Of a stretch of 64,000 nucleotides of DNA, positions 1-64,000 are shown piece after piece. The notes under the pieces were generated by a model that made no database searches, was not told the origin of the DNA, and saw nothing but the letters and a program-made list of their open reading frames with translations. The translations under genes were made by a program, and so were the position numbers. The stretch spans positions 1-64,000 of the forward strand of contig JACSRS010000110.1 of the NCBI GenBank assembly GCA_014879655.1. The letters are read 5' to 3'. The stretch comes from Burkholderiaceae bacterium. GTDB taxonomy: Bacteria; Pseudomonadota; Gammaproteobacteria; Burkholderiales; Burkholderiaceae_C. Every line of letters starts with the position of its first letter. Position 1 is the stretch's first letter.

Positions 1-1040
1 CCGGCGATGCGCACCCGCAGCGCGGCGTTGGGCACCTTCAGCACGTTTTCGCGCGTGTCGATCACGATGCGCACGTTGGCCGTCATGCCCGGCAGCAACC
101 GGTCGCCAACGTTGGAAAAGCCCACCACCGCCACATAGGTCACCACGTTGGCCACGTTCTGCGCGGCCTTGCGAACCTGGCGCACCTCGCCTTCAAAGGT
201 CTGGCCCGGAAAGGCATCGACCGTGAAACTGGCCTTCTGGCCGGTGCGGATACGGCCCACGTCGGATTCGTCAATGCTGGCGTCCACCTGCATGTCGCTC
301 AGGTTCTGCGCAATGACGAACAGTTCGGGCGACTGCAGGCTGGCCGCGACGGTCTGACCTTTTTCAATCGCCCGCTTGATCACGATGCCGTTCACCGGCG
401 AGGTGATGCGGGTGCGCGTCAGGTCCACCCGCGCCTGCGCCAGCGCCGCTTCGCGCTGCGCCACGTTGGCCTGCGCCGTCTTGATCTGGGCCTCGGTCAC
501 CGCAGCCTGCGCCTGCGCCACCTTCAGCGATTCACCGACGGTGTTGACCAGCGCCCGCACGCGGTCGGCTTCGGCGGCCGAGATGAACTGCTTTTCCACC
601 AGGATCTGCTTGCGGTCCAGGTCGCGCTTCGCTTCGGCCAGGTCCACCTCGGCCTTGGACACGCTGGCCCGGCTGGCGGCGGCATTGGCCTGCGCGGTCA
701 GTACGGTGGCCCGCGCCGCGTCCAGGTCGGCCTGCGCCTGGCGCACGCGGTATTCAAAAGTCTCGGGGTCGATCTGGGCAATCAGCTGCCCCGCCGTGAC
801 CACCGAGTTGAAGTCCACATACAACTCCTTGATCTGGCCGGAGACCTGCGTGCCCACCGAAACCTGCGTCACCGGATTGACCGCGCCGCTGGCCGAAACC
901 GTGGCCTGCAGGTTGCCGCGCTCGATCTTGCCGGTGCGGTATTGCACGTCGGCCGCGCCGTCGCGCTGCGTCCACCACCAGCCGCCGCCAGCGGCCAGCG
1001 CCAGCACCACGGCGCCGGCGATCAGGGAAGTCTTTTTCAT
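1..1040 (-). CDS. MacA/HlyD-family efflux periplasmic adaptor (3' end outside window)
   Basis: Membrane-fusion protein of a tripartite efflux system, expected to link an inner-membrane MacB-type ABC or RND pump to an outer-membrane channel. The product begins MKKTSLIAGAVVLALAAGG, an uncleaved-type signal anchor. A biotinyl-lipoyl-like half (VSVGTQVSGQIKELYVDFN), a long Ala/Gln/Glu-rich coiled-coil hairpin at about residues 90-190, the second lipoyl half (RITSPVNGIVIKRAIEKGQ) and the beta-barrel region follow. The order matches MacA. The gene runs off the left edge after about 345 residues, so the pump genes that usually follow are not visible. The start is ATG at 1040, divergent from the DUF2306 gene. 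Confidence 0.88.
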   Translation of the reverse strand, partial: MKKTSLIAGAVVLALAAGGGWWWTQRDGAADVQYRTGKIERGNLQATVSASGAVNPVTQVSVGTQVSGQIKELYVDFNSVVTAGQLIAQIDPETFEYRVRQAQADLDAARATVLTAQANAAASRASVSKAEVDLAEAKRDLDRKQILVEKQFISAAEADRVRALVNTVGESLKVAQAQAAVTEAQIKTAQANVAQREAALAQARVDLTRTRITSPVNGIVIKRAIEKGQTVAASLQSPELFVIAQNLSDMQVDASIDESDVGRIRTGQKASFTVDAFPGQTFEGEVRQVRKAAQNVANVVTYVAVVGFSNVGDRLLPGMTANVRIVIDTRENVLKVPNAALRVRIA

Positions 1041-1237
1041 GGGGTGAATTGTAGGAACGCCGGCCTTTTGCCGCGCGCTGGGCGTGTATCTGCCGGGTAA
1101 AGCTGCGCTGCCGCCCGCCGTTCATCCACCGCCAGCCGCATTTCACACCGCCAGCCGGCATTTCGTCGCAAAACGCTGGCGGCGCGCCGATGCCGCCGGC
1201 AAAGTTCAGTCATCGAACAACGCACCTGGAGCCCAAC

Positions 1238-1651
1238 ATGCAACTGACCCCCGTCATCGCCATCCACATGACAGCCGCCCTGGGCGCGCTGCTCACCGGC
1301 CCTGTCGCCCTTTGGGCACGCAAGGGCGCCGCGCAACGACCGCGCCTGCACCGGGCCTTCGGCTACGCCTGGGTCACGCTGATGATCATCACCGCGGTCT
1401 CGGCCTTGTTCATCCGCGACTTCAACCTGCCCAACATCGCCGGCTACACACCGATCCACCTGCTGGTGCCGACTACGCTGTTTGGCCTCTTCGGCGCTTT
1501 CTGGTTTCTTGCCAAAAAGAACATTGCCGGCCACCGCAAGGTCATGCAGAACCTGTATTTCCAGGCGTGTATCGGTGCGGGTGTCTTCACCCTGCTGCCC
1601 TCCCGCTACCTCGGCCAGCTGGTCTGGGGCCAGTGGCTGGGGCTGAGCTGA
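1238..1651 (+). CDS. DUF2306-like small membrane protein
   Basis: A 137-residue protein with four hydrophobic helices. The first segment is IAIHMTAALGALLTGPVALW; the motif HRAFGYAWVTLM and the later pair HLLVPTTLFGLFGAFW and NLYFQACIGAGVFTLLPSRYLG match the DUF2306 (YozB-like) arrangement, where conserved His and Arg residues sit at membrane faces. The ATG at 1238 is preferred over the upstream in-frame start because homology and the first helix begin there. Function is not established for the family; a quinone- or heme-related role has been suggested only by its histidines. It is followed at 48 bp by another membrane protein gene. Confidence 0.75.
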   Translation: MQLTPVIAIHMTAALGALLTGPVALWARKGAAQRPRLHRAFGYAWVTLMIITAVSALFIRDFNLPNIAGYTPIHLLVPTTLFGLFGAFWFLAKKNIAGHRKVMQNLYFQACIGAGVFTLLPSRYLGQLVWGQWLGLS

Positions 1652-1698
1652 AACCGATCTTCCCCTTTTCCATCCCGTCAACTTTGAAAGGCATCGTC

Positions 1699-2217
1699 AT
1701 GCTGCTGCAGATTCTCGCCAACACCCCGAAATGGGTTTTTGTGCTCTTTGTCGGCCTGCTCTGGCTGGGCTCCACCCAGTTGCTGACCCGCAAGGTCGGC
1801 CTCTCCCGTGCAACGCTTCTGGCCATCGGCATGACCGGCTTGTCGCTCTATGGAACCGCCTCGGCATTTGCCGCCGTCCCGTTGGCGCTGATCGCCTGGC
1901 TGGCCAGTGCGGCCGTTGCACTGGCGCTGGTGCTGCGCTGCCCGCAGGCTGCTGGCACGTCCTACGACGCGGCCAGTCGCCGCTTCACCGTGCCGGGCAG
2001 CGCCGTTCCGCTGACGCTGATGATGGGCATCTTCATCACCAAGTACGCTGTGGGGGTGAGCTTGTCCCTGCAGCCCGCCCTGGCGCGCGACCTCGCTTTT
2101 GCGCTGCTCGTCAGTGGCCTCTACGGCGCCTTCAGCGGCGTGTTTGCTGCCCGGGCGGCACGCCTGTGGCGCATGGCGCTGGCGCAAGACCGCCTGCAGG
2201 CTCCCGGGATTGCCTGA
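1699..2217 (+). CDS. DUF6622-like membrane protein
   Basis: A 172-residue polytopic membrane protein starting MLLQILANTPKWVFVLFVGLLW, followed by further hydrophobic segments around residues 35-60, 105-130 and 135-155. The opening (ILANTPKWVF), the SxQLLTRKV element after helix 1 and the overall length resemble the DUF6622 family of proteobacterial membrane proteins with no known function. It lies downstream of the DUF2306-like gene on the same strand and may be co-transcribed with it. No catalytic motif is apparent. Confidence 0.65.
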   Translation: MLLQILANTPKWVFVLFVGLLWLGSTQLLTRKVGLSRATLLAIGMTGLSLYGTASAFAAVPLALIAWLASAAVALALVLRCPQAAGTSYDAASRRFTVPGSAVPLTLMMGIFITKYAVGVSLSLQPALARDLAFALLVSGLYGAFSGVFAARAARLWRMALAQDRLQAPGIA

Positions 2218-2310
2218 ATCCGGCCCGTTCTCCTGTTTCCGAAATTCCTTTCGCCATACCTGTCCACAACCCGCCGCCACAGCGTGACCCGTGGTAAATC
2301 ACAGACTGCC

Positions 2311-3279
2311 ATGCCGATGAAAACCGCCCTCACCGTCCTTGCCGCCCTGGCAGTCATCCTGCCTGCGGCGTTGGCAGCAGCCGTGTTCTGGGGCGGCCCC
2401 GGCCCCATCGAGCCGCTGGCCAGCATCAACGCGCCCTTCGCCAAGGCGGACTTTTCCGCCGTGCCACCCCCGCAGCATTTCACCGCGCGCGACGGCACAC
2501 CCTTGGCCTGGCTGCGCTATCCGGCTGGCGGCACCGGCGCAAAGGCGGGCCGCATCGTGCTGGTGCATGGATCTTCGGCGCGTGCGCGGTCGATGCACGT
2601 GCTGGCGCAGGGACTGGCCGCAGCCGGTTTCGAAGTCGCCGCGCTGGACATGCGCGGCCACGGCGACTCCGGCCCGCGGGGCGATATCGCCTACATCGGC
2701 CAGCTGGAAGACGACGTGGAAGACTTCCTGCGCGCCGTGCCCCATGCGGGGCCCAACACGCTGATGGGCTTTTCATCGGGCGGCGGTTTCGTGCTGCGCT
2801 TTGCCGGCAGCAGCCGTCAACGACTCTTTGACATCTATGTGCTGCTGGCACCCTACCTGCACCACTCGGCGCCGACGAACCGGCCGGACAAGGGCGGCTG
2901 GGTGTCAGTCGGCCTGCCCCGCATGATCGCGCTGACGCTGCTCAATCAGGCGGGCGTGACCACCTGGAACGATCTGCCGGTGCTGCGCTTTGGCCTGAAC
3001 GATGTGGCGCGAAAATCCCTGACCGCCAGCTACAGCTACACGCTGGCCAACGCTTTCGGCCCGCATGCCGACTGGCAGGCCGACATCCGCAACGCCCGCC
3101 AGCCGATGCTGCTGGTGGCCGGGCGCGAAGACGACCTGTTCATCGCCACCCGCTATGCCGACACCTTTGCAAGCGCGGGTCGCCCGGTGCCGGTGACGCT
3201 GGTCGATGGCGTCAATCACATCGGGCTGACGCTGGACCCGTCAGCCGTTCAGGCGATCGTGCACGCCATCCGGCCCTGA
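2311..3279 (+). CDS. Exported or membrane-anchored alpha/beta hydrolase
   Basis: Serine hydrolase of the lysophospholipase/monoglyceride-lipase type. An N-terminal hydrophobic segment (TVLAALAVILPAALAAAVF) acts as signal or anchor. The fold shows the oxyanion strand IVLVHGSSARARS, strand 4 VAALDMRGHGDSGPRG, the nucleophile elbow GFSSGGG (Ser near residue 160), acid REDDLF and catalytic His in VNHIGLT near the C-terminus. Length (322 aa) fits the family. ATG at 2311 is chosen over the upstream GTG at 2284 because it directly precedes the signal segment. The substrate cannot be read from sequence. Confidence 0.82.
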   Translation: MPMKTALTVLAALAVILPAALAAAVFWGGPGPIEPLASINAPFAKADFSAVPPPQHFTARDGTPLAWLRYPAGGTGAKAGRIVLVHGSSARARSMHVLAQGLAAAGFEVAALDMRGHGDSGPRGDIAYIGQLEDDVEDFLRAVPHAGPNTLMGFSSGGGFVLRFAGSSRQRLFDIYVLLAPYLHHSAPTNRPDKGGWVSVGLPRMIALTLLNQAGVTTWNDLPVLRFGLNDVARKSLTASYSYTLANAFGPHADWQADIRNARQPMLLVAGREDDLFIATRYADTFASAGRPVPVTLVDGVNHIGLTLDPSAVQAIVHAIRP

Positions 3280-3360
3280 AGCGCAAGCCGTGCCACCCGC
3301 ATCCGTGCATCGCGAAGCCGCTCCTACAATGCCCTCCAACTCTTTGCTCACACTCCGATC

Positions 3361-3657
3361 ATGACCCCCCCCCTGTCTTCCGAAGATCTTGACCGCCTGG
3401 CGCGCAAGCGAGCCGGTGCCAAACTGGGCTGGTATGTCCACGCATCGGTATACCTGGTGGTGAATGCGGTCCTGTTCTTTCTGGCTTCGCAAGGTGTGGG
3501 GCACCGGCAATGGACCATCTACCCGGCGCTGGGCTGGGGCATCGGGCTGTTGCTGCACGGCGTATCGGTCTTTCTGATTGGCTCGGGTGCAGGCTTGCGC
3601 GAGAGCATGGAGAAAAGGGAACGGGACCGGTTGCAGCGCAAACAGGACCGGCGCTAG
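3361..3657 (+). CDS. 2TM-domain protein upstream of LytS/LytTR pair
   Basis: A 98-residue protein with two transmembrane helices (HASVYLVVNAVLFFLAS and IYPALGWGIGLLLHGVSVFL) and charged ends, matching the 2TM domain family. The N-terminal helix (LARKRAGAKLGWYVHASVYL) and the basic tail RESMEKRERDRLQRKQDRR are characteristic. It lies 9 bp before the sensor kinase gene, so it is almost certainly part of the same operon. In related operons such proteins accompany or are fused to LytS-type kinases. Its biochemical role is unknown. Confidence 0.82.
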   Translation: MTPPLSSEDLDRLARKRAGAKLGWYVHASVYLVVNAVLFFLASQGVGHRQWTIYPALGWGIGLLLHGVSVFLIGSGAGLRESMEKRERDRLQRKQDRR

Positions 3658-3666
3658 GCCCGCACC

Positions 3667-4725
3667 ATGAGCGTCGACCTGCTGGACAAGCTGCGCCGCG
3701 GACTCCAGACCGCGGCATTCTGCCTGGCAATCTCAGCCATCCAGTTCGCCTTCCAGCCGGTGCGCGGTTACGAAGTTCCGCTGGTGTATTCCCTTTTCAT
3801 CGGAATGACGACTTGGCTGCTGATCGACTTTGGCCGCCATGCATGGCCTTCTTCCCGGCTGACCGGGTGGCCGCAAGGCTTTGCCGGCATCGCGCTGCCT
3901 GTCGGCGGCATCGCGCTGGGTTACCTGGCCGGCACGCTGGGCGGCGACTGGTGGTTCGGCTGGTCCTCCTGGGAAGGCAGGGGCCGGGAGGATTTGTCGC
4001 TCTCGGTGCTGATCACTGCCATGGCCGGCATCACCGCCAGCTATTTCTTCTACAGCCGGACCCGGCGCGCCTGGCTGGAGGCGCGCGTGGCAGAGGCTCA
4101 GCGTCAGGCGAGCGAGTCACGCCTGAAGCTGCTGGAAACCCAGCTGGAGCCGCACATGCTGTTCAACACGCTGGCCAACCTGCGGGCGCTGATCGGCATC
4201 GACCCGCCTCGCGCCCAGATCATGCTCGACCACCTGAACAGTTACCTGCGCGCCACACTGAGCGGTTCGCTCGCTGCTCTGCACCCGCTGGCGGACGAAT
4301 TCGCACGGTTGCAGGACTACCTGGCGCTGATGGCGGTTCGCATGGGCCCGCGCTTGCAAAGTCGGCTGGCGCTGCCCGCCGAGTTGGGCAACGTGCCCGT
4401 GCCACCGCTGCTGCTTCAACCACTGGTCGAGAATGCCATCCGCCACGGCCTGGAGCCCAAGATCGAGGGTGGCCAGATCACCGTGAAGGCCTCTGCCGAC
4501 CATGGCACCTTGCTGCTGGAGGTGATCGACACTGGCGTCGGCATGACCAGCGGCGCGCCGCAGACTCGCACCGGCAGCGGCTTCGGGCTGACACAGGTGC
4601 GCGAGCGCCTTGCAGCGTCTTACGACGGCGAAGCCCGGGTGGACGTCGAATCGTCGCCAGGCGCCGGTGTTTCGGTCCGTATCCGGCTGCCGCTGGGTCC
4701 GGCCGCCCAGGAAGCCCGGATCTGA
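3667..4725 (+). CDS. LytS/YehU-type sensor histidine kinase
   Basis: Membrane sensor kinase of the His_kinase (PF06580) plus HATPase class. About four transmembrane helices occupy residues 15-145. The phosphoacceptor region follows as LKLLETQLEPHMLFNTLANL, where the His of QLEPHMLFN is the expected phosphorylation site, near residue 160. The N box is PLVENAIRHGLEP and the G boxes are DTGVGM and GSGFGLTQVRERL. Length is 352 aa. It sits between the 2TM gene and the LytTR regulator (1 bp gap), its cognate partner. There is no periplasmic sensory domain of size, so the signal is probably sensed in or near the membrane. Confidence 0.93.
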   Translation: MSVDLLDKLRRGLQTAAFCLAISAIQFAFQPVRGYEVPLVYSLFIGMTTWLLIDFGRHAWPSSRLTGWPQGFAGIALPVGGIALGYLAGTLGGDWWFGWSSWEGRGREDLSLSVLITAMAGITASYFFYSRTRRAWLEARVAEAQRQASESRLKLLETQLEPHMLFNTLANLRALIGIDPPRAQIMLDHLNSYLRATLSGSLAALHPLADEFARLQDYLALMAVRMGPRLQSRLALPAELGNVPVPPLLLQPLVENAIRHGLEPKIEGGQITVKASADHGTLLLEVIDTGVGMTSGAPQTRTGSGFGLTQVRERLAASYDGEARVDVESSPGAGVSVRIRLPLGPAAQEARI

Positions 4726-4726
4726 C

Positions 4727-5563
4727 ATGCGCGCACCCACCGCGCTGATCGCCGAAGACGAACCGTTGCTCGCTGCTGCGCTGCAGGCGGAGCTGGCGAA
4801 GGCCTGGCCCGAGTTGCGCATCGTGGCGACCGTGGGTGACGGCCGATCGGCGGTGAAAGACGCACTGGCAATGGTCCCCGACGTGCTGTTTTTCGACATC
4901 CGCATGCCCGGCCTGTCGGGTCTGGAGGCCGCCGCCGAGCTGGCCGACCAGTGGCCCGACGGTTTTTCGGCGCAGCCGTTTCCGGCGCTGGTATTCGTCA
5001 CCGCCTACGACCAGTACGCGGTGCAGGCCTTCGAAGCCGAGGCGGTGGACTACCTGCTCAAGCCCGTGCAGGCCGCCCGATTGGCAAAAACTGTTGAGAA
5101 ACTGCGCAAGACCGTTGTCGAAAAGTCTGCCGACGCTGGTCCTTCAGAAGCAACCATGGAACCGCTGCTGAACCGGCTGCGGCACCTGCTGGCCGCTGAC
5201 GGCGCCGGCCCGGCCACGTCGGCGCCGCGGCTGCAGACCATCGCGGCGAGCCTGCCGGGCGCCGGCGGCAACCAAATTCGCATGGTGCCGGTGCAGGAGG
5301 TAGAGGTGATCGAGGCGGCCGACAAGTACCTGCGTGTGCTCACTGCCGACGCTGAATACCTGATCCGCACGCCGCTGAAAGAACTGCTGGCCCAGCTGGA
5401 CCCGCAGGATTTCTGGCAGATCCACCGCGGCACCGTGGTGCGGGCCAGCCTGATCGATACGGTCTCTCGCGATGAAGCCGGCAAGCTCAGCCTGAACCTG
5501 CGCGGCCGCGCCGGGAACTGGCCGGTCAGCCGGCTCCATGCCCATCTGTTCAAGGCGATGTAG
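4727..5563 (+). CDS. LytTR-family response regulator
   Basis: Two-domain regulator of 278 aa. The receiver domain (residues 1-130) shows the acidic pair EDE, phosphoacceptor Asp in DVLFFDIRMPGLSGLEAA near residue 54, the conserved Thr/Ala in VFVTAYDQYAVQAF and Lys in YLLKPV. A linker of about 50 residues leads to a C-terminal LytTR DNA-binding domain (VPVQEVEVIEAADKYLRVLT, IRTPLKELLAQLDP, FWQIHRGTVVR). LytTR proteins bind direct repeats rather than helix-turn-helix palindromes. The ATG at 4727 lies one base after the kinase stop, indicating translational coupling. Confidence 0.94.
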   Translation: MRAPTALIAEDEPLLAAALQAELAKAWPELRIVATVGDGRSAVKDALAMVPDVLFFDIRMPGLSGLEAAAELADQWPDGFSAQPFPALVFVTAYDQYAVQAFEAEAVDYLLKPVQAARLAKTVEKLRKTVVEKSADAGPSEATMEPLLNRLRHLLAADGAGPATSAPRLQTIAASLPGAGGNQIRMVPVQEVEVIEAADKYLRVLTADAEYLIRTPLKELLAQLDPQDFWQIHRGTVVRASLIDTVSRDEAGKLSLNLRGRAGNWPVSRLHAHLFKAM

Positions 5564-5634
5564 CCTCAAAGGCAGCGGCCCGGCGGGATGTCGATCCGGC
5601 CGGGCCGTCTGCGGAATCCGGAGCGGGATGCTGC

Positions 5635-6228
5635 TCAGCGATAGGGTCCCGGACGAACCACCGGACCACCGTAAACAGCACCGGCACGAACGGCGCCGGC
5701 ATAGGGGACTGGCCGATAGACTGGCCCGGCAACGGGCCGGTAACCGTGACCATAGCCGTGGCGATAGATCGGGGGCGCGGGCCGTACCACCACCACCGGT
5801 CGCGGCCGATAGACCACAGGCGGGGCATAGACAACCGGCGCCACGGCGCCGATATAGGCCGGCGCTGCGCCGTAGTACACCGGCGCCGGGGCGCTGTAGC
5901 CATAGTAGCTGGGGGCCGGGTAATCAGGTGTGGCGGCACCGTAAACCGGCGCCTGATCGTAACTGCTCACGCGGGGCTGCACGTAAACCGGTGCCGGCTG
6001 TACGTAGACGGGCGATGGCTGCACGTAGACGGGTGCTGGTTGCACATAGACGGGTGCTCCGCCTGCCAGCCCCACCTGCACGCCCGGCGTTGAAATACCG
6101 ACCGACCAGGCCACATTGCCTGCCCGCGCGGCGCCCGTGGCGGCCAGTGCGCCAGCGCCGAGCGCCAGCAAGGCCAACGACCGGAACGCCCGGCCCCGGG
6201 TCAAGGTTTGGATGGATGCGGATTTCAT
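5635..6228 (-). CDS. Secreted Tyr/Pro/Val-rich repeat protein
   Basis: A 197-residue exported protein. A basic N-terminus and hydrophobic segment (FRSLALLALGAGALAATGAARAG) form a signal peptide. The mature part starts with a short ordered-looking stretch (NVAWSVGISTPGVQVGLAGG), then four tandem PVYVQPxP units at about residues 60-85, then Y/P-rich low-complexity sequence ending in HGYGHGYRPVAGPVYRP. Similar proteins are common in Burkholderiales and are of unknown function; the composition suggests surface or periplasmic localisation. It is convergent with the LytTR gene. Start ATG at 6228 has a purine-rich AAAGGAGA ribosome site. Confidence 0.75.
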   Translation of the reverse strand: MKSASIQTLTRGRAFRSLALLALGAGALAATGAARAGNVAWSVGISTPGVQVGLAGGAPVYVQPAPVYVQPSPVYVQPAPVYVQPRVSSYDQAPVYGAATPDYPAPSYYGYSAPAPVYYGAAPAYIGAVAPVVYAPPVVYRPRPVVVVRPAPPIYRHGYGHGYRPVAGPVYRPVPYAGAVRAGAVYGGPVVRPGPYR

Positions 6229-6402
6229 GCAGGTCTCCTTTGGGATGGTTGCAGCGCGCCGGCGGGCGTGCTGTCGAGCCTATTCAACGCCTGATCACCG
6301 GGTTCGGATGCCACACCGGACGTGAAGACCGTAGCCAGTTGTAACAAGGCGCCCGCTTCCTCCATTGTCCTGCCTGGACTTTCGCTGGGCTTAAGCCGGG
6401 CT

Positions 6403-7659
6403 TTAACCGCCGATCGGGGCTGCCGGGTGGTTCTTCGCCATCTCCCCGTCACGCGGCTGCAGCGCCCGCGGCACCCAGGCCTGAAGGCGGCGGTTGACCG
6501 CCGCCTCGTGCCGCTGCCACCAGATGCCCAGCGCCACCATGCCCAGACCCAGCACGGTCAGTGCCAGCGGAAACAGCAGGCTGTCCTGAAACACCCGGTG
6601 CGACAGATAACCCAGATAGCCCGCCACCCCCAGCGCACCCAGCACGGTGAAGATGCGCCGGCCAATGGCAGCGCCCAGAAAAATCAGCACCACGTTCAGC
6701 AGCGCGTAGCCGGCGCGGCCCAGCTCGGAGTTCGAATCGCTCATGCTCAGGCCCCCCCAGAACATCAGCGCGCCGAAGATGTAGAGCCAGAAAGCGAAGT
6801 CCTGCCGCCAGACGGGCTCCCGGGCGTTGCGGGTGCGGATGTCCACCCACATCCCGATCGCACAGGTCGCGATGCCGAACACCAGCGAGACCAGCCGCAG
6901 CAGCGCCCAGTCCAGCGCATCGCGCTGGGTGAGCATGCTGGCCATGTCCATGCTCATGTACCAGAGCGTGACGGCAATCGGCATCACCATGAACGGCAGC
7001 CGGTAGCGCCACAGCATCACCACACTGGCCGCCAGCGTGGCGAACTCCAGCGTGAGCCAGCGCCAGTCGATCAGCTGGTGATAGGACGAATACCGCACCG
7101 GCCCGCCAGGCGGCCACAGGCCCATCGCGCTTTGCACGCACCAGACGATCAGCGGCACCAGGCAGACCGCCAGCGTGGCCATGATGCCGGCCGGCGTGAA
7201 CAGCTCGCGCGCCTTGAGCTTGTCGGACACCTTGAGCGCCACCACCAGGTACAGCATCGACAGCACCAGCAGGCCCCAGGCGCCGAATGCACCCCAGCTC
7301 ACCGTCATGAAGGTGGTCATGGCCGAGATCGCCAGCATGCCGCCAAAGTAATACAGCACGTTGAGCCCGCCAAAACGCGGTCCCGCAGGTGCCGCTGGCA
7401 GCGGTGCGGCGCCCGCAGCCGCCCGCCCGCCGGGCGCCGCCGCCAGCGACGCCGCCAGGGCCGGGTCGGTCCAGCGCAGCCACAGTGCCTTGGCCTGCGC
7501 CTGCGTGATCACGCCGCCGTGCACTGCGGCGTCGAGGTCGCCCCGGTTCACGGTGACGACCCGTGGCGGCGCTGCGGGGCCGGTCGGCCCCTGCAGGGTG
7601 GTCTCCTGCCAGCGGGTGGGGTCGTTCAGCGGGCTGGTGTCGGGCGTATCGTTGGGCAT
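6403..7659 (-). CDS. Polytopic membrane protein, DUF2157-like
   Basis: A 418-residue protein. The N-terminus holds a soluble segment of about 100 residues with the pattern GGVITQAQAKALWLRW, resembling the N-terminal helix pair of DUF2157 proteins. About ten transmembrane helices follow, beginning with VLYYFGGMLAISAMTTFM. ATG at 7659 is preferred to the longer in-frame start because the longer leader (CSSLPPIQV) overlaps the promoter region shared with glnS. It is divergent from glnS, separated by 82 bp. Function is unknown; no transporter signature was recognised. Confidence 0.65.
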   Translation of the reverse strand: MPNDTPDTSPLNDPTRWQETTLQGPTGPAAPPRVVTVNRGDLDAAVHGGVITQAQAKALWLRWTDPALAASLAAAPGGRAAAGAAPLPAAPAGPRFGGLNVLYYFGGMLAISAMTTFMTVSWGAFGAWGLLVLSMLYLVVALKVSDKLKARELFTPAGIMATLAVCLVPLIVWCVQSAMGLWPPGGPVRYSSYHQLIDWRWLTLEFATLAASVVMLWRYRLPFMVMPIAVTLWYMSMDMASMLTQRDALDWALLRLVSLVFGIATCAIGMWVDIRTRNAREPVWRQDFAFWLYIFGALMFWGGLSMSDSNSELGRAGYALLNVVLIFLGAAIGRRIFTVLGALGVAGYLGYLSHRVFQDSLLFPLALTVLGLGMVALGIWWQRHEAAVNRRLQAWVPRALQPRDGEMAKNHPAAPIGG

Positions 7660-7741
7660 GGGGTTCACCTGAATCGGTGGCAGGCTTGAACAATAGCGCA
7701 ACTGCAACCGCCCGAGCGGCCCGCGACCCTAAAATCTGCCA

Positions 7742-9562
7742 ATGAGCTCCCCCACCGACAAAAACAACGCCGCTGAATCCACCAAAGTCAGCAATTTCCT
7801 GCGCCAGGTCATCGAGTCCGATCTGGAAAACGGCACCTACGCCAGCCGCCGCTGGGCCGGCAGCCCGGGCGACGCTGCGCACCACGCCGCCGGACAGCCC
7901 GACCCCGCCAAAATCCGCACCCGCTTTCCGCCCGAGCCCAACGGCTATCTGCACGTGGGCCACGCCAAGAGCATCTGCATCAACTTCGGCCTGGCGCGCG
8001 ACTACGGCGGCATCTGCCACCTGCGCTTTGACGACACCAACCCCGAGAAGGAAGACCTGGAGTACGTCAACTCCATCCTCGACGCGGTGAAATGGCTGGG
8101 CTTTGACTGGAACGGCGCCCCCGACGCGCCGCCCTACCAGGCCAGCGACTACTTCGACTTCATGTACCGCGCGGCCGAATACCTGATCGAGGCCGGCCAC
8201 GCCTACGTGGACGAGCAGACCGCCGAGCAGATGCGCCTAGCCCGCGGCGACTTCAACACCCCCGGCACCGACAGCCCCTTCCGCGCCCGCACCCCGGCCG
8301 AGAACCTGGCGCGCTTTCGCGAAATGCGCGACGGCCGGCATGAAGACGGCGCGATGGTGCTGCGCGCGAAGATCGACATGGCCAGCCCCAACATCAACCT
8401 GCGCGACCCGGCCATCTACCGCATCCGCCGCGCCACCCACCACAACACCGGCGACAAATGGTGCATCTACCCGATGTACACCTACGCGCACCCCATTGAA
8501 GACGCACTGGAGCAGATCACCCACAGCCTGTGCACGCTCGAATTTGAAGACCAGCGCCCTTTCTACGACTGGTTGCTGGAACGGCTCATCGAAGGCGGCC
8601 TGCTGGCCAGCCCGCCCCCGCGCCAGTACGAATTTGCGCGCCTGAACCTCACTTACGTGATCACCAGCAAACGCAAGCTGGCGCAGCTGGTGTACGACCA
8701 CAAGGTCAGCGGCTGGGACGACCCGCGCATGCCCACCATCGTCGGCCTGCGCCGGCGCGGCTACACGCCCGAGAGCCTGCAGCTGTTTGCCGAGCGCATC
8801 GGCGTGACCAAGAGCGACAGCTGGATCGACTACAGCACCCTGGAAGGCTGCCTGCGCGAAGACCTGGAGAACAAAGCCCACCGCGGCATGGCCGTGCTGG
8901 ACCCGGTGAAACTGGTGCTGACCAACTGGGCCGAGGTGTTTGGCAGCGACGATTATCTGGAAGCCTGCACCCAGCCCGCCTTGCCCCACAGCGCCCTGCT
9001 TGATGGCCAGACGCCGCCGCCCGACCGGGTCTTCAAGATCGGCCGCGAGGTGTGGATCGAGCGCGAAGATTTTGAAGAAGTGCCGCCCAAGGGCTACAAG
9101 CGCCTGTTCCCCGGCAACGTGGTGCGCCTGAAAGGCGGCTACGTCATCGAATGCACCGGCTCCGGCGCCAAAGACGCGGCAGGCCGGGTGATCGAAGTGC
9201 ACGCCAAGGTGATTGCCGACACCAAGAGCGGCACCCCCGGTGCCGACAGCGTGAAAGCCAAGGCAGCCATCACCTGGGTGGGCGTGGCCGACGGCGTGCA
9301 GGCCGAAGTACGCCTGTACGACCGCCTGTTTGTCGAAGAACAACCCGACGCCGGCGGCAAGGACTTCATCGAAGCGCTGAACCCCGATAGCCTGAAAGTG
9401 GTGACCGCCATCGTCGAGCCGTCACTGGCCCAGGCAAAGCCAGACCAGAAGTTCCAGTTCGAGCGACACGGCTACTTTGTGGCGGACCGGGTGGATCACG
9501 GTGTGGACGGCAAGGCGGTGTTCAACCGGGCGGTGGGGTTGAGGGACAGTTGGGGGAAGTGA
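7742..9562 (+). CDS. glnS: Glutaminyl-tRNA synthetase
   Basis: Charges tRNA-Gln with glutamine (class I synthetase). The N-terminal lead (NFLRQVIESDLENG) is typical of GlnRS. The HIGH motif appears as PPEPNGYLHVGHAKS near residue 65-75, followed by LRFDDTNPEKE that contacts ATP and acceptor stem. The KMSKS-equivalent loop is VITSKRKL near residue 305. The C-terminal anticodon-binding beta-barrels contain GYKRLFPGNVVRLKGGYVI. At 606 aa the length is slightly above the E. coli enzyme. No GatCAB dependence is implied by this locus. The stop overlaps the start of the DUF4258 remnant by one base. Confidence 0.97.
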   Translation: MSSPTDKNNAAESTKVSNFLRQVIESDLENGTYASRRWAGSPGDAAHHAAGQPDPAKIRTRFPPEPNGYLHVGHAKSICINFGLARDYGGICHLRFDDTNPEKEDLEYVNSILDAVKWLGFDWNGAPDAPPYQASDYFDFMYRAAEYLIEAGHAYVDEQTAEQMRLARGDFNTPGTDSPFRARTPAENLARFREMRDGRHEDGAMVLRAKIDMASPNINLRDPAIYRIRRATHHNTGDKWCIYPMYTYAHPIEDALEQITHSLCTLEFEDQRPFYDWLLERLIEGGLLASPPPRQYEFARLNLTYVITSKRKLAQLVYDHKVSGWDDPRMPTIVGLRRRGYTPESLQLFAERIGVTKSDSWIDYSTLEGCLREDLENKAHRGMAVLDPVKLVLTNWAEVFGSDDYLEACTQPALPHSALLDGQTPPPDRVFKIGREVWIEREDFEEVPPKGYKRLFPGNVVRLKGGYVIECTGSGAKDAAGRVIEVHAKVIADTKSGTPGADSVKAKAAITWVGVADGVQAEVRLYDRLFVEEQPDAGGKDFIEALNPDSLKVVTAIVEPSLAQAKPDQKFQFERHGYFVADRVDHGVDGKAVFNRAVGLRDSWGK

Positions 9563-9815
9563 TGCACATCGCGCGCTTTGGTTTGCCGGTCGTCCTGACT
9601 GAACATGCCAGGCTAAGCATGGCGGAGCGCCAATTGGATGCTTCACTGGTGCTCGAAATTATCGACACCGGCACCCTCAAAGAGGCATGCAAAGCCACTA
9701 TTGGCTTTACTAGCACGTTGACGCCTGTGAAGACAATTTGCTTTGCGTATCGGCCGTGATCGACAATGTCGTGGTGGTCAAAACCGTCATGCACCACTGG
9801 GAGCCAGCGCCATGA
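9562..9815 (+). pseudogene. DUF4258 gene with frameshift
   Basis: The first part reads LTEHARLSMAERQLDASLVL-EIIDTG, the typical DUF4258 opening. About 55 codons in, homology moves to another frame: near 9726-9735 the upstream frame continues ICFAYRP then stops, while the shifted frame reads DNLLCVSAVIDNVVVVKTVM followed by HHWEPAP, the normal C-terminal motif of this family. A single-base indel therefore splits the gene. The end of the shifted frame overlaps the ATG of the DUF2283 gene in an ATGA, as expected for the intact pair. DUF4258-DUF2283 pairs resemble toxin-antitoxin modules in organisation, but this is only an analogy. Confidence 0.75.
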
Positions 9816-10003
9816 AAAGCATCTACTTCGAAAACGGCGACATCCTGCAAATCCGCGTATCGGACGAACCGATCGTGCGCGAGGTGTCGCAAGACTGGCA
9901 CACCAACATCAGTTACGCGGAAGACGGCACCATTGTCGAGATCGTGCTGCTGTATGCCTTGAAGGAAGGCCTGCTACCGCTTGAGTTCCGGAAGGCTGCT
10001 TGA
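9812..10003 (+). CDS. DUF2283 family small protein
   Basis: A 63-residue protein starting MKSIYFENGDILQIRVSD, the characteristic DUF2283 opening (beta hairpin with D/N-G-D turn), followed by PIVREVSQDWHTNISYAEDG and IVEIVLLYALKEG. The ATG at 9812 overlaps the shifted-frame stop of the preceding DUF4258 remnant; a longer in-frame upstream start would encode a non-homologous Arg/Gly-rich lead and is rejected. DUF2283 proteins are small, often adjacent to DUF4258, and have no established activity. Confidence 0.8.
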   Translation: MKSIYFENGDILQIRVSDEPIVREVSQDWHTNISYAEDGTIVEIVLLYALKEGLLPLEFRKAA

Positions 10004-10123
10004 GGCGATCTCGACCTTCGATGCGTCGGCAGCCCAACGGTTCAGCCGCAAAAATGTGCTGTGACAAAACTACCGACGGACACCATAGGTCCGTTACTTG
10101 ACATAAATTTCAAGGGAAGCGAA

Positions 10124-11005
10124 ATGGCGAAGAAAGAACTGCTTCACATAAAAGGTCCTGATTTCACGAAATATTTCGTTCCGATCATCGAAGTCCTTAG
10201 AGAACTTGGCGGATCAGGGAATCCAACCGAAATAACGGACCTCATCATTGAAAAATACAATATCTCGGAAGATGAACTGGAACTTAGAAATAAGAATGGT
10301 GGTTCTACTGTAAAAAACCGGATCGCATGGGCTCGTTTTTACTTAGTAAAAGGTGGAGTCATCGATTCAACCAAGCGTGGAATATGGACTTTAAAACCGA
10401 ATGCACTGGACCTTATCGATCTCGATAAACCAAATGAATTTTTTTCACGAGTTCACAATCAATTCGAGAAAAAGCAGCGATCTAATTCAGATGCGATTTC
10501 ATCAAGCGGCTTTGATGCGGAAATCGAAGAGAAAGTTGAGGACGAAAACTACCGTGTTCAGGTATTAGATATTGTGAAAAATCTTCCTCCTGCCGGATTC
10601 GAGCGGCTTTGCCAAAGATTATTACGTGAGTCTGGATTTTCCCAAGTCAAAGTAACCGGAAAATCTGGAGATGGGGGCATTGACGGATACGGCGTTCTCG
10701 AGCTCAACTCATTGATGAGTTTCAAAGTCTTGTTTCAGTCCAAAAGGTACAAGGAGGTTGTTTCTTCAGACAAGGTTCGTGATTTCCGCGGGGCAATGGC
10801 AGGTAGAGCAGATAAGGGAATAATTTTGACGACAGGGCGTTTTACGCAGGATGCAAAAAATGAAGCTGTACGTGATGGCGTCCCCCCAATTGAACTCGTG
10901 GACGGTGAAAAACTCGTCTCCATGTTTGAAAAACTCGAATTCGGTCTGATCCCGAGAACAGTTTTCGATATCAATCACGATTTTTTCAAAGAATTTGAAG
11001 CATAG
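10124..11005 (+). CDS. Mrr-type restriction endonuclease
   Basis: A 293-residue type IV-like endonuclease. The N-terminal Mrr_N winged-helix domain spans about residues 10-105 (YFVPIIEVLRELGGSGNPTE, VKNRIAWARFYLVKGGVID). The C-terminal Mrr_cat PD-(D/E)XK domain begins GFERLCQRLLRESGF, with catalytic Asp in GDGGIDGYG and the QSK motif in LFQSKRYK. Such enzymes cut modified DNA and need no cognate methylase. ATG 10124 has a good GGGAAG ribosome site; an in-frame upstream start exists. Base composition is visibly AT-richer than all neighbours and codon use differs, indicating horizontal transfer. Followed by an AT-rich non-coding stretch. Confidence 0.9.
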   Translation: MAKKELLHIKGPDFTKYFVPIIEVLRELGGSGNPTEITDLIIEKYNISEDELELRNKNGGSTVKNRIAWARFYLVKGGVIDSTKRGIWTLKPNALDLIDLDKPNEFFSRVHNQFEKKQRSNSDAISSSGFDAEIEEKVEDENYRVQVLDIVKNLPPAGFERLCQRLLRESGFSQVKVTGKSGDGGIDGYGVLELNSLMSFKVLFQSKRYKEVVSSDKVRDFRGAMAGRADKGIILTTGRFTQDAKNEAVRDGVPPIELVDGEKLVSMFEKLEFGLIPRTVFDINHDFFKEFEA

Positions 11006-11274
11006 CCTCTAAATTTTGAACCGCATTATGTAGGACTTTCCTCTCTCCTTATCACCAAAGCATACATTATTCACAGTAAATCCGCTAGAGACGACTGTAA
11101 CCTGAACTTTTACGATGAACTAGATTTCAGAGTTTCGACGGGTTTTTTGTTTCGGCAATATTCGGACTAATAATTAAATAATATTTTCCGCAAAAATAAT
11201 TAGAATTGGCAATAATTAACGCCAGGATTGATTTTCATAACTCTCACCTGAAAAATCCGGCAATCTGCCTTCTT
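11006..11274. other. AT-rich intergenic tail of the Mrr island
   Basis: No supportable gene. The stretch is markedly AT-rich (for example ATTAAATAATATTTTCCGC near 11173) in contrast to the flanking chromosome, so the foreign segment appears to extend from about 10060 to about 11270. I could not identify terminal repeats, a tRNA target or an integrase. Confidence 0.6.
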
Positions 11275-12021
11275 CTATCCAACTTTCGCAGCTGCACCAG
11301 TTTTTCGGCGAACGTGCAAATTCACATTCCCTGACCCGTCCCCCATCGGGACTTCCTTCACCTCCAGATAGTCCTGTTTGCGCATCAGCTCACCGAGTTT
11401 TGAGCAGCCGTAGTTTCGGGAGTCAAACGACGGGTGATTCTTTGTTATCTGCCCGCCGAGAGCTGATAGGGTGGACCAGCCATCCTCCCGCGCCGTTGCA
11501 TTCAGTGCCGTAAGGATCATGGGCTTCAGTTCGGGTAATGCGGTGACTTCCCCCGTAACTGCCTTGGGTTCTTCGGGCTCGGTTCGCAAAATTTCCGTAA
11601 AGATGAACTTGTCGCACGCCGCCACGAAAGGCTCGGGCGTCTTGCGTTCGCCAAAGCCATACACCACCAGCCCTGCCTCTCGGATGCGCGTGGCCAAGCG
11701 TGTGAAGTCACTATCAGACGACACCAGGCAAAACCCGTCTACTCGCCCGGTGTGGAGCACGTCCATCGCATCAATGATCAGCGCCGAGTCCGTGGCGTTT
11801 TTGCCGCTGGTGTAGCTGAACTGCTGAACCGGCTGGATCGCCATCTTGTGCAGCACGTCCTTCCAGCCCTTCAGGTTGGTGGTGGTCCAGTCACCATATG
11901 CGCGCTTGATGGTGGCGGTTCCGTAGCGCGATACCTCGGCCAGCAGTTCCTGGATCACCGAAGCCTGTGCGTTGTCCGCATCGATCAGTACGGCGAGCCG
12001 GCCGTTGTTGGGTGTTGCCAT
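11275..12021 (-). CDS. NYN-domain (LabA/DUF88) nuclease-like protein with C-terminal OST-HTH/LOTUS-like region
   Basis: A 248-residue protein. The NYN/PIN-like domain shows acidic residues in RLAVLIDADNAQ (near residue 12), KNATDSALIIDAMD and FCLVSSDSDFTRL, the arrangement that coordinates metal in PIN-fold ribonucleases. The C-terminal 80 residues (GWSTLSALGGQI, FDSRNYGCSKLGELMRKQD) match the OST-HTH/LOTUS domain often fused to NYN. RNA cleavage is the expected activity. ATG at 12021 follows a GGAGG ribosome site, better than the longer ORF start. It faces the Mrr gene tail to tail across AT-rich DNA. Confidence 0.9.
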   Translation of the reverse strand: MATPNNGRLAVLIDADNAQASVIQELLAEVSRYGTATIKRAYGDWTTTNLKGWKDVLHKMAIQPVQQFSYTSGKNATDSALIIDAMDVLHTGRVDGFCLVSSDSDFTRLATRIREAGLVVYGFGERKTPEPFVAACDKFIFTEILRTEPEEPKAVTGEVTALPELKPMILTALNATAREDGWSTLSALGGQITKNHPSFDSRNYGCSKLGELMRKQDYLEVKEVPMGDGSGNVNLHVRRKTGAAAKVG

Positions 12022-12096
12022 GTGTCCTCCCTGTGGAACCCGCATCGTAGCGCCGCGACGCACCGCCTGATCTCGCGGCAGATTCAATCAATTTTG

Positions 12097-12124
12097 ATAG
12101 CTAATTTCGACCATTTCACACTGG
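12097..12124 (+). repeat. Dispersed 28-nt element, copy 1 (divergent variant)
   Basis: ATAGC, 11 bases, then ATTTCACACTGG. The tail GGTGCCATTTTC continues into an inverted repeat CCATTTT (12132-12138) / AAAATGG (12146-12152). Located between the NYN gene and the DUF937 gene, upstream of both. Confidence 0.75.
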
Positions 12125-12288
12125 CTGGGTGCCATTTTCTCGTAAAAAATGGGTTTGCAAGGGTCAAGGGGTACCGGCCATTCAATCCCTGCAGATTCAT
12201 CCCGGCGCCCTCGGGCATTGATCCCGTCGTACCCTACGATGACTTCCAGGCCCGCGTGCCCCTGTTTTTTTCTTGAAGGATATTTGCC

Positions 12289-12924
12289 ATGACCGCCCCA
12301 ACCTCCCTGATCGACGACCTGATGGCCCAGCTGCAGGGCGCGCCGCTGCAGCAGATGGCCGAGCAACTGGGCACCAGCCCGGCGCAGACTGAAGCGGCGG
12401 TGGGCGCGGCCCTGCCGATGCTGCTGGGCGCGATGGGGCGCAACGCGGCCACCCCGCAGGGCGCGATGGATCTGTTTGGCGCCCTGCAGCGCGACCACAG
12501 TGGTGGTGGCGGAGCGGATCTCGGCTCGCTGCTGGGTTCGTTGCTGGGCGGTAGTGGCAACGGCGGCGGCGCGGGCGCAGGTCAGCCGGACGGTGCGGCC
12601 ATCCTCGGCCACATCTTTGGCGGCAACCAGCAGCGCGCCGAGGCTGGTCTGGGCCAGGCCACGGGGCTGGGTGCCAATGCCGGCCAGTTGCTGCAACTGC
12701 TGGCGCCGATCGTGATGTCGTTCCTGGCGCAGCGCACCAGCGCCGGCGGCATGGACGCCGGGGGCCTGGGTCAGGTGCTGGGCCAGGAGAGCGCTCGCGT
12801 GCAGCAGCAAGGCGGGCTGGGCGGCGGCCTGCTGGGCAGCCTGCTCGACCAGGACGGTGACGGCAAGGTCGATCTGGGCGACCTGCTAAAGATCGGCGGC
12901 GGTCTGCTGGGCGGGCGGCGCTGA
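12289..12924 (+). CDS. DUF937 (YidB-like) protein with EF-hand-like loop
   Basis: A 211-residue Gly/Leu/Gln-rich protein. The first 60 residues (LIDDLMAQLQGAPLQQMAEQ, LGTSPAQTEAAVGAALPMLL) match DUF937; a glycine-rich linker and a second DUF937-like half (GQLLQLLAPIVMSFLAQRTS) follow. The C-terminus contains DQDGDGKVDLGDLLK, a canonical calcium-binding EF-hand or dockerin-type loop with Asp at positions 1, 3, 5 and 12. Function of the family is unknown. Start ATG 12289 lies behind a GAAGGA ribosome site. Confidence 0.85.
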   Translation: MTAPTSLIDDLMAQLQGAPLQQMAEQLGTSPAQTEAAVGAALPMLLGAMGRNAATPQGAMDLFGALQRDHSGGGGADLGSLLGSLLGGSGNGGGAGAGQPDGAAILGHIFGGNQQRAEAGLGQATGLGANAGQLLQLLAPIVMSFLAQRTSAGGMDAGGLGQVLGQESARVQQQGGLGGGLLGSLLDQDGDGKVDLGDLLKIGGGLLGGRR

Positions 12925-13011
12925 AGCCAGCGGCCGGCTCGTCCGTTCGCCGTCCCGGTCACCCTGCAAGGGTTCGCCGCCGCAGCGCGAGGCAGCCGAC
13001 GCAGCGCGCCG

Positions 13012-13440
13012 TCAGTGCAGCGAATTCGTCATGATCTGGTGCACTTCCTGCTCCAGACCCTGCGACGGAATGATCACCATCTGCTTGCCACCAAATTCCG
13101 CCGAGTAGCGCGGCGCTTCGCTGGCGTGCTGATAGGCCTCGCCGAGCCGCACGATCAGCTTGCCGACTTCGATGGGCGACAACTCGTGCTCTTCGGCAAA
13201 CTCCTTCAGGCCGGTGACCTTGCCGTCATGAATCCAGGCAATGCCGAAGTTCTTGGGCGGTTTGCCGAGGAAAACAAAGGCTTCATGTTCGGCCGGCACC
13301 ACTTCGAGCGGGTCCGACACCTTGTGCGCCAGTTCTTCCAGCGGCGCCTTGATTTCATCGAGTCTGGCCGATGCCGCGTTGCCGGCCGGCAATTGCGGGT
13401 ATTCAACCTTGCTGCCAAAAAGATTGCCAAGCAGTCCCAT
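13012..13440 (-). CDS. Conserved hypothetical protein (142 aa)
   Basis: Begins MGLLGNLFGSKVEYPQLPAG and is soluble, with no signal peptide. A predicted alpha/beta core includes PAEHEAFVFLGKPPKNFGIA and WIHDGKVTGLKEFAEEH, ending EVHQIMTNSLH. I do not recognise the family with confidence; lack of Cys and of catalytic motifs gives no enzymatic clue. ATG 13440 has an AAGGAGAA ribosome site. It is convergent with the DUF937 gene, separated by 87 bp. Confidence 0.7.
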   Translation of the reverse strand: MGLLGNLFGSKVEYPQLPAGNAASARLDEIKAPLEELAHKVSDPLEVVPAEHEAFVFLGKPPKNFGIAWIHDGKVTGLKEFAEEHELSPIEVGKLIVRLGEAYQHASEAPRYSAEFGGKQMVIIPSQGLEQEVHQIMTNSLH

Positions 13441-13658
13441 GTCGTTCTCCTTTCAGACGTTAGCAAAGAGAGCCTGACAACGGCGCAAAAACCTGGAACC
13501 GGCGCGCGCAGATCGGTTGACAGACGCTTTGACCTTAGACCAGCAGCGGCGTTTCGCCAAATATCGGCAAGCGCTGTAAGGAATTGGAATCCGCGCGGAT
13601 TCGAGGGAAACAGCCCGCGCAATCAGGTCGCTTCCCCGACCGTTTCAATCCTCAATCA

Positions 13659-13686
13659 ATAGCAACAACTGCCCATTCGACGCTGG
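13659..13686 (+). repeat. Dispersed 28-nt element, copy 2
   Basis: ATAGC, 11 bases, ATTCGACGCTGG (one change from the main 12-base box), preceded by ATCA and followed by AATTCGGCGATTTTTTT and CTGAAAAACC. It lies between the start of the 142-aa gene and the stop of the chimeric micro-gene. Confidence 0.9.
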
Positions 13687-13736
13687 AATTCGGCGATTTT
13701 TTTCTGAAATCACCTGAAAAACCGGCAGACCCCTCC

Positions 13737-13889
13737 CTAGCCTTGCCCCACGACAAACCCGATCGCCGCGCAGACGGCCGCCACCTGCGCCGCAATGCAT
13801 TGTTCGGGCGTGGCGCGGGTGCTGTCGGCGATCTGGCTGCCGGTGACCGGCACATGCAGGATGAACGGCTCGACGTTCGTGATATTCAA
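13737..13889 (-). pseudogene. Chimeric gene remnant: enolase-superfamily N-terminus joined to M14-type C-terminus
   Basis: From TTG at 13889, five bases after an AGGAGA site, the frame encodes NITNVEPFILHVPVTG then SQIADST, the recognisable N-terminus of mandelate-racemase/muconate-cycloisomerase-family proteins. It then switches at DSTRATPEQC to RATPEQCIAAQVAAVCAAIG and FVVGQG-stop, nearly identical to the C-terminus of the M14-family protein encoded at 15841-16767 (DSPRATPEQCIAAQVAAVGA). The product would be 50 aa. The body of both genes is missing, so this looks like a deletion or recombination scar retaining one gene's start signals and another's stop. Expression is possible but function is doubtful. 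Confidence 0.75.
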
Positions 13890-14027
13890 AACGGTCTCCT
13901 GAGGGTTTTGTTCGAGGGCAGCGAAGGGGCTGAAACGATTGAATCAGAAATCGCCGGTTTACCCCGGAAGTGAAGTCGTTAAACTGATTTGACAATCGTC
14001 AATTGGCGAAATTCACAAGGAGACAAC

Positions 14028-15734
14028 ATGGCCAAAACCATCACCCTCGCACCGGGCGATCTTCAGCTCCCGTCTTTTTACCGCTGGGAAAAGTCGCAGC
14101 CGGAGAAGCTCTTTCTGACGCAGCCCGTCGGCGGCGGCGCGGTGGAAAACCTGACCTGGCGCCAGGCTGGCGACGAAGCCCGACGGATGGCCACGTGGCT
14201 GGTGGAGCAAGGCAAGGCCCACGGCTGGGAAAAAGGCAGCACGGTGGCCATCCTGGGCAAAAACAGCGCCCACTGGATTCTGGCCGACCTCGCCATCTGG
14301 ATGGCCGGGTATGTCTCGGTGCCGATCTACCCGACGTTCAACGGGCAGGCCTTGCGCTACATCCTGGAGCACAGCGGGGCCAAGGTGTGTTTTGTTGGCA
14401 AGCTTGACGAAGTCTCGGCGCTGAAAGACGGCGTGCCGGAAGGCGTGCAGATGATCGCGTTGCCGCTGGCACCGGCAAGCCTGAAAACCACGACATGGAA
14501 ATCGTTGATTGCGAACAGCAAGCCGATGGCGGGCGAGCCCCAGCGCGATGGTGAAGAGCTGTGCACCGTCATCTATACCTCGGGCACCACGGGCAACCCA
14601 AAAGGCGTGATGCACAAGTTCAACGCCATGGCCTGGGGACTCAAGACCGCCACGGCACCGGGCCGGGTTCAGTTGCAGGCCACGGACCGCTACCTCTCCT
14701 ATTTGCCGCTGGCACACATCGCCGAGCGCATGTTGATCGAGCAAGGCGCCCTGGTGAACGGCGGCCACATCTTCTTTGCAGAATCGCTCGATACCTTTGC
14801 GCAAGACCTGCAGCGTGCACAACCGACGATCTTTTTCTCGGTGCCGCGACTGTGGGTGAAGTTTCAGCATGGCGTGTTTGCCAAGTTCCCGCCCAAAAAA
14901 CTGAACCTGCTGTTGTCTTTGCCGATCATTGGCGGCATCGTGCGCAAGAAGATTCTCAGTGGACTCGGTTTGGGAAATTGCCGGTTGGCGGCCGGCGGCG
15001 CCGCGCCCATGCCGCCAGACGTCTTGCGCTGGTACCGCGACCTGGGCCTGGACCTGATCGAGGTGTATGGCATGACGGAAAACAGCGGCGTATCGCACGC
15101 CACCCTGCCCGGCACGTTCAAACCCGGCACCGTCGGGCTGCCGTATGACGGCGTCGGCAGCCGGATTGACGCCGAAACAGGTGAAATCCAGATGAAAGCT
15201 CCCTGCCTGATGATGGGTTACTACAAGGACCCGGCGCAAACAGCGTCCGCGTTGACCGCCGACGGCTGGCTGCACACGGGCGACAAAGGGCGGCTGGAGC
15301 CCGATGGTTGCCTCAAGATCACCGGCAGGGTGAAAGACCTCTTCAAGACCAGCAAGGGCAAATACGTGGCGCCGGCACCCATCGAGGAACTGCTGGTCAA
15401 CAGCCCGGATGTCGAGGCCTGCGCCGCAACCGGCGCCAATTTTGCGCAACCGTTTGCCATTGTCATGCTGTCACCCGACGCCCTGCAACGGGCGGCTACC
15501 GCAGAGGGGAAAGCGGCCATTGAAAAGTCGATGTCGGATCATCTCGCACAGGTGAATGCGAAGCTGGAGGCCCATGAAAAACTGGACTTCCTTGCGATTG
15601 TGAAGACAACCTGGTCGCCCGAAAACGGTTTCGTCACGCCCACTTTCAAGGTCAAGCGCAACAAGATCGAGGAAGCGTACGAGAGTCAATATGCCGGCTG
15701 GCTGGCACAGAAGAAATCTGTTGTCTGGGCCTGA
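14028..15734 (+). CDS. AMP-binding acyl-CoA synthetase/ligase (long-chain type)
   Basis: Adenylate-forming ligase of 568 aa that activates a carboxylic acid with ATP and CoA. The P-loop-like motif is VIYTSGTTGNPKGVMHKF near residue 185; other ANL motifs are LSYLPLAHIAERM, VYGMTENSGVSH and GWLHTGDKGRLEPDGCLKIT, with the hinge ITGRVKDLFKTSKGKYVAPAPIE. The overall pattern is that of long-chain fatty acid:CoA ligases (FAA1-like). No transmembrane segment is seen. ATG 14028 follows AAGGAG and is preferred to the upstream ATG at 13989. It stands alone, upstream of a convergent M14-type gene. Confidence 0.92.
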   Translation: MAKTITLAPGDLQLPSFYRWEKSQPEKLFLTQPVGGGAVENLTWRQAGDEARRMATWLVEQGKAHGWEKGSTVAILGKNSAHWILADLAIWMAGYVSVPIYPTFNGQALRYILEHSGAKVCFVGKLDEVSALKDGVPEGVQMIALPLAPASLKTTTWKSLIANSKPMAGEPQRDGEELCTVIYTSGTTGNPKGVMHKFNAMAWGLKTATAPGRVQLQATDRYLSYLPLAHIAERMLIEQGALVNGGHIFFAESLDTFAQDLQRAQPTIFFSVPRLWVKFQHGVFAKFPPKKLNLLLSLPIIGGIVRKKILSGLGLGNCRLAAGGAAPMPPDVLRWYRDLGLDLIEVYGMTENSGVSHATLPGTFKPGTVGLPYDGVGSRIDAETGEIQMKAPCLMMGYYKDPAQTASALTADGWLHTGDKGRLEPDGCLKITGRVKDLFKTSKGKYVAPAPIEELLVNSPDVEACAATGANFAQPFAIVMLSPDALQRAATAEGKAAIEKSMSDHLAQVNAKLEAHEKLDFLAIVKTTWSPENGFVTPTFKVKRNKIEEAYESQYAGWLAQKKSVVWA

Positions 15735-15840
15735 GGCAAGCACTGCATGGGCGTTGAGGACGGATGCCGGTTGATCAGGGCTGGCCGCAGCCCCTCCCCC
15801 GGCTGCCTGATCTGACCGTTGCGCAACAGCGCGTTCCCGT

Positions 15841-16767
15841 TCAGGGATGCGCTTGATCCAGCACGAACCCGATCGCAGCGCCCACCGCCGCCACCTGCGC
15901 GGCAATGCACTGCTCGGGTGTGGCGCGGGGGCTGTCGGGATAGACCTCGGTGGTGGCGGTGTAGCGCGCACCGGTGATGCTGCCACACAGGCCCCAGGCC
16001 TTGAGCGGGTAGCGGATCACGCCATGCGCCACGGCGGGGCAGTTGATGATTTCGCCCTTCGCCTCGGGCGGCGCGATGTGCGTGACGCGCGCCACCGCAT
16101 CGATGATGGCTTGCTGGAACGCCGGCTGCGGGTTTTCGGTGTCGTCCACCAGGTAAAAGCCGTCGGGGATGCTGCCGGGCTCGAAGGGTTGGCCGTCGCG
16201 GGCGGCCAGCGCGGGCCGGTAATCGGACTCGTCGGTGTCGGTGGTTTCGTGCAGGTCGATGTGCGCGGCAAACTGCCCCAGCAAGGGCGCCACCAGTTGC
16301 ATCAGCGCCGCCGACTCCTGCGCGGGGCTGGGCGCGCGGAACGACCGGTTGGGGTCGATGGCATCAAAGTTCCAGCGGTGGATGCGCTCGTAGGCCCAGG
16401 GGCTCACGCAGGGAACGACCAGCAGGTTGACGCGATCCGCCCACGCCTGCGCCTGTTCCTGCAGAAAACGCAGCGCGCCGTGCACGCCGCTGGTCTCGTA
16501 GCCGTGCACGCCGCCCGTCACCAGCACGCCGGGCCGGCCGGCGCGCCATTCGCCTGCGTGAACCGCCTGCAGCGGAAAGTGCTCGTCTCCATAACGCAGC
16601 TCGCCATATTCGATGACGCCAAAGTGCGGCGCCAGGCGCGCGATCACCGCCTGCACGTCATCGGCATGGCTGCGCCGGCGCACCTGCCGGGCCCGCCATT
16701 CGGCCAGCTCTGCCGTGCCCCAGGGCTGGCCAGGGGTGCCGATGGAGGTTTTTGCGAATTCGGTCAT
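15841..16767 (-). CDS. M14-family zinc carboxypeptidase / succinylglutamate desuccinylase-like enzyme
   Basis: A 308-residue zinc hydrolase. The HxxE zinc motif is in GVLVTGGVHGYETSG (near residue 80) and the third ligand in AAHIDLHETTDTDESDYRP, a deacylase-type arrangement. NFDAIDPNRSF matches the substrate-carboxylate binding Asn-Arg loop. The C-terminus RATPEQCIAAQVAAVGAAIG is duplicated in the remnant at 13737-13889. Substrate is probably an N-acylated amino acid or peptide, but cannot be fixed. ATG at 16767 is preferred over a longer start. Convergent with the acyl-CoA ligase. Confidence 0.87.
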   Translation of the reverse strand: MTEFAKTSIGTPGQPWGTAELAEWRARQVRRRSHADDVQAVIARLAPHFGVIEYGELRYGDEHFPLQAVHAGEWRAGRPGVLVTGGVHGYETSGVHGALRFLQEQAQAWADRVNLLVVPCVSPWAYERIHRWNFDAIDPNRSFRAPSPAQESAALMQLVAPLLGQFAAHIDLHETTDTDESDYRPALAARDGQPFEPGSIPDGFYLVDDTENPQPAFQQAIIDAVARVTHIAPPEAKGEIINCPAVAHGVIRYPLKAWGLCGSITGARYTATTEVYPDSPRATPEQCIAAQVAAVGAAIGFVLDQAHP

Positions 16768-16883
16768 GGCTTTTTTTGCTGGGCCCCGCCGGATGCGCAA
16801 ACCGCTGCGCCGGGCCGGGCGAGCCCGATTATCCGCAGCGGCGCGGCCGCCACGACGCCGCCCATGCGACTAGACTTTTCGCC

Positions 16884-17129
16884 ATGCAGCCTTCCCAACC
16901 CCTCTCCCTGCGCCCGATCAACCCCGACGTCTTCAGCGTGCACCTGGCGGGCGGCGCGCACGTGGGCAACCTCAAGCGCGTCGGCACCGTCTGGAAATTC
17001 AAGGCCATCGGCTACGACGCGGCCGGCCAGGTGGTGCCCGGCGGCGGGCCGCTGACCGGGCGGCACAACACCCCTTTTGCGGCGCCGGATGCCATTGAGG
17101 TCAATCGGCAGCTCGGCGGCGCGCTTTGA
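16884..17129 (+). CDS. Conserved small hypothetical protein (81 aa)
   Basis: MQPSQPLSLRPINPDVFSVH opens a soluble protein that continues AGGAHVGNLKRVGTVWKFKA and ends with EVNRQLGGAL. The single beta-rich core with GNLKRVGTVWKFKAIGY suggests a small nucleic-acid or protein-binding barrel, but I do not recognise the family. It is the first of two small + strand genes, and its start is 116 bp from the start of the divergent M14 gene. Confidence 0.65.
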   Translation: MQPSQPLSLRPINPDVFSVHLAGGAHVGNLKRVGTVWKFKAIGYDAAGQVVPGGGPLTGRHNTPFAAPDAIEVNRQLGGAL

Positions 17130-17165
17130 GGCCCATACTGTCGGGCTACTGAACAGAAAGCCGAT

Positions 17166-17414
17166 ATGAAAAAACTCAAGGTCACGATCACGCTGGAGAT
17201 GGCCGTCCCGGACGACTGGGAGCTGGTGGCCGTCTCTGACGGCGGGCAGGTGCTCAAGCTGCCCAACGGCCAGTTTCTGGACCTGACCATGGAGCCGCTG
17301 TTTGCCAGCGACCCCGAAGATACCTGGCGCAGCACCGACGACGACGACGCGCTGGGCGACATTCTGGACATGGTTGAAAGCGAAGACGTGGACTACGAAT
17401 TCGTCACCCACTGA
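17166..17414 (+). CDS. Acidic small conserved protein (82 aa)
   Basis: MKKLKVTITLEMAVPDDWEL leads into VAVSDGGQVLKLPNGQFLDL and a strongly acidic tail (TDDDDALGDILDMVESEDVD). No signal peptide, membrane segment or catalytic motif. The first half reads as antiparallel beta strands. The gene follows the 81-aa gene by 36 bp and could be co-transcribed. Family not recognised. Confidence 0.65.
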   Translation: MKKLKVTITLEMAVPDDWELVAVSDGGQVLKLPNGQFLDLTMEPLFASDPEDTWRSTDDDDALGDILDMVESEDVDYEFVTH

Positions 17415-17478
17415 AGTGGTCCGGCGCCCGGTGCGACGGTCCGCCGCATCGTGCCGCCCCTTGAATACTTCGCTATTC

Positions 17479-17506
17479 ATAGCAAAACCTCACGATCTGA
17501 CGCTGG
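17479..17506 (+). repeat. Dispersed 28-nt element, copy 3
   Basis: TATTCATAGC, 11 bases ending CACG, ATCTGACGCTGG, followed by GTTTTGCCATTTTTGACCGG and CTGAAAATG. One of the fullest copies; it shares the last four spacer bases and ATCTGACGCTGGGTT with copy 7. It lies between two genes on the + strand. Confidence 0.93.
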
Positions 17507-17629
17507 GTTTTGCCATTTTTGACCGGTTTTTCCTGAAAATGACGCCCTGGGGGTCCCCGACCTTCGAAACGCAACTCGGTAACCGCGACGCGCCATCGCC
17601 CAGCCTGCACCGCGTCAAAATGACGGAGC

Positions 17630-18442
17630 ATGTGCACCAACTACTCGCCCACCTCGCGTGACCGCCTGCGCGCCGCCCGGCTCGGCGTGGCGCACCTGCC
17701 GCCGCGCGACTGGCCGCCCGAGGCTTTCCCGGGCTACGAGGCGCCCATCGTGGTGCGCAGCGAATCCGAAGACGCCAGCGCCGATGCCGACGGCGATGCC
17801 GCGCTGGCCGCGGCGGACGCCACGCGCTGCCTGCTCGCCCGCTTTGGCCTGGTGCCGCGATGGAGCCGCGATGCCGCGCACGCCAGGGAGCTGTCTCGCC
17901 ACACGGTCAACGCCCGCAACGAGACGACCTCGGTCAAGCCGAGCTACCGCACGCCCTGGCGCGAGCGGCGCTGGGCGCTGGTGCCGATGGACGACTTTTT
18001 TGAACCCTGCTGGGAAACCGGTCACGCGGTCCGGTGGCGCCTGGCCAGTGCCGACGGCAGCGTGCTGACCGCCGCTGCCTTGTGGGAGGGCTGGACCGAC
18101 CCCGCCAGCGGCGAAATCGTCAACAGCTTCAGCCTGTTGACCGTGAATGCCGACGGTCACCCGCTGATGGGCCGCATGCACCGCCCTGGCGAAGAAAAGC
18201 GCATGCCGGTGCTGATCGCGCCCGCCGACCGCGCCGCCTGGCTGAACGCGAGCGACGCCGACGCACGACTGCTGATGCGCGCCATGCCGGCCGGGCAGCT
18301 CGTCGCCGCGCCTGCACCGCGAGCCGCCTCACCCCGGGCGGCGCGCAAGCCGGCAGCTGCCGCAGCCGAGCCCGGCGCGGCGCCCGCTCCCCACGAGCCG
18401 CCGGCGCCACCCGCGCCCGGCACCAACCTCGATCTCTTCTGA
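17630..18442 (+). CDS. SRAP / YedK-HMCES family DNA-protein crosslink peptidase-like protein
   Basis: SOS-response-associated peptidase domain protein that binds abasic sites in single-stranded DNA covalently through Cys2. The invariant MCTNYSP gives Cys2 after Met removal. NARNETTSVKPSYR holds the conserved Asn and Glu, and LVPMDDFFEPCW contains the catalytic Glu. GRMHRPGEEKRMPVLI provides the conserved His. The last 60 residues (Ala/Pro-rich, ending PPAPPAPGTNLDLF) are a disordered tail. Length 270 aa. No visible LexA box upstream. Confidence 0.93.
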   Translation: MCTNYSPTSRDRLRAARLGVAHLPPRDWPPEAFPGYEAPIVVRSESEDASADADGDAALAAADATRCLLARFGLVPRWSRDAAHARELSRHTVNARNETTSVKPSYRTPWRERRWALVPMDDFFEPCWETGHAVRWRLASADGSVLTAAALWEGWTDPASGEIVNSFSLLTVNADGHPLMGRMHRPGEEKRMPVLIAPADRAAWLNASDADARLLMRAMPAGQLVAAPAPRAASPRAARKPAAAAAEPGAAPAPHEPPAPPAPGTNLDLF

Positions 18443-18491
18443 GCCGCTGAATTACCCGCCAACCGATTCCTGCCACACCCGGAGCCTGCCC

Positions 18492-18893
18492 ATGACCACC
18501 GTTGCCCCCACCGCCAACCCCGAGAGCGACCCGCGCGTGAAAGCCGTCTTTGACGACATCCGCGCCACGCGAAAAACCGACTTCATCAACAACCTGTGGC
18601 GCTATCTGGCGTTCGACCCGGCGCTGCTCGAATCGACCTGGGCCGAGGTCAAGCGCGTGATGGCGCAGCCCGGCGCGCTCGACCCGCTGACGCGCGAGAT
18701 GATCTATATCACCGCGTCCATCATCAACGGCTGCAGCTTCTGCATCCACTCGCACACCGCCGCGGCCCGTGCAAAGGGCATGACCGACGCCCAGCACGCC
18801 GAGATGCTGGCCATCATCGGGCTGGCCGCCAAGACGAATCAGCTCGCCACCGGTCTGCAGGTGCCGGTGGACGCGGTGTTCGACCGGGGCTGA
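18492..18893 (+). CDS. AhpD-like / carboxymuconolactone decarboxylase family protein
   Basis: A 133-residue alkylhydroperoxidase D-like protein. The redox motif is NGCSFCIHSHTAAARAKG: CxxC followed by His three residues later, the AhpD active-site layout (Cys-X-X-Cys-X-X-X-His). The helical scaffold LDPLTREMIYITASI precedes it. Family members act as peroxidases or are of unknown function; decarboxylase activity is unlikely because CxxC is present. It is the first gene of a mostly + strand run to 22480. Confidence 0.88.
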   Translation: MTTVAPTANPESDPRVKAVFDDIRATRKTDFINNLWRYLAFDPALLESTWAEVKRVMAQPGALDPLTREMIYITASIINGCSFCIHSHTAAARAKGMTDAQHAEMLAIIGLAAKTNQLATGLQVPVDAVFDRG

Positions 18894-18992
18894 ACAGTTC
18901 GCAGTTGCTGTGGGGCTACGATGGGCCCTGGATCACAGGCAACGCGGCCCGAGCCGTCAGCGCCTTCCCTTGTCGCTTGAAACCGGAACGCC

Positions 18993-19661
18993 ATGAGTCT
19001 TGAAACCCTTGAAATCGAAACCGGCGCGTCGCCGCGCGCCAGCATCGTGCTGATGCACGGCCTGGGCGCCGACTGCCACGACTTCGAGCCGCTGGCCGAG
19101 CAGCTCGACCTGCGCGCCGCCGGCCCGGTGCGCTACGTGTTCCCGAACGCGCCGCAGATTCCGGTGACCATCAATGGCGGCTTCGTCATGCCGGCCTGGT
19201 ACGACATCCGCGCCGCCGATCTGGCCAACCGCGAAGACGAAGGCGGCCTGCGCGCCTCGCAGGCCGAGATCGAGCGCCTGATCGCGCACGAAGTCGCTCG
19301 CGGCGTGCCGGCCAGCCGCATCGTGCTGGCGGGCTTTTCGCAGGGCGCGGCGATGGCGCTGATGACCGGGCTGCGCCACGCCGAGCGGCTGGCCGGCATC
19401 GTCGGCATGTCGGGCTACCTGCCGCTGGCCGACAGGACGGCTTCCGAGCGCCACGCGGCGAACCAATCCACACCGATCTGGCTGGCCCATGGCCGCCAGG
19501 ACGACGTGGTGCCGATCGGCCGCGCAATGGCTTCGCGCGACGCGCTGGCGGCGCTGGGCTACAGCGTGAGCTGGAGCGACTACGCGATGGGGCACTCGGT
19601 CTGCCCCGAAGAGCTGGTGGCCTTGAACCGCTGGCTGCTGACGGTGCTGGCGCCTGCCTGA
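18993..19661 (+). CDS. Carboxylesterase / phospholipase (LysoPL/acyl-protein thioesterase type)
   Basis: A 222-residue cytosolic alpha/beta hydrolase. ASIVLMHGLGADCHDFEPLA forms the oxyanion region, the nucleophile is in VLAGFSQGAAMAL (near residue 114), acid Asp in HGRQDDVVPI and catalytic His in YAMGHSVCPEEL. The order and size match carboxylesterase 2 / acyl-protein thioesterase proteins widespread in proteobacteria. Broad short-chain ester specificity is expected. The gene stands about 100 bp from its upstream neighbour. Confidence 0.92.
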   Translation: MSLETLEIETGASPRASIVLMHGLGADCHDFEPLAEQLDLRAAGPVRYVFPNAPQIPVTINGGFVMPAWYDIRAADLANREDEGGLRASQAEIERLIAHEVARGVPASRIVLAGFSQGAAMALMTGLRHAERLAGIVGMSGYLPLADRTASERHAANQSTPIWLAHGRQDDVVPIGRAMASRDALAALGYSVSWSDYAMGHSVCPEELVALNRWLLTVLAPA

Positions 19662-19703
19662 GAGCCGGACTGCCCGAAAAATTTGCAACCGAAACGCAAC
19701 CCC

Positions 19704-20669
19704 ATGGACACCAACGTCACCCCCTCCGTCAACCCGCTGGCCGCGCCGGTGCTGGAAGTGCTACCGCGCGACCTTGAGCCCTACCGAAAGGGCAACATCG
19801 GCGTCGATTACGTGCACCGCTTCGAATCCGGCAAACCCGGGCCGCACGTGCTGATCAATGCGCTGACGCATGGCAACGAGTTCTGCGGCATGGTGGCCGC
19901 CACGCAGCTGCTCGACGCGGGCGTGCGGCCACTGATCGGCACGCTGACGGTGAGCTTTGCCAACGTCGAGGCCTACCGCAGCTTCGACCCGGCCAAACCC
20001 TTTGAAAGCCGGCAGCTGGTGCACAACCTCAACCGCATCTGGTCCGACGCCTGGCTGGACGGCCCCGAAGACAGCCCCGAGCTGCGCCGTGCGCGCGAAC
20101 TGCGCCCAGTGGTGGCCGCGGCCGACCACCTGCTGGACATCCACTCCACCAGCCAGGACGTCGAACCCTTCTGGGTCTACCCGGGTTTTGTGCGCAACGG
20201 CACCACGGCGCTGGCCATCGGCCGCCCGCGCGTGCACCTGGTGATGCCTGACGGCATGAGTTCGGGCACGCCGCTGATCCAGTTCGGCGCTTTCGGCATG
20301 GCGCAGGGCCTGGGCACGGCGCTGGTGGTCGAATGCGGCCAGCACTTCCTGCGAGCGACCAGCGACGTGGCGATTTCGGTGACGCAGGACTTTCTCGCGC
20401 ACTTCGGCCTGGTGGCGCCGGCGCATGCGCCGGTGCCGCCGCCCGCGCCCAAGCGTTTCGAGCTGCAGCACATCCACGTGGTGAAGACGCCGGAATTTCG
20501 TTTCGTGCGCCCTTGCGTCGGCTTCGAGGTTTTTGCCAGAGACGAGCTGATCGCCACCGACGGTGAACTGGAGATTCGCGCACCGTGCGACGATTGCACC
20601 ATCCTGATGCCCGCGCGCACCGCCATCGTCGGCCGCGAGGGTGTGTATCTGGCGCGGCCGCTCCATTGA
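19704..20669 (+). CDS. Succinylglutamate desuccinylase/aspartoacylase family zinc enzyme
   Basis: A 321-residue AstE/ASPA-type deacylase. First zinc ligands are in LINALTHGNEFCGMV (HxxE, near residue 60) and the third in HLLDIHSTSQDVEP. ANVEAYRSFDPA and HNLNRIW provide the substrate-binding Arg/Asn loop. The C-terminal 100 residues form the beta domain seen in the family. ATG at 19704 lies after an upstream TTG at 19683 that is less likely. The substrate is unknown. It is paralogous in fold to the M14 enzyme at 15841. Confidence 0.88.
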   Translation: MDTNVTPSVNPLAAPVLEVLPRDLEPYRKGNIGVDYVHRFESGKPGPHVLINALTHGNEFCGMVAATQLLDAGVRPLIGTLTVSFANVEAYRSFDPAKPFESRQLVHNLNRIWSDAWLDGPEDSPELRRARELRPVVAAADHLLDIHSTSQDVEPFWVYPGFVRNGTTALAIGRPRVHLVMPDGMSSGTPLIQFGAFGMAQGLGTALVVECGQHFLRATSDVAISVTQDFLAHFGLVAPAHAPVPPPAPKRFELQHIHVVKTPEFRFVRPCVGFEVFARDELIATDGELEIRAPCDDCTILMPARTAIVGREGVYLARPLH

Positions 20670-20710
20670 GCCACGCGCCGATCTGCAAACCCTGCCTCAA
20701 GAGCCTCCAG

Positions 20711-21310
20711 ATGCCCCCTCGCCTGCCTCCCCTGCCACCCGAAACCACGCCGGAACTGAAGCCGCATTTCGATTTCTTTCTGGGCACGCTGGGCTTCACC
20801 CCCAACAGCGTACTGACCATGCAGCGCAAGCCGAAACTGGCGCAGGCGCTGGCACAGCTCAACGGCGCGGTGATGGACCCCGACGGCGAGGTCGACCTGG
20901 GCTTTCGCCGGCTGATCGGTCACGTGGCCAGCAAGGTCTCGGGCTGCCTGTACTGCCAGGCGCACACGCTGCTGGGCGCGAAGAACTTCGGCGTCAGCGA
21001 AGAAAAGCTCGCCGACGTGTGGACCTACACCATCAGCCCGCACTACAGCGAACGCGAGCGGCTGGCGCTGGACTTTGCGCTGGCCGCCGCCAGCCAGCCC
21101 AATGCGGTGACCGACGAGCAGTTTGCCCAGTTGCGCCAGCACTGGAGCGATGGCGAGATCACCGAGATCCTCGGCGTGATCGCGATGTTCGCCTTCCTGA
21201 ACCGCTGGAACGACACCATGGGCACGCCGCTGGAAGCCGCCCCCACCGCCGTTGCCGAGCAGGTCGTTGGCGCCCAGGGCTGGCAGGCCGGCAAGCACGG
21301 CCAGTCCTGA
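20711..21310 (+). CDS. Peroxidase-related AhpD-like / carboxymuconolactone decarboxylase family protein
   Basis: A 199-residue helical protein. Active-site motif KVSGCLYCQAHTLLGAKNFG keeps CxxC and the downstream His. The N-terminal helix LKPHFDFFLGTLGFTPNSVL and C-terminal FAFLNRWNDTMGTPLE are typical of the longer peroxidase-related branch. The second AhpD-like protein in this region; the two are not close duplicates. It lies 41 bp after the ASPA-family gene, likely in one transcript. Confidence 0.88.
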   Translation: MPPRLPPLPPETTPELKPHFDFFLGTLGFTPNSVLTMQRKPKLAQALAQLNGAVMDPDGEVDLGFRRLIGHVASKVSGCLYCQAHTLLGAKNFGVSEEKLADVWTYTISPHYSERERLALDFALAAASQPNAVTDEQFAQLRQHWSDGEITEILGVIAMFAFLNRWNDTMGTPLEAAPTAVAEQVVGAQGWQAGKHGQS

Positions 21311-21417
21311 ACCCGTTGCGCCAGCCCGGTTGCAGCGACGCACACTGCGGCAACCCTGCGAGGAGAGAGGGGGGTGTGGCCTTTTTTCATGCATTTTTTG
21401 CTGTTTTTGGCCCTCAG

Positions 21418-21445
21418 CCAGCGTCAAATCGTCGTTGATTGCTAT
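21418..21445 (-). repeat. Dispersed 28-nt element, copy 4
   Basis: On the minus strand: TTGATAGC, 11 bases, ATTTGACGCTGG (exact box), then CTGAGGGCCAAAAACAGC and an A-rich stretch. Situated between the AhpD-like gene and the DUF3014 gene, both +. Confidence 0.93.
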
Positions 21446-21532
21446 CAATAAGGGATTACCCGGGTAACGGCCGCAGCCGGGGCCCCGGGTGTTAGCATGG
21501 GCTTTTCTCACCCACCCTGACGGAATCCGGCG

Positions 21533-22480
21533 ATGAACAAACACAACGCCCGTCTGGTCACGGCGCTGTCGCTGGCAGCGCTGGGGGCAGCCCTTTACTT
21601 CGGCTGGCAGTACAGCCAGACCTTGCAGGCCAGAAAACCTGAAGCGGCCGCGCCTGCGCCGGCGGTGGTCGCGCCGCCGCCCGCCGTGGTGGCATCGGCG
21701 CCCGCAAAGCCGGCCATCGAATACCCGGTGAGTGCGGTGATCGAGCCCGATGCGCCGCAACTGCCGCAGCTGGGCAATGCGGCCGAAACCAATGCCTTCA
21801 TCAACGACGTGCTGTCCGACCTGCTGGGCCGTACCGATGTGCTCAAGTTCATTCAGTTCGACGACTTCGCCCGCCGCGTGGTGGCCACCGTCGACAACCT
21901 CGCCCGTGCCCATGCGCCACCCGCGCTGTGGCCGGTGAACCCGACGCCCGAACGCTTCACGGTGCTGGCCGCTGGCGGGGCCACTGGCACCGTGATCAGC
22001 CCCGACAACAGCCTGCGCTATGCACCGCTGGTGCAACTGATCGAGTCTGTCGACCCGAAGAAAGCCGTCGCGCTGTATGGCCGGCTCTACCCACTGTTTC
22101 AGCGCGCCTATGAAGACATCGGCTACCCGGGGCGCTATTTCAACGACCGGCTGGTGGCCGTGATCGACAACCTGCTGGCCGCGCCGGTGCCCGAAGGGCC
22201 GGTGGCTGTGACGTTGGTCGAGGTCAAAGGTTCGGTGCCTTCGCTGCGGCCCTGGGTGCGCTACGAATACGTCGACCCGGCGCTGCAGAAGCTCACGGCC
22301 GGGCAAAAGATCATGGTGCGCGTCGGGCCGGTCAACCAGCGCCGGCTGCGCGCGCGCCTTGAAACCTTCCGCGCGCTGCTGGTCGGCGCGCCGCTGGCAG
22401 GCGGCGCAGCGCCAGCGCCGGCCGCTGCGACGGCGTCCGCCGCTGCTCCGGCGAGCAAGGCCGCCATCAAAAAGCCCTGA
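21533..22480 (+). CDS. DUF3014 domain protein, membrane-anchored
   Basis: A 315-residue protein with an N-terminal anchor (LVTALSLAALGAALYFGWQY), an Ala/Pro/Val-rich linker at about residues 35-65, and a DUF3014 domain (LPQLGNAAETNAFINDVLSD to TAGQKIMVRVGPVNQRRLRA). Conserved features include LKFIQFDDFARRVVATVDNL and RYAPLVQLIESVDPKKAV. The domain is expected in the periplasm. A low-complexity Ala-rich tail ends the protein. Function unknown. A copy of the dispersed element lies about 90 bp upstream. Confidence 0.87.
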   Translation: MNKHNARLVTALSLAALGAALYFGWQYSQTLQARKPEAAAPAPAVVAPPPAVVASAPAKPAIEYPVSAVIEPDAPQLPQLGNAAETNAFINDVLSDLLGRTDVLKFIQFDDFARRVVATVDNLARAHAPPALWPVNPTPERFTVLAAGGATGTVISPDNSLRYAPLVQLIESVDPKKAVALYGRLYPLFQRAYEDIGYPGRYFNDRLVAVIDNLLAAPVPEGPVAVTLVEVKGSVPSLRPWVRYEYVDPALQKLTAGQKIMVRVGPVNQRRLRARLETFRALLVGAPLAGGAAPAPAAATASAAAPASKAAIKKP

Positions 22481-22499
22481 CGACGGTCTTCGCGCGGGT

Positions 22500-23429
22500 T
22501 CAGTGCGCCAGCGTCGCGCGCCACCAGCTGCCGTCGGCCAGCGTCACGCAGGCACCCTGCGGCAGCGGCGTGATGCGCGCCACCCGGGCCGGCAGGCGTT
22601 TCAGGTCGGCCAGTTCTTCCCAGCGGCCCGGCGCCACCCAGCGCAGCGCGTGCAGCGCGGTCTGCGTCATGTCGGGCAGGATGATCGTCGGCCGCAGGCC
22701 CGGGCTTTCGACAATCGCGGCCTGCTGCTGCTCCAGCGCACCCATGCGGTGGTTGGACACGTCCATCGCCGTGGCAAACGGCTCCAGCTTCGGCGGCCGG
22801 TAGTGGTAGAGGTTGAGCACGCCGCCGATATGGGGCGTGGTGACGCTGGCGATGTCGGCCCGGCCGTCACCGTCAAAGTCGGCCACGCCAACCGGGTTCA
22901 GCCAGCGAAATGCCGAACCGGCGTGCGGGCTGCGCGCCCTCTCGACAATTTCCGCCCGGCCATCGGCGCGCGTCTGCAGCCCCAGCACCACCACCGCCGC
23001 ACCCTTGAACGCGTCGGCCTCGATCACGATGATCTCGTCGCGGCCGTCACCGTCCAGATCCGCCAGCCGCGGCACCCGGTCTTCAAAGACGCGGTTCAGC
23101 GGCAGCTCGTAGCTGACGGCAGCCGAGGCGCCGGCCGGAAGCACCTGCAGACTGCCCGCGTGCACCGCCGACCCCAGCGCGGCGTGCGGATAGCGGTAGG
23201 TGGGCGAGGCCAGCCAGACCCAGGCAATGTCGCGGATGCCGCGCACCACCTGGCTGTCGGGCAGGAGCTCGCGCGTCAGTGCTGGCGCGGGCGGCGCCAC
23301 CGCGGCGGCAACGCCACACCCGGCGGCAGCCGGCTGCAGGGTGAGCCCCATGGCCGACGCGGCACCCGCAACCTGAACAGCGAGCAGAAAAAACGGCGCC
23401 CACAGGCGCCAGCTTGAAACATGATGCAT
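22500..23429 (-). CDS. Secreted FG-GAP/VCBS-like repeat protein
   Basis: A 309-residue exported protein with signal peptide LWAPFFLLAVQVAGAASA. Two calcium-binding blade motifs, LADLDGDGRDEIIVIEADAF and VADFDGDGRADIASV, define FG-GAP/integrin-like beta-propeller repeats. Function is probably binding rather than catalysis. The start at 23429 lies inside the open frame of the upstream hydrolase gene: the two frames overlap by about 347 bases on the same strand, much more than normal operon overlap. Confidence 0.75.
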   Translation of the reverse strand: MHHVSSWRLWAPFFLLAVQVAGAASAMGLTLQPAAAGCGVAAAVAPPAPALTRELLPDSQVVRGIRDIAWVWLASPTYRYPHAALGSAVHAGSLQVLPAGASAAVSYELPLNRVFEDRVPRLADLDGDGRDEIIVIEADAFKGAAVVVLGLQTRADGRAEIVERARSPHAGSAFRWLNPVGVADFDGDGRADIASVTTPHIGGVLNLYHYRPPKLEPFATAMDVSNHRMGALEQQQAAIVESPGLRPTIILPDMTQTALHALRWVAPGRWEELADLKRLPARVARITPLPQGACVTLADGSWWRATLAH

Positions 23430-24309
23430 GGCGTTTGGTCGCGCCAGGCGCCGGTTTCTTACCCGCCGCGGTATCGTCGGGCGGCGAAGAACCGTCAGCC
23501 GGGGTGCGCGCCAGCCAGTCGCGCACGCGCCGATGAAAGGCCTCGGGCTGATCGACCATCACCCAGTGACCGCTGCGAAACCCCTGCGCTTCGCAATCCG
23601 GCCGCGCGGCCAGCGTTTCCAGCCATTTCGGCGAATGGAACATGAACGGCTTGCGCTCGCCATAGCAGTACAGCAGCGGCGCCAACGGCTTGACCGGCGC
23701 CGCTTTCCGGAAGCCCCCCTTCAGCCCGAACCACTGCATCGCATAGGGGTAGTTCATCTGGCCGCAGATCAGCGCCGGCGCGGTCGGGCAGCGCATGGCC
23801 TTCGCCATCCAGCGCGTCATGCGGTCGGACGCCCCACGGCCGCCCCAGCGGCCCAGCTGCCAGGCCAGCGCCAGCCACAGCTGGTAGCCGGCGATCTGCA
23901 GCAGCGGCTTGACCGGGAGCGATCGCTGATACGCACCCGAGTTGTAGTCGCCGATGTCCACCGTCACCATGCGGCTCACCCGCTGCGGATGACGCGCGGC
24001 AAACTCATAGCCGAAGATGCAGCCCCAGTCGTGCAGCAGCAGCGTGACCGGCTGGTGGGGGCTGACGGCCTGCACGATGGCATCGAACAGCGCGTTCATC
24101 TCGGCCATTGACGTGGCACGGGCCGGCAGCGCCGCATCGAAGCCCGGCAGCGTGAAGCGCACGCAGCGGTAGCGGTCCTGCAGCGCGGCCACCGTGGCGT
24201 CCCACAGGCGCCAGGTGTCCGGCCAGCCATGGATCATCACGATCGTCTGCGGGCCTTCGCCACTGATGTGCAGGTCGATACCTTGCACCTGAAGGGTTGA
24301 ATCGTTCAT
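23083..24309 (-). CDS. Alpha/beta hydrolase with out-of-family C-terminal extension
   Basis: The first 275 residues are an epoxide-hydrolase/haloalkane-dehalogenase-like alpha/beta hydrolase: TIVMIHGWPDTWRLWDATVA, nucleophile elbow LLLHDWGCIFGYE (Asp in HDWG), and GFRSGHWVMVDQPEAFHRRV containing the catalytic His. After RDWLARTPADGSS the frame stays open for about 130 more codons through unrelated Cys/Arg/Gly-rich sequence overlapping the FG-GAP gene. The family ends near 23500, so either the original stop was lost by frameshift or true termination is not visible. ATG 24309 is divergent from the FAD monooxygenase. Confidence 0.8.
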   Translation of the reverse strand: MNDSTLQVQGIDLHISGEGPQTIVMIHGWPDTWRLWDATVAALQDRYRCVRFTLPGFDAALPARATSMAEMNALFDAIVQAVSPHQPVTLLLHDWGCIFGYEFAARHPQRVSRMVTVDIGDYNSGAYQRSLPVKPLLQIAGYQLWLALAWQLGRWGGRGASDRMTRWMAKAMRCPTAPALICGQMNYPYAMQWFGLKGGFRKAAPVKPLAPLLYCYGERKPFMFHSPKWLETLAARPDCEAQGFRSGHWVMVDQPEAFHRRVRDWLARTPADGSSPPDDTAAGKKPAPGATKRHASCFKLAPVGAVFSARCSGCGCRVGHGAHPAAGCRRVWRCRRGGAARASTDARAPARQPGGARHPRHCLGLAGLAHLPLSARRAGVGGARGQSAGASGRRLGCRQLRAAAEPRL

Positions 24310-24439
24310 GGCTGCGATGGTGTCAGAAAACCGGTGTTCACGCCGGGGCCGGCCCCAAGCGAAAGGCAAAAGCCCGTCACCCGGGGGTTGAACGCCCGTT
24401 ACCCTGCAAGGCATCACCCGGCTCTTGTAAAGTGGCCCC

Positions 24440-25831
24440 ATGAAACCTGCGACCCGCATTGCCGTCATCGGCGCCGGCCCCAGCGGCATTGCCGCCGCCA
24501 AGAACGCCCTCCAGTCCGGACTCGCGGTGGTCGTCTTCGAACGCAACGACCGCGTCGGCGGCAACTGGGTGTTCAACGCCGCCACCGGCCACTCCAGCGT
24601 GTACGACAACACGCACATCATCAGTTCAAAAGCCTGGTCGGAGTACGAAGACTTCCCGATGCCGGCCGACTACCCCGACTACCCGCACCACAGCCAGGTG
24701 CAGGCCTACTTTGACGCCTATGCGCGCCACTTCGGTGTACTGCCGCACGTGCGGTTCGGCCACACGGTGGACCATGTCAGCCCGACCGGGGACGGCGGCT
24801 GGCGCCTCGACTTCCACGACGACACCGGCGCTGCGCGCAGCGAGACCTTCACACACCTGATGGTTGCCAACGGCCACCACTGGAACCCCAAGTGGCCTCA
24901 ATACCCCGGTGCATTCGGCGGGCGCTACCTGCATTCGCACGATTTCAAGGGGGTGGACGACAGCTGGCGCGGCAAGGACGTGCTGGTGATCGGGGCGGGC
25001 AACTCGGCCTGCGACGTGGCGCTGGAATCGGCTCGCGTCGCCGGCCATGTGCGCCTGTCGATGCGCAGCCCGCAGTGGTTTTTGCCCAAATTCCTGTTCG
25101 GCCAGCCGGCCGACGTGTTCGGCGCGGGCAGCGCCGCGTTGCCGCGCTGGCTGCGCAGCAAGGCCTCGACGCTGCTGGTGCGGCTGCTGCAGGGGCCGTA
25201 CAGCCGCTACGGCCTGCCGCAACCGCAGGGCGACGTCTTCAACATGCACCCGACACTGGGCTCGGACCTGCTGGAGGCGATCCGCCACGGCAAGGTGGAG
25301 CCCCGGCCGGCAATCGTGCGGCTCGACGGCGAGTTCGTCGAGTTCAGCGACGGCCGGCGCGAGCGCTACGACATCGTCTGCGCCTGCACCGGGTTCTGGA
25401 CCACGTTTCCGTTTTTCGACAAGGATTTCATCGATTTCCAGCAGGTGGAAAAAGTGCCGCTGTTTCGCAAGATGATGCACGCGCAGCACCCCACGCTGTA
25501 CTTCATCGGCCTGTTCCAGCCGCTGGGCTGCATCTGGCCGATGGCCGACTACCAGGCCCGGCTGGCCTGCCTCGAAATCACCGGCCGCTACCGCCGCCCG
25601 GCCGACATGGAAGCAGCCGTTCGCCAGGAAATCGAACACCCGCACTTTGCCTTCGAGGGCGGCCAGCGCCACGCGATGGAGGTGGACTACCACAGCTTTC
25701 GCAAGGAACTGAAGCGCGAACTGGCCAAGGCCGGCGTGGACATCGGGCGGGCGCCGATGGGTCGGCCGGGGCAATACAAGAACTGGGGCGCGGCACCGAC
25801 CGCAACCGAATCCGCTCGATCAGCGGCCTGA
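24440..25831 (+). CDS. Flavin-containing monooxygenase (FMO-like)
   Basis: A 463-residue NADPH/FAD monooxygenase. FAD Rossmann motif RIAVIGAGPSGIAAAKNALQ is at residues 6-25, followed by ERNDRVGGNWVF. The FMO identifying motif FxGxxxHSxxF appears as FGGRYLHSHDFKG. The NADPH motif is VLVIGAGNSACDVAL. Later elements (CACTGFWTTFPFF, LYFIGLFQPLGCIWPMADYQ) match N-oxide-forming FMOs and Baeyer-Villiger relatives. It oxidises a soft nucleophile (N or S) or a ketone; the substrate is unknown. Divergent from the epoxide-hydrolase-like gene by 130 bp, which suggests shared control. Confidence 0.93.
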   Translation: MKPATRIAVIGAGPSGIAAAKNALQSGLAVVVFERNDRVGGNWVFNAATGHSSVYDNTHIISSKAWSEYEDFPMPADYPDYPHHSQVQAYFDAYARHFGVLPHVRFGHTVDHVSPTGDGGWRLDFHDDTGAARSETFTHLMVANGHHWNPKWPQYPGAFGGRYLHSHDFKGVDDSWRGKDVLVIGAGNSACDVALESARVAGHVRLSMRSPQWFLPKFLFGQPADVFGAGSAALPRWLRSKASTLLVRLLQGPYSRYGLPQPQGDVFNMHPTLGSDLLEAIRHGKVEPRPAIVRLDGEFVEFSDGRRERYDIVCACTGFWTTFPFFDKDFIDFQQVEKVPLFRKMMHAQHPTLYFIGLFQPLGCIWPMADYQARLACLEITGRYRRPADMEAAVRQEIEHPHFAFEGGQRHAMEVDYHSFRKELKRELAKAGVDIGRAPMGRPGQYKNWGAAPTATESARSAA

Positions 25832-25840
25832 GCCGCTGCG

Positions 25841-26410
25841 TCAGAACGAAGAACCCGGCTCGGCGAGAAACCCGTTTTCCTCCGCCGTGCTTTCGCGGCC
25901 AAGGATCGCGTTGCGATGCGGGTAGCGGCCAAAGCGCTCGAGGATGGCGCGGTGGCGTATTTCAAACGCCAGTGTGTCTTCCAGACCCGGTTGCTGAAAC
26001 AGCGGCAGCGCCTGCCGGTGCACCTGCAGCGACTCGCTGTGCATGAACGGCATCCAGGCGAAAGCGCGCCGATCGGCCGGCAACTGCGCGGCCTGCCCGC
26101 TGGCCGCTAGTTCCTGCGCCAGCGTCAGCGCCTGCGGGTCTTGCGCAAATGCACGCGGGGAGTCGCGCCAGATGTTGCGCGAGAACTGGTCGAGCACGAT
26201 GATTTCAGCCAGCCGGCCCTCGGGCGTGCCGCGCCAGTCGGCCAGCTCGCCGGCAATGGCCGCGTGCAGGGTGGCGCCGAAGCGCCGCCCGATCTGCGCA
26301 TCCAGCGCAGCGTCTTTCATGAAGCGTTGCCTGGGCTGCAGTTCGGCGAACCAGAAGTCGAGCACCGTCTGCGCGCTGGCCACGCCCGTCCGATCGGTTT
26401 CAGGCGGCAA
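25841..26410 (-). CDS. DUF924 family protein
   Basis: A 189-residue helical protein. Characteristic DUF924 features are VLDFWFAELQPRQRFMKD, EIIVLDQFSRNIWRDSPRAF (the most conserved motif) and RRAFAWMPFMHSES, with FEIRHRAILERFGRYPHRNA near the C-terminus. The fold is TPR-like. Function unknown. The frame begins with TTG at 26410, overlapping the end of the DUF427 gene by 11 bases; an internal start such as GTG at the V-A-S-A-Q codon is possible. Confidence 0.88.
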   Translation of the reverse strand: MPPETDRTGVASAQTVLDFWFAELQPRQRFMKDAALDAQIGRRFGATLHAAIAGELADWRGTPEGRLAEIIVLDQFSRNIWRDSPRAFAQDPQALTLAQELAASGQAAQLPADRRAFAWMPFMHSESLQVHRQALPLFQQPGLEDTLAFEIRHRAILERFGRYPHRNAILGRESTAEENGFLAEPGSSF

Positions 26411-26681
26411 CGATCACGCCTTTCCAGAACGCGTAGTGTCCGCGCACCATCTCGGCCTCGGGTTTGGGGTCGGCGTAGGTCCAGACCGCGTCGATATTCA
26501 TCTCGCCATCGACCAGCAGCGAGTGGTAGCTCGCCTCGCCCTTCCAGGGGCAGGTGGTCTTGTGGTTGCTGAACGTGAGGTATTCCTTCTTCACCGAGGC
26601 TTCGGGAAAGTAGTGGTTGCCTTCGACCAGCACGGTGTTGTCACTTTCGGCAATGACAGTGCCTTTCCAGGTCGCCTTCAT
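26400..26681 (-). CDS. DUF427 family protein
   Basis: A 93-residue single-domain DUF427 protein: KATWKGTVIAESDNTVLVEG, NHYFPEASVKKEYLTFSNHK and TTCPWKGEASYHSLLVDGEM are its conserved blocks, with KTTCPWKG the family signature. The fold is a small beta-barrel. No activity is established. ATG at 26681 overlaps the stop of the upstream 47-residue gene (ATGA), so the two are translationally coupled, and its own end overlaps the DUF924 gene. Confidence 0.92.
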   Translation of the reverse strand: MKATWKGTVIAESDNTVLVEGNHYFPEASVKKEYLTFSNHKTTCPWKGEASYHSLLVDGEMNIDAVWTYADPKPEAEMVRGHYAFWKGVIVAA

Positions 26682-26821
26682 TTGTTCTTGAGCTTGCCGC
26701 GCGGCATCACGGCCGTCATCGGAGCCGTCGGACGGTCGGATGCAACCGGAACCTTCGGGGGTGAGGTGTCCTTCTTGGGTTTTTTCGCCATTTTTTCGCT
26801 GCGCTGGTCGCCTTTGGCCAT
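26678..26821 (-). CDS. Small basic conserved protein (47 aa)
   Basis: MAKGDQRSEKMAKKPKKDTS opens a Lys/Pro-rich peptide that ends PRGKLKNK. Proteins with the pattern MAKGxQRSNxEAKKPKK are widespread small proteins in proteobacteria with no known function. The ATG at 26821 has a GGAGACATC ribosome region. The stop overlaps the DUF427 start as ATGA. Too short for most gene callers; supported by the family pattern and coupling. Confidence 0.75.
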   Translation of the reverse strand: MAKGDQRSEKMAKKPKKDTSPPKVPVASDRPTAPMTAVMPRGKLKNK

Positions 26822-26946
26822 GATGTCTCCAGATGAGTTGGGGATGGGTGCAGGCATGGTACGCCACAAAGTGCGGGGGCGGCTCGCCGACCCCCGGCCT
26901 GGCCGCCACCGGCGGCAGCGGATGGCACCGCCGGCAGCCGGCGGCG

Positions 26947-29900
26947 CTACTGGCCCGTGGCCGTGACGGTGCAACCGAGCTGGAAATCCAGCGTCCCGCC
27001 CGCCGGCAAGGTCGGGATGACGTAGCCCGGGGTCTGCAGCGTCCCGACGTCCAGCGGCCCTGTGGGGCACACGGCCCCGCCAGCGGCGCCGCAGGTCAGC
27101 GTCGTGCAGGACAGGCCTGGCGCCACCGGGTCGGTGATGGTCGTGCCGCTGCCGGCGGCCGGCCCCTGGTTGTTCACCGTCAGGGTGTAGGTGGTGGACT
27201 GCCCGGATGTCAGCCCGTTGACGCCATTGGATTTGCTGATGCGCAGGTCGGCAGACGGCGTGACGGTGAAGGAAGCAGTTGCCGCGGGCGCGTTGCCCGC
27301 GTTGACCGTGCTCAGGTTGGCGGTGTTCAGGTAGGTGCCCGAGCCGGGCGCGAGCACCAGCACGCTGAGGGTGCAGGTGCCGTTGGCGGCGATCGAGCCG
27401 TTGTTCAGGCGGATGCCGGCGTCCCCGGCCGTCAGCGTGCCGTTGCTGCTGTTGACCAGTGTGCCGCCGCAGGTGTTGGTGGTGGTCAGCGGGCTGGCCA
27501 CCACCATGGCGCCGGGACTGGTCGGAAACACATCCAGAAACGCCGGGCTGGCCAGGGTGACGGCCGCGGCATTCGGGTTGCCGGCCGTCAGCGTCAGCAC
27601 GCTGGTGCCGGTACCGCCCGACAGCAGCGTCGAGGGGCTGAAGCTCTTGGTGAGGGTGGGCGCCGCCAGCACGGTGAGCGTGGCGGTGTTGGAGGCCGGG
27701 CCGGCGACCGGGGTGAGCGCGCTCGAGACGCCTGAGCTCGCATTGGGGTAAGCGCCCGGCGCCGATGCACTGACCAGAAAGGTGACGGAACACGACGCAG
27801 CCGGCGCCAGCGTCAGGCCGCTGATGGTGACCGCCGTGGCGCCGGCGCTCAGGAAGTTGCCCGATGCGCCGGTGCAGCTGCCGGCTGCGGGCCCGCTCAG
27901 GGTGACCGTCATCCCCGCCGGCAGGCTGTCGGTGAAGCCGGCACCCGTCAGGCCGGCGGGCAGCAGGGCCGCGCTGTTGGGGTTGGTGATGATGAAGCTC
28001 AGCGTGCTCACCTGCCCGGACGACACCGACGCCGGGTTGAATGACTTGGCAATCGTCGGCACGGCGATCGTGGTCAGCGTCGCCTGCGCCGGGTCGGGGT
28101 TGGTGCTGCCTTCGACCGTGGTGATGGCGCCGGCCGGTATCACGTTGCTGTAGGTGCCCGGGACGTTGGACGTGACCACGACGGTGATGGTGCACAGGCT
28201 GTTGACCGGAAAGCTGCCGCCGTTGAGTCGCAGGCTCGTGCCGCCCGCTGCCAGGGCGCCGCCCGCCCCGTTGGTGACCGAGCCCCCGCAGGTGTTGGTC
28301 GACACGCCCGACGCCAGCGTCACATTGGCCGGCAGGTTGTCGGTGAAGGTGTTGGACGCCACGCCGGTGCGGGGCACGTCATTGGTGTTGATCAGGGAAA
28401 TCAGCAGCGTGCTGGTGCCGCCCTGGACAATGGTGCCGGGCTGGAAGGCCTTGGTGATCGCCATGTTGCGAAGAACGGTCAGTGTGGCGGCGGACGCCGC
28501 GCCGTTGCTGACGCCCTGTGCGCTGGCCAGCGCGCCAGCGGGAATGGTGTTGATCAGGTTGCCATCCTGCACACCCGTGACCTGCACCGTGAGCAGGCAA
28601 CTGGAACCCGCCGTGATGGCGGCGCCGGACAGGTTGACGAAGCCGGTATTGGGCGTGGCGGTGATGCTGCCGCCGGTGCAGCCCGCACCCGTGAACGTCG
28701 GCGCTGACGGCGATGCGATCAGCATGCCGGCGGGCAGCGTGTCCGTCAGACTGACCGACGTCAGCGCCAGCGCGCCCACGCCGTTGTTCAGGATGAACAC
28801 GGACAAGGTGGCAACCCCGCCGCCGTTGATGCTGGTTGGGCTGAACGACTTGTTCAGCGTGACCGGCGCGCCGCTGCTGGTGCGGGTGAGCGTGGCCGTG
28901 ACCGCGCTGCGGTTGATCACGCCTTCGGCAGTGGTGATGCCGCCGACCGGGATGGTGTTGGTGCTGGCGCCCGTGCCCGCCGGCGCCTGGATGTCAAGCG
29001 CCACGATGCAGCTGCTGGCGCCGGCCGGCAGGCTGCCGCCGGCCAATGAAAAACTGCTGGCGCCCGGCGTCGCCGTCACGCTGCCGCCGCAAGTGCTGAA
29101 CACGTTGGCCGGGTTCGCCACGGTGTGCGTGCCCGCCACCGTGCCGGGCAGCGGATCGGTGAACGACAGATTGGTGAACGCAACGGCACCGTTCACGTGG
29201 CTGATCGTCACGGTCAGTCGTGACGTGCCCGACGGGGCGACTGTGGTGGGGAAAAACGCCTTGCTGGCGGTCAGGGCCACATTGAGGGTCAACACGGCCG
29301 TGGTGGTGTTCTCGTTGTTGCCCACCGAGGTCACCAGGCTGTCCGGCGGCACGGTGTTGGTGCGGTTGCCGGTGTTGAAGTTCGGTTCGGCCTGCACCGG
29401 CACGATGAGCTGACAGGTGCCGCCCGCCGGGATCACGCCGCCCGCCAGGCTGATGGTCGTGGCGCCGGCTGTGGCGGTCAGCACACCGCCGCAATTGTTC
29501 GTCGGCGCCGGACTGGCGGCGATGCGCACGGCCGTGGTGCCCATGGTCAGCAGGTTGTCGGTGAAGCTGGTGATCGCGGCCGGCACACCGCCACTGTTGT
29601 TCAGCGTGATCGTCAGCAGGCTGGTGCCGGTCAGCACCGTGCTGGTGGGGCTGAAAGCCTTGCTGACCGACACCGCCGACGGCGGCAGCACGCGCAAGGT
29701 AGCAGAAGTGGCGTTGTAGTTGATCGGCGAGCTGCCAAACGATCCGGCCGGAACGCTGTTGACGTAGTCACCCGCGTTCGCCGCCGTGACCTGCACACGA
29801 ATCTGGCAGGTGGCTCCGGAGCTGCTGTCGGGGTTCGCCACGGCGGGGACGGTGCCGCCGGTCAGCACGACCGCTGTGGCGGGAAGCGAGTTGAGCGTCC

Positions 29901-31002
29901 CGCCGCAGGTGTTGGACACCACGCTTTGCACCGTGACGCCGGCCGGCATGGCGTCGGTGAAGTTGACGCCGGTGATGGCCGACAGGTTGAAGTTGGTCAG
30001 CGTCAGCGTCAGCGTTGACAGGCCGTTCTGGTTGATCGTGGACGGTGAAAACGCCTTGGCCACCGCAGCGCCGGTACGCAGGTTGATGCTGCCGTTGATG
30101 GCTGCAGCGTTGCTGATGCCCTGGGTGCTGGTGACGCCATTGGCCGGAATGCTGTTGGTGACGCTCCCGTTGCTGACATTCGCGTCGTTGGCAGGCCTGA
30201 CGACGAAACTCACCGAGCACGATCCGCCCGCCGCCATCGTGCCGCCGGTCAGGCGAACGGCCGTGTCGCCATCGTCGACCGTGCCATTGCCGCCGGTCGC
30301 CTGGTCCAGCACACTGCCGCCGCAACTGTTGGACAACAAGCCGCCAGGGCCGACACGCAGCGTGGCCGGCAAGGTGTCGGTGTAGCCGACGCCCGTCAAG
30401 GCAATGGCATTGCTGTTGCTCAGCGTGATGACGAAGTTGCGCGTGCCGCCGCCGTGCAGATCGTTGTCCACCGCCACTACCTTGGTGCCCGTCAGTCCGG
30501 CGAGCGCGTTCACCGTCATCGTTGCCTGCGCGTCCAGATCGGCGTTGCCCTGGCTGGTGCTGACGTCCGTCTTCAGGATGGTGTTGATGTGCGTGCCGGG
30601 GCTCAGTGCCGTGACCACGGCCGAGATGGAGCAGCTGCCATTGACCGCGCCCGACGCCGCCGGAATCGTGCCGCCGGTGAGAAGCAGTTGGGTGCCGGTG
30701 GTACTGACGCTGCCGCCACAGGAGTTGGAGAGCAGCGGCGAGACGGAAATCCCGGCCGGCAGCGTGTCGGTCAACGCCGCGCTGGTTGCGGCGACCACGT
30801 TGCTGTTGTAGAGCGTGATGACCAGCGTGGATGTCTGCCCGACCGCCCGGTTGACCGGGTTGAAGGACTTGTTGACGTCGATGACGGCCTGCGCCTGGGA
30901 CATCCAGCCGAGCATCGTCAGCACCAGCAGGACCCTGATCCACGGAGCCGGCCGCGCGCCGGGCCAGCATGCAGCATTTGCAAAGCGCTTGAAGGTGTTC
31001 AC
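26947..31002 (-). CDS. Giant secreted DUF11/DUF7933-type repeat protein
   Basis: About 1351 residues from GTG at 31002 (a longer in-frame GTG start exists at 31092). A signal peptide ends WIRVLLVLTMLGWMSQAQA. Nine tandem repeats of roughly 115-135 residues follow, each opening like KSFSPTSINGGGVATLSVFI and containing FTDxLPAGM, TCGGSV, LTGGTIPAGGSC and NTIPAG blocks, and each bearing one or more Cys pairs. The last repeat (SKSNGVNGLTSGQSTTYTLT) is a classical DUF11 domain. The protein stops at CTVTATGQ with no visible sorting signal (no IPTL-CTERM, PEP-CTERM or LPxTG). A surface or extracellular beta-sandwich fibre is the likely form. Confidence 0.85.
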   Translation of the reverse strand: MNTFKRFANAACWPGARPAPWIRVLLVLTMLGWMSQAQAVIDVNKSFNPVNRAVGQTSTLVITLYNSNVVAATSAALTDTLPAGISVSPLLSNSCGGSVSTTGTQLLLTGGTIPAASGAVNGSCSISAVVTALSPGTHINTILKTDVSTSQGNADLDAQATMTVNALAGLTGTKVVAVDNDLHGGGTRNFVITLSNSNAIALTGVGYTDTLPATLRVGPGGLLSNSCGGSVLDQATGGNGTVDDGDTAVRLTGGTMAAGGSCSVSFVVRPANDANVSNGSVTNSIPANGVTSTQGISNAAAINGSINLRTGAAVAKAFSPSTINQNGLSTLTLTLTNFNLSAITGVNFTDAMPAGVTVQSVVSNTCGGTLNSLPATAVVLTGGTVPAVANPDSSSGATCQIRVQVTAANAGDYVNSVPAGSFGSSPINYNATSATLRVLPPSAVSVSKAFSPTSTVLTGTSLLTITLNNSGGVPAAITSFTDNLLTMGTTAVRIAASPAPTNNCGGVLTATAGATTISLAGGVIPAGGTCQLIVPVQAEPNFNTGNRTNTVPPDSLVTSVGNNENTTTAVLTLNVALTASKAFFPTTVAPSGTSRLTVTISHVNGAVAFTNLSFTDPLPGTVAGTHTVANPANVFSTCGGSVTATPGASSFSLAGGSLPAGASSCIVALDIQAPAGTGASTNTIPVGGITTAEGVINRSAVTATLTRTSSGAPVTLNKSFSPTSINGGGVATLSVFILNNGVGALALTSVSLTDTLPAGMLIASPSAPTFTGAGCTGGSITATPNTGFVNLSGAAITAGSSCLLTVQVTGVQDGNLINTIPAGALASAQGVSNGAASAATLTVLRNMAITKAFQPGTIVQGGTSTLLISLINTNDVPRTGVASNTFTDNLPANVTLASGVSTNTCGGSVTNGAGGALAAGGTSLRLNGGSFPVNSLCTITVVVTSNVPGTYSNVIPAGAITTVEGSTNPDPAQATLTTIAVPTIAKSFNPASVSSGQVSTLSFIITNPNSAALLPAGLTGAGFTDSLPAGMTVTLSGPAAGSCTGASGNFLSAGATAVTISGLTLAPAASCSVTFLVSASAPGAYPNASSGVSSALTPVAGPASNTATLTVLAAPTLTKSFSPSTLLSGGTGTSVLTLTAGNPNAAAVTLASPAFLDVFPTSPGAMVVASPLTTTNTCGGTLVNSSNGTLTAGDAGIRLNNGSIAANGTCTLSVLVLAPGSGTYLNTANLSTVNAGNAPAATASFTVTPSADLRISKSNGVNGLTSGQSTTYTLTVNNQGPAAGSGTTITDPVAPGLSCTTLTCGAAGGAVCPTGPLDVGTLQTPGYVIPTLPAGGTLDFQLGCTVTATGQ

Positions 31003-31233
31003 AGGTGCCTGGGGATTGGGTTTGTCCGGAGCTCGCGCGAATTGGAGCACATTCCGGGTCGTGAATCGGTCGCAAACGGGTGAATAAGTCACGGAAATCG
31101 AAGCCGACCTCCGGGCTGACGCCGCCTGCTTCGATCAGGCACAAAGGTCAGGCCGGCAACCGGCTCAGGCATCCTTCAAACCGCATGGAAAAAGCGCAGC
31201 CCGCAACGGCTGACAACCCAGCGGCCGGCGGCG

Positions 31234-31276
31234 GACCCCCCGGGGGGTCTGCAGACCAAAAATATGGTATTTTTGG
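31234..31276. repeat. Three overlapping perfect palindromes
   Basis: Directly adjacent perfect inverted repeats: GACCCCCCGGGGGGTC (31234-31249), GGTCTGCAGACC (31246-31257) and CCAAAAAT/ATTTTTGG with a 5-base loop (31256-31276). They sit next to element copy 5, between the TerB gene and the DUF11 gene. Could act as a bidirectional transcription barrier or a cruciform; no run of T follows in either direction to make a textbook terminator. Confidence 0.75.
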
Positions 31277-31283
31277 CATCTAC

Positions 31284-31311
31284 CCAGCGTCAAATGGTCT
31301 TTACTTGCTAT
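31284..31311 (-). repeat. Dispersed 28-nt element, copy 5
   Basis: On the minus strand: CGATAGC, 11 bases ending GACC, ATTTGACGCTGG (exact box), then GTAGATGCCAAAAATACC. Its tail forms the third palindrome of the 31234-31276 cluster. The 352-base gap between the DUF11 and TerB genes holds only this and the palindromes. Confidence 0.93.
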
Positions 31312-31354
31312 CGAAAGAGGATTTATAGCGACGGGCAATCCGCCGCCGATGCCG

Positions 31355-31843
31355 TCAACCGCCGTCCGCCGTCGGCGGCGCGCCGGGTCCGTCCGCCCTG
31401 GCGCGCATCTTGGCGGCGATGTATTCGCCGTGCGTCACGTGCAGCAGGCCGGCCACCTTGCCGATGACGTGGTTCTCGTGCGCGTCCAGGTGGGCGTCGG
31501 CATAGGCCACCTGCCACATGGCCTCCACCACGCGGATCTTCTGCGCCTGTGTGAAGTGGTCGTTCAGGCTGGCGGTGAAGCGCTGGTAGTCGTAGGCCGT
31601 TTCGGCAGTCTGCGTTGCCAGCTCCAGCAGACGCTCGACCTCGTCGTCGGCCAGGGTGAACTTGCCTTGCAAGGCGCGAATGGCGGCGCTGCGCTCGTCG
31701 GCATTGCCGCGGGCATCGGCGCGCATCACTTCCACCAGTAGCACGGCGGTCGCCAGCTGCAGCGAGTGCTCGCGCGCGGCAGGGGTTGCGTCAGGCGCCG
31801 GCGAGAGCAGCGAATCGAACAGGTCTTTCAGGGTCTTGAGCAT
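31355..31843 (-). CDS. TerB-like (tellurite-resistance B) domain protein
   Basis: A 162-residue helical protein. The TerB fold is indicated by LATAVLLVEVMRADARGNAD (first acidic pocket helix), KFTLADDEVERLLELATQTA and VEAMWQVAYADAHLDAHENH containing the second Asp/His cluster. These acidic clusters bind metal in TerB homologues. Membrane-associated stress signalling is the usual inferred role; resistance to tellurite itself is not implied. It is followed on the same strand by the DUF11 gene, with a 352-base gap. Confidence 0.85.
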   Translation of the reverse strand: MLKTLKDLFDSLLSPAPDATPAAREHSLQLATAVLLVEVMRADARGNADERSAAIRALQGKFTLADDEVERLLELATQTAETAYDYQRFTASLNDHFTQAQKIRVVEAMWQVAYADAHLDAHENHVIGKVAGLLHVTHGEYIAAKMRARADGPGAPPTADGG

Positions 31844-31871
31844 GATCTTGCGAATCAGGGAGCGGACGGAA

Positions 31872-33113
31872 TCAGGTGGATGGCGGCGTCGGGCGCTCGC
31901 GGCCCCGACGGCCGGCCGCGATCAGCAGCACGGCGACGCCCAGTGCGAAGGCCGCCTGCATCAGGAAGGCGCCGGCAAAGCCGGCCCGGCTGCTGGCCAC
32001 CAGGCCGAACAGCGGCGCGCCCAGAATCACGCCCATGAAAGTGAGCGCGAGTGTTCCCGCGGTTGCCTTGCCGGCCGTGCCGGCCGGTGCCTGCCGGGCC
32101 ACTTCGGCCAGGTACACGCCGTTCCAGCCACTGGCGGTGGCGCCGAAAACGAACATCAGCCCCGCCAGCAGCCAGCGCGGCGGCACCCATTGCACCAGCG
32201 CAAAGCCGCCGGTGGCAGCCGAGGCCAGTGCGATCACCGCCGCAACCGTGGCCAGCATCACCAGCGGCGCAACCAGGTGGTCGCTCAGGTAGCCCCAGAC
32301 GATCCGTCCGACCACGCCGCCCACCTGCGAAAGCCCGAGCAGCGAGCCCGCCACCAGCGCCGTCAACGCCATTTCATGCGTGAGGTAGCTCACCAGGTAG
32401 CTGCTGAGCGACAGCTGGATGCCCGACAGCACGAACGACACCGCCGCCAGCACGCGCAGCGAAGGGTGCCGGAAGATCACCGCCAGCGGTTCGATCAGCT
32501 GCCCGAGCAGCCGGCGCAGACCAGGCACCACTGACGCCTTGCCGGACGGTCCGGCCGCACCCGGGCCATCCAGCCCCGGCCGCACCGGTTGCGCCGCCAG
32601 CGCAATGCCCGCGCAGGCCAGTGCCAGTGCCAGCAGCGTGCCCGTCCAGCCGGCCCACACCGCCAGCGGCGGTACGCAAAACCCGGCCAGCGCAACGCCC
32701 AGCGGCACCCCGGTCTGCTTGACCGAGAACACCAGATTGCGCCGCTCCGGCGCGGTGGTCCGGATCAGCAGGTGCGAGCTGGCCGGGGTGATCGGGCCAT
32801 AGCCCAGCCCGATCAGCAGCGCGGCGGGCATCACCGCCGCCGGCACCAGCGCGGTCAGCACCAGCCCGATGGCCGATACCAGCAGCGCGCCCTGGCTGGT
32901 GCGGATCGCGCCAAAGCGGTCGGCGAGGCCACCGGCGGAGAGGCTGCCCACCACCGCGCCCACATAAGCCAGCAGCACGTAAGCGCCGATGCCGGCGGTG
33001 CTCAGGCGCGGCGGCCCTGGCTCCACCGGCACCAGCACCGGCACGGCCATCAATGCCAGTGCGCTGAACGCCTGGATCAGCAAGGTGATGAGCAGGGGGA
33101 GGAAACTTTTCAT
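31872..33113 (-). CDS. MFS transporter
   Basis: A 413-residue major facilitator with 12 predicted helices starting SFLPLLITLLIQAFSALALM. The loop 2-3 motif appears as SLSAGGLADRFGAIRTSQ (variant of GxxxDRxGRR). Motif 5-type sequence LIGLGYGPITPASSHLLIRT and the cytoplasmic VFSVKQTGVPLGVALAGF are typical of the cyanate/NarK-like MFS branch. A central loop (PGLDGPGAAGPSGKA) separates the two six-helix bundles. Substrate unknown. It precedes the TerB gene by about 30 bases on the same strand. Confidence 0.9.
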   Translation of the reverse strand: MKSFLPLLITLLIQAFSALALMAVPVLVPVEPGPPRLSTAGIGAYVLLAYVGAVVGSLSAGGLADRFGAIRTSQGALLVSAIGLVLTALVPAAVMPAALLIGLGYGPITPASSHLLIRTTAPERRNLVFSVKQTGVPLGVALAGFCVPPLAVWAGWTGTLLALALACAGIALAAQPVRPGLDGPGAAGPSGKASVVPGLRRLLGQLIEPLAVIFRHPSLRVLAAVSFVLSGIQLSLSSYLVSYLTHEMALTALVAGSLLGLSQVGGVVGRIVWGYLSDHLVAPLVMLATVAAVIALASAATGGFALVQWVPPRWLLAGLMFVFGATASGWNGVYLAEVARQAPAGTAGKATAGTLALTFMGVILGAPLFGLVASSRAGFAGAFLMQAAFALGVAVLLIAAGRRGRERPTPPST

Positions 33114-33225
33114 TCGGGGGGCTGCCGCGTGTGCGCGACGGCGTCGCGCTGCGGCTGGACACCCCGATTCTTTCCGATTTCTTCCGGCGAGGTGAAGGAA
33201 CGCCAGTTTTGAGCGCCGCGAGCCT

Positions 33226-34086
33226 TCAGCGCCTGCCGGCCGTCAGCAGCAATTCGTTGGGGCCTGCCCAGCCGTCCGGCGTCTGGAACACAGTCAGCCG
33301 CTCTTCCATTTCGGCCCACGCCCGCTGCCGGGCGTCCGCGGGCAAGCGCCCCAGAATCTGCTGGATCGGACTGGCCGAAGTCCGGATGAAGTCGAGGTAA
33401 TGCCGGGCCGAAGGCAGCCGGAACGGCGCGTCGACGGCCGTTGTTGCAACGTCCCGAAAGCCCGCCGCCACGAACAGCTCCCCGATCAACCCCGGCTTGC
33501 CCAGACTCAGCAGGCCACCCGGCCGATAGGGGTCGGCCGGGGGCAGGCCCGCGTGCCGCAGCGCCGTCGACATCAGGATGCCGATGCAGGGGTTGCTCTG
33601 CGGCTGCGAAAGCACCAGCGTGCAGGCCGTGCCGCCGGGCCGCAACGCGCGGTGCATCTCGCGCAGGCCCTGCGTCGGGTCCGGAAAGAACATCAGGCCG
33701 AGGCGGCAGACCGCCGCATCGAAACCCGACGCGGCCAGACCGAGCGCTTCCCCTTCTGCCACCTGCGTCTGCACCTGCCGCAGTCCCGCCTGGCTGAACT
33801 TTTCACGGGCCAGGGCAAGGATGGCGGGCGAGTAGTCGGTGGCCAGCACATAGCCTGCCGGGCCGACGCACCGGGCAATGTCCAGCGTCTGGTCACCCGC
33901 ACCGGCGGCGACATCCAGCACCCGGGCACCTGCGACCACGCCCGCCATGGCGAGCATGGCGCGGGTCGCCGGCTCCAGCCACCCGCGAATCTGCGGCGAA
34001 TACGCGTCCCAGCCCGCCGCTGCCTGCTCCCATTGTTCGCGGCCTGCCGATTTGAATGCTGCGCTGTCCGTGGTCGAGGTGTGCAT
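33226..34086 (-). CDS. SAM-dependent methyltransferase (UbiE/Methyltransf_11 type)
   Basis: A 286-residue class I methyltransferase. Motif I is GARVLDVAAGAGDQTLDIAR; the acidic post-I residue is in YVLATDYSPAILALAREKFS; motif II-like QVAEGEALGLAASGFDAAVC; and RLGLMFFPDPTQGLREMHRA is the usual post-II region. The substrate-binding C-terminal part is poorly diagnostic. ATG 34086 is preferred to the longer ORF that crosses the divergent promoter. It faces away from a LysR-family gene, which is probably its regulator. Confidence 0.9.
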   Translation of the reverse strand: MHTSTTDSAAFKSAGREQWEQAAAGWDAYSPQIRGWLEPATRAMLAMAGVVAGARVLDVAAGAGDQTLDIARCVGPAGYVLATDYSPAILALAREKFSQAGLRQVQTQVAEGEALGLAASGFDAAVCRLGLMFFPDPTQGLREMHRALRPGGTACTLVLSQPQSNPCIGILMSTALRHAGLPPADPYRPGGLLSLGKPGLIGELFVAAGFRDVATTAVDAPFRLPSARHYLDFIRTSASPIQQILGRLPADARQRAWAEMEERLTVFQTPDGWAGPNELLLTAGRR

Positions 34087-34166
34087 GGTGCCTGTCTCCG
34101 GTTTGACCGCGCCTGGCGCAGAATGCGCCGGTGTGTCGTTGCTTTGCAGCTTAGGCGCGCGCACCT

Positions 34167-34195
34167 GTCCGCGGAAGCCGCAAATTTGCGCGGAC
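34167..34195. promoter_or_regulatory. Overlapping palindromes in the methyltransferase-LysR divergent gap
   Basis: GTCCGCG at 34167-34173 pairs with CGCGGAC at 34189-34195, and a perfect 12-base palindrome CGCAAATTTGCG lies at 34179-34190. LysR-type proteins bind such dyads in the divergent promoter, so this is the best operator candidate for the LysR protein encoded at 34222. No direct binding evidence. Confidence 0.55.
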
Positions 34196-34221
34196 CCATC
34201 GCACTTTTGCAGGAGCCGCCT

Positions 34222-35115
34222 GTGTTTGACTGGAGCGACCTGAAGGTTCTGCTGGCTGTGGCCGAACACCGGAGCACGCTGGCGGCGGCGCGCTCGCTGC
34301 GGTTGAACCAGTCCACCGTGCAGCGCCGGCTGGCCGAACTGGACCGGTGTTTCGGGCAGCCGGTGGCGGCCCGGCAGCCCGCCGGCTATCGCCTGACGCC
34401 GTTCGGAGAAAGCCTGCTGCCGTTTGCCCGCGACGTGGCACGCGCGGCGGCGCAGCTCGAACATCATGTGCGGGCGGGCCGGCGGGACCTGACCGGCGTG
34501 GTTCGCGTGACGGTTCCCGAGCCGCTGGTTTCCCGCTTCTCGCAATCAACCCTGCTGGACCGGTTCCACGCCCGCCATCCCGGCCTTCAGGTGGAGCTGG
34601 TCATGAGCGACAAATACCTCGATCTGGCCAGCGGCGATGTTGACATCGCGCTGCGTTCGGGTGACACCGATGACGAATCGCTGATCGGCCGCAAGGTGGC
34701 CGATTCGACCTGGGCCGTCTATGCGAGCCTGGACTACCTCGAACGGCGTGGTCGGCCCGCCAGCACCGATGAGCTGCCGCAGCACGACCTGGTGGGGTTT
34801 GACGACAGCATGGACGGGCATCGCGTCTCAAAATGGTATCGCGCGGTCGCCCCCGACACTCGACTTGCTGCCCGCAACAACAGTGTGCTGGGCCTGCTGT
34901 ATTCGGCCAAGGCGGGCGTCGGGCTCGCGCCGCTGCCGATGGCCATTGCCGCTTCTGAACCGCAGCTCGTGCAGGTGCTGGGTCCGATTCCCGAACTGGC
35001 CAACATCTGGCGCCTGCTGACGCGCCAGGACCTGCGCCACACGCCCCGGGTGGCTGCGTTTTTCGATTTCATGATCGAAGAAGTCGAGACACTGCGGAAG
35101 ATCCTGAACGGATGA
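34222..35115 (+). CDS. LysR-family transcriptional regulator
   Basis: A 297-residue regulator. The N-terminal winged helix reads LKVLLAVAEHRSTLAAARSL then NQSTVQRRLAELDRCFGQPV, followed by the linker helix GESLLPFARDVARAAAQLEH. The effector-binding domain follows (TGVVRVTVPEPLVSRFSQST, IALRSGDTDDESLIGRKVAD). The start is GTG at 34222 behind an AGGAG site, shorter than the long in-frame ORF. Divergent from the methyltransferase with a 135-base gap that contains the palindromes described separately. Confidence 0.93.
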   Translation: MFDWSDLKVLLAVAEHRSTLAAARSLRLNQSTVQRRLAELDRCFGQPVAARQPAGYRLTPFGESLLPFARDVARAAAQLEHHVRAGRRDLTGVVRVTVPEPLVSRFSQSTLLDRFHARHPGLQVELVMSDKYLDLASGDVDIALRSGDTDDESLIGRKVADSTWAVYASLDYLERRGRPASTDELPQHDLVGFDDSMDGHRVSKWYRAVAPDTRLAARNNSVLGLLYSAKAGVGLAPLPMAIAASEPQLVQVLGPIPELANIWRLLTRQDLRHTPRVAAFFDFMIEEVETLRKILNG

Positions 35116-35137
35116 GTCGGCTGCCGGAACAGCCCGG

Positions 35138-36430
35138 TCAGGGAATCGGCAGCGGCTCCTCGTCGCTGGTCTGCTCGGCCAGATCGCGGTAGGTCGCCGA
35201 CCAGCTGGCCGGCGGAAAGTTGACCGCGTCCCGCCCGGCCAGGAACCGGGCCAGCTCGAAGTGGTTGAGCTTGTCGGTGACCACCGTATCGTCCAGCCGG
35301 GCGCTGCCCTGGATGTGCGCCATGAGGGTTCGCGCCGCGTGCGCGTAGGCCCAGGGCGAGGCACCGCTGCCTTCGAGCACGGTGGCCAGAAAAAACAGCC
35401 GGGGCGCGTCCAGCGACTTGAACAGACTACCGCAGCGCAGGGCCAGCGCGTCCACACTGCGGATGCGCGCCAGCGCCGGGTTGTCAAAAAACCCCAGGTC
35501 CATCGCATAACCGGTGCCCCACAGCAGCACGTCGACCTGCAGCTCTTCGCCACCGGTCAGCGTCACCGTGCGGCCGCTGATGCGCTGCACGCTGCCCCTG
35601 TGGCGCCGGATGTCGGCGAAGTTCGCGATCATCGTGCGCCTGCCCGGCAGCAACTGGTCGCGCGAAAAGTCGAAATCGTTCGCGGGAAGCAGGTCGTTCA
35701 GGCCGAACTTGTCGTAGCGCTGGCGCAGGTCCGCATTGAGTTCGCGGTTCATCTGGGCCACGCTCACGCCCTGCATCTGCATGCGCGCCAGCGCGCGGAT
35801 GTCCCCAGCCACATGCTTGGGCTTGCGCGTGGGCATCATCCATTTGACCGAGCGGTAAACCCAGTCAACCCGTCGGGCCCGCTGGTCGAAGCACAGGTCG
35901 AGCAGGTCCATCGCCGACGCACCGCCGCCGACCACCAGCACATCGCGGCCGCTCAGCATGGCAGGGTCGGTGAGCGCCGACGAGTGGAATTCCTGCACTC
36001 TGGCATCCTGGCGATCGACCAGCGGCACCAGCGGCCGGTTGTGACCGCCGGTTGCAGCGATCAGGTGGCGTGCTGTGAAGACTTGCGACGGCGTGTGCAC
36101 CTCCCAGCCATCGGCGCTGGCGCTGGCCCGTGTCACCGGGGTGTTCAGGCGGATGAAGGGCGACAGACCGAAACGCTCCACCCAGGCGCGGATGTTGGCG
36201 GCAATGCTGGCCTGATCGGGCCCGCCAATCGGCAGGTCACCCAGCGTCCAGTCTTCCGGGCGGCCCTGGATGTCCTGCCAGGCGGGCAACTGCGCCCACA
36301 AGCCGCCCACCGCGCCCTGCTTTTCCAGCAGCAGCGCATTCAGCCCCGCCTGCCGGGCGTAGTGCAGGCTGACGACGCCGCCGATGCCGCCGCCGATGAT
36401 GATCAGGTCCAGGGGTGCTTCAGGGTTCAT
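35138..36430 (-). CDS. Flavin-dependent monooxygenase (FMO/Baeyer-Villiger-like)
   Basis: A 430-residue protein with FAD motif LIIIGGGIGGVVSLHYARQA at residues 9-28 and a second GxGxxA motif in DVLVVGGGASAMDLLDLCFD. The ATG motif for FAD is LIAATGGHNRPL and late GTGYAMDLGFFDNPA. VQEFHSSALTD matches the FMO-type histidine-containing strand, but the strict FxGxxxH form of the 24440 enzyme is missing. ATG at 36430. Divergent from the TetR gene at 36575, whose operator candidate sits in the shared 144-base gap. Confidence 0.87.
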   Translation of the reverse strand: MNPEAPLDLIIIGGGIGGVVSLHYARQAGLNALLLEKQGAVGGLWAQLPAWQDIQGRPEDWTLGDLPIGGPDQASIAANIRAWVERFGLSPFIRLNTPVTRASASADGWEVHTPSQVFTARHLIAATGGHNRPLVPLVDRQDARVQEFHSSALTDPAMLSGRDVLVVGGGASAMDLLDLCFDQRARRVDWVYRSVKWMMPTRKPKHVAGDIRALARMQMQGVSVAQMNRELNADLRQRYDKFGLNDLLPANDFDFSRDQLLPGRRTMIANFADIRRHRGSVQRISGRTVTLTGGEELQVDVLLWGTGYAMDLGFFDNPALARIRSVDALALRCGSLFKSLDAPRLFFLATVLEGSGASPWAYAHAARTLMAHIQGSARLDDTVVTDKLNHFELARFLAGRDAVNFPPASWSATYRDLAEQTSDEEPLPIP

Positions 36431-36515
36431 GACGGATTGGCGTGGCGGCAGATGGCCTGCGATGCACCGCATTTTGCGGCAACGGCGACCGCGACCCTGA
36501 CCCGGAAAGCTCCCC

Positions 36516-36567
36516 TTGATCGAAAGTATTGCATCGGCTAGAGTTACATACCAACCAGTCGGTATGT
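36516..36567 (+). promoter_or_regulatory. Sigma-70-like promoter and TetR operator candidate
   Basis: TTGATC (36516-36521), 17 bases, TAGAGT (36539-36544) resemble -35/-10 boxes. Right after lies a 22-base near-palindrome (36546-36567) with perfect outer arms ACATACC and GGTATGT. Its position over the likely transcription start, 7 bases before the TetR ATG, fits autorepression and could also control the divergent monooxygenase. Confidence 0.65.
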
Positions 36568-36574
36568 TTGATTC

Positions 36575-37270
36575 ATGACCTCGCCCCACGAGCCTTCCGC
36601 CGCGCCGCCGGCACCCGTGCCTCCATCAACGGCACCCGCAAAACCGCCTGCCAGCGCCCGCACCCGGTTGCTTGATGCCGCGATGCAGGTGATCCGCAGC
36701 AAGGGCTATGCGGCAACCACCGTTGAAGACGTCTGCGCCGCGGCCGGCGTCACCAAGGGCAGCTTCTTCCACCATTTCAAGAGCAAGGAAGAGATGGCGC
36801 TGGCCGCAGTGGCGCACTGGAACGCGGTGACCGGCGCGCTGTTTGAGCAGGCGCCCTACCACCGCCAAGCCGACCCGCGCGAGCGGGTGCTGGGCTACAT
36901 CGACTTTCGCCGCGCCATCGGCCAGGGCGCGCTGCCCGAGATCACCTGCCTGCTGGGCACCCTGGTGCAGGAAACCTTTGAGACCTGGCCCGCGATCCGC
37001 GCAGCCTGTGGTGACGGCATCGCCGCCCATGCAGACGTGGTGGCGCAGGACATGGCCGCAGCGAAAGCGCTGTACGCGCCCGATGCCGATTGGGACCCGC
37101 AGGTGCTGGCGCTGTTCACGCAGGCCACGCTGCAGGGCGCATTTGTGCTGGCCAAGGCGCGCGGCGACGACGCCATCATCGGACATTGCATCGACCATTT
37201 GCGACAGCACGTCGCCAACCTGCTGGGCGCCGGCGCGGCCCCGGCTTTTCATCAGGAGACTTCACCATGA
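36575..37270 (+). CDS. TetR-family repressor
   Basis: A 231-residue regulator. After a Pro/Ala-rich lead the helix-turn-helix domain reads TRLLDAAMQVIRSKGYAATT then VEDVCAAAGVTKGSFFHHFK, the classical TetR/AcrR pattern. The C-terminal ligand domain includes LGYIDFRRAIGQGALPEITC. The stop overlaps the start of the DUF1428 gene (ATGA), so the regulator heads the cassette 36575-38588. A near-palindromic operator lies just upstream of its start. Confidence 0.93.
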   Translation: MTSPHEPSAAPPAPVPPSTAPAKPPASARTRLLDAAMQVIRSKGYAATTVEDVCAAAGVTKGSFFHHFKSKEEMALAAVAHWNAVTGALFEQAPYHRQADPRERVLGYIDFRRAIGQGALPEITCLLGTLVQETFETWPAIRAACGDGIAAHADVVAQDMAAAKALYAPDADWDPQVLALFTQATLQGAFVLAKARGDDAIIGHCIDHLRQHVANLLGAGAAPAFHQETSP

Positions 37271-37617
37271 GCTATGTCGACGGATTTGTGGCCCCGGTGC
37301 CCAAAGCCAACCAGGCGGGCTTTCTCAAGCACGCCACGGAAATGGCCGCCGTGTTCAAGGCCAACGGCGCCACCAGCGTGGTCGAATGCTGGGGCGATGA
37401 TGTGCCCGAGGGCAAGCTAACCTCGCTGCCCATGGCGGTGCAGCTCAAGCCGGATGAAACCGTGGTGTTTTCGTGGGTCACCTGGCCTTCAAAGGCGGCG
37501 CGCGACGAGGGCTGGAAAAAGATGATGGAAGACCCGGCCATGGCCAACAGCGGCGCCCTGCCGTTTGACGGCAAGCGGGTCATCTTTGGCGGCTTCCAGA
37601 TGTTGCTGCAGGCCTGA
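37267..37617 (+). CDS. DUF1428 family protein
   Basis: A 116-residue ferredoxin-fold (dimeric alpha-beta barrel) protein. SYVDGFVAPVPKANQAGFLK opens it and VECWGDDVPEGKLTSLPMAV is the most conserved block, ending KRVIFGGFQMLLQA. Proteins of this family are usually found with AHSA1, glyoxalase and YciI-like genes, as here. No enzymatic activity has been assigned. Translation is coupled to the TetR gene by a 4-base overlap. Confidence 0.92.
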   Translation: MSYVDGFVAPVPKANQAGFLKHATEMAAVFKANGATSVVECWGDDVPEGKLTSLPMAVQLKPDETVVFSWVTWPSKAARDEGWKKMMEDPAMANSGALPFDGKRVIFGGFQMLLQA

Positions 37618-37665
37618 GCCTTGCAGCGCCGCAAATCCGCCCAACTGCCGCCAGAAAGAACCACC

Positions 37666-38145
37666 ATGGGATCACCTGCCCCTGACGCCACCAGCCCTGC
37701 CGAACTGGTGCTGACCCGCCTGATCCATGTGCCGCGCCACAAGCTTTACCGTTGCTGGACCGAACCCGCGTTGATCACGCAGTGGTTCACGCCGCCGCCC
37801 TGGAAAACGGTTGCCGCCGAAACCGACGTGCGCCCCGGCGGCACCAGCCTGATCACCATGCAGGGGCCGGACGGCACGCTGATGCCCAATCGCGGCGTCT
37901 ATCTGGAGGTCGTGCCCGGCGAGCGCCTGGTGTTCACCGATGCCTACACCAGCGCCTGGGTGCCGGCGGCCAAGCCGTTCTTCACCTGCATCCTGACCTT
38001 TGAAGACGAAGCCGGCCAGACGCGCTACACCGCCCGCGCCCGCCACTGGAATGCCGAAGACTGCGCCGCCCACGAGCAGATGGGCTTTCACGCCGGCTGG
38101 GGCATCGCCACCGACCAGCTGGCGGCGCTGGCCGCCACGCTTTGA
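37666..38145 (+). CDS. SRPBCC / AHSA1-like START-domain protein
   Basis: A 159-residue helix-grip protein. The lead LVLTRLIHVPRHKLYRCWTE then PALITQWFTPPPWKT is the standard AHSA1 opening, followed by the beta sheet (YLEVVPGERLVFTDAYTSAW) and the long C-terminal helix starting HEQMGFHAGWGIATDQLAAL. It probably binds a small hydrophobic ligand. Second structural gene after TetR; spacing to the VOC gene is 35 bp. Confidence 0.9.
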   Translation: MGSPAPDATSPAELVLTRLIHVPRHKLYRCWTEPALITQWFTPPPWKTVAAETDVRPGGTSLITMQGPDGTLMPNRGVYLEVVPGERLVFTDAYTSAWVPAAKPFFTCILTFEDEAGQTRYTARARHWNAEDCAAHEQMGFHAGWGIATDQLAALAATL

Positions 38146-38180
38146 ACCTTGCAATCCCCACTCACCCAAGGAGAACCGAG

Positions 38181-38588
38181 ATGAACCCCGTTGTGCACTT
38201 TGAAATGCCTTATGACAACCGCGAACGCATGGCCGGCTTCTACGGCAAGGCGTTCGGCTGGCAGTCGCAGATGCTGGGCGAGGAAATGGGCAACTATGTG
38301 GTCACCCACACCACCGAGACCGACGCCGACGGCATGGTCAAGTTGCCCGGCACCATCAACGGCGGGTTCTTCCCGCGCAAGCCGGACTGGCCGGCGCAGC
38401 ACCCGTCGGTGGTGATCGCGGTGGACGACATCCAGGCAGCGATCAAGGCCGTCAACACCGCCGGCGGCGAGGTGCTGGGCGAGCCGATGGAGATTCCCGG
38501 CGTCGGCCAGTACGTGTCGTTCATGGACCCCGAGGGCAACCGCGTCAGCATGCTGCAGCCGCTGCCACGGGGCGGCACGTGCCGCTGA
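38181..38588 (+). CDS. VOC (glyoxalase/bleomycin-resistance fold) protein
   Basis: A 135-residue protein with two beta-alpha-beta-beta-beta units: PVVHFEMPYDNRERMAGFYG then KAFGWQSQMLGEEMGNYVV, and VVIAVDDIQAAIKAVNTAGG then YVSFMDPEGNRVSMLQPL. His6 of the first strand and Glu of the last (DPEGNRV) are at metal-ligand positions, although no strict glyoxalase I pattern is complete. RBS AAGGAG precedes ATG 38181. Last gene of the TetR-led cassette. Confidence 0.9.
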   Translation: MNPVVHFEMPYDNRERMAGFYGKAFGWQSQMLGEEMGNYVVTHTTETDADGMVKLPGTINGGFFPRKPDWPAQHPSVVIAVDDIQAAIKAVNTAGGEVLGEPMEIPGVGQYVSFMDPEGNRVSMLQPLPRGGTCR

Positions 38589-38690
38589 GCCCGCGGCCTC
38601 GTCACCCACCGGTTGCGCCTTGCCGCGTTCGGCCGATCCGGCACCCCTCCCGGTCAGAAAGGGAGAATTTTCAGTTTTTTCCGGCCTATC

Positions 38691-38718
38691 CCAGCGTCAA
38701 ATGGCGATCTTCTGCTAT
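38691..38718 (-). repeat. Dispersed 28-nt element, copy 6
   Basis: On the minus strand: AAATAGC, 11 bases ending CGCC, ATTTGACGCTGG (exact), then GATAGGCCGGAAAAAACTG and AAAATTCTCCC. It lies between convergent genes (VOC and YedE-like), which places it downstream of both. Confidence 0.93.
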
Positions 38719-38778
38719 TTAAACAGAAGTCATCCGACCCGGAAGCAGTGCTTCGAGTCGGACCGGATCTCCGGCCGT

Positions 38779-39204
38779 TCAGCGGGCCCGCAGGCCTTGC
38801 ACCAGCGCGCCCAGCAAGATGCCGCCCACCGCCCACAGCAGGTCGAAGTTGCCCGTGCCAAGGCCGGCAATCGCCGGGCCGGGGCAGACACCGCACAAGC
38901 CCCAGCCCACGCCAAACAGCGCCGAGCCAAGCAGCGTGTCGCGATTCCACGCGGCCCGCCGAACTTCGAATACGCCGCCCAGCAGCGGGCGACCGAGCAG
39001 GCGTGGCAGGCTCTGGTAGGCCAGCAGCGTGACAGCCACCCCGCCGCCCATCACCAGCATCAGGCCCAGATCGCTGAAGCGCAGGAAGCTCAGCACGATT
39101 TCCGGCTGCACCATGCCCGACAGCGACAGACCGAAGCCGAACAGCACGCCGGCCGCCAGCGTGGCGATTGCGCGGGGGATGTTGTCTTGACGAATGCCGC
39201 TCAT
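38779..39204 (-). CDS. YeeE/YedE transporter half (C-terminal half)
   Basis: A 141-residue membrane protein, one of two half-length YeeE/YedE subunits. Helices include ATLAAGVLFGFGLSLSGMVQ and LGSALFGVGWGLCGVCPGPA; the conserved Cys in GLCGVCPGPA is the family position where thiosulfate is passed in characterised TsuA proteins. ATG 39204 overlaps the stop of the other half (39206), so they are translated together. Sulfur-compound uptake is inferred from the family. Confidence 0.9.
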   Translation of the reverse strand: MSGIRQDNIPRAIATLAAGVLFGFGLSLSGMVQPEIVLSFLRFSDLGLMLVMGGGVAVTLLAYQSLPRLLGRPLLGGVFEVRRAAWNRDTLLGSALFGVGWGLCGVCPGPAIAGLGTGNFDLLWAVGGILLGALVQGLRAR

Positions 39205-39674
39205 CACAGCCACCTTGCAGCCAGGTTGGCGGTCAGAAACGCGGTCGCCATGAAGGTCAGCACCGCTTGCAGCGAAGGCAGGCTGAGCGAGCCCAGGCCA
39301 CAGATCCCGTGGCCCGAGGTGCAACCGTTGCCCAGCCGGGCACCGTAGCCGACCAGGAAGCCACCCGCCAGCAGTTGCCAGGCCGGTACGGCGGTGCGCT
39401 GGGGCGCTGCGTCCGCCCAGCCCAGCCACCAGACCAGTGCGCCGACGATCAGGCCCGCGGCGTAGACCAGTCGCCAATTGCGCGACTCCACCAGCGAAGG
39501 CTTCTGAAAAAACGGCCGCTGCACCACGTACGACCAGGTGCTGGAAAAGACGGAGCTCAGGCCGCCGACGCGGCCCGTCATCACGAACAGCAGCGCCACA
39601 CCGGCGCCAATCAGCAAGCCACCGATCAGGTAATGCGTCCATCCCAGCGGGAGAAGAAAAAGTGGTTGGTTCAT
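39204..39674 (-). CDS. YeeE/YedE transporter half (N-terminal half)
   Basis: A 156-residue protein of four to five helices. LIGGLLIGAGVALLFVMTGR then VGGLSSVFSSTWSYVVQRPF is the typical YeeE opening and YGARLGNGCTSGHGICGLGS carries the conserved Cys pair. Together with the coupled downstream gene it rebuilds one full-length YeeE-type channel. Split forms are common in proteobacteria. No sulfur-oxidation genes lie nearby. Confidence 0.92.
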   Translation of the reverse strand: MNQPLFLLPLGWTHYLIGGLLIGAGVALLFVMTGRVGGLSSVFSSTWSYVVQRPFFQKPSLVESRNWRLVYAAGLIVGALVWWLGWADAAPQRTAVPAWQLLAGGFLVGYGARLGNGCTSGHGICGLGSLSLPSLQAVLTFMATAFLTANLAARWL

Positions 39675-39957
39675 CGTTGAAGCAGATCAGTGTGACGCTG
39701 TGCGCGTAATGGCAGGAAACCCCTAGCCGGGCTGGATGTTACGCGCTCCCGAGGCGCTGCCAATCCCACACGAAGTGCGGCTGAACGCGCGGGCGCCGCA
39801 GCGGCTTCAACGCCGCGCCCCTTATCATGAATCCGGTTCGTGCAGTGGTCAGGCTCTCGACAGTCCAGCACACCACGCCGTTGTCAGGCCTTGCCATCCG
39901 GGGAATTGCCCGAAACTGCCCGTACACCCGGAACAACTCAAGGAGTGAACGCCCGTC

Positions 39958-40935
39958 ATGAACACCGAACAACAGGAAGCCTTGCTGACCATCGTCCTGC
40001 TTGCCGCCTTTGCCGACGGCGAAAAGGCCGACGCCGAGCGCGAGGCGATCCGCCGCATCGCTGAAACCTTGAGTGGAGAGGCGGGCTCGCCCAACCTGAC
40101 GCGACTGATGCAGGATGTGCTGCTGAACCGGACCAGCCTGGCCTCGGCCTGCGCCGGGCTGACGGACACCGGCCAGCGGCAACTGGCTTATGAAATGGCG
40201 GTCAGCGTCTGTGATGCCGATGGCCAGCTCACCGACCGCGAGCGCAGCTTTCTCGCCGATCTACGCGGGCAGCTGTCGGTGAATGCCAGCCAGGCCCGCG
40301 CCTTTGAAGAACAGGCCGAAGCCATGGTAGCGGCCGTGCCGATGGCACCTGTCGCGGCGGTAAGCGCCGCCGTCGCCAGCGCACCTGCTGCTGCAGCGCC
40401 GGAAGTGACCGGTCGCGTCAATGAAGCCGAACTGGACCGCACCATCCTGAACGCGGCGCTGGTCAACGGCGCGCTGGAACTGCTGCCGCAGTCCTGGGCG
40501 TCGATGGCCATCATTCCGCTGCAGGTCCGGCTGGTCTACAACATCGGCAAGGCCTACGGCGTGACCATGGATCAGGGCTCGATCCGCGAGTTCATCGCCG
40601 CGGCGGGCGTGGGGCTGACGTCGCAATACGTGGAACAGTTCGGGCGCAAGCTGCTGGGCGGCCTGCTGGGCAAGATGGCCGGCAAGACCATCGGCAAGAT
40701 CGGCAGCGCCGGCACCGGCATGGCTTTTTCTTTTGCCTCGACTTACGCGCTGGGGCAGCTGGCGCGGCGCTACTATGCCGGCGGGCGGATCATGAACACC
40801 CGCTTGCTGCAGGAAACCTACCAGGGCCTGCTGGGCCCTGCCCGGCAGATGCAGAGCCAGTATCTGCCGCAAATGCAGGAAAAAGCCGCTTCGCTGGATG
40901 CGGCGCAGATCATGACGATGGTGCGGGGCGGCTGA
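39958..40935 (+). CDS. TerB-like and DUF697-like membrane-associated protein
   Basis: A 325-residue protein. Residues 1-115 form a TerB-like domain (LLTIVLLAAFADGEKADAER, MAVSVCDADGQLTDRERSFL) with two acidic metal-pocket motifs. An Ala/Val/Pro linker (about 115-150) leads to a C-terminal region ILNAALVNGALELLPQSWAS then MAIIPLQVRLVYNIGKAYGV, matching DUF697/YcjF-type membrane-binding sequence. Function unknown; the combination suggests a membrane-anchored stress sensor. ATG follows AAGGAGTGAAC. A second TerB-like gene is at 31355. Confidence 0.8.
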   Translation: MNTEQQEALLTIVLLAAFADGEKADAEREAIRRIAETLSGEAGSPNLTRLMQDVLLNRTSLASACAGLTDTGQRQLAYEMAVSVCDADGQLTDRERSFLADLRGQLSVNASQARAFEEQAEAMVAAVPMAPVAAVSAAVASAPAAAAPEVTGRVNEAELDRTILNAALVNGALELLPQSWASMAIIPLQVRLVYNIGKAYGVTMDQGSIREFIAAAGVGLTSQYVEQFGRKLLGGLLGKMAGKTIGKIGSAGTGMAFSFASTYALGQLARRYYAGGRIMNTRLLQETYQGLLGPARQMQSQYLPQMQEKAASLDAAQIMTMVRGG

Positions 40936-41021
40936 AAGGCCGGTTGGCAGCCGAGCTCCGCCCCCGGCTGACATCCATCACGCCGCCCTCAATCCCCCCA
41001 GCTGGCGGCCTACCGTCCCAA

Positions 41022-41060
41022 ATGAACACCCGCAACACCACCTTCGACAAAGACGCCATT
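41022..41060 (+). pseudogene. 5' stub of a 3'-5' exonuclease-like gene
   Basis: ATG at 41022 encodes MNTRNTTFDKDAI, which matches 10 of 13 residues and 33 of 39 bases of the start of the intact exonuclease at 43844 (MNTRHITPDKDAI). After that the similarity stops, close to the end of the thaumatin-like gene on the other strand. It is therefore a diverged 5' fragment placed about 2.8 kb before the intact copy, in the same orientation, flanking the thaumatin-like gene. Confidence 0.65.
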
Positions 41061-41119
41061 CCCGGAGGCTCACGAGTGTCTCGGGATGCCGGGGCGATTC
41101 GCACGAACGGACCCGCTCA

Positions 41120-43687
41120 CTACTTCAGATCCGAAAAAACCAGCCCGTAATCGGTCTTGGGTTTGCGTGAGACATCCGAACAGGTAAAAGTCGATGTCGG
41201 GTCGTCGAACGGATAGGTGTAGCAGGTCGGACAGGCCTGCTTGAGCCATTTGATCGTCGGCAGGACGTAGTTGAGCCAGTTCGCGTTGGCGGTCAGCACA
41301 TCCTGACTGGGTCGCGTCAGATTCAGCCCCGCGTTGCCCAGCGGGTTTTGCGGTGGCAGCGTGGACTGGGTCGCGCCCCACATGACGCCACCGCAGGCCA
41401 GGGCAATCGGCTGGATGGGAAATGCCGGTGTGCCGCTGGATGAGCCGTTGGCCGTGTAGGCGCTGTAGGTCTTGTTCACGCACAACTGCAGGTCGCCGAC
41501 GCTGACCGTGCCGCCCAGTCCGTTGCTCCAGGTCGTCTGGAAAGCGAACGGTGCCGAATTTGTTGCCGTGGCATTGAAGCCCCAGATCGCATCGGCCGAC
41601 ATCCACGCAACCGGTTTGCCACAGCGACGGTCGCTTGAGGCAAAGGTGGCGGTACCCGTGATGACGCTGGTCATGCTGAAACCGCAGGTGGTATCGACGG
41701 CACCGGTGCAGTCAAGATCGCGCGCGCAGACCTTGGCCGAACCGGCGCTCGGGCTGACCACCCGGAAATAACTGGACGCATCGCCCGTCACCGTCACGCC
41801 GGGGGGAAACGACGACGCGAGCGTCGGCGCAAGCGTCCAGTTGGCCGCCGGCAGGCCCAGCACGTTGCCCGCTGTCCCCGGATAGCCGCCATTCTGGTCA
41901 ATCAAGCTGCCAGCCGTGGAGCAAGCATAAGGGTCGGTCGCGGATGCTGCCACGTTGGTCGGGCCGAACTGCGCAGCGAAATTGACGCCGTTGATGATCG
42001 ACACATCGTAAAAATCGACTGCCGGATAAGCCTGAAATGTCAACTCTGCCAGTGTGTTGACGCCGGGCGAGGGTCCGGTGCCGGGACCGCATGCCAAGCC
42101 TTGGGCCTTGCCGGCGCAGGTGGCGTTTTCGCACTTGCCGGTGACCGGGTCACAGCCCGTCCGCCCATAAAAATTGCCGGACCAGATGATCCCGCTGGGC
42201 GAGAGGCTGGAGCCGGATATCTCGAAAGTGGTCGACCCTGACCCAGCAGCGAGCTGATAGCCGTTGGTCGGTGTCTTCTGGTCGTAGTAGCAGTTGAACG
42301 GGGTATTTGAAATGTCTGTGCTCGGCGCCGATCCACCCTGAATGCAGCTCGTCCCGATGGGGCACGCGGCGCGCGGGTTGGACGGCCCGCAAAGCGACCC
42401 GGCGCCCGGCTTCAGGTTGGCACTGGCTGGCCCGGGCACCACCGACGGCGTGGCGGGGCTGATATAGGCGCTGGCAGCTCCGCCGGTGATCCCCACAAAA
42501 ATGGGCTGCGACGACCGGTTGGTGAAGGTCACCGCTCGCCGTGTCGCGGCTGGTGCAACGGCCCCCAGGGTCAATGGCGCAACGACATAGGTGTGGGTGG
42601 ACTTCGAGGCGACTGTCGCATTGACCGTGACGGTCCCGCTGGTGGCCTCGCCGACGAGGCCGAATCCGCAACTCTTGACGTCGGTTGCGGCAGAACCCGA
42701 ATACCGCATCACGCAGATCTGTGAAGTGGCGGTTTTGATATTGATGTTGTCGCCCGGATCGTGGCTGTAAAAAGCCACCCCAGATCCAACGATTTGCAGG
42801 GTGACGGTCAGCGTATCACTGACCGACGGATTGCTCCAGTGGACGAACAGCGGGGCTTTCATGCCTGCCGGCACGCTGTTACCCGATTGCGTGCTGACCA
42901 CGATCTGACCATAGGTGGGGGTCGCATTCGGTATTGCGCTGATCGTGATCGGCTGATAGCCGGTGTAGTCCGCAACCACACCGCCAACGACCTGGACGAT
43001 CACGGTGGTGGTGGTCGCGGCCGGCAACGAGACCGTGGTATCGCACGCCGGCGTGACTGAAGTGACCTGGCACTGCGGTGGATTGAAGGTCACACCGGAT
43101 TGCGGGGTGCTGAAATTGACGATGGCACCGGTCGCATCCACGATTCCCGAACTGCCCGTGATCCGGGCCTGGAGTGCCATTTGATAGGGCGCGGCGCCGG
43201 TCGCGTTGAATGATTGTGAAATCGTTGAGGTGGTGACGAAAGCGCCTGAGGATGTAGCCACTGAAAGACTGCCGTAGACCACCGTGGCTGTGACGCTGGC
43301 CGCCAGCGTCGCATGCGGATAGACATCGGACCGCGCGAAAAGCGTCACAGCGCCGGTGGACTTGCCGTGAACCTTGACACTGCATTTGCTGGATGCTTCC
43401 GAAGAACTCGAAAGCGTGCAGGTGGTGGGACTGACATCGGCGATCAAGGCGTCTGACGTCGCCAGAAAGACCTGCTGGCCAGACACCCCGGAGCTGTTTT
43501 TCAGCGACAGGATCACATCACGCGTGCTGCCGGCCGATACGGCGATTGAAGATCCTTCCTCGAAATCGATCTGCCCTGCCTGCCCGCTCGGGCCGGGTGC
43601 GCCTGAATCGCCACAGCCTGCGATCATCGACGCAACGCCCAGAATCGCTCCGATGAGTCCATGCTTGGACTTGTACTTGATATTCAC
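41120..43687 (-). CDS. Lipoprotein with Ig-like repeats and C-terminal thaumatin-like domain
   Basis: An 855-residue lipoprotein. The lipobox IAGC gives lipidated Cys25 after KHGLIGAILGVASM. Residues about 40-380 are Thr/Ser/Val-rich beta-sandwich repeats (SSIAVSAGSTRDVILSLKNS, SLSVATSSGAF). From about residue 385 (AVTFTNRSSQPIFVGITGG) a thaumatin-like domain begins: FYDVSIINGVNF is the usual acidic-cleft strand, many Cys residues follow, and the C-terminus holds ACPTCYTYPFDDPTSTFTCS, very close to the thaumatin-family signature CPxAYSYAYDDxxSTFTC. This domain is most familiar from plants and fungi. Composition is slightly more AT-rich than neighbours. Flanked by exonuclease fragment and intact exonuclease. 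Confidence 0.85.
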   Translation of the reverse strand: MNIKYKSKHGLIGAILGVASMIAGCGDSGAPGPSGQAGQIDFEEGSSIAVSAGSTRDVILSLKNSSGVSGQQVFLATSDALIADVSPTTCTLSSSSEASSKCSVKVHGKSTGAVTLFARSDVYPHATLAASVTATVVYGSLSVATSSGAFVTTSTISQSFNATGAAPYQMALQARITGSSGIVDATGAIVNFSTPQSGVTFNPPQCQVTSVTPACDTTVSLPAATTTTVIVQVVGGVVADYTGYQPITISAIPNATPTYGQIVVSTQSGNSVPAGMKAPLFVHWSNPSVSDTLTVTLQIVGSGVAFYSHDPGDNINIKTATSQICVMRYSGSAATDVKSCGFGLVGEATSGTVTVNATVASKSTHTYVVAPLTLGAVAPAATRRAVTFTNRSSQPIFVGITGGAASAYISPATPSVVPGPASANLKPGAGSLCGPSNPRAACPIGTSCIQGGSAPSTDISNTPFNCYYDQKTPTNGYQLAAGSGSTTFEISGSSLSPSGIIWSGNFYGRTGCDPVTGKCENATCAGKAQGLACGPGTGPSPGVNTLAELTFQAYPAVDFYDVSIINGVNFAAQFGPTNVAASATDPYACSTAGSLIDQNGGYPGTAGNVLGLPAANWTLAPTLASSFPPGVTVTGDASSYFRVVSPSAGSAKVCARDLDCTGAVDTTCGFSMTSVITGTATFASSDRRCGKPVAWMSADAIWGFNATATNSAPFAFQTTWSNGLGGTVSVGDLQLCVNKTYSAYTANGSSSGTPAFPIQPIALACGGVMWGATQSTLPPQNPLGNAGLNLTRPSQDVLTANANWLNYVLPTIKWLKQACPTCYTYPFDDPTSTFTCSDVSRKPKTDYGLVFSDLK

Positions 43688-43843
43688 GGCTGGTGCTCCT
43701 GATAGCCAGTGTGGATAAACGCGGAATCGGCATGCGAAGCCACCTTGGTCTACAGTCTGTCACGCCCGCCGCGGTTCGGGTCTTGCGGGATACCCTGTGG
43801 ACGATACCGAAACACCTGAATCGTCGCCTTCGGCAGCCACTCC

Positions 43844-44440
43844 ATGAACACCCGCCACATCACCCCCGACAAAGATGCCATCGCCCTGCTGCCCCCGTTC
43901 GAGCGACTGGGGCTGGACCAGATCACATTCATCACCACAGAGGCCGGCGCGCGCAAGGCGCAGGCCGCGCTGGTCGCAGCGCCGGCCTGGGGTTTTGATA
44001 CCGAATCCAAACCCACCTTCAAGGTGGGCGAGGCATCGGACGGCCCGCATGTGCTGCAGCTCGCCACGCCCGATCACGCCTGGGTCTTCCACCTGCACGA
44101 TGCGGCCTGCCGCGCCGTCGCCGGGGAGTTGCTGGCCACCCCCGGCATCCCCAAGGCGGGTTTCGGCCTGGGCGACGACCGCCGGCGCATCGTGCAAAAG
44201 CTGGGCGTGGACGTGGCCGGCCTGCTGGAGCTGAACACCGTCTTTCGCGAGCGCGGCTACCGCAAGGACATGGGCGTCAAGGGTGCGGTGGCCGTGCTGT
44301 TCAACCAGCGCTTCATCAAATCCAAGAAAGCTGCCACCAGCAACTGGGCCAATGTACGCATGACCGAGGCGCAGCTGATCTACGCTGCCAACGACGCCTG
44401 GGCGGCCATCCGCGTCTACCACGCGCTGGGGCTGAACTGA
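43844..44440 (+). CDS. 3'-5' exonuclease (RNase D-like DEDD domain)
   Basis: A 198-residue DEDD exonuclease domain without HRDC. The first acidic pair is in WGFDTESKPTF (motif I, DxE), motif II falls in AGFGLGDDRRRIVQK and motif III ends with NWANVRMTEAQLIYAANDAW. Such proteins trim nucleic acid 3' ends, with specificity unknown. A diverged 5' stub of a related gene lies at 41022 on the same strand. It precedes the quinone-reductase-like gene by 54 bp. Confidence 0.88.
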   Translation: MNTRHITPDKDAIALLPPFERLGLDQITFITTEAGARKAQAALVAAPAWGFDTESKPTFKVGEASDGPHVLQLATPDHAWVFHLHDAACRAVAGELLATPGIPKAGFGLGDDRRRIVQKLGVDVAGLLELNTVFRERGYRKDMGVKGAVAVLFNQRFIKSKKAATSNWANVRMTEAQLIYAANDAWAAIRVYHALGLN

Positions 44441-44494
44441 GCGGCCAAAAAAAATTCGAATCCGACCCTTATTTGCCAACCATCAGGAGACACC

Positions 44495-45649
44495 ATGACC
44501 CGACCCGCACCGATCACCGGCCTTCAACTCCGTTCCCTCGTCAAGCCCGACGGCCAGCTGGAGCTTTCGCTGCAAAGCGTCGAAACCCCAGCCCCGGCGC
44601 CCGACGAAGTGGTGGTCCGGGTGGAGGCCACGCCGATCAATCCGTCGGACATCGGCCTGCTGTTCGGCCCGGCCGATCTGTCGACGATGAAATCGGCCGG
44701 CGCACCCGGCAGCCCCGTGGTCACGATGCAGGTGCCCGAGCGCCTGCTGAAAAGCCTGACCGCCCGCATCGGGCAATCGATGCCGGTCGGCAACGAGGGC
44801 GCGGGCGTGGTCATCGCGGCCGGTGATTCGCCAGCGGCACAGGCGCTGCTGGGCAAGACCGTGGCCATGCTGGGCGGCGCGATGTACGCGCAGTACCGCA
44901 GCATCACGGCCGAGCAGTGCATGGTGCTGCCGGCGGGCGCCACGGCGGCGGAAGGCGCCTCTTGTTTCGTCAACCCGCTCACCGCACTGGGCATGGTCGA
45001 GACGATGCGGCGCGAAGGCCACAAGGCGCTGGTGCACACGGCGGCAGCCTCCAACCTGGGGCAGATGCTCAACCGCATCTGCCTGAAAGACGGCATTGGC
45101 CTGGTCAACATCGTGCGCAAGCCCGAGCAGGCGACGCTGTTGACCGCGCAGGGCGCCAGACACGTGTGCGACAGCTCGTCGGCCACGTTCATGCAGGACC
45201 TGACGCAGGCGCTGGTGGACACCGGCGCCACGCTGGCGTTTGACGCCACCGGCGGCGGCAAGCTGGCCGGGCAGATCCTGACCTGCATGGAAGCCGCGCT
45301 GAACCGCACCGCCACCGAATACAGCCGCTATGGGTCGACCACGCACAAGCAGGTCTACATCTACGGCGGGCTGGACACCGGCCCGACCGAATTCGTGCGC
45401 AACTTCGGCTTTGCATGGGGCATGGGTGGCTGGCTGCTGTTCCCGTTCCTGCAGAAGATCGGTGCCGACGCAGTACAGACACTGAAAGCACGCGTGGCGG
45501 CCGAGCTCAAAACCACCTTCGCCAGCCACTATCAGCATGAAATTTCGCTGTTCGAAGCCTTGCAGCCCAAGACCATCGCCGCCTACGGCCAGCGCAGCAC
45601 CGGCGCCAAGTACCTGATCAACCCACAGAAGCCGCAACACGGCGCCTGA
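44495..45649 (+). CDS. Zinc-binding-alcohol-dehydrogenase-like / quinone reductase
   Basis: A 384-residue MDR-superfamily protein. The GroES-like N-terminus (VETPAPAPDEVVVRVEATPI then NPSDIGLL) and VGNEGAGVVIAAG are standard. The Rossmann core is HKALVHTAAASNLGQMLNRI; this HTAAASNLG form replaces the usual GxGxxG. FDATGGGKLAGQIL follows. No structural zinc Cys cluster is visible, so it resembles crotonyl-CoA or quinone reductases. The substrate is unknown. Confidence 0.88.
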   Translation: MTRPAPITGLQLRSLVKPDGQLELSLQSVETPAPAPDEVVVRVEATPINPSDIGLLFGPADLSTMKSAGAPGSPVVTMQVPERLLKSLTARIGQSMPVGNEGAGVVIAAGDSPAAQALLGKTVAMLGGAMYAQYRSITAEQCMVLPAGATAAEGASCFVNPLTALGMVETMRREGHKALVHTAAASNLGQMLNRICLKDGIGLVNIVRKPEQATLLTAQGARHVCDSSSATFMQDLTQALVDTGATLAFDATGGGKLAGQILTCMEAALNRTATEYSRYGSTTHKQVYIYGGLDTGPTEFVRNFGFAWGMGGWLLFPFLQKIGADAVQTLKARVAAELKTTFASHYQHEISLFEALQPKTIAAYGQRSTGAKYLINPQKPQHGA

Positions 45650-45689
45650 GACCCGGTTGATCCGGAAAACCGATTGATTCTGCCGTTCG

Positions 45690-46586
45690 CTACAGCCCCC
45701 TCGCCCAGGCGGGGCGCAGCGGCGCGTGTTCGGGCGCGGCCAGCGCAGCGCGCACCTGCGCCAGCAGCCGCTCTTTCTCGGCGCCCAGCGTGCCCTTGAG
45801 CACCAGCCAGTTCGAGGCGTGGTCGCTGCGGAACACGGTGCGGCGCAGTTCCAGTGCCTGCAGCAAGGTTTCCATCTCCTGGAACAGTGCAGGAAGGTCC
45901 AGCGGCTCCCATTCGGGGAAGTTCGCGCGAAAGCGCGCCTCGCCCTGCGGAAAGCTCACCACCAGCGTGGCCAGAAACTCCGGTTGCGTGGCGTTGGCCA
46001 GCCGGGCCGAGTTCTCGGCATGGGCGCGTGACAGCAGCGGCCCGCCCAGGCCGTTGAGCAGCATCACCGAGCGCGTGATGCCAGCGGCACCCAGCTTGTC
46101 AAGCGCATCGCGCGTGCTCTCGAAGGTCTCGCCCTTGTTCACCCTTGCCAGCACCGTGTCGTCACCCGATTCCGCGCCCACATAGGCCAGCGACAGGCCG
46201 GCCGCGCGCAGTTCGGTCAGGTCGGCCACCGATTTGCTGCGCACATTGCGCGGCAGGCAGTAGCTGGAAATGCGTCGCACGCCTGGCAAATGGGTGCGGA
46301 TGGCGTCCAGTACGGTCATCAGCCGCCGGGTGGACAGCGCCATCGCGTCGCCATCGCCCAGAAACACGCGCTGCACCTGGTTGCCGTACAGCTCGCCCAG
46401 CCTGCGGATGGATTCCAGCGCTTCGTCACCGTCGCGCAGCGCAAACTTCTTCTGCGGCGCGGTGTACATCTCGCAGTAGGTGCACCGGTTCCACGAGCAG
46501 CCGTTGGTGACGGGCAGGATCAGCGATTCCGCTTCGCTGGGCGGGCGGAACACGGGTTCGATGTAGCGGATGGGGAAGGTCTGCAT
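45690..46586 (-). CDS. Radical SAM protein
   Basis: A 298-residue radical SAM enzyme. The cluster motif is NGCSWNRCTYCEMY: C30-x4-C35-x2-C38, one residue longer in the first gap than the canonical CX3CX2C. This is known in a group of uncharacterised radical SAM proteins with GCSxNxCTFCxMY. A beta/alpha core follows (VQRVFLGDGDAMALSTRRLM, LSLAYVGAESGDDTVL). No auxiliary cluster motif is seen. The substrate is unknown. Its start is convergent with nothing; it abuts the TetR gene on the same strand (15 bp). Confidence 0.93.
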   Translation of the reverse strand: MQTFPIRYIEPVFRPPSEAESLILPVTNGCSWNRCTYCEMYTAPQKKFALRDGDEALESIRRLGELYGNQVQRVFLGDGDAMALSTRRLMTVLDAIRTHLPGVRRISSYCLPRNVRSKSVADLTELRAAGLSLAYVGAESGDDTVLARVNKGETFESTRDALDKLGAAGITRSVMLLNGLGGPLLSRAHAENSARLANATQPEFLATLVVSFPQGEARFRANFPEWEPLDLPALFQEMETLLQALELRRTVFRSDHASNWLVLKGTLGAEKERLLAQVRAALAAPEHAPLRPAWARGL

Positions 46587-46601
46587 CGGGTCGGGCCTGT
46601 T

Positions 46602-47243
46602 TCAGAGTCCGTGCCCCAGCGCCGGCAACGGCGGCAGCTCGCTGCGGGCGATGGCGCGGGCTTCGGCCGGATCCAGGCCCAGGGCCCGCAGCAGCAGTTC
46701 GACCGCATCCGAGCCCGCGTCACGCCAGGTGCTGCGTCCGTCCAGTACCGGCAGCATGGCCGCCAGCGTGCCGCCGGCCAGCAGACCCACCATGGCTGGC
46801 AATTGCTCAAGGCCCACGCTGTAGCGCCCTGACGCAATGCCGGATTCCAGATCGCCCACCGGCTCACTGGCCTGCAGGGCGCGGGTGAGCGCGGTATTCA
46901 AGCCGAAGCGGCTCATGAAACGCCCCCAGAGCGGTTCCTCGTGCGCGCGGCGGATGTACTGGCGCACGCCGATCGACAGCCGCATGGCAGGGTCTTCGAC
47001 GCCGGCAAAACCGCTGACCACCCGGATGATCATCTCGCCCGACAGCTGGACGGCAACTTCCTCGAACAGGGTGTCGACGTCCGTCACGTGGCTGTAGATC
47101 GTGCCGCGCGCCATGCCAGCGGCACTGGCCAGTTCACTGATGGTGACCCGGGTGACGCCCTTTTCGGCGAAAAGCTTCATCGCCGCGGCGTGGATGCGCT
47201 GGCGAGCCTGGGTCGTCGGGAGCGTGTGGGTATCGGCGGACAT
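46602..47243 (-). CDS. TetR-family regulator, divergent from sulfatase
   Basis: A 213-residue repressor. The helix-turn-helix domain is RIHAAAMKLFAEKGVTRVTI then SELASAAGMARGTIYSHVTD. ATG 47243 is preferred to the longer start that would run into the operator. The divergent gap contains TGTTC-N6-GAACA (47283-47298) and ATTGAACATTTATGTTCAAT (47333-47352), both with TGTTC/GAACA half-sites, so it probably controls both its own gene and the sulfatase. Confidence 0.92.
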   Translation of the reverse strand: MSADTHTLPTTQARQRIHAAAMKLFAEKGVTRVTISELASAAGMARGTIYSHVTDVDTLFEEVAVQLSGEMIIRVVSGFAGVEDPAMRLSIGVRQYIRRAHEEPLWGRFMSRFGLNTALTRALQASEPVGDLESGIASGRYSVGLEQLPAMVGLLAGGTLAAMLPVLDGRSTWRDAGSDAVELLLRALGLDPAEARAIARSELPPLPALGHGL

Positions 47244-47282
47244 TCTTGAACGTGACGGCTGTTGCTCACCATTAAACACCAC

Positions 47283-47298
47283 TGTTCAAACCCGAACA
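47283..47298. promoter_or_regulatory. TGTTC-N6-GAACA operator candidate near TetR start
   Basis: Perfect 5-base arms separated by six bases, centred 48 bases upstream of the TetR ATG on its own strand. Shares half-site sequence with the 20-base palindrome at 47333-47352. Confidence 0.65.
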
Positions 47299-47332
47299 GA
47301 AAACAGCAACCCTCTATACACTACCGATTTCC

Positions 47333-47352
47333 ATTGAACATTTATGTTCAAT
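47333..47352. promoter_or_regulatory. 20-base perfect palindrome upstream of sulfatase
   Basis: ATTGAACATTTATGTTCAAT is perfectly self-complementary and AT-rich, located about 125 bases before the sulfatase start. Its GAACA/TGTTC core recurs in the second site at 47283-47298, and such pairs are typical of TetR/AcrR operators. Best operator candidate in the window. Confidence 0.75.
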
Positions 47353-47477
47353 AGAGATCATATTTGTTTACGCAAGTGATTCGGCACGCATGCCAGTAAC
47401 GGCGGCATCTCAGACGTGTCCGTTCTGTTCTTTCGGAATTTTTTCTGGGCCTTTCCATCGTGCAGCAAGGAGATCGT

Positions 47478-49238
47478 ATGCAAACATCACGCCCCGAGGC
47501 GCCAGAACTGGCGCTTAACCGCCGCGACTTCCTGGCTGCTACAGCGGGACTCGCCCTCGCGCCGTTCGCCGGCGATGCGGCAGCCCGCAGCGACGGCGCG
47601 CCCAACATCCTGTTCATCCTGACGGATCAGGAGCGATTCTTTCGCCCGGGCGAGTTGCCCGCAGGCTTGGAACTGCCGGCGCACGCCAAGCTGACAAAGC
47701 GCGGCACAACCTTCGTGAATCACCGCATTGCGTCCTGTGTGTGCACGCCGTCGCGCTCGGTGATCTACACCGGGCGCCACATCCAGCAGACGCGAATGTT
47801 CGACAACACCAATTTCCCGTGGATCAGCAGCATGTCTACCGAGGTGCCCACGTTGGGCCACATGCTGCGCGCCGCTGGCTACACCGCGGCCTACAAGGGC
47901 AAATGGCACCTGACCAAGGAATTCGAGACCGTCAACGAACTGGGTGCTCCGACGAAGATCTTCACCGAGGAGATGGAGGCCTACGGTTTCTCCGATTACT
48001 ACGGCGTCGGTGACATCATCGCGCACGACCGCGGTGGCTACCTGCACGACGGCATCATCGCTGCCATGGGCGTGAGCTGGCTGCGCGGCAAGGGGCGCAA
48101 GCTTGCGGCCGAAGGCAAGCCCTGGTTTCTGGCCGTCAACCTGGTGAATCCACACGACGTGATGTTCTACGACACCGACGCGCCCGGCACGCCGGTGCAG
48201 AGCAAACGGGGGCTGGTCCACATCGCGCGCGACCCGGTCGATCCGCTCTACGCCAAACAATGGCAGTTCAAGCTGCCATCCAACCACTTCCAGCCCATTG
48301 ATGCGCCCGGCCGGCCGGCGGCGCACTACGACTTCCTGCGCTCGCACGATGCGATGGTCGGCGAGATCCCCGATGAAGCGGCGCGCTGGCGCCGGCGCCA
48401 CAACTACTACCTGAACTGCATGCGCGACGTTGACCGCAACATTGGCATGGTGCTGGCCGAACTGGAGGCATCGGGACTCGCAGAGAACACCATCGTCGTG
48501 CTGACCGCCGACCACGGCGACATGGACGGCGCCCACAAGCTGCATGCCAAAGGCGCAGTTGCCTACCGCGAGCAGAACAACGTGCCTCTGGTGATCGTGC
48601 ACCCCTCTTTCGCCGGTGGCAAGCAGTGCCGCGCGGTGACCTCGCACGTCGACCTGGCGCCGACGCTGCTGTCGTTGACCGGCATCGGTGAGCAGCGCGT
48701 GAAAGCCATCACGAAGGATCTGCCTGGCAAGAACCTGGCCCCGCTGCTGGCAGCGCCCGACCGCGCCAACGAGACGGCGGTGCGCGACGGCGCACTCTTT
48801 TGCTACAACATGCTGGCTTATCTGGATGGCGACTTCCTCTTCAAGGCGGTCGAGTACCTGCACCAGGGTGGCAAACCGGCCGATATCAAGGCAGCCGGCA
48901 TCGTACCCAACCTGCGCAAGCGTGGCGCCGTGCGATCGGTGTACGACGGCCGCTACGTCTTCGCCCGCTACTTCTCGCCGAAGGAACACAACCGGCCGAC
49001 GACGATGGAAGAGTTGACGCTCCTGAATGATCTGGAGCTCTACGACACCCTCGCCGATCCGCTGGAGATGAACAATCTGGCGATGGACCCCCGACGCCGC
49101 GGCGATCTGGTGCTGGCGATGAATGACAAGCTCAACCGGCTGATCGACACCGAGGTCGGTGAGGACCGCGGTCAGATGTTGCCGGGCGGCATCGAAGCAG
49201 GCTGGGAAGTCACCCGCGAGACGATGGCCGGCGCCTGA
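47478..49238 (+). CDS. Tat-exported sulfatase
   Basis: A 586-residue type I sulfatase. The leader has twin Arg (ALNRRDFLAATAGLALAPFA), consistent with Tat export. APNILFILTDQERF provides the first metal-binding Asp. The formylglycine site is C89-T-P-S-R93 within ASCVCTPSRSVIYTGRH, and KGKWHL and TADHGDMDGAHKL are later active-site elements. It hydrolyses a sulfate ester; no maturation enzyme or sulfate transporter is nearby. RBS AAGGAG precedes ATG 47478. Probably controlled by the divergent TetR protein. Confidence 0.93.
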   Translation: MQTSRPEAPELALNRRDFLAATAGLALAPFAGDAAARSDGAPNILFILTDQERFFRPGELPAGLELPAHAKLTKRGTTFVNHRIASCVCTPSRSVIYTGRHIQQTRMFDNTNFPWISSMSTEVPTLGHMLRAAGYTAAYKGKWHLTKEFETVNELGAPTKIFTEEMEAYGFSDYYGVGDIIAHDRGGYLHDGIIAAMGVSWLRGKGRKLAAEGKPWFLAVNLVNPHDVMFYDTDAPGTPVQSKRGLVHIARDPVDPLYAKQWQFKLPSNHFQPIDAPGRPAAHYDFLRSHDAMVGEIPDEAARWRRRHNYYLNCMRDVDRNIGMVLAELEASGLAENTIVVLTADHGDMDGAHKLHAKGAVAYREQNNVPLVIVHPSFAGGKQCRAVTSHVDLAPTLLSLTGIGEQRVKAITKDLPGKNLAPLLAAPDRANETAVRDGALFCYNMLAYLDGDFLFKAVEYLHQGGKPADIKAAGIVPNLRKRGAVRSVYDGRYVFARYFSPKEHNRPTTMEELTLLNDLELYDTLADPLEMNNLAMDPRRRGDLVLAMNDKLNRLIDTEVGEDRGQMLPGGIEAGWEVTRETMAGA

Positions 49239-49286
49239 ACCGGGGGCAGCGCTCGCGCATGCCCCGGCGCATGTCAGGGCAATGTT

Positions 49287-49610
49287 TCAGTGCGGCGGAT
49301 GGCTGCAGCCCTTGGCGTCCGCACACCCATAGGCAACGCCATGCACCGGGAAGCTCTGACGGTGACATTCGAGTGCGCCGATCAGGGTGTCAATGGAAGC
49401 CAGGAATTCTTCCCGGCTGACGCTGGGGTTCTCGGTGAACATCTTTGTGGCCCATTGAGAAATGTCGGCTTTGCCGGCACGCCGTGCCCAGCCCCGCACC
49501 TCGCAATAGGCCAACAGGGCCAGCCGGCCCAGATCCTCATTCCGGCGCGCATGGCGCAGGTCGGCCAGCAAGTCGTCGAGCGCGTATTCGAGGGCGTTTT
49601 GCGTGGTCAT
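49287..49610 (-). CDS. Conserved hypothetical protein (107 aa)
   Basis: A soluble, helical protein: NALEYALDDLLADLRHARRN then LALLAYCEVRGWARRAGKAD. The end is His/Cys-rich (ECHRQSFPVHGVAYGCADAK then GCSHPPH), which could bind metal. ATG at 49610 is preferred to the upstream MLHCN start. I do not recognise the family. Convergent with the sulfatase gene. Confidence 0.65.
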   Translation of the reverse strand: MTTQNALEYALDDLLADLRHARRNEDLGRLALLAYCEVRGWARRAGKADISQWATKMFTENPSVSREEFLASIDTLIGALECHRQSFPVHGVAYGCADAKGCSHPPH

Positions 49611-49683
49611 GTTGCAGTGCAGCATAGGAGCGCAACCTGACTGTTTTCTGACAGTTAGGACGGCCCGACCCGGAGCCAGAACC

Positions 49684-50055
49684 TCAGTCGTCTGTGTAAG
49701 GCCCGTCCGGCAGCACGCTCAGGTCCAGCGGGCGCACCGCCCCCATCCAGAGGGCGCGATCGCGATGGTCAACCAGCGGGTTGTCGCTCAAGGGATGGGT
49801 GAACACCACCAGACCGCGCCGGTTCATCGCCAGCCAGGGAATCAGCGTGCCAAACACCTCCGGCCCGAAGGCGAGCTGGCAGCTCCAGTCCGGGTGCGGA
49901 CCGACGGGCTTTTCATGCATGCGACCCATGGTGGCGCCAAAGCGCGCGGCCGCTTCACTGCAAAGCGAACGGGCCTGCTCCACCGTGCCGGCGTCAAAGT
50001 AGACGTGGGCGTGAAAGCCCCGGATGGCCGGGCTGGTGGTGGCAACTTCAGCCAT
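49684..50055 (-). CDS. DOPA 4,5-dioxygenase-like protein
   Basis: A 123-residue vicinal-oxygen-chelate-like protein. FHAHVYFDAGTVEQARSL opens the family signature; His residues in FHAHVYF, MHEKPVGPHPDW and LVVFTHPLSDNPLVDHRDRA match the conserved metal-binding set. Plant and fungal DOPA dioxygenases make betalain-type pigments; bacterial members are poorly known and act on catechols by inference. It lies 27 bp upstream of nothing on its own strand but close to the GST gene, probably co-transcribed. Confidence 0.9.
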   Translation of the reverse strand: MAEVATTSPAIRGFHAHVYFDAGTVEQARSLCSEAAARFGATMGRMHEKPVGPHPDWSCQLAFGPEVFGTLIPWLAMNRRGLVVFTHPLSDNPLVDHRDRALWMGAVRPLDLSVLPDGPYTDD

Positions 50056-50082
50056 GGAGAAGGTCCGGTTAGCGTTTCGGGC

Positions 50083-50703
50083 TCAGGCCTTGAAGCGCGC
50101 GTAGTACGCGGCCACCGCCGGTGTACCGGCCACGCGCTGCATGTGGGCTTTCAAAGCCGGCGCCACTTTTTCGACCAGATCGGTGGGCACATGGTCCAGC
50201 CGGCCGGAATTCAGGCCGCGTACATCCACAAACACTTTCAGATCGGCCACCGTGAGGCGGTTGTCGGCAAAATATTCACCGCCACGGGCCAGCAACTGCT
50301 TTTGCAGCCAGGCCAGGTACACGGGCATGGAGCCGTTGACCAGCGCCAGGCGCGCTTCTTTCTGTGCATCACCCGTCATGCGGAAGGTGGGCCCGAGCTT
50401 GACGCTGGCTTCTTCGACCACGTAGGTCACCTCGTCGCACAGCAAAGCCTGGAACGGGTCGGCCGGGTACAGGCCTGCGAGCTTGCCGGCGTAGCGCAGC
50501 ATGGCGTCGGACTGGGTCACCATCTCGTCGCCGACCTGCAGCGTCGGCACCTGGCCAAAGGGCGTCGACTTGCGAAACTCGCCAAACGCCGCGTAGTCCA
50601 GCCGGTGGTCTTCGAACGCGACACCCCCGATGGCCAGCGCCAGCCGCACCGGCTCGGCACGGCCCCCGTGGAAGTCGAAATAGCTGAGCTTGAGTTGCGG
50701 CAT
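50083..50703 (-). CDS. Glutathione S-transferase
   Basis: A 206-residue GST with thioredoxin-like N-domain KLSYFDFHGGRAEPVRLALA (Tyr9-type region as in sigma/alpha-like classes), GFxxVPTL element FGQVPTLQVGDEMVTQSDAM with the conserved cis-Pro and Ser that bind glutathione, and an all-helical C-domain ending HMQRVAGTPAVAAYYARFKA. ATG 50703 is chosen over the longer frame. It may act with the DOPA-dioxygenase-like neighbour on aromatic compounds. Confidence 0.93.
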   Translation of the reverse strand: MPQLKLSYFDFHGGRAEPVRLALAIGGVAFEDHRLDYAAFGEFRKSTPFGQVPTLQVGDEMVTQSDAMLRYAGKLAGLYPADPFQALLCDEVTYVVEEASVKLGPTFRMTGDAQKEARLALVNGSMPVYLAWLQKQLLARGGEYFADNRLTVADLKVFVDVRGLNSGRLDHVPTDLVEKVAPALKAHMQRVAGTPAVAAYYARFKA

Positions 50704-50884
50704 GGGATTTCCTGTCGGGTGAAACGAAAGCGGCGCGGCCGCGAGGTTGATGCCGCTGATTCTAGGCCGGCGGGGACATTTGCGCGGGCGAGGAACGCTG
50801 ACGCCGCGGCGCCGCAAATCCGCTCAGTGGCGGCGGACCCCCTGTGGCCTTTTTCAGCAAAAATCTGGTCGAAATGGCATCAAC

Positions 50885-50912
50885 CCAGCGTCAGATCGTG
50901 AGTTTTTGCTAT
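50885..50912 (-). repeat. Dispersed 28-nt element, copy 7
   Basis: On the minus strand: TTGAATAGC, 11 bases ending CACG, ATCTGACGCTGG, then GTTGATGCCATTTCGACC and CTGAAAAAGGCC. Shares CACG-ATCTGACGCTGGGTT with copy 3. Located between the nitronate monooxygenase stop and the GST start. Confidence 0.93.
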
Positions 50913-50966
50913 TCAAAAAGAACCGACCACCCCGCCTGACCGGCGCCCCGGATCGGGCGCCGCCGG

Positions 50967-51908
50967 TCAGCCGAAGTTCCCTGCCGCCGCCAGCGCGCCC
51001 AGCCGCGCACTGACCGCATGAAAGCCGGCGACGGTTTCCTCGATGATCAGCTGCACGCTTTTGACCTCATGGATCAGCCCGGCCGACTGGCCGGCCAGCG
51101 CGGGTGCGGCTTCCATGTCACCGCCGAAGTACACCTTCTGGATGCCGCTGAAGGCATCGGGCGGCATCAGCCCGGTCTCCCGCATCGCGGCGGTGCGCCC
51201 GGTCTTGAGCGCGCGGATGCACGGCGTGGCCTTGGTGTTGAGCACCCAGGTGCCGGTGACCTCGGCGTCGACGATGGCCTGCTTGTAGTGCGCGTGCACC
51301 GGGCTCTCGGCGCTGGCCACGAAGCGCGTGCCCATCTGGATGCCCTCGGCGCCCAGTGCAAAGGCGGCGGCCATGCCCCGGCCATCGACAATGCCGCCGG
51401 CGGCGATCAGCGGCACGTCCACCCGCTCGCGGATCGCTTGCAGCAGCACCAGCGAGCTGACCTCTTCCGGGTTCTTGAAACCACCGCCCTCGGCGCCCTC
51501 GACCACCAGGCCATCGACGCCGGCATCGACGCACTTGAGCGCGGTGTCCAGCGTCGGCACCGCGTGGTAGACGACGATGCCGGCCGCCTTCAGCGGCGCG
51601 ATGAATTTGGCCGGGCTGCCAGCCGAGGTGGTGACGAAGCGGATGCCGGACTCGCAGACAAAACGCAGCATGGCGTCGTCTTTCAGGAAGCGGATCGGCA
51701 GGTTCACGCCGAACGGCAGGCCGCTTTGCACCATCAGCGTGATCTCGCGCTGGCAGTTGGCCGTCTCGCCCGACGAGGTTTCGATGATGCCCAGGCCACC
51801 GGCCCGCGAAACGGCCGACGCCAGTGCGCTGCGGGCGATCCAGCCCATCGGCGCCTGGACGATGGGGTAGCGGGCGCCGGTGTGGGCGAGGACTCGGTTC
51901 ATGGGCAT
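50967..51908 (-). CDS. Nitronate monooxygenase / FMN-dependent NMO-FabK-like enzyme
   Basis: A 313-residue FMN TIM-barrel protein. PIVQAPMGWIARSALASAVS is the opening of class I/II nitronate monooxygenases, and FVTTSAGSPAKFIAPLKAAG, GLVVEGAEGGGFKNPEEVSS and PLIAAGGIVDGRGMAAAFAL then GAEGIQMGTRFVASAESPVH are the phosphate-binding blocks. It oxidises alkyl nitronates or related substrates; the FabK alternative cannot be excluded. Starts are possible at 51908 or 51902. Confidence 0.93.
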   Translation of the reverse strand: MPMNRVLAHTGARYPIVQAPMGWIARSALASAVSRAGGLGIIETSSGETANCQREITLMVQSGLPFGVNLPIRFLKDDAMLRFVCESGIRFVTTSAGSPAKFIAPLKAAGIVVYHAVPTLDTALKCVDAGVDGLVVEGAEGGGFKNPEEVSSLVLLQAIRERVDVPLIAAGGIVDGRGMAAAFALGAEGIQMGTRFVASAESPVHAHYKQAIVDAEVTGTWVLNTKATPCIRALKTGRTAAMRETGLMPPDAFSGIQKVYFGGDMEAAPALAGQSAGLIHEVKSVQLIIEETVAGFHAVSARLGALAAAGNFG

Positions 51909-52038
51909 GTCTCCAGAGGCAAAGCGCCAGGGCGGCGCGGGCAGGTCAGCCGCGCAGTGTGCAGGTGATGCCCGCCGTTGTCAGTCGCCTCGGTGTCGGC
52001 GGGACGGCGGCAGCGTTGAAGGAATAAATCCTGAATTC

Positions 52039-52066
52039 ATAGCTGAAAGTCACTATTTGACGGCGG
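52039..52066 (+). repeat. Dispersed 28-nt element, copy 8
   Basis: GAATTCATAGC, 11 bases, ATTTGACGGCGG (one change, T to G), then GTTTTGGCCATTTTTGGC with its own 4-base inverted arms GCCA/TGGC. Lies between the nitronate monooxygenase start and the truncated cupin. Confidence 0.9.
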
Positions 52067-52245
52067 GTTTTGGCCATTTTTGGCAAATAAATGTCCTCCG
52101 TCGACCTGGGGATCCCCTCCCCCGCTGGCGTCTGCCGCCAGCCAAAGTCGTCGGCGCTTGGGATCAGAGAATGCGGCAGGCCTGCTCGAACGGCAGGCGC
52201 AAGTTGCGCGGTTTGAGCTTGTCGGCATCGCCATACCCCAAGCGC

Positions 52246-52722
52246 GTGGGCTACCACCTGACGCAGCTGTGGATGACCGACCAGACGCCCGCCTTCGTCG
52301 GCAACGAGCCGGACCCGACCGACCGCCCCTTGCGGCTGGAGCCGCCCAAGGGCGGCACGGTTGTGCGCGTGGTCGAGTTTGGCCCGGAGGGCGACTGGCT
52401 GAACAAGCTCGATGCGGTTGGTGCGCGCGAAGCCTGGGGCGATCTGGGCAAGGGCCAGGCGTCGACCAACACCGACGGCCGCGCCCGTCATCCGCTGATG
52501 CACCGCACCCAGTCGGTCGACTACGGCCTGGTGCTCGAAGGAGAAATCACGCTGGTGCTCGACGAAGAAGAAGTGGTGATGCGCGACGGCGTCTTTCTGG
52601 TGGAACGCGGTACCAACCACGCCTGGGCCAACCGCTCCGGCAAACCCTGCAAGATACTTTTTGTGCTGATCGACGGCCAGTTTGACCCTGAGATCGCCAA
52701 GCATTTTCAGTCACGGGAATAA
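52246..52722 (+). CDS. Cupin-domain protein, N-terminally truncated
   Basis: From GTG 52246 the frame reads VGYHLTQLWMTDQTPAF and then HRTQSVDYGLVLEGEITLVL, DEEEVVMRDGVFLVERGTNH, AWANRSGKPCKILFVLIDGQ: a full cupin barrel with His of THAW and a GxxxLVLEGEI strand. Related proteins have about 40 further residues before the GYHLTQLW strand. Upstream here the frame instead continues into sequence that looks like the tail of an unrelated gene on the other strand, so the start is uncertain (ATG 52273 is an alternative). Probably a truncated, possibly dead gene. Confidence 0.7.
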   Translation: MGYHLTQLWMTDQTPAFVGNEPDPTDRPLRLEPPKGGTVVRVVEFGPEGDWLNKLDAVGAREAWGDLGKGQASTNTDGRARHPLMHRTQSVDYGLVLEGEITLVLDEEEVVMRDGVFLVERGTNHAWANRSGKPCKILFVLIDGQFDPEIAKHFQSRE

Positions 52723-52768
52723 TCGGACCAGCGTCGGGCGCAAACGCGTCGTCGCCAAAGGAGGACGA

Positions 52769-53617
52769 ATGCAATCACATCTGAATCGGCGCCAATGGTC
52801 CCTCTCGGTGGGTGCCGGCCTGCTCGGCCTGCATGGGCTGGCCCGGGCGGCCGGAGAGCTGCCGCTGTTCGACGCCCACATCCACTACAGCCATGACGCC
52901 TGGGAAGTGGTGCCGCCCAAGCAGGCCGTCGCCATCTTGCGCAAGGCGGGGCTGAAAGGCGCGCTGGTGTCGTCATCCAACGACCAGGGCACGCAGATGC
53001 TGATTGCCGAGGCACCGGACCTGATCGTCGCCGAGCTTCGCCCCTACCGCACGCGCGGCGAGATCGGAAGCTGGCTGCGCGACCCCACCGTCATCCAGTA
53101 TCTGGAAGAGCGTCTGGCCAAGTACCAGTACGTGGGCATTGGCGAGTTTCATGTCAGCGGCGCCGACGCCGACCTGCCGGTGCCCAAACGCATGGTGGCC
53201 ATGGCCCGCGAGCGCGGACTGGTGCTGCACGCCCATTCGGACGCCGATGCGGTGGACCGCCTGTTCAGGCAATGGCCCGAGGCGCGCATCCTGTGGGCGC
53301 ATTCGGGCTTTGATCGGCCCGAGCAGATCCGCGAGACGCTGCGGCGCCATCCCAGACTGTGGAGCGATCTGGCCTATCGCGGCGACCAGGCGACGCTGGG
53401 CAAGGTGGACCCCGCCTGGCGCGACGCTTTCAACGAATTCCCCGAGCGGTTCATGGTCGGCACCGACACCTTCACGCCCGAGCGCTGGTACTACATCGGC
53501 AGCCACGCCGACTACTCGCGTGGCTGGCTGTCCGACCTGCCCAAACCACTGGCCGAACAGATCGGCTGGCGCAACGCCGAGCGCCTGCTGCGCGGCGGCG
53601 GCGCCAGCAAGGCATGA
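52769..53617 (+). CDS. Exported amidohydrolase-family protein (Tat-like leader)
   Basis: A 282-residue TIM-barrel amidohydrolase. The leader QSHLNRRQWSLSVGAGLLGL has twin Arg and a hydrophobic core. The first metal motif is PLFDAHIHYSHDAW (HxH), followed by GIGEFHVSG, MARERGLVLHAHSDADAVDR, HSGFDRPEQIRETLRRHPRL and the acidic strand MVGTDTFTP. RBS AAAGGAGG precedes ATG 52769. The stop overlaps the next start by 4 bases. Substrate unknown; the metal-dependent hydrolase is probably periplasmic. Confidence 0.88.
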   Translation: MQSHLNRRQWSLSVGAGLLGLHGLARAAGELPLFDAHIHYSHDAWEVVPPKQAVAILRKAGLKGALVSSSNDQGTQMLIAEAPDLIVAELRPYRTRGEIGSWLRDPTVIQYLEERLAKYQYVGIGEFHVSGADADLPVPKRMVAMARERGLVLHAHSDADAVDRLFRQWPEARILWAHSGFDRPEQIRETLRRHPRLWSDLAYRGDQATLGKVDPAWRDAFNEFPERFMVGTDTFTPERWYYIGSHADYSRGWLSDLPKPLAEQIGWRNAERLLRGGGASKA

Positions 53618-54036
53618 AGCGGCGGCCAGCCCTGGTGCTGGCGCTGGGTCTGGCGGCACTGACCGGCGCGCCCGCCCTCGCGGCCGAATGCGGCGCCGAG
53701 CTGAAAGCACCGGCGCGCCAGATCGTGCGCAGTGCCGCAATCGAACTTGCTTTCGCGCCGAACCGCTGGCCCATCAGCGTGGGTGAGCACTTCGAACTGA
53801 ACCTGCAGCTGTGCCCCAAAGGCAGTGCCGCGCTGCCCACCCGATTGCTGGTCGATGCCCACATGCCGCTGCACCGACACGGCATGAACTACCGGGCCAC
53901 GGTGAAGGCGCTGGGCAATGGCCGATTCGTCGCAACAGGCCTGATGTTTCACATGCCCGGCCGATGGCAGTTCGTCTTCGACCTGGGCGAAGGCGCCACC
54001 GCGCAGCGCCTGACCAGCGATCTCGACGTGCAATGA
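53614..54036 (+). CDS. Exported YtkA/FixH-like small protein
   Basis: A 140-residue protein with signal peptide LVLALGLAALTGAPALAAEC. The mature part is a single Ig-like beta sandwich: VGEHFELNLQLCPKGSAALP, ARLxVDAHMPLHRHGMNYRA-type strand and FHMPGRWQFVFDLGEGATAQ. DAHMPLHRHGMNY resembles the YtkA-like/FixH copper- or metal-linked motif with clustered His and Met. Coupled to both neighbours by ATGA overlaps. Could be a copper donor or assembly factor for the di-heme enzyme, by inference only. Confidence 0.8.
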   Translation: MKRRPALVLALGLAALTGAPALAAECGAELKAPARQIVRSAAIELAFAPNRWPISVGEHFELNLQLCPKGSAALPTRLLVDAHMPLHRHGMNYRATVKALGNGRFVATGLMFHMPGRWQFVFDLGEGATAQRLTSDLDVQ

Positions 54037-55259
54037 GCACCCGGCGGGTCGCCGCTGCCGCCCTGCTGGCCGGCCTGGCACTGCTGAGTAGCCCGCTCGC
54101 GTGGGCGCAGGCGGACGCCGCCGGCAGCGGTCTGCTCGAATTCTCGGCGGAGGAACAACAACGCATCCTGCGCCACGGCCCCTGGCCGCCACCGGCCGCG
54201 AAAGACGCCGGCAACCGGCTGTCGGGCAACCCGCAGGCCATTGCGCTCGGGCAGCAGCTGTTCTTTGACCCACGCCTGTCCGGCGACGGCAACATGGCGT
54301 GCGCGACCTGTCACATCCCGGCCAAGGCGTTTACCGATGGACAAGACCGGGCAATGGGGCGCGTGCGCCTCGACCGCAACACGCCGTCGGTCTGGAACGC
54401 CGGTCACGGGCGCTGGCAGGCCTGGGACGGCGCCGCCGACAGCCTCTGGTCGCAATCGATCCGCGCACTGACCGACCCGCGCGAGATGGCGTCCGGCCCG
54501 AAACAGGTGGCGCAGGCGATTTCAGGCGATGCCGAACTGAGCTGCCGCTGGCGCCAACTGTTCGGCACACCGCCGGACCAGGACGCGCAGGCCACGCTGG
54601 TCAACGCCGCCAAGGCGTTAGGCGCGTTCACCGCGACCCTGGTGTCCGGCCCCACGTCGTTCGACCGGTTTCGCGACGCGCTGGCCAAGGGCGACAAGCG
54701 CCAGGCCGCCCGCTACCCGCTGGACGCCCAGCGCGGGCTGCGGCTGTTTGTCGGACGCGGCCAGTGCATGGTGTGTCATGTCGGGCCGCAGTTCAGCAAC
54801 GGCGAATTCGGCGACACCGGCCTGCCCTTCTTCATCCGCCCCGGCGAGGTCGATGCGGGCCGGCACGGCGGCATCCTGGCGCTGCGCGCCAGTGCCTACA
54901 ACCTGCTGTCGCCGTGGGCCGACGGCGGCGACAACCGTGCCGTCCCGACCCGGCATGTCGATCTGCAACACCGCAATTTCGGCGAGTTCAAGGTGCCCGG
55001 CCTGCGCAACGTGGCCGAGACGGCGCCCTACATGCACGCCGGCCAGTTGCCCACGCTCGAAGCCGTGGTGCAGTACTACTCGAACTTGAATGTGGAGCGG
55101 TTGCACGCCGACGGCGAGCAGATTCTCAAACCGCTGAACCTCAGCGCCGCCGAAAGCGCAGACCTGGTAGCGTTCCTGAAAACGCTGTCGGACCCGCGCG
55201 CCGAAGGCTGGCAACCGGCGGCGTCAAAGCCTTGCGTCACCGTCGCGAAAAAGCGTTGA
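54033..55259 (+). CDS. Di-heme cytochrome c peroxidase / MauG-like protein
   Basis: A 408-residue exported protein. After the signal peptide AALLAGLALLSSPLAWAQAD two c-type heme sites are present: C90-ATC-H94 (MACATCHIPAKAFTD) and C245-MVC-H249 (GQCMVCHVGPQFSNGEF). QLFFDPRLSGDGNMACATCH matches bacterial CcpA/MauG families. The last block NVAETAPYMHAGQLPTLEAV carries the distal residue and Met ligand region. It either reduces H2O2 or performs protein or small-molecule oxidation. Start ATG 54033 overlaps the previous stop. Confidence 0.93.
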   Translation: MSTRRVAAAALLAGLALLSSPLAWAQADAAGSGLLEFSAEEQQRILRHGPWPPPAAKDAGNRLSGNPQAIALGQQLFFDPRLSGDGNMACATCHIPAKAFTDGQDRAMGRVRLDRNTPSVWNAGHGRWQAWDGAADSLWSQSIRALTDPREMASGPKQVAQAISGDAELSCRWRQLFGTPPDQDAQATLVNAAKALGAFTATLVSGPTSFDRFRDALAKGDKRQAARYPLDAQRGLRLFVGRGQCMVCHVGPQFSNGEFGDTGLPFFIRPGEVDAGRHGGILALRASAYNLLSPWADGGDNRAVPTRHVDLQHRNFGEFKVPGLRNVAETAPYMHAGQLPTLEAVVQYYSNLNVERLHADGEQILKPLNLSAAESADLVAFLKTLSDPRAEGWQPAASKPCVTVAKKR

Positions 55260-55266
55260 CCCGCGC

Positions 55267-55983
55267 TCAGGCCGCGTGGCCGAGTTCGCGCGCCTGCGTG
55301 GCCACCACACGGGTGGTGCGGGTGTAGTGCTCGCCCAGCAGGCGCACCGCTTCTTCGGCGCGGCCGTTGATGGCGGCCTCGAAGATGGCGACATGCTCGG
55401 CGTGCTCGTTGCGCGAGCTGAACACCTTGACGGCTGCCAGCTGTCGGAACCGGTAGGCCTCGTCGGTCAGCGTGTCACAGAACATTTTCAGCCAGCGTGA
55501 CGGGCAGCGCATCAGCAGGCAACGGTGGAAGTCGCGGTGCAGCGCCTCCCACTCGGGGTTGGGCACGTAATGGTCGTCGGCGAGCGAGCGCGGCGTGCGC
55601 GACAAACGGTGCACCAGCAGCGCCAGCCGGTTTTCCCAATCGGCGTCGCGGTATTCGATGGATTCGCTCAGTGCCAGGCCTTCGAGTTGCACGCGGTTGC
55701 GCGTCAGGATGGGCAGCTCGTCCCAGCTCAGCGGCGCGACGCGAAAGCCGCGCTGGTCGGTCCGCGCCACCAGCCCTTCGGCGGACAGGCGGCTGAGCGC
55801 CTCGCGCAAGGGACTCGCGCCCACGCCGTAACGCTCGCACATGGCGCTCACACCGAGCTTGCTGCCCGGCTCCAGCGTCCCGTGGGTGATGTCGGCGCGC
55901 AGCAGTTCGTACACCGCGCTGGCCCGCGTGGCACCGGCGACGCCGTCAGCGGTCGTGGTCGGTAGAGGGGGTTTGCGCGCCAT
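55267..55983 (-). CDS. GntR-family (FadR/FCD-type) regulator
   Basis: A 238-residue regulator. The winged-helix domain reads VYELLRADITHGTLEPGSKL, then SAMCERYGVGASPLREALSR and LSAEGLVARTDQRGFRVAPL. The FCD-type all-helical effector domain follows (HRDFHRCLLMRCPSRWLKMF, NEHAEHVAIFEAAINGRAEE) with metal-site His. It faces tail to tail with the MauG-like cassette; its own promoter carries two strong palindromes. Confidence 0.92.
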   Translation of the reverse strand: MARKPPLPTTTADGVAGATRASAVYELLRADITHGTLEPGSKLGVSAMCERYGVGASPLREALSRLSAEGLVARTDQRGFRVAPLSWDELPILTRNRVQLEGLALSESIEYRDADWENRLALLVHRLSRTPRSLADDHYVPNPEWEALHRDFHRCLLMRCPSRWLKMFCDTLTDEAYRFRQLAAVKVFSSRNEHAEHVAIFEAAINGRAEEAVRLLGEHYTRTTRVVATQARELGHAA

Positions 55984-55996
55984 GGTGAACGGTGCC

Positions 55997-56026
55997 TTTT
56001 AATCGATTAAATCGGATTTTATCCGA
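55997..56026. promoter_or_regulatory. Two adjacent perfect palindromes upstream of the GntR gene
   Basis: TTTAATCGATTAAA (55998-56011) is a perfect 14-base palindrome and TCGGAT-TTT-ATCCGA (56012-56026) is a perfect inverted repeat. They lie 14-43 bases before the ATG of the GntR-family gene, an autoregulatory position. Likely operators. Confidence 0.7.
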
Positions 56027-56088
56027 CGAAATGGCCTTGAACGCCACAGGCGCCAAACCCATCCAATGAACACGATATTGATGAAATG

Positions 56089-56116
56089 ATAGCTTGATAC
56101 AACGTTTTCACGCTGG
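56089..56116 (+). repeat. Dispersed 28-nt element, copy 9 (divergent variant)
   Basis: AAATGATAGC, 11 bases ending AACG, TTTTCACGCTGG (two changes from the main 12-base box), then CTACAGTCGATTTAGGCGCC and CTGAAAATGCGGG. Situated in the 700-base gap between the GntR gene and the DedA gene, beside the decayed stub. Confidence 0.75.
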
Positions 56117-56339
56117 CTACAGTCGATTTAGGCGCCAAATCCGCTGAAAATGCGGGTCAGGGGTCCCTGCTTGAAATCGGGGCAAACCAGACCGAGCACC
56201 AATCGTTGCGTCGGAGTTGCTCGCCGGGTGCCCATGACGAACCTGCCCGCCCGCGCAGGGCCGGCGTCTCAACCGCCGCGCCACGTGGGTCGGGCCGCCC
56301 TCGCCAGGTTGTCCGGTGTCCGTGTCAGCGGCCGCCGCC

Positions 56340-56625
56340 AGATCCAGCCTGTCGCTTGCCGTGATGACGCCACAGACACGCGGCGTGCCATGGAGCAGAT
56401 CGGCCGCAGCGGCAAAGATGTCGGTCTCGAAACGGTCGAGGCTCTTGAACGCCGTTGGGATCAGGCCGTTGGTCGAGTAATAGGCGTTGCAGGCCTGCGC
56501 CCTGAACTCAGAGTGTGATTCGTGCAGGCAATCAACCGGACTCCACAGACGGGGTAGCGGTAGTCCGGGTCGTCGTCGGCAAAGGTCTTGATCTCGCGCA
56601 GCACGTCGTCGGCGCTTCGGCCCAT
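56340..56625 (-). pseudogene. Frameshifted 5' stub of a sphingosine-1-phosphate-lyase-like PLP decarboxylase
   Basis: ATG at 56625 begins MGRSADDVLREIKTFADDDP. After DYRYP the similarity continues in the next frame (RLWSPVDCLHES) as NAYYSTNGLIPTAFKSLDRF then ETDIFAAAADLLHG and RVCGVITASD, the known order in group II PLP-dependent decarboxylases of the sphingosine-phosphate-lyase type, just before the TSGGTES block. The match then ends. Roughly 95 codons survive out of about 400-500, with one frameshift near 56550. The rest of the 55984-56685 gap shows no gene. Confidence 0.7.
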
Positions 56626-56685
56626 TTAAGGTAGTCGTGTGGGTATGAAAGTGGGCGTCCAATCAATTCAAACAGGGAATGTCCG

Positions 56686-57291
56686 TCAGTTGGGTTTGCG
56701 TCTCAGCCGGCGCTGCAGCGCCCACGCAACCAGTGCCAGCCCCAATGCGCCCAGAAGCCAGACCTGACCTTCCTTGATCATCTCAAGGATCTGTTGCCAG
56801 TGCCCGCCGACAAAGCGGACACCATAGACCAGCGCCGGCAACTCGATGGCGGCAGCGAGCCCGTCGTAAAGAAGAAACGTGCGATAAGGAATCTTCATCA
56901 TGCCGGCCGCAAAGAACAATGCGGTGCGGATGCCGGGCAGGAATCGGATGACAAATATGTAGGCCGGCCCCCCGCGCTGCACCCGCTCCTGGAAGCCTTG
57001 CAGCCGCTGCGGCGGCACGATGCGAGCAAACCAGCGCCATTGCAGCAGCCGGGCGCCGTAGCGGTAACCCCAGTGGAAGATCAGCGCGTCGCCGGCCAGC
57101 AGCCCGAACCACGACACCACGATCAGCGGCACCGGCTCCATGATGTGGTTCAGCGTCAGCGACGCCGCCACCAGCAGCACGATGTCCTCGTTCATCGGCG
57201 CGCCGATGCCGCAGGTCAGCAGCAGGCCGAAGGTCAATGCATAGGCGGGCAGTCCCTGCAGGGCCGAGAGTTGTTGCAGCCAGACGTCCAT
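56686..57291 (-). CDS. DedA-family membrane protein
   Basis: A 201-residue DedA/SNARE-associated protein with about five helices. Key family features are GAPMNEDIVLLVAASLTLNH in helix 1-2, GDALIFHWGYRYGARLL and VIRFLPGIRTALFFAAGMMK then IPYRTFLLYDGLAAAIELPA, with the conserved Glu/Arg pair (FVIRFLPG). These proteins are lipid scramblases or flippases for undecaprenyl phosphate or phospholipids in recent work. ATG 57291 rather than the longer start. Confidence 0.93.
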   Translation of the reverse strand: MDVWLQQLSALQGLPAYALTFGLLLTCGIGAPMNEDIVLLVAASLTLNHIMEPVPLIVVSWFGLLAGDALIFHWGYRYGARLLQWRWFARIVPPQRLQGFQERVQRGGPAYIFVIRFLPGIRTALFFAAGMMKIPYRTFLLYDGLAAAIELPALVYGVRFVGGHWQQILEMIKEGQVWLLGALGLALVAWALQRRLRRKPN

Positions 57292-57384
57292 AGGGAAAGG
57301 CAGGTTTTCTTCAGCCAGGTATGAACACGTGCCGGGCACGGGCGCCCGGCTGCCATCATAGGTGCCGCCAGTAGCGCCGCCGGC

Positions 57385-58593
57385 TCAGCGCCCTTGCAGT
57401 TTGTCGACCTCGAGCCGGGCGGTTTCGGCGTCCTTGGCGTATTCGGCCAGGTAACGTTCACGCTCTTCGCTGGACCATTCTGCAGCCGAGAACCGGTCCT
57501 GCCCGTAGACACCACTGCGATGCACCACACCTGCCTGTCGCGCCATCATTGCGCGATCGGGAAAGGCGTCCGGGATCAGCAAATAACCCTCGATGTCGCG
57601 CAATTGCAGCGGAAACACCGGATTCTTGTCACGCACCAGCGCGCCAAACAGTGTGAGCCTGAATTCGCGCGCGCCGGCAGCCACTTCATTGTTGAACTGC
57701 AGCAGCGCAAACGGCTGGCCGTTGGCATCGTCCACGCGCGCACTGGCCACATAGCGGCCGGGACGCATCACATTGGCTTTCAGGTAGAAGTTGAGCGATC
57801 CGTTTTCCAGCGCTTCGCGCACGCCGGCCCAGGTGGCGGGCACATCGGGCGAATAGATCACGTCAAAGTGCACCACGCCGTCTTCGCCCTGCACGTTGAC
57901 CTGCGCCAGAAGCCGGATGGTGCCCGAGAAACTGGCAAAGCCCTGTTGCGACGGACTGAGCCGCGCGCTGTAGCGGTTGTCGCCGGCCACGTCATCGGCG
58001 CCCGTACCATCGTCGGTGAACGCCACGCCGCTGCGGATCAGATTGACCGGCACGCTGGATTCGGGCAGCGATTGTGCGGCCGCGCTGGTCACCACCAGCG
58101 GCAGCAAGCGGCCGGTGCTGTCGGTCGCTTCGATGGTGAATCTGACGGTCTCCGCGCCGCTCAGAAACACGCGCTCCTGCGTTGTGCGCAGCCGCACGCT
58201 CTTGACGGCCTCGCCGTTGGCCTTGCGCAGGGTGTTTTCCTCCGCGATCGGCGCAAACGGCCGCACCTGATCGGGATGCTCGGCAATCGGTCGCGACTCG
58301 TGCGGGTAGCGCGTGGCGTCGCGGTAGCTCGCGTAAACCTGCTCGGCGCGCTCGTAACGCCCCTGCCACAACGCGAGCTGCGCCTGGCGGGCCTGCTGGG
58401 CGGCCGAACCGACCAACCCGCCAGTCCCGCCCGCCGCAGCGGCACTGCTCATGCCGGCCGTCGCCAGGCCCTGCCCGCCCAAGCCGGTGCCCGCAACCGC
58501 GCCGGCGCCATCAACGCGTGAATCGGTGAGGTACCAGGCCAGCGCCCCGCAAAGTGCGACGGCGGCGACGATCAGCAGCGGCGTCTGGCGCAC
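57385..58593 (-). CDS. Exported protein, choice-of-anchor-X-like domain
   Basis: A 402-residue protein with N-terminal anchor LLIVAAVALCGALAWYLTDS, a Gly/Ala-rich linker (residues 28-65) and a coiled segment RQAQLALWQGRYERAEQVYA. The main body consists of beta-rich domains (FTIEATDSTGRLLPLVVTSA, GTIRLLAQVNVQGEDGVVHF, RYVASARVDDANGQPFALLQ), the last like a choice-of-anchor X domain. The end (EERERYLAEYAKDAETARLE) is helical. It follows the hydrolase-like gene by 46 bp and may act as its chaperone or anchor. Confidence 0.65.
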   Translation of the reverse strand: MRQTPLLIVAAVALCGALAWYLTDSRVDGAGAVAGTGLGGQGLATAGMSSAAAAGGTGGLVGSAAQQARQAQLALWQGRYERAEQVYASYRDATRYPHESRPIAEHPDQVRPFAPIAEENTLRKANGEAVKSVRLRTTQERVFLSGAETVRFTIEATDSTGRLLPLVVTSAAAQSLPESSVPVNLIRSGVAFTDDGTGADDVAGDNRYSARLSPSQQGFASFSGTIRLLAQVNVQGEDGVVHFDVIYSPDVPATWAGVREALENGSLNFYLKANVMRPGRYVASARVDDANGQPFALLQFNNEVAAGAREFRLTLFGALVRDKNPVFPLQLRDIEGYLLIPDAFPDRAMMARQAGVVHRSGVYGQDRFSAAEWSSEERERYLAEYAKDAETARLEVDKLQGR

Positions 58594-58639
58594 GGACGTT
58601 CAGACGCTGTAGCCGCTGGATCCGTGCGACCAGCTGCCA

Positions 58640-59554
58640 TCAATTGGCGTTGGCCACCATGTCGGCGCGCACCTTGGACACCACGCCACCCCAGTTGCCG
58701 TTGGTGTAATGGTTGAACGCCTCGGCGTCGTCGCGGAACTTCACGTTGTGATAGCCCCACTTGGCTTTGCCGCCCTCGTTGGCGGCTGTGCCCAACGTCA
58801 GGTCGTTGCAGAGCCAGTCGGACGGATTGCAGAAACCCGCACCGCCGCTGCCCGACACGCCACCTGACGAATGGTAGGCGACGGCTTCGTCATCCTGCCC
58901 CGGCAGCACGCCCGAATACAGCGTGCCCTTGGCGCCGGCGTACATGTAGAACCACTTGGCGCGGGTCTGGCTGTGGTCGTACATGGCCCGGGCGGTGGCC
59001 GTCTTCAGGTCGGAGGTGAGCGGATCGGACACCGCCCAGCTGCCCACGTTGGCCAGTTCGCTGCCGCCGCCGGCACCGGCGGCCACGTCCACCCACTTGA
59101 TGTTCCATCCGGTCTGCGTGCCTCCGCCGCTGGCGGCGCCACACACGCCAGCGCTGTTCGGCGTCGCGTTCTTCTTGTCGCGCACGGTGCCGCCGTACTG
59201 CGCCAGCGCGTAGCCGATCTGCAGGTTGCCGGCGCTGTGTGCAGCCACGTAGCACCAGTTGGTGCCTGTGCAGTAGCAATCGAGCGCGTCACGGATGCGG
59301 TAGTTCTGGGTGGAGATCCGGTTGTATCCGTCCCAGTTGACCGACTTCTTGTTCACGCCGGCAGCAGTTGACGACGGCCCCCAGTAGGTGAAGTCGGCAT
59401 GGTTGCCGCCCTGCCCGCCGCCGGTGCGGCCGTTGATCCACAACGAATAGTTGGTGGCATAGACACCGCCGGCCACGCAGGCCAGCAAGGCAACTGCCGA
59501 AACGGCCCGGCCGCGCGCACGCAGACCCGAAAAAACCCGAAACAATGGACGCAT
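58640..59554 (-). CDS. Secreted lipase/esterase-like alpha/beta hydrolase
   Basis: A 304-residue exported protein. Signal peptide AVSAVALLACVAGGVYATNY. The mature part opens YSLWINGRTGGGQGG and contains NWCYVAAHSAGNLQIGYALA, a variant nucleophile elbow AHSAG (GxSxG with Ala at the first position), a typical secreted triacylglycerol-lipase-like pattern. Several Cys pairs (DCYCTGTNWC; FCNPSDWLC) suggest disulfides. Late HxxxD candidates are AYHSSGGVSG and YHNVKFRDDAEAF. Start ATG 59554. Likely operon with the downstream anchor-type protein. Confidence 0.75.
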   Translation of the reverse strand: MRPLFRVFSGLRARGRAVSAVALLACVAGGVYATNYSLWINGRTGGGQGGNHADFTYWGPSSTAAGVNKKSVNWDGYNRISTQNYRIRDALDCYCTGTNWCYVAAHSAGNLQIGYALAQYGGTVRDKKNATPNSAGVCGAASGGGTQTGWNIKWVDVAAGAGGGSELANVGSWAVSDPLTSDLKTATARAMYDHSQTRAKWFYMYAGAKGTLYSGVLPGQDDEAVAYHSSGGVSGSGGAGFCNPSDWLCNDLTLGTAANEGGKAKWGYHNVKFRDDAEAFNHYTNGNWGGVVSKVRADMVANAN

Positions 59555-59826
59555 GAAAACTCCAGAATTGAAGATGACGTGAGAGCCCACGGTAGGTCCG
59601 GGTTGGGAATGCATGGAATGATGCAATCAAATAGAACGACCGTGCTTTTTTATTATCTGAAACGCCATCAGCTGCGCCTACTGGTGTAAACCCTTGCCGT
59701 TGTGCACCCGCTGCGGCGGGCCATCACAGGGGCGGCGTGCCCCTTGACGGCCAGCCGGGAATGCCCGTTTCAGGGTCGTTGCGCCTATCATGCAGAACTT
59801 TCCTTTCGCCACAACTGGAGATCCGC

Positions 59827-60297
59827 ATGGCTGTCACCGTCAACATCAATCTGGCATACGAATTTGAAGTCAAGGCCAAGGCCGCCGAGGTCTTTGCCGT
59901 GCTGTCGGACGTCCCCACCTCGGTCAGCCACTTTCCCAAGGTGGAAAAGCTCACCGACATGGGCGACGGCATCTACAAATGGGAAATGGAAAAAGTGGGC
60001 ACCGCCCAGGTGAACATCCAGACCGTCTATGCCAGCAAGTACGTCAACGACAAGAAAAAGGGCACGGTCATCTGGACCCCGGTCGACGGTGTCGGCAACG
60101 CTCTGGTCGGCGGCAGCTGGAAGATCAAGGACAAGAAGACGTCCACCGAGGTGTCGCTGGAAATCAACGGCGACATCATTGTGCCGCTGCCCGGCCTGAT
60201 GAAGATGATCATCGTGCCGGTGGTCGAGAGCGAATTTGAAAAGCTGGTCGAAAAATACATCGACAACCTGATCAAGCGCTTCGGCGGCGAGGTCTGA
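59827..60297 (+). CDS. SRPBCC-family (CoxG/DUF2505-like) protein
   Basis: A 156-residue START-like helix-grip protein. The first strand NINLAYEFEVKAKAAEVFAV then LSDVPTSVSHFPKVEKLTDM is the standard opening, with the long C-terminal helix VESEFEKLVEKYIDNLIKRF. It likely binds a hydrophobic ligand or lipid in the cytoplasm. No catalytic motif. Single gene with a divergent secreted hydrolase upstream. Confidence 0.85.
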   Translation: MAVTVNINLAYEFEVKAKAAEVFAVLSDVPTSVSHFPKVEKLTDMGDGIYKWEMEKVGTAQVNIQTVYASKYVNDKKKGTVIWTPVDGVGNALVGGSWKIKDKKTSTEVSLEINGDIIVPLPGLMKMIIVPVVESEFEKLVEKYIDNLIKRFGGEV

Positions 60298-60520
60298 CAG
60301 CGGCGCCGACTCTGCCGGCAAGTTGTTCCGTCCGACACTGGACAAAGCTGTGGACAAGCCTTGGCAAGCGCTGTATCGGCGAGCCAAGTGCTTGAATTTA
60401 TTGAACTTCCTCTGGTCTGCCTGTTTTTTCAGCGGTCTGGCTCGATGCCCGCAGCCGGCCGGAAACCCCGGGCGCCCGCCATCAACGGGCGGGAACGACC
60501 TGTGACGAAGCCGAAGCCCT

Positions 60521-61216
60521 TCAATCCGGACCGGCAGCGCGCGTGTCTGCCACCTGCAGCAGCGATCCGACCAGAAAACCTGCAGCGCCCAGCAGCGTGA
60601 AAACCGTTGCCAGCATGGCCCATGGCGAGTCGCTGGCATGACGCGGCACATAGGACGTGATTGCCGAGAGCATGAACGCCACACAACCGGCCAGGTTGCA
60701 CTGAGCCGAGTAGCCCGCCAGCGTGCGATGGCGCCGCGCCGGCCCGATTGCCACGAACGCCAGCCAGCCCGACAGCAGGAAGAGCACCGACCCGGCAAAG
60801 TCGGGCACCCAGACCTGCAGATCGTCCGCGCGCCAGTTCAGGCCCGTTTGCATCGCGTCCCAGGTGCTGAGGTTGAACAGCAGCGTGCCGGCGAACTGCA
60901 ACGCGCTACTGACCCACACACGGTCACCGGGTCGCCAGCCCGGTCGCAGCAGGCCGAGCGCCAAACCGGACGGGTCAACCGTGTGGGCGGCCTGCGCCAG
61001 TTGTAACCAGGCCGCGGTCGTAAAAGGCAAAGAGCCCGCAAAAAACACCGCGTTGACGCCGCGCGCGTCCAGCGCCAGCCAGCGCGCCAGCGACGGCATC
61101 AGGCTTAGCACGCTGCCAGCGACAAACATCAGGGAGCCCAGCGCAAACACCCAGCCGGTCCAAAGGCCCAGCCGCTCCCAGTCGAACCCGTTTCGCGAGT
61201 TGTGCCGTCGATTCAA
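60521..61216 (-). CDS. Six-helix membrane protein (YrhK-like), coupled to glutamate decarboxylase
   Basis: A 231-residue protein with six predicted helices, for example [40 protein letters not shown] and [20 protein letters not shown]. Repeated features [13 protein letters not shown] and [13 protein letters not shown] suggest YrhK-like internal duplication. It is not a GadC amino-acid antiporter (too short, no APC motifs). Its start overlaps the stop of the decarboxylase gene (ATGA), so it is translated with it. Function unknown. Confidence 0.7.
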
Positions 61217-62607
61217 TGGTGAAACCCGCTGGCCTCCTGGGCTGACAGGCCCCGCGCCTGCGGGTGTTGACGCAGGTGGTCGATGGCAGCGCGAATGTCG
61301 GCCAGCAGCAAGTGGGCCAGGTCACGGCTCACGCCGTGGCGCACCAGGATGCGCTGCACCACCCGCGATTCACAGTTGGCCGGCAGCGCATAGGCCGGCA
61401 CCTGCCAACCTCGCACCCGCAAACGGTCGGCCAGTTCGTACAGGCTGAAGCCGGGATCGGCACCATCACGGATCTTCCAGCACAGCGCCGGAATACCCTT
61501 TTCCGGCTGCCCGTCGTAGATGATTTCAAACGGGCCCAGCGCGGAAATTTCTGCCGAAAGGAACTGCGCCGTGTCATAGCAGGCATCGTGAATCCGGCGA
61601 TAGCCTTCGCGCCCCAGCCGCAGGAAGTTGTAGTACTGGCAGGCCACCTGCCCGGCCGGGCGTGAAAAGTTCAGCGCAATGTCGCGCATGTTGCCGCCCA
61701 GGTAATTCACCCAGAAAACCAGTCCTTCGGGCAGGTCCTTCTCTTCCCGCCAGGCGATCCAGCCCACGCCCAGCGGGCTCAGCCCGAACTTGTGGCCCGA
61801 AGCGTTGATCGAGCGAACCCGCGGCAGACGGAAATCCCACTTCAGGTCGGGCGCACAAAACGGCGCCAGAAAGCCGCCGCTGGCACCGTCCACGTGAATG
61901 GAGATGTCCAGACCGGTGCGCCGCTGCAGGTCGTCCAGCGCGTCTGAAACAGCCTGAACCGGCTCGTATTCGCCGGTGAAGGTCACGCCCAGCGTCGGCA
62001 CCACGCCAATGGTGTTTTCGTCGCAGCGCTGCAGCACCTGTTCCGGCGTCATCAGCAGGCGACCGTCCTCCATCGGGATTTCCCGGTGTTCGACGTCCCA
62101 GTAGCGGGTGAACTTGTGCCAGCAGACCTGCACCGGGCCGGTCACCAGATTGGGCCGGTCAAAGGGCTTGCCGGCGGCCTTTCGCGCGGCTTCCCAGCGC
62201 CGCTTCATCGCCAGGCCGCCGAGCATGGCGGCCTCGCTCGAGCCGGTGGTGGAGCAGCCGACGCCGCTGCCTTCGACCGGCGCGTGCCACAGGTCGGCCA
62301 GCATGCGCACGCAACGCGCCTCGATCTCTGCCGTCTGCGGGTACTCGTCCTTGTCGACCATGTTCTTGTCGATGCACTCGTCCATCAGGCGATGGATCTC
62401 CGGTTCCTCCCAGGTCTGGCAGAAAGTGGCCAGGTTCTGGCGTGCGTTGCCGTCGAGCATCAGTTCGTCATGCACCAGCGCGTAGGCCTGGCGCGCCTCG
62501 CGCTCGCGCGCGGGGAAGCGCGATTTTGGCGCGATGCCGCCGGCGTGCATGGCATAAACGTCTTCGTCGGCGGAGGGTCCCGGGGGTGATTGGCGATGCA
62601 GCGGCAT
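61213..62607 (-). CDS. gadB: Glutamate decarboxylase
   Basis: Removes the alpha-carboxyl of glutamate to give GABA and consumes a proton. A 464-residue PLP enzyme. [20 protein letters not shown] is the typical N-terminus, followed by [20 protein letters not shown], cofactor-contact [20 protein letters not shown] and the PLP-binding Lys in [18 protein letters not shown] (near residue 270). [20 protein letters not shown] is characteristic. The C-terminal His of the E. coli-type autoinhibited form is present as GFHH-stop. No GadC gene is adjacent; the coupled downstream membrane gene is the only candidate partner. Confidence 0.95.
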
Positions 62608-62771
62608 GAAGGTCTCTCTCGTCTGGATGAGAATGGCCGGCGGCGCGCGCCGCCAGACCAAAGGGGGCCCGATGGAGGCCGGTGAGTGCGGACAACCTCT
62701 TGTCCCCGCCGGGAAATCCTAACAGTGCCTTGCAGCGGGCTCAACCCGGGCGAGTGGCCCGCGCCCCCTTG

Positions 62772-63710
62772 TCAGTGCCCGGGCGCGGCGGGCCTGCCCT
62801 TGCGTTCGCGTTGGCGGGCGGCCTTTTTTTCTTCGCGTTCGGCCTCAGCCTGCCGCGCGGATTCCAGCCACTGCTCAAAGCTCTCAGGCGTCTCCAGCGT
62901 GACCCGCCCCAGCGTGGCGCTGCGGAACTCGTGGATCACCACTTCAGCAGCTTTTTGCAGGTTCACGCGCCCCTTGCCCAGCAATGCGCCCCGCTGGCGG
63001 CCGACCTCGACCAGCAGGTCTTCGTCGGGCAGGGCGCCCACGTCCTGCAACCGGAAACGCGCTTCGAGTTGCGCGGGATAGTCCCGCTTGAGCACGGCCA
63101 GCAATTCCAGCGCCACTTCTTCGTCGTCATAGGCGTTGCGCCCCACCGCTCCGCTGGCCGCCAGGTGGTAGCCACTTTGCGCGACAACGATGCGCGGCCA
63201 CAGCATGCCGGGCGTGTCGAAAAGGTAGAAGTCGTCGGCCAGCGTGATGCGCTGCTCCATCTTGGTGATGCCGGCTTCGTCGCCCGTCTTGGCGGCGCGC
63301 CGGCCGGTCAGTGTGTTGATCAGCGTCGACTTGCCCACATTGGGAATGCCGCAGATCAGCACCCGCATCGGCTTGACCATGCCGCCGCGGTTCGGTGCCA
63401 GCGCCCGGCAGGCGTCGATCAGCGCCCTTGCCGGCGCGGTGACGCTGGCGTCCAGCCCGATCGCGCGGGTGCCCGGCTGGCCGTTGTACCAGTCCAGCCA
63501 GAGCGCGGTGCGCGCCGGATCGGCCAGATCCTGCTTGTTCAGCACTTTCAGTGACGGCCGTCCCGCCGTCAGCTCGGCCAGCAGCGGGTTGGCGCTGGAG
63601 CCCGGAAGGCGGGCGTCGAGCAGTTCGATGACGACGTCGATGTCCTTCACGCGCTCGGTGATCGCCTTGCGCGTCAGGTGCATGTGACCGGGGAACCACT
63701 GGATCGCCAT
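62772..63710 (-). CDS. YlqF/RbgA-like circularly permuted ribosome-assembly GTPase
   Basis: A 312-residue GTPase with permuted motif order: G4 (LKVLNKQDLADP) precedes G1 (VLICGIPNVGKSTLINTLTG), then G2/G3 (GITKMEQRITLADDFYLFDTPGML). The lead MAIQWFPGHMHLTRKAITER is the classic YlqF signature. It assists large-subunit assembly in related organisms. The C-terminal RNA-binding helices (QKAAEVVIHEFRSATLGRVT) and a basic tail (EREEKKAARQRERKGRPAA) follow. ATG 63710 is preferred to an upstream start. Confidence 0.94.
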   Translation of the reverse strand: MAIQWFPGHMHLTRKAITERVKDIDVVIELLDARLPGSSANPLLAELTAGRPSLKVLNKQDLADPARTALWLDWYNGQPGTRAIGLDASVTAPARALIDACRALAPNRGGMVKPMRVLICGIPNVGKSTLINTLTGRRAAKTGDEAGITKMEQRITLADDFYLFDTPGMLWPRIVVAQSGYHLAASGAVGRNAYDDEEVALELLAVLKRDYPAQLEARFRLQDVGALPDEDLLVEVGRQRGALLGKGRVNLQKAAEVVIHEFRSATLGRVTLETPESFEQWLESARQAEAEREEKKAARQRERKGRPAAPGH

Positions 63711-63886
63711 GGCGGTGTCGCTGTCTTTCAGGTTGGTGGGGGAATGCCGGGCAGGCGGGTGGTGCCCAGGCAGCGATTGTGACCCGGCGGCGGTGGCGAA
63801 GGAGTCGGCTCGCCCGCGATCATCCTGCCAGATGCCAGCCAGCGACCGAGGGAGCATCCAACAGGCTGGAAAATACTCCTGTATTC

Positions 63887-63914
63887 ATAGCAACACTTAT
63901 CTATTTGACGCTGG
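63887..63914 (+). repeat. Dispersed 28-nt element, copy 10
   Basis: TGTATTCATAGC, 11 bases, ATTTGACGCTGG (exact), then ATCTTTGGCTGTTTGACCG and AAAAATCTGC. Lies upstream of the YlqF gene start, near the right edge of the window, where the remaining sequence shows no gene. Confidence 0.93.
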
Positions 63915-64000
63915 ATCTTTGGCTGTTTGACCGAAAAATCTGCTCTTTCACCCTTCTCCCTCACCGAAGGGGGCCGAACGCGCCGCTCAGGCCGGCTCGG

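What the first reader, a model, noticed from the sequence alone, without database searches (positions are those of the whole stretch)
41120..43687. Bacterial lipoprotein with a thaumatin-like domain
The C-terminal ACPTCYTYPFDDPTSTFTCS closely follows the thaumatin signature, and the domain lies behind Ig-like repeats on a lipid anchor. Thaumatin-like proteins are plant and fungal glucan-binding or antifungal proteins; a lipid-anchored form in a soil or water betaproteobacterium suggests a role at the surface against or with fungi or polysaccharide. Function is inferred.
Basis: partly seen in the sequence, partly recalled or inferred. Interest (0 to 1): 0.7.

Follow-up and report, generated by a model that had tools for sequence, protein, structure and literature searches.

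The report
Bacterial surface protein with thaumatin domain
A bacterium carries a lipid-anchored protein that holds out, on a stalk of immunoglobulin-like domains, an enlarged version of the plant antifungal thaumatin domain; it belongs to a little-known bacterial family that also resembles a Legionella injected protein, and it probably grips sugar polymers such as glucans.

Summary
The minus-strand gene 41120-43687 encodes an 855-aa protein: lipobox IAGC (C25), about three Ig-like domains (35-377) and a thaumatin-family domain (385-855; PF00314 64.5 bits, cut-off 27.4). It is not a classical thaumatin-like protein: the domain has 471 residues instead of about 200, with two cysteine-bearing inserts; the disulfide joining the ends (C9-C204) is absent; the acidic motif reads R-E-D-N-D. 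Eight relatives (33-51% identity; Burkholderiales, other Proteobacteria, Myxococcota) share the architecture. In 18 aligned proteins the two end cysteines are both present (6) or both absent (12), which fits the thaumatin disulfide plan. AlphaFold failed on the domain, so the fold rests on sequence. The NCBIfam LegT profile (Legionella injected effector) matches 18 of 18, far below its cut-off: LegT looks like one branch of this bacterial kind. The gene is rare (1 of 250 genomes searched in its family), has no conserved neighbour and the lowest GC3 of ten local genes, so it was probably acquired. Most likely it is an outer-membrane adhesin for beta-glucan-like polysaccharide; ligand, surface exposure and any antifungal role are untested. 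New variant of a known kind.

The parts
41120..43687 (-). whole gene, 855-aa lipoprotein (GTG start, stop at 41120-41122)
   Evidence: relatives over most of the length in 8 loci
43696..43700 (-). AGGAG, ribosome-binding-site-like, 8 nt before the GTG
   Evidence: read from the sequence
43613..43687 (-). signal peptide and lipobox IAGC, Cys25, next residue Gly
   Evidence: C25 invariant in the 9 rows of A2; lipobox pattern
42557..43585 (-). about three Ig-like domains, residues about 35-134, 136-254, 255-377, with cysteines 90/102, 206/215, 325/340 (one possible pair each)
   Evidence: model pLDDT mostly 70-90 there; VIA-align Z 12.6 to an S-layer SbsC domain, Z 10.5 to a fibrillar-adhesin domain; Cys positions
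41123..42535 (-). extended thaumatin-family domain, residues 385-855
   Evidence: PF00314, PDB TLP sequences with profile A1
42260..42490 (-). insert I, about residues 400-476, Cys 433, 442, 448, 466 (invariant in the 9 rows of A1)
   Evidence: alignment A1; in 3zs3 the same interval is about 70 residues shorter (where the first stretch itself scores only 0.1 bit)
41903..42187 (-). thaumatin core stretch 1, residues 501-595 (R509, E548, D561, N566; Cys 512, 519, 524, 533, 589)
41282..41902 (-). insert II, about residues 596-802, where thaumatin has its short domain II
   Evidence: in the 5 distinct PDB alignments printed, 42-62 residues lie between the two matched stretches, about 200-220 in the window protein
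41123..41281 (-). C-terminal thaumatin segment, residues 803-855, with signature ACPTCYTYPFDDPTSTFTC (41180-41236) and D828

Best explanation
The gene encodes an outer-membrane lipoprotein that holds an enlarged thaumatin-family domain away from the cell on a stalk of about three Ig-like domains. Shown by sequence: lipobox, architecture, family membership, conserved core residues, two inserts, loss of the end-joining cysteine pair, presence in distantly related bacteria. Inferred: the protein is lipidated at C25, goes to the outer membrane (the residue after Cys is Gly, not Asp; rule recalled), is exposed on the surface (perhaps through the type II secretion system, whose secretin gene the genome has), and the cleft of the thaumatin core, enlarged by the inserts, binds beta-1,3-glucan-like polysaccharide, so that the protein works as an adhesin or capture protein on fungal, algal, oomycete or protist walls.
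For: PF00314 in 9 of 9 family members at E up to 0.001. With profile A1 the first 13 PDB sequences are thaumatin-like proteins (E 1.2e-18 to 8.1e-9); the other 18 listed are sodium channels at E 0.1 or worse. R in 17 of 18, E, D1 and D3 in 18 of 18. Lipobox-like motif in 13 of the 15 proteins whose N-terminus is held. Ig-like stalk. GspD in the genome, 604.8 bits, cut-off 351.35. Fungal SUN domains, which contain a thaumatin-like fold and in ScSun4 lack REDDD, bind beta-1,3-glucan (PMC13251364, abstract and passages; its reference list also names a 1998 paper on TLPs binding beta-1,3-glucans, which I did not see).
Against: No ligand or activity is shown. The fourth acidic residue is N, G or Q in 17 of 18, so the cleft chemistry differs. 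AlphaFold gave pLDDT 33.0 on the domain and mostly under 50 for it in the full model: the fold is not confirmed. None of the nine neighbours scanned has a glucan-specific domain; the nearest glycan-related one is a sulfatase at 47460-49238. Surface exposure was not tested.
Confidence: 0.42

Rival explanations
1. It is a factor aimed at eukaryotic cells such as amoebae or other protists, of the same working kind as Legionella LegT, here tethered on the surface or delivered by contact.
For: NCBIfam LegT profile matches 435-851 at E 1.1e-30 and 18 of 18 family proteins scanned (L030 only over its last 86 residues); in Peristeroidobacter soli the frame begins 90 bp after a type III secretin gene (SctC, with SctT and SctU, all above cut-off) and is followed by two-partner-secretion genes on the same strand.
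Against: LegT score 106.7 against a cut-off of 1200; the window protein has a lipobox; the type III context was recognised at 1 of 8 related loci (not every neighbour of the other 7 was scanned); the two secretins found in the window's genome score as GspD and PilQ, neither over the SctC cut-off. Dot/Icm was not looked for.
Confidence: 0.2
2. It is an active endo-beta-1,3-glucanase displayed on the surface for feeding on glucans.
For: Fungal TLPs are said to have beta-1,3-glucanase activity (PMC13148976, passage); bacterial GH64 glucanases belong to a GH64-TLP superfamily (PMC13251364, passage); E548 and D561 are invariant in 18 of 18.
Against: No glycoside-hydrolase model hit in Pfam up to E 1; the fourth acid is lost in 17 of 18.
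Confidence: 0.15
3. It is an enzyme inhibitor or envelope scaffold, not a sugar binder.
For: A small wheat TLP has a reported xylanase-inhibitor function (PMC3048497, passage); the many cysteines suggest a stable scaffold.
Against: Four polar core residues are nearly invariant, more than a mere scaffold would need.
Confidence: 0.13
4. The likeness to thaumatin is partial and the domain has another overall fold.
For: AlphaFold gave no confident fold; about 280 of 471 residues lie in the inserts; L026 breaks the cysteine concordance for 512/519 and 524/533.
Against: 11 of 13 thaumatin-like PDB sequences match in two stretches of the window protein, in the same order in the alignments printed; end cysteines are present or absent together in 18 of 18, and 519, 589 and 836 are lost together in two.
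Confidence: 0.05

Closest known systems
Thaumatin family PF00314 / PR-5 thaumatin-like proteins (osmotin, zeamatin, PR-5d)
   Same: core stretch with GRTGC..C..C..C, TLAE, DFYD, and the C-terminal C..CYTYPFDDPTSTFTC; R, E, D, D of REDDD; seven cysteines that align with family cysteines
   Different: 471-aa domain instead of about 200; two inserts with new cysteines; no C9-C204 pair; N for the fourth acid; extra C822; lipid anchor and Ig stalk
LegT (NCBIfam NF045527), Dot/Icm effector of Legionella with a thaumatin domain (lpg1328)
   Same: one continuous profile match, residues 435-851 to positions 375-759, inserts included
   Different: 106.7 bits against a cut-off of 1200; lipobox. The LegT sequence itself was not fetched, and Dot/Icm was not looked for in the window's genome
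Fungal SUN domains (sushi plus thaumatin-like fold), beta-1,3-glucan binding
   Same: thaumatin-like module joined with extra structure to form a binding surface; REDDD not needed in ScSun4 (PMC13251364, passages)
   Different: different partner domain; no SUN chain among the hits, not tested otherwise
GH64 beta-1,3-glucanases (GH64-TLP superfamily)
   Same: shared superfamily according to PMC13251364 (passage)
   Different: no GH64 model matched the window protein in Pfam up to E 1
Ig-stalked bacterial surface proteins (SbsC S-layer protein, Gram-negative fibrillar adhesins)
   Same: N-terminal Ig-like domains, VIA Z 12.6 and 10.5
   Different: the tip domain is thaumatin-like

Membership tests
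Thaumatin family PF00314 | whole-protein score over Pfam's gathering cut-off | tested here: met
   64.5 bits against 27.4; 9 of 9 rows of A2 match at E up to 0.001
Classical PR-5 thaumatin-like protein | domain of about 200 residues | tested here: not met
   471 residues; the 13 PDB chains matched are 198-240 long
Classical PR-5 thaumatin-like protein | end-joining disulfide C9-C204 (numbering recalled) | tested here: not met
   Ser392 and Ser852 in their place; both cysteines absent in 12 and both present in 6 of 18 aligned proteins
Classical PR-5 thaumatin-like protein | full REDDD motif | tested here: not met
   R509 E548 D561 N566 D828; fourth position D in 1 of 18. Which residues make the motif is recalled and placed through the zeamatin alignment
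Classical PR-5 thaumatin-like protein | other family disulfides | tested here: inconclusive
   Cys 512, 519, 524, 533, 589, 819, 836 align with TLP cysteines; 519, 589 and 836 lost together in L029 and L030, but L026 lacks 512 and 533 while keeping 519 and 524; bonding not seen, domain II not alignable
Thaumatin fold | three-dimensional fold with acidic cleft | tested here: inconclusive
   AlphaFold pLDDT 33.0 on the domain
LegT (NF045527, equivalog) | score over the curated cut-off of 1200 | tested here: not met
   106.7 bits
Bacterial lipoprotein | signal peptide with lipobox cysteine | tested here: met
   IAGC, C25 invariant in 9 of 9 rows; no signal-peptide program was run; lipidation itself not testable
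GH64 glucanase | match to a GH64 family model | tested here: inconclusive
   only PF00314 and a below-cut-off DC_STAMP in Pfam up to E 1

The most novel reading that the evidence does not exclude
There is an undescribed bacterial branch of the thaumatin superfamily, defined by two cysteine-bearing inserts and carried mostly on Ig-stalked outer-membrane lipoproteins that grip polysaccharides of fungi or protists. The thaumatin domain of the Legionella effector LegT, listed as a eukaryotic motif, was recruited from this bacterial branch rather than taken from a eukaryotic host.
Probability: 0.35. Interest if true: 0.68.

Novelty: new variant of a known kind. Interest (0 to 1): 0.5.

Why it matters
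The two thaumatin papers looked at here describe thaumatin-like proteins of plants, fungi and animals (passages of PMC3048497; abstract start and passages of PMC13148976), and a thaumatin domain in Legionella has been listed as a eukaryotic motif (PMC4256840). A family of lipoproteins in other bacteria with the same enlarged domain gives that effector a possible bacterial ancestry and is a new candidate class of bacterial glucan-binding surface protein. It can be tested with one purified domain and one deletion mutant.

Tried and rejected
AlphaFold on the thaumatin domain (9 rows, pLDDT 33.0) and on the whole protein (pLDDT 54.2, confident only for the Ig part): the domain was not used for any fold claim. 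Foldseek and VIA-align on the full model inform only the N-terminal part; Foldseek TM-scores by query length are 0.15 or less in the 50 rows shown. No thaumatin chain appears in the rows shown, which is not evidence against the fold.

Synteny: ORFs of 100 aa or more of the 64-kb window against those of 12 loci (L013-L020, L003, L006, L007, L008) at E 1e-6: apart from the thaumatin genes and frames overlapping them, only L019/L020 share a neighbour with each other and L015/L016 a weak one (24.9% identity; L015's protein is an MFS transporter). No conserved partner gene within the flanks held.

Phage and plasmid records: no phage match; one plasmid match, a Legionella adelaidensis record at 25.7% identity, which was not opened. 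Phylum-wide search with A1: 3 of 398 genomes counting the own one; the other two are short matches with a stop codon inside and are discounted.

Contamination of the assembly as the source: thought unlikely, because the flanking exonuclease and YeeE genes are 76% and 79% identical to those of another genome of the same family, where they also lie close together. In the second relative looked at (L043) only the exonuclease was found in the 12-kb stretch.

A promoter scan of 40850-43950 found none (0 found, 0.5 expected); terminator-like sites are at chance level (3 found, 2.3 expected).

Full report
What is there. The minus strand of 41120-43687 holds an 855-aa open frame starting with GTG, with AGGAG 8 nt upstream. 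The protein begins with a hydrophobic signal peptide and lipobox IAGC (C25), goes on with about 340 residues of beta structure and ends in a 471-residue domain (385-855). Pfam finds one family above cut-off, Thaumatin PF00314 (E 1.4e-17, 64.5 bits, cut-off 27.4). Against the PDB, phmmer lists 13 distinct sequences up to E 10, all thaumatin-like proteins, from plants and one rust fungus (organisms partly recalled from the names). A profile of nine family members (A1) ranks the same 13 first, at E 1.2e-18 to 8.1e-9; the other 18 listed up to E 1 are sodium channels at E 0.1 or worse.

The domain is not a standard thaumatin. The 13 PDB chains are 198-240 residues long. 11 of the 13 match in two stretches. 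In the five distinct alignments printed, 42-62 residues lie between the stretches, while the window protein has about 220 there (202-214 profile positions). A further insert of about 70 residues with four cysteines (433, 442, 448, 466) lies between the first strand and about residue 477 (the comparison rests on 3zs3, whose first stretch scores only 0.1 bit). The search of the own genome with PF00314 gives the same two stretches (41903-42187 and 41168-41251).

Relatives. A scan of the GTDB species genomes (84,980) with P0001, a mode that finds close relatives only, gave 15 pattern matches of which 8 encode a relative at 33-51% identity over most of the query: two Burkholderiales MAGs, a Neisseriales MAG, an Anaeromyxobacter MAG (Myxococcota), Peristeroidobacter soli, a Halothiobacillus MAG and two other proteobacterial MAGs. 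In the nine-row full-length alignment C25 is invariant (9 of 9), and the residue after it is never Asp, which by the E. coli rule (recalled) points to the outer membrane. Of 18 family proteins, 13 have a lipobox-like motif, 2 (L003, L007) have none, and in 3 (L027, L029, L030) the frame is cut by the end of the locus (the pattern was permissive).

Cysteines and the acidic cleft (18 proteins: window, L013-L020, L024-L030, L003, L007). Left out before the count: L022 and L023, the same proteins as L015 and L016, L006 (159-aa frame), L008 (below the Pfam cut-off), and the five loci of family f43. The positions of thaumatin C9 and C204 (numbering recalled) are both Cys in 6 and both non-Cys in 12 proteins, never one alone. 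On the tree the 12 are set apart by one split (support 99/97), so this is one joint loss or gain, not many independent ones. Positions 519, 589 and 836 are non-Cys together in the two related paralogs L029 and L030, which also lack 512; this fits disulfides C56-C66 and C121-C193. Against a simple picture, L026 lacks 512 and 533 but keeps 519 and 524, in a region with a deletion. Of REDDD (the motif is described in PMC3048497, passages; placed here through zeamatin) R is kept in 17 of 18, E, the first D and the last D in 18 of 18; the fourth is N in 10, G in 6, Q in 1 and D in 1 (L007). So the polar core is strongly held but the acidic cleft is altered.

Structure. AlphaFold with nine rows failed on the domain (pLDDT 33.0). 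The full-length model (pLDDT 54.2) is confident only for much of residues 37-377, which VIA-align matches to Ig-like domains: S-layer protein SbsC (Z 12.6, 90 residues, 2.3 A for 37-134), a domain of a Gram-negative fibrillar adhesin (Z 10.5 for 255-377) and others. Each presumed Ig domain has two cysteines (90/102, 206/215, 325/340). The thaumatin fold is thus supported by sequence and by concordant cysteines, not by a model.

Link to LegT. NCBIfam's only hit up to E 1 is LegT, a Dot/Icm effector, E 1.1e-30 over 435-851, profile 375-759, but 106.7 bits against a cut-off of 1200: not a LegT. The match runs through insert II and part of insert I, which the plain thaumatin model does not cover (two stretches, 64.5 bits; scores of different models are not strictly comparable). 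The profile matches 9 of 9 rows of A2 and 9 of 9 further proteins; L007 matches nearly the whole profile (2-765 of 776, 265.9 bits), L030 only over its last 86 residues (36.1 bits). Thaumatin was put among eukaryotic motifs of Legionella by the rule that a motif occurs in at least 85% of cases in eukaryotes; lpg1328 is in that table, but not in the table of genes whose trees showed transfer from eukaryotes (PMC4256840, section 17 part 1 read). legT is labelled thaumatin domain in PMC2824747 (one passage). The bacterial family described here offers another source for that domain. No eukaryotic sequence was put in a tree, and ascomycete TLPs have insertions of their own (PMC3048497), so a eukaryotic origin is not excluded.

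Distribution and acquisition. PF00314 was found in 1 of 250 genomes of the window's family, the own one, and in 7 of 369 of the class, own included, 6 of them over the cut-off. A1 matched 7 of 399 genomes of the order: the own one and six of one genus, whose loci have 33-40% GC and of which two genomes carry two and three copies. The gene's GC3 is 0.749, the lowest of ten genes measured (others 0.810-0.892). In relative G002 the flanking YeeE-like and exonuclease genes (79% and 76% identity) are about 1.6 kb apart with one Na/H-exchanger frame between, while the window has a TerB-domain gene and the thaumatin gene there. The window protein groups with L013 and the myxobacterial L014 (99/97), and L014 has an integrase gene next to it. 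Together these suggest horizontal acquisition into a variable spot of a native chromosome stretch; this is inference.

Context for function. Nine neighbours scanned gave ordinary domains, among them a sulfatase. The two secretins found in the genome (96% complete) score as GspD (604.8 bits, cut-off 351.35) and PilQ (512.3, cut-off 284.35), neither over the cut-off of the type III secretin. In P. soli the homologous frame begins 90 bp after sctC, with sctT and sctU upstream and a two-partner-secretion pair downstream on the same strand; this was recognised at one of eight loci, and not all neighbours of the others were scanned.

Most likely mechanism. An outer-membrane lipoprotein with an Ig stalk presents the enlarged thaumatin domain to bind beta-glucan-like polysaccharide. 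Fungal SUN domains, which contain a thaumatin-like fold and in ScSun4 lack REDDD, bind beta-1,3-glucans (PMC13251364, abstract and passages), which makes binding plausible despite the changed fourth acid. Anatomy is shown; anchoring, surface exposure, ligand and role are inferred.

Literature. Ten searches of the held open-access library were made; several listings were capped (for example 15 of 89, 25 of 41, 8 of 150). In the titles and abstract starts listed I saw no paper on bacterial thaumatin-domain lipoproteins; the only bacterial thaumatin proteins met in the passages read are those of Legionella, besides GH64 enzymes of the wider superfamily (PMC13251364). Most subscription papers are not held, so absence from print is not shown.

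Noticed in passing
L018:639-12336: In Peristeroidobacter soli the homologous gene sits between type III secretion genes sctT, sctU, sctC and a two-partner-secretion pair (ShlB-type transporter and filamentous haemagglutinin-like protein), all on one strand.
   Followed up: partly
L023, L029, L030 (one genome, G976) and L026, L028 (G809): A low-GC genus of the same order has species with two or three diverged paralogs of the thaumatin protein, some with long N-terminal parts of repeated beta-rich sequence.
   Followed up: partly
38779-39674: The YeeE/YedE-type sulphur transporter region appears as two overlapping minus-strand frames here, while relative G002 has one 344-aa frame (L042:6615-7649).
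   Followed up: no
39958-40935: TerB-domain gene next to the thaumatin gene; not found in the 12-kb stretches of two relatives searched (L042, L043).
   Followed up: partly
47460-49238: Sulfatase-family gene with a match to the N-sulphoglucosamine sulphohydrolase C-terminal model just over its cut-off, 4 kb from the thaumatin gene.
   Followed up: no
L014:7518-8585: Phage-type integrase gene just downstream of the thaumatin homologue in an Anaeromyxobacter MAG.
   Followed up: no
L008:649-2508: A 619-aa protein in another genome of the class with a below-cut-off thaumatin match (19.7 bits).
   Followed up: no
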